A stretch of 5,080 nucleotides of DNA from Dehalococcoidales bacterium (GTDB taxonomy: Bacteria > Chloroflexota > Dehalococcoidia > Dehalococcoidales > ARS1013), in assembly GCA_002690375.1 (NCBI GenBank), contig NZEH01000046.1, forward strand, positions 6,598 to 11,677. The letters run 5' to 3'. Positions 1 to 5,080 of the stretch are shown piece by piece (position 1 is the first letter of the stretch; every line of letters starts with the position of its first letter). A program made the translations under genes and the position numbers. The notes under the pieces are model-generated. The model searched no databases. It saw nothing but the letters and a program-made list of their open reading frames with translations, and was not told where the DNA came from.

Positions 1-200
1 GTAGCCAAAGCCTGGCTTACCCCTGTCGAACAACCATAGGGATTCTCATTGGCGTCCAGCTTGATGATAGTTTCCATAGAAACTTCAACCTCGCCCTTTA
101 GAGTTTTTGGTGGCTTGCTGGCAGCATAGCCGCTAAAGCTAACCAGATCACGACGCATCAGCCTCTCTATGCCTTCAGAAGAACTAGAAATAGCCACCAT
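1..200 (-). CDS. hisC: Histidinol-phosphate aminotransferase, N-terminal part (partial, cut by window edge)
   Basis: HisC is a PLP-dependent, fold-type I aminotransferase that makes L-histidinol phosphate from imidazole-acetol phosphate using glutamate. Only 66 codons plus 2 bases are visible, beginning MVAISSSSEGIERLM. The family signature is IIKLDANENPYG at residues 45-56, the conserved substrate and cofactor entry segment of HisC. It is preceded by LVSFSGYAASKPPKTL, which matches the usual position of the 'L..Y.pgkp' segment. The PLP lysine and the rest of the fold lie outside the window. I chose the ATG at 200 because a G-rich Shine-Dalgarno-like GGGGG ends 5 nt before it and a TGA stop immediately precedes it in frame. 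A second in-frame ATG at 158 has GAGAGG only 3 nt away, which is poorer spacing. It follows hisD by 93 nt on the same strand, so it is probably the fourth his gene of the operon. Confidence 0.9.
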   Translation of the reverse strand, partial: MVAISSSSEGIERLMRRDLVSFSGYAASKPPKTLKGEVEVSMETIIKLDANENPYGCSTGVSQALA

Positions 201-221
201 TCACACCCCCAATATAAAATA

Positions 222-275
222 TCAGTTACATACTGGCAAATGAAACTCTTGCCCAAGGAGCCGCCTTCGTTTCAT
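222..275 (-). CDS. Candidate 17-codon ORF in the hisD-hisC gap
   Basis: A tiny reading frame, MKRRRLLGQEFHLPVCN, starts 18 nt after the hisD stop. It has a strong Shine-Dalgarno sequence, GGGGAGGG, at 286-279, ending 3 nt before the ATG (the GGAGG core is about 4 nt away, slightly close). It stops 21 nt before hisC and is in the same frame as hisC, separated from it by two TGA codons. It contains only one His codon, so it is not a classic histidine leader peptide. It could be a coupling ORF that delivers ribosomes to hisC, the relic of an older hisC start, or chance. I do not recognise the product. Seen: the frame and the SD. Inferred: that it is translated. Confidence 0.25.
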   Translation of the reverse strand: MKRRRLLGQEFHLPVCN

Positions 276-276
276 T
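239..276 (-). promoter_or_regulatory. Imperfect stem-loop in the hisD-hisC intergenic region
   Basis: On the minus strand, AATGAAAC (276-269) is the exact reverse complement of GTTTCATT (246-239), giving 8 bp with a 22-nt loop. Inside the loop, AAGG (267-264) can pair with CCTT (258-255). The 5' arm contains the ATG of the 17-codon candidate ORF, so folding would hide that start. No U-tract follows, so this is not a standard intrinsic terminator. It could be an RNA-processing or translation-control hairpin between hisD and hisC, or an accident of AT-rich arms. Confidence 0.35.
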
Positions 277-293
277 GACCCTCCCCAACAAAA

Positions 294-1616
294 TTAACCC
301 ATCTCCAGCCGTTTCTCCACCGCCCGGGCATGAGCTTCAAATCCTTCAGCCCGTGCAATAGTAATGGCCGCCGACCCCAGCTCTCTCAAGCTAGTATCAG
401 TTACCGTAACCACATTTATATACTTTAAAAAATCGGTTATATTAAGCGGCGAGCTAAACCATGCTGTGCCACCAGTTGGCAAAGCATGACTCGGTCCAGC
501 CACATAGTCACCCAAGACCACCGTTGGCTTCTTGCCAACAAATATACACCCGGCGTTAGTTATCTGAGGAATATAAGCAGTGGCCGTTTGTACCATCAGA
601 CAAAGGTGCTCCGGGGCATATAGATTGGCCAGCCTTATTGCCTCACCAGTAGTTGACACCACCGCTATTATACCCCCATTTGCCAGAGACTGGACAGCAA
701 TATCTTTTCGCTTAAGAGTAGCCAGCTGACGCTCCACCTCTCTACTTACTTCATCGGCTAGCCGCTGTGAAGTAGTTATCAAAATAGCCGAAGCTAATGG
801 ATCATGCTCCGCCTGAGCTAAAAGGTCACTGGCACAGTATTCCGGATTAGCCGTCTCATCGGCGATAATTACCACCTCACTCGGCCCCTGAAGTCCATCA
901 ATGTCAACCACTCCATAGACGAGCTTCTTTGCTAGCATAACAAAGATATTTCCCGGGCCACAAATCTTACCCACCTTAGGGACAGACTGGGTACCAAAGG
1001 CTAAGGCTGCAACTGCCTGAGCACCACCAATGCCAAAAATACTATCAACCCCTGAAATATCAGCAGCAACCAATGTTGCCGCCGGCACTACCCCATCTGA
1101 TGCAGGTGGCGTAGCCAGGATAACCTCCTTGACCCCGGCCACCTTAGCCGGTATGGCACTCATCAGTACCGTTGACGGATAGCAGGCGGTACCGCCGGGA
1201 GCATAAACACCGACACGCTCCAATGTGCGTACCAGGGTGCCGGGCCCCATCTTAGCCGCACCAGCCAAGACAGCGTCTTTCTGGGCCATATGAAAGGAGC
1301 GTACCCGTTCTGCGGCAAGCTTCAGCGCTGATAAGAGCTCAGGCTCTATCTGCCGATAGGCCCTATTTACCTCATCCCTAGCTACCACAAGTGAGCCAAG
1401 CTCCATCCGATCAATCTTAAGGCTATAGTCAATAAGAGCGACATCGCCTCTACTTCGCACCTCATCAATAATTTGCTTAACCGCTTGCTCCGGATCATCG
1501 GTGCCGAACATCTCCTTGAGACTCTGCTTTAGCGCTGGTGAAACAGGGTAAGAACCAGATAATGCCTGTCTTTCTAGCAACGATTTTGCTTGCTTAAAAC
1601 CCTTAACTATTCTCAA
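294..1616 (-). CDS. hisD: Histidinol dehydrogenase
   Basis: HisD is a zinc-dependent cytoplasmic homodimer that carries out the last two steps of the pathway: histidinol to histidinal to histidine, with two NAD+. From the TTG start the protein has 440 residues, normal for the family. Visible motifs are VYAPGG (137-142), GIGGAQAV (195-202), GPGN (220-223), and AQAEHDP with the zinc ligands Gln268 and His271. The catalytic pair Glu336-His337 lies in YAPEH, the zinc ligand Asp370 in LGDYVAGPSHALPTGG, and the zinc ligand His429 in GFEAHARA near the C-terminus. These correspond to E. coli Q259, H262, E326/H327, D360 and H419. The TTG at 1616 is preferred because GGAGG (1630-1626) sits 9 nt upstream, it begins 1 nt after the hisG stop, and the protein then opens RIVKGFKQAKSLL as HisD proteins do. 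An in-frame ATG at 1694 would add 26 residues (MPPAPSRVRE...) encoded by hisG sequence in another frame, which look non-native. All catalytic residues are present, so an active enzyme is expected. Confidence 0.97.
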   Translation of the reverse strand: MRIVKGFKQAKSLLERQALSGSYPVSPALKQSLKEMFGTDDPEQAVKQIIDEVRSRGDVALIDYSLKIDRMELGSLVVARDEVNRAYRQIEPELLSALKLAAERVRSFHMAQKDAVLAGAAKMGPGTLVRTLERVGVYAPGGTACYPSTVLMSAIPAKVAGVKEVILATPPASDGVVPAATLVAADISGVDSIFGIGGAQAVAALAFGTQSVPKVGKICGPGNIFVMLAKKLVYGVVDIDGLQGPSEVVIIADETANPEYCASDLLAQAEHDPLASAILITTSQRLADEVSREVERQLATLKRKDIAVQSLANGGIIAVVSTTGEAIRLANLYAPEHLCLMVQTATAYIPQITNAGCIFVGKKPTVVLGDYVAGPSHALPTGGTAWFSSPLNITDFLKYINVVTVTDTSLRELGSAAITIARAEGFEAHARAVEKRLEMG

Positions 1617-1617
1617 T

Positions 1618-3039
1618 TTAGATTGCCTCCACCACGTCCCCAAGCGTCTTGATAATAGACTGCATTCTCTCACCCTTGACGGAGCTGGCGGCACTTATAG
1701 TATTGCCAATCAGACAGGCAGTTGAGGTAAAAAGAGTGTCTATAATCTTGAGGTTATGTCGGGCTATAGTCCGCCCGGTCTCGGTATTCTCAATCAGCAA
1801 ATCTGCGTCCTCGGGTAAGAAAGCTTCAGTAGCCCCCCAAGTAGGAATCACCCGGTACATGCCCAGGTGATTAGTTCTGGCATACTTGTCGGCTATATTT
1901 ATATATTCTGAAGCTACCCGATAAGGTAGATTACTCTCGCTGCTAAGCCTCCTTAGGCCATCACTACCGTCTGCAGGCACATCTTGGCTAACAACAGCTA
2001 CTATTCTTACTCTGCCGTATTTAAGGTCTAAAAGCTCTGCTACTGGGCTGGACGGAAACTGATAGAGATGCTCACTGAGCCAATCTCTACCGGTAATAGC
2101 CAAATCAAAATTGCCATTGGCTACCTGCAATGGCATATCTTGAGGTCTAATCACCTTGATTTGCACTCCATCCAGACTGCTTATCGGTCGACGACTACCC
2201 ACCGCTGACGGGTAATCGTCAATCTGAATTTCAGCTTGGTCTAATATGCGACGGACATGCTTTTGCTGATGCCCATCAGGTAGAGCTAATCTAACTACAT
2301 CATCAGACACCTCTCCAGCAAAGGGCAATCCTATCACTTCTGACATCTTCGTTTCCTCTAATGAAGAGGGGCTCTTCTCAGTCGGTAGTATGTTATCGGC
2401 AATAGAAGCGAGTATCTCAGCCATGTCTTTGACTTTCAGGCTATACCTATTGGCTACTAGATAGGCGTTGAAATCAAGGACTTTGCGTATAGGTGCTAAG
2501 CCATGGTTAAGAACTTCCCTCCCCGTTTTCATCGGTAGCAACGCCAGATCAGCGCTCTCTGGGGGATAAGCCTCAGCCGCTCCCCAAAGGGGATATATGC
2601 TAAAGCGTCTCAGTCTCGTATGTGCCGCAAACCACTCGGCCAGATTAGGATACTCACTGGCAATGCGTATAATATCCCACTTTGTCGCCAATTCTTCTAT
2701 ATTGGCTATTCCATTACACCCGGCAGCCATCATATAGAGGGCACCATCACCATAGCCCAAGTCTCTTACCTTAACCAAGGCGCTACTGGGATACTTAACC
2801 AGAAGCTCCTCAACCCAATCCAGCCCACAAATCCCCAAATCATAGTTACCTATCGCTACCTGAATAGGAATATCCTTCTCGTTAAACATCTTGGCTGAAA
2901 GCTCCGGAAACCTTTGTGTACTAAGGCGGTAAGAGCGCGCCCCCTCATGGTAACCAGTAAGTCCCCAGCCGGCTCTCTCAAATATGGCTGTCGTCGCAGT
3001 TAAAAGACTCCCCTTAGGCAAAGCCAGTTTTATTGGCAT
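1618..3039 (-). CDS. hisG: ATP phosphoribosyltransferase, tandem fusion of two short-form HisG modules
   Basis: HisG catalyses the first committed step of histidine synthesis, ATP + PRPP to phosphoribosyl-ATP. The protein has 473 residues, about twice the short form (roughly 200-230) and well above the long form (roughly 290). It is two HisG folds in a row, not a long-form enzyme: the C-terminal half is a second catalytic domain, not an ACT-like regulatory domain. Module 1 spans about 1-218: LALPKGSLL (5-13), DIPIQVAIGNYDLGICGLDW (56-75), RIASEYPNL (125-133), WGAAEA (152-157) and a PRPP-loop position reading KTGREV (171-176). After a linker at about 219-245, module 2 spans about 246-473: LALPDG (251-256), VIRPQDMPLQVANGNFDLAI (296-315), RVASEYINI (374-382), WGATEA (401-406) and ETGRTI (420-425). 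Matching blocks fall in the same order with similar spacing. Absence of an ACT domain fits the HisZ encoded 4 nt upstream. The start is the ATG at 3039 with AGGAAG and TAGG upstream. Which module is catalytic cannot be settled by eye; module 2 has the better PRPP loop. Confidence 0.9.
   Translation of the reverse strand: MPIKLALPKGSLLTATTAIFERAGWGLTGYHEGARSYRLSTQRFPELSAKMFNEKDIPIQVAIGNYDLGICGLDWVEELLVKYPSSALVKVRDLGYGDGALYMMAAGCNGIANIEELATKWDIIRIASEYPNLAEWFAAHTRLRRFSIYPLWGAAEAYPPESADLALLPMKTGREVLNHGLAPIRKVLDFNAYLVANRYSLKVKDMAEILASIADNILPTEKSPSSLEETKMSEVIGLPFAGEVSDDVVRLALPDGHQQKHVRRILDQAEIQIDDYPSAVGSRRPISSLDGVQIKVIRPQDMPLQVANGNFDLAITGRDWLSEHLYQFPSSPVAELLDLKYGRVRIVAVVSQDVPADGSDGLRRLSSESNLPYRVASEYINIADKYARTNHLGMYRVIPTWGATEAFLPEDADLLIENTETGRTIARHNLKIIDTLFTSTACLIGNTISAASSVKGERMQSIIKTLGDVVEAI
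2344..2358 (-). promoter_or_regulatory. Internal ribosome-binding site and ATG in the hisG linker
   Basis: Within the linker between the two HisG modules, the minus strand reads AGAGGAAACGAAGATG. GAGGA (2358-2354) is separated by 7 nt from an in-frame ATG at 2346-2344, which is Met232 of the fusion. Translation from here would give a 242-residue protein starting MSEVIGLPFAGEV and containing the whole of module 2, the length of an ordinary short-form HisG. Nearby Glu-Glu codons could create such a motif by chance. Seen: sequence and spacing. Inferred: use as a start, or a relic of a once separate second hisG gene. Confidence 0.45.
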
Positions 3040-3043
3040 TCTA

Positions 3044-4279
3044 TTACCTACTTCCTAGCAAGGCTAACACTTCAGCAGCAGACTCAACCCTAGATTTCGC
3101 ACCGTTAGCCTTATCATTCAGGATAAACTTGGGAGCCTTACTTTGAACTTCAAGAATAAAGCCGTAGCTATCCGTCTTTTCTCCTCCGAGAGCAAGTTCA
3201 GCAATATACCCAACTTCACGAAGACGGCTAGCGACACTGAACCCTTCCTTCGTAACCTCTGGCACAACACGAACTAGAATTCTTTTAGATATTGGTTCCG
3301 CCGAAGTTTCTGGCTTCACTAACTTCATCAAGCCATCCAGATAAAGAGCAAAACCGGCCGCTGGCGTATCCCGACCGCCCATTAGCGGAATCAGGTCGTC
3401 ATATCGACCACCGCCGCCAACGAGCTCCACTCCCATAAAGAGCTGGAAAATAACCCCTGTATAGTATTCAAAGCCCTTTCCTGAAACCAGGTCAATCTGG
3501 CAGTCATAACCCAAGGCTTGGATAAGCTCAGTAATAGCTATAAAATTATTAAGTGGAGCCTCAAATTCAGGCAGTTTTTGACTAAATAGCGCCTTAATAT
3601 TTTTTAGAAATCCGGACGACCTCCCTTTCATATCCAGTAACAGAGTCAAAGCCTCCATCAACTCAGGTTTATCAGACTTTAAATGTGCTAACGCCTCAGT
3701 ATCGCCATCAAGGAACTGGTCAAATATTCTGGCCTGCTCTGCGGGATCTAGTTCAAATTTAGCCAAAATTGCCCTTACCAGTCCAGCGTGGGACAAGCGC
3801 ACCTTGATACCATTAAGTCCCAAACTCTGCAAAACATTAAGAGCCAAAGCTAGCAGTTCAACATCAGCCATAGCCTGGTTAACACCGATAAGCTCGGCAC
3901 CACACTGCCATCTTTCCCTTGACTTTTGCCCCGTTTCCTCAAAGACAAAAACATTGGTCACATAAAAAAGTTTGGTCCGTCCTTGCTCAGCCATGCTCTC
4001 AATATAAAGCCTGGTAACAGGAATAGTGCCATCAGGCCTAAGTACCACTCTCTCACCGCTCCAACCATCCCAATCAAGGAAGGAATACACCCTGTTTAGC
4101 CTATCAGGTGTAAGTGTTCCGGTGGCGGTAAATAAGTAAAGATACTCAAGGGTTGGTGTCCTGACCTCGTGGTAGCCCCACTTAAGACAGCAGTCCCTGA
4201 AGGCTGTCTCAATTAGACGAAAATTTGACATTTCCTCAGGAGCGAGGTCACGAAAGCCCCTACATCTTTGAATTTTCAT
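3044..4279 (-). CDS. hisZ: ATP phosphoribosyltransferase regulatory subunit (HisRS-like)
   Basis: HisZ is a class II aminoacyl-tRNA-synthetase paralogue that binds short-form HisG, activates it and confers histidine feedback inhibition. The 411-residue protein has the synthetase core: an N-terminal GFRDLAPEE (8-16), motif 2-like VVLRPDGTIPVTRLY (78-92), ERWQCGAELIG (122-132), FEYYTGVIFQLF (270-281) and VGGGGRYDDLI (287-297). Residues from about 331 to the end form a C-terminal domain like the HisRS anticodon-binding fold but divergent. Several features point to HisZ rather than a working HisRS. Motif 2 has RPDGT instead of RPEGT. The 'RGLDYY' arginine motif is replaced by SGKGFEYY (266-273). 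The motif 3 region GFALYLDGL (309-317) lacks the usual E-R. Position directly before hisG supports this. The start is the ATG at 4279, with AAGGA (4290-4286) 6 nt upstream. It is the first recognisable gene of the operon. A divergent HisRS is possible but less likely. Confidence 0.88.
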   Translation of the reverse strand: MKIQRCRGFRDLAPEEMSNFRLIETAFRDCCLKWGYHEVRTPTLEYLYLFTATGTLTPDRLNRVYSFLDWDGWSGERVVLRPDGTIPVTRLYIESMAEQGRTKLFYVTNVFVFEETGQKSRERWQCGAELIGVNQAMADVELLALALNVLQSLGLNGIKVRLSHAGLVRAILAKFELDPAEQARIFDQFLDGDTEALAHLKSDKPELMEALTLLLDMKGRSSGFLKNIKALFSQKLPEFEAPLNNFIAITELIQALGYDCQIDLVSGKGFEYYTGVIFQLFMGVELVGGGGRYDDLIPLMGGRDTPAAGFALYLDGLMKLVKPETSAEPISKRILVRVVPEVTKEGFSVASRLREVGYIAELALGGEKTDSYGFILEVQSKAPKFILNDKANGAKSRVESAAEVLALLGSR

Positions 4280-4361
4280 ACCATATCCTTTTTATTAGCG
4301 TGATGGCACAATATTATGCGAAGCTACACTGGTACTATACTCTCTTACTGGACGAACTCTG
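4280..4361 (-). promoter_or_regulatory. Leader region of the his operon, with weak promoter candidates and the hisZ RBS
   Basis: This is the 82-nt stretch before hisZ. The hisZ ribosome-binding site AAGGA is at 4290-4286. Possible -10 elements on the minus strand are TATAGT (4339-4334) and CATAAT (4318-4313); TATAAC (4366-4361) lies just upstream. None has a convincing TTGACA-like -35 at 16-18 nt. No run of His codons, T-box or hairpin-plus-U-tract is seen. A promoter is expected near here only because the upstream gene is functionally unrelated, so this is largely inference from position. Confidence 0.3.
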
Positions 4362-4457
4362 TTATACTTGCTTGAAATGACCCTCTTTGTACTTCGAGAA
4401 GTAGTACAACACAGACCACTCAGCGATATCCTTCATAATTTGGCACATCTCATTCAC
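4362..4457 (-). CDS. Candidate 31-codon ORF coupled to the methyltransferase stop
   Basis: A GTG at 4457-4455 overlaps the methyltransferase TGA in the sequence GTGA, a classic translational-coupling arrangement. GGAG lies 9 nt upstream of it (4470-4467). The product begins VNEMCQIMKDIAEWSVL and ends KEGHFKQV before TAA; internal ATGs at 4448 and 4436 are alternative starts. Its composition is protein-like: amphipathic, aromatic-rich (WSVLYYFSKY), with no low-complexity stretch. The same frame stays open back to two TGA codons at 4514-4509, so about 48 codons in total are open. A C-terminal remnant of a lost gene is an alternative to a real small protein. I do not recognise a family. Confidence 0.35.
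   Translation of the reverse strand: MNEMCQIMKDIAEWSVLYYFSKYKEGHFKQV
4387..4409. repeat. 7-bp inverted repeat with 9-nt spacer (possible operator)
   Basis: TTGTACT (4387-4393) and AGTACAA (4403-4409) are exact reverse complements around a 9-nt spacer, giving a 23-bp dyad whose centre is about 120 bp upstream of the hisZ start. The size and symmetry suit a dimeric repressor site, and it lies near the TATAAC hexamer. It also falls inside the 31-codon candidate ORF, and no U-tract follows on the minus strand, so it is not a convincing terminator. The function is inference. Confidence 0.3.
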
Positions 4458-5080
4458 AGACCAATTCTCCGGTCTAAAGTAAAAACTTCCTCTTTTGAAT
4501 CTTCCGCCTCATCACCCCAAACATCCCATCCGGGAGCTCTCTTACGAGCAAATAACTCTATGCGGGGCAAATCACCCATAAGTTGAACTATTCTATCTCT
4601 CACTTCATCTGGTTTTTGGCTATGGTTATATCTTGTCGCCTCCACCAGTTGCCTCACATTATGCTCAACTGGTTTTACCTTGCCTCGCCTGCCTAGTAAA
4701 CATAGTTCTGTTCCCTTCATTGTCCAATATCCGTAATAGCAAACTTGTTTACCACTTTTTTCCTTTTTATTCCAGACAAAGGCAACAGTGGCATACTCAA
4801 AGCTCCAACTTTTCATTATTTCTATTGCAAAGGGCAAGTGTCCATCCGTTGTCCACAAAAACAAGACACTATTTTCATCGGCTAAGTTCTCAACTGGCAA
4901 TAGTTTTAACTCATCAACTGTCATAGTTGGATACTTTTCTTCAAGCCGAATTGTTCTATGCAGACTGGGGCTATCCTCCCTCATTTTCCCAGAACGGATC
5001 CCCTTACTCCCAAGACCAGTAAATTGCCACGGGGGGTCAGCGTAGATAATTTGATATTTCTTATTCGGGAAGTTAATTGG
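4454..5080 (-). CDS. MT-A70 family adenine-N6 methyltransferase (5' end outside window)
   Basis: This is a SAM-dependent adenine methyltransferase of the MT-A70 superfamily, which in bacteria and phages usually methylates DNA adenine at N6. The reading frame is open from the window edge, giving 208 visible residues. KYQIIYADPPWQF (8-20) carries the catalytic DPPW motif at 15-18, so the true start is probably only a few residues beyond the edge. Further family blocks are VLFLWTTDGHLPFAIEIM (72-89), VAFVWNKK (99-106), WTMKGTELCLLGRRGK (119-134), the NHSQKP block (152-157) followed by DEVRDRI, and the C-terminal RIELFARKRAPGWDVWGDE (173-191). All expected motifs are present and the length is near complete for stand-alone members. 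An ATG at 4984 lies after DPPW and cannot be the functional start. No restriction endonuclease is visible. It is probably an orphan enzyme of phage or mobile-element ancestry, unrelated to histidine synthesis. The target site cannot be read from the sequence. Confidence 0.9.
   Translation of the reverse strand, partial: PINFPNKKYQIIYADPPWQFTGLGSKGIRSGKMREDSPSLHRTIRLEEKYPTMTVDELKLLPVENLADENSVLFLWTTDGHLPFAIEIMKSWSFEYATVAFVWNKKEKSGKQVCYYGYWTMKGTELCLLGRRGKVKPVEHNVRQLVEATRYNHSQKPDEVRDRIVQLMGDLPRIELFARKRAPGWDVWGDEAEDSKEEVFTLDRRIGL

Follow-up and report, generated by a model that had tools for sequence, protein, structure and literature searches.

A fused tandem HisG of Dehalococcoides and its relatives in which sequence motifs suggest that only the second copy keeps the substrate-binding site

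In the 5,080-nucleotide stretch of Dehalococcoidales DNA analysed here (the window), hisG, the gene for the first enzyme of histidine synthesis (ATP phosphoribosyltransferase, ATPPRT), encodes two HisG cores in a single open frame. Motif comparisons suggest that only the second copy keeps the substrate-binding site, a pattern common to relatives such as Dehalococcoides. In the reading that we consider probable, the fused protein would be a covalent, asymmetric pseudo-dimer in which half 2 provides the sole working site, half 1 serves as a pseudo-enzyme partner, and HisZ regulates the pair. We judge the fused HisG to be widespread in one bacterial group and apparently undescribed in the open-licence PMC literature that was found.

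The fused gene and its neighbours

The tandem hisG occupies positions 1618..3039 on the minus strand and encodes 473 residues between an ATG start and a TAA stop. Half 1 (residues 1-218; 2386..3039, minus strand) and half 2 (residues 246-473; 1621..2304, minus strand) both have the HisG fold, with a degenerate PRPP loop in the first and an intact one in the second, and are joined by a linker of residues 219-245 (2305..2385, minus strand). A preliminary description, made from the letters alone, had proposed such a fusion with these module limits, to be checked by a profile search of each half against the HisG family. Scored with TIGR00070, residues 1-218 and 246-473 gave 123.3 and 118.5 bits, both above the NCBI cut-off of 75.75, and the whole protein gave 237 bits. 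A Pfam scan placed PF01634 on two stretches for a total of 204.5 bits (91.6 and 117.1 bits for the halves scored alone; cut-off 25.5); this was the only family matched, and the scan gave no match to a C-terminal ACT-like regulatory domain. When compared by BLASTP, the halves align with each other at 112 bits (E 3e-35; 69 of 221 residues identical, 31%), a resemblance far beyond chance. An AlphaFold2 model of the fused protein (pTM 0.80) matches HisG structures over both halves and is of low confidence between them, at residues 221-243 (pLDDT <50), which places the proposed limits correctly to within a few residues. Profile scores, mutual alignment and model together bear out a tandem fusion in one frame. 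Among 434 fused proteins, the stretch between positions 222 and 247 has 12-39 residues, with a median of 25. The repeated blocks by which the modules had been recognized stand for the most part: LALP, D-I/M-P-x-QVAxGN, R-I/V-ASEY and WGA-A/T-EA occur in both halves. TGR is not a shared functional block, since in half 1 it lies in the degenerate loop LLPMKTGRE and is not conserved among relatives.

HisG is described in a short form of 214 +/- 9 residues and a long form of 292 +/- 11 residues (PMC8305728), and the fusion is, as had been supposed, unlike either, being a covalent tandem of 473 residues within a his cluster and beside hisZ. With two cores it departs from the short form (about 214 residues, one core), whose HisZ partner it shares. 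In comparison with short-form HisG (HisGS) and HisZ, as found in the ATPPRT of Psychrobacter arcticus or Acinetobacter baumannii, it has two modules per chain, one without the PRPP loop and the other with DGH in the place of KGR. It differs from long-form HisG (HisGL) in that no C-terminal regulatory domain was matched, the second half is another HisG core, and hisZ is present.

The minus strand of the window carries a segment of a histidine gene cluster, made up of a hisZ-like gene, the tandem hisG, hisD and the probable start of hisC. The hisZ-like gene (3044..4279, minus strand), for an ATPPRT regulatory subunit that is a HisRS paralogue, lies upstream of hisG and stops 4 bases before its start, in agreement with the adjacency reported earlier. 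Although 22 families match its product, none does so above its cut-off (the best is TIGR00443, 225.7 bits; cut-off 271.65), so that this HisZ may have diverged to suit its fused partner. In each of 12 genomes tried, a hisS above its own cut-off was found that is distinct from the HisZ-like gene beside hisG. Where fused loci offered at least 1300 bases of room, hisZ directly preceded hisG, on the same strand, in 76 of 79, and lay 467-1007 bases upstream in the other three. On the downstream side, hisD (294..1616, minus strand; PF00815, 511 bits) has its longest open frame from 1694 and probably starts from a TTG at 1616, which is 1 base past the hisG stop and follows a GGAGG site that, as read from the sequence, lies within the end of hisG. 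It adjoins the fused hisG in 75 of 84 loci with room; in the other nine it is on the same strand, overlapping by 64 bases in one and lying 451-940 bases away in eight. The 99 fused loci behind these neighbour counts include a few from one and the same genome. The probable hisC start (3..200, minus strand), cut by the window end, has weak partial matches to histidinol-phosphate transaminase (E 6e-4 and 1e-3), and upstream of hisZ lies a fragment of an MT-A70-type (N6-adenine methyltransferase-like) protein (4454-5080, minus strand; PF05063, 90.3 bits).

Distribution among genomes

The 120 best matches listed in each of three protein searches, taken from several thousand, are fused relatives of 421-490 residues with query coverage of 89-100%. 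They include proteins of Dehalococcoides mccartyi (P0121, 468 residues) and Dehalogenimonas (P0123, P0126, P0129), which answers the earlier question of whether other genomes share the roughly 470-residue architecture. Database rows bearing a name label the fused protein plainly as 'ATP phosphoribosyltransferase'. From contigs representing one genome per species, the best 80 of 237 related places were taken, and their titles are Dehalococcoidia, Dehalococcoidales or narrower, or Chloroflexi/Chloroflexota, save two titled Deltaproteobacteria; these two loci and one protein named Tectomicrobia are the exceptions among the matches listed. The Deltaproteobacteria-titled MAGs (L051, L065) carry a fused HisG with 63% identity to that of the window, and are either mis-titled bins or cases of transfer.

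Our genome sample comprised 301 genomes from the phylum of a Dehalococcoidia MAG (G001, the genome of locus L010). A HisG match was present in 230 and two matches in 34; of the latter, 28 represent the fusion in one open frame, and the remaining six come from a pair of loci, from a broken gene or from a gapped match. In G300 and G258 (L112, L113), two genomes of the phylum, HisG is encoded by two unfused genes on different contigs, with open frames of 299 and 356-359 residues, and G032 may be similar. No further HisG match was found in any of the 28 fusion-bearing genomes of the sample, nor in the four other fusion-bearing genomes searched, and PRA-CH (HisI) was found in 27 of the 28. As the sole HisG in genomes with HisI, the fusion should supply PR-ATP. 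Dehalococcoides has been reported, under the name D. ethenogenes, to grow in minimal medium (PMC5764234), and its gene content is reported to cover every amino acid except methionine (PMC2930330).

Active-site motifs and origin of the halves

Motifs were counted in 434 distinct fused proteins, drawn from the window, 338 of 343 proteins found and the 99 fused loci, with identical proteins merged; five proteins shorter than 440 residues and loci L001-L009, L145, L146 and L150 were left out. The ordinary HisGs used for comparison (n=41) were 39 single-core loci, mostly the best-scoring, and two PDB sequences, a set that leans to typical HisGs, includes some long forms and excludes the gapped single HisG of L146. 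Residues of P. arcticus HisG (PaHisG) are numbered by subtracting one from the construct index, a rule verified on the R56A chain.

The PRPP loop, defined by the pattern [DE]xxx[TS]Gx[TS], survives intact in the second half of 433 of the 434 fused proteins (E417-N-T-E-T-G-R-T424 in the window; 1768..1791, minus strand) and in the first half of none (residues 168-175, L-P-M-K-T-G-R-E; 2515..2538, minus strand). All 41 ordinary HisGs have the loop, which was sought anywhere in their sequences and confirmed column by column at the aligned positions. Over 15 columns containing the loop, mean column entropy in 97 rows is 0.44 bits for half 2 versus 1.99 bits for half 1; long conserved stretches are carried by both halves. 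Two further half 2 residues are invariant in the 434 proteins, R298 (2146..2148, minus strand), the counterpart of PaHisG Arg73, whose described role concerns the ATP gamma-phosphate (PMC10795190), and E405, the counterpart of Glu163. R283-R284 (2188..2193, minus strand), with arginine at 283 in 419 and at 284 in 427 of 434 proteins, is the probable counterpart of Arg56/Lys57, in an alignment that is ambiguous by 2.

At the KGR position, half 2 has D255-G256-H257 (2269..2277, minus strand) in all 434 fused proteins. Ordinary HisGs most often have K-G-R there (K in 26 of 41, R in 20 of 41), and D and H are absent from that place in the 41. With arginine in only 20 of 41 at the position of Arg32, the KGR motif (Lys30-Gly31-Arg32 of PaHisG) is a weak criterion for the short form; the fusion has DGH in half 2 and, in the window, KGS in half 1. 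The earlier claim that both modules are full and catalytic is not supported in view of these two features, the broken PRPP loop of half 1 and the DGH of half 2, each of which is universal in the set.

Half 1 takes different forms in two subclades, A with 311 rows and B with 123. In subclade A it keeps KGR (or KGS, KGK) at the motif position, which is K9-G10-S11 in the window (3007..3015, minus strand), with K9 in all 304 rows that reach residue 9 (seven fall short), and its counterpart of Arg73 is H, Q, N or K. In subclade B, residue 9 is T in 121 rows and A in two, and residue 11 is D in 116, giving mostly T-G-D in place of K-G-R; the Arg73 place is R in all 123, and half 2 retains the PRPP loop and DGH. 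The named records of subclade B (which includes L141, L142 and L143) are Dehalococcoidia, Chloroflexota and one Tectomicrobia MAG. The half 1 pocket has thus drifted differently in A and B, while half 2 has retained its motifs. A basic residue (R or K) occupies position 35 or 38 of half 1 in 433 of 434 proteins; the window has R35-S36-Y37-R38 (2926..2937, minus strand), and R35 aligns with PaHisG Arg56, the cross-interface arginine. The apparent compensation between 35 and 38 is perfect in 97 of 97 rows and has one exception in the 434.

For a tree built with IQ-TREE under LG+C20+F+G4 PMSF, 22 fused proteins were entered as two halves each beside 37 ordinary HisGs, two of them the PDB sequences, which gave 81 rows. 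Each of the three sets (half 1, half 2 and ordinary HisGs) occupies one side of a branch, with support of 100/100, 99/96 and 100/99, a topology that fits one origin of the fusion. The stem of half 1 is the longer, at about 1.1 changes per column (1.0 plus 0.11 across the drawn root) versus 0.38 for half 2. With a root placed within the ordinary HisGs, the simplest interpretation would be one old duplication and fusion, followed by separate evolution of the halves.

The pseudo-dimer reading and its alternatives

We propose that one old tandem duplication and fusion placed the two subunits of the HisG homodimer in a single chain. Half 2, with its near-invariant PRPP loop and ATP-binding arginine, would contain the sole working active site, and half 1 would have lost PRPP binding and kept the HisG fold. 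The Arg56 of P. arcticus HisG is described as crossing from one subunit over the dimer interface to the PRPP pyrophosphate in the site of the other, a crossing that HisZ binding is proposed to favour (PMC9734150). By analogy, half 1 may lend an arginine across the interface to half 2; its arginine loop (R35/R38) would reach the half 2 site and aid pyrophosphate exit as Arg56 does in Psychrobacter HisG, and DGH, as a rebuilt KGR loop, would have to cover for the lost arginine. HisZ would still bind and regulate the fused protein, in a complex approximating (HisG-HisG)2(HisZ)4 with two active sites versus the usual four, and the altered HisG:HisZ stoichiometry that had been predicted is plausible on these grounds.

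Coupling between the halves was scored by mean-field DCA. The top pairs on all 434 rows seem, in our reading, to be driven by the subclade split. Within subclade A the strongest inter-half pair is S36-I425 (z 7.4), followed by A166-S359 (z 7.2); S36 adjoins R35, and I425 adjoins T424, the last threonine of the half 2 PRPP loop. The block formed by half 1 residues 31-38 and half 2 residues 417-428 is matched by 0.002 of same-size blocks in this subclade, and the other six of the seven blocks tested gave 0.577, 0.063, 0.728, 0.183, 0.207 and 0.954. S36-I425 had first been noticed in an exploratory run on all 434 rows, before the subclade A test, and on tree-aware pairs it was not significant under any of the three ways in which residue 36 was grouped (median p 0.5, 0.125 and 1). 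We take this coupling as weak evidence.

Some observations count against the pseudo-dimer. The KGR arginine is missing from half 2, and in PaHisG its replacement by alanine (R32A) cost 25-fold without HisZ; HisZ is reported to be able to restore impaired PaHisG active-site mutants (PMC9734150), so the enzyme could stay active after losing KGR from half 2. The KGR of half 1 in subclade A and R283/R284 of half 2 have also been kept, seemingly without need if the half 1 site is dead. Their retention, as if the half 1 pocket still bound an anion, makes a regulatory or a composite site possible.

If half 1 were regulatory, its KGR and R283/R284 of half 2 would form an anion pocket sensing AMP, ADP, ATP or histidine, while half 2 catalysed the reaction. 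Such a role is a refinement of the pseudo-dimer, compatible with it, and would account for the kept residues that the plain version leaves unexplained. However, half 1 of subclade B has no KGR, and the adjacent gene already supplies a HisZ-like regulator; we consider the idea somewhat unlikely. Somewhat unlikely as a whole, in our estimation, is a third ATPPRT architecture that would combine a catalytic/pseudo-catalytic HisG pair, a remade DGH pyrophosphate pocket, half 1 as a second allosteric sensor beside HisZ, and half the usual number of active sites. Reciprocal loss, by which neither half would be complete alone and one site would be assembled from the half 1 KGR loop and the half 2 PRPP loop, draws on the complementary losses of subclade A, where K9 (304/304) goes with a broken loop in half 1, and DGH with an unbroken loop in half 2. 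Subclade B has lost KGR from half 1 too (T at 9 in 121/123, D at 11 in 116/123) while half 2 kept its loop and DGH, so the half 1 motif is not required in all fused proteins and a composite site is disfavoured. In the available portion of the PaHisG paper (PMC9734150), Arg56 alone is described as donated by a neighbour. Nor do half 1 residues 7-13 stand out in their coupling to the half 2 loop, since 0.207 of same-size blocks score as high. These points make reciprocal loss improbable. Catalysis by both halves, each of which passes the TIGR00070 cut-off, was rejected on the PRPP loop of half 1, broken in 434/434, and is very improbable. We give as little credence to a move from ATPPRT chemistry to another reaction, which the DGH replacement in half 2 might suggest; the his gene cluster, the hisZ and hisD neighbours, the presence of HisI and the standing of the fusion as the sole HisG found in the genome all speak against it. 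The chance of an assembly error or pseudogene is negligible, as many assemblies and named isolates carry the fusion and both halves have long conserved stretches, and mis-assembly was ruled out by fused relatives in independent genomes and other assemblies.

Gene elongation has been described for hisA and hisF and proposed for hisB and hisD (PMC7284861). The fused hisG resembles these cases as an in-frame duplication and fusion of a his gene, but they are described as very early (PMC7284861), whereas the hisG fusion, among the records found here, occurs almost only in those of Dehalococcoidia/Chloroflexota. A hisG tandem is absent from the available portion of that paper, and from that of a his gene fusion survey whose table includes two Dehalococcoidetes genomes (PMC1963479). 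A search of open-licence PMC papers found none on the fused HisG.

Mammalian hexokinase I is likewise a tandem enzyme, with one half catalytic and the other dead. The likeness, that of a duplicated and fused enzyme with one half that would be dead, is one of principle only, as fold and reaction are unrelated. In a homodimer, the subunits that give and receive a residue cannot be mutated separately. For short-form ATPPRT it has been proposed that HisZ helps an arginine of one HisG subunit into the site of its neighbour (PMC9734150); with putative giver and receiver in one chain and different in sequence, this cross-subunit step would become testable residue by residue, and the fused HisG is well suited to studies of catalysis across subunits. 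In organisms such as Dehalococcoides, which are familiar from the remediation of chlorinated solvents, HisG has twice the usual short-form length.
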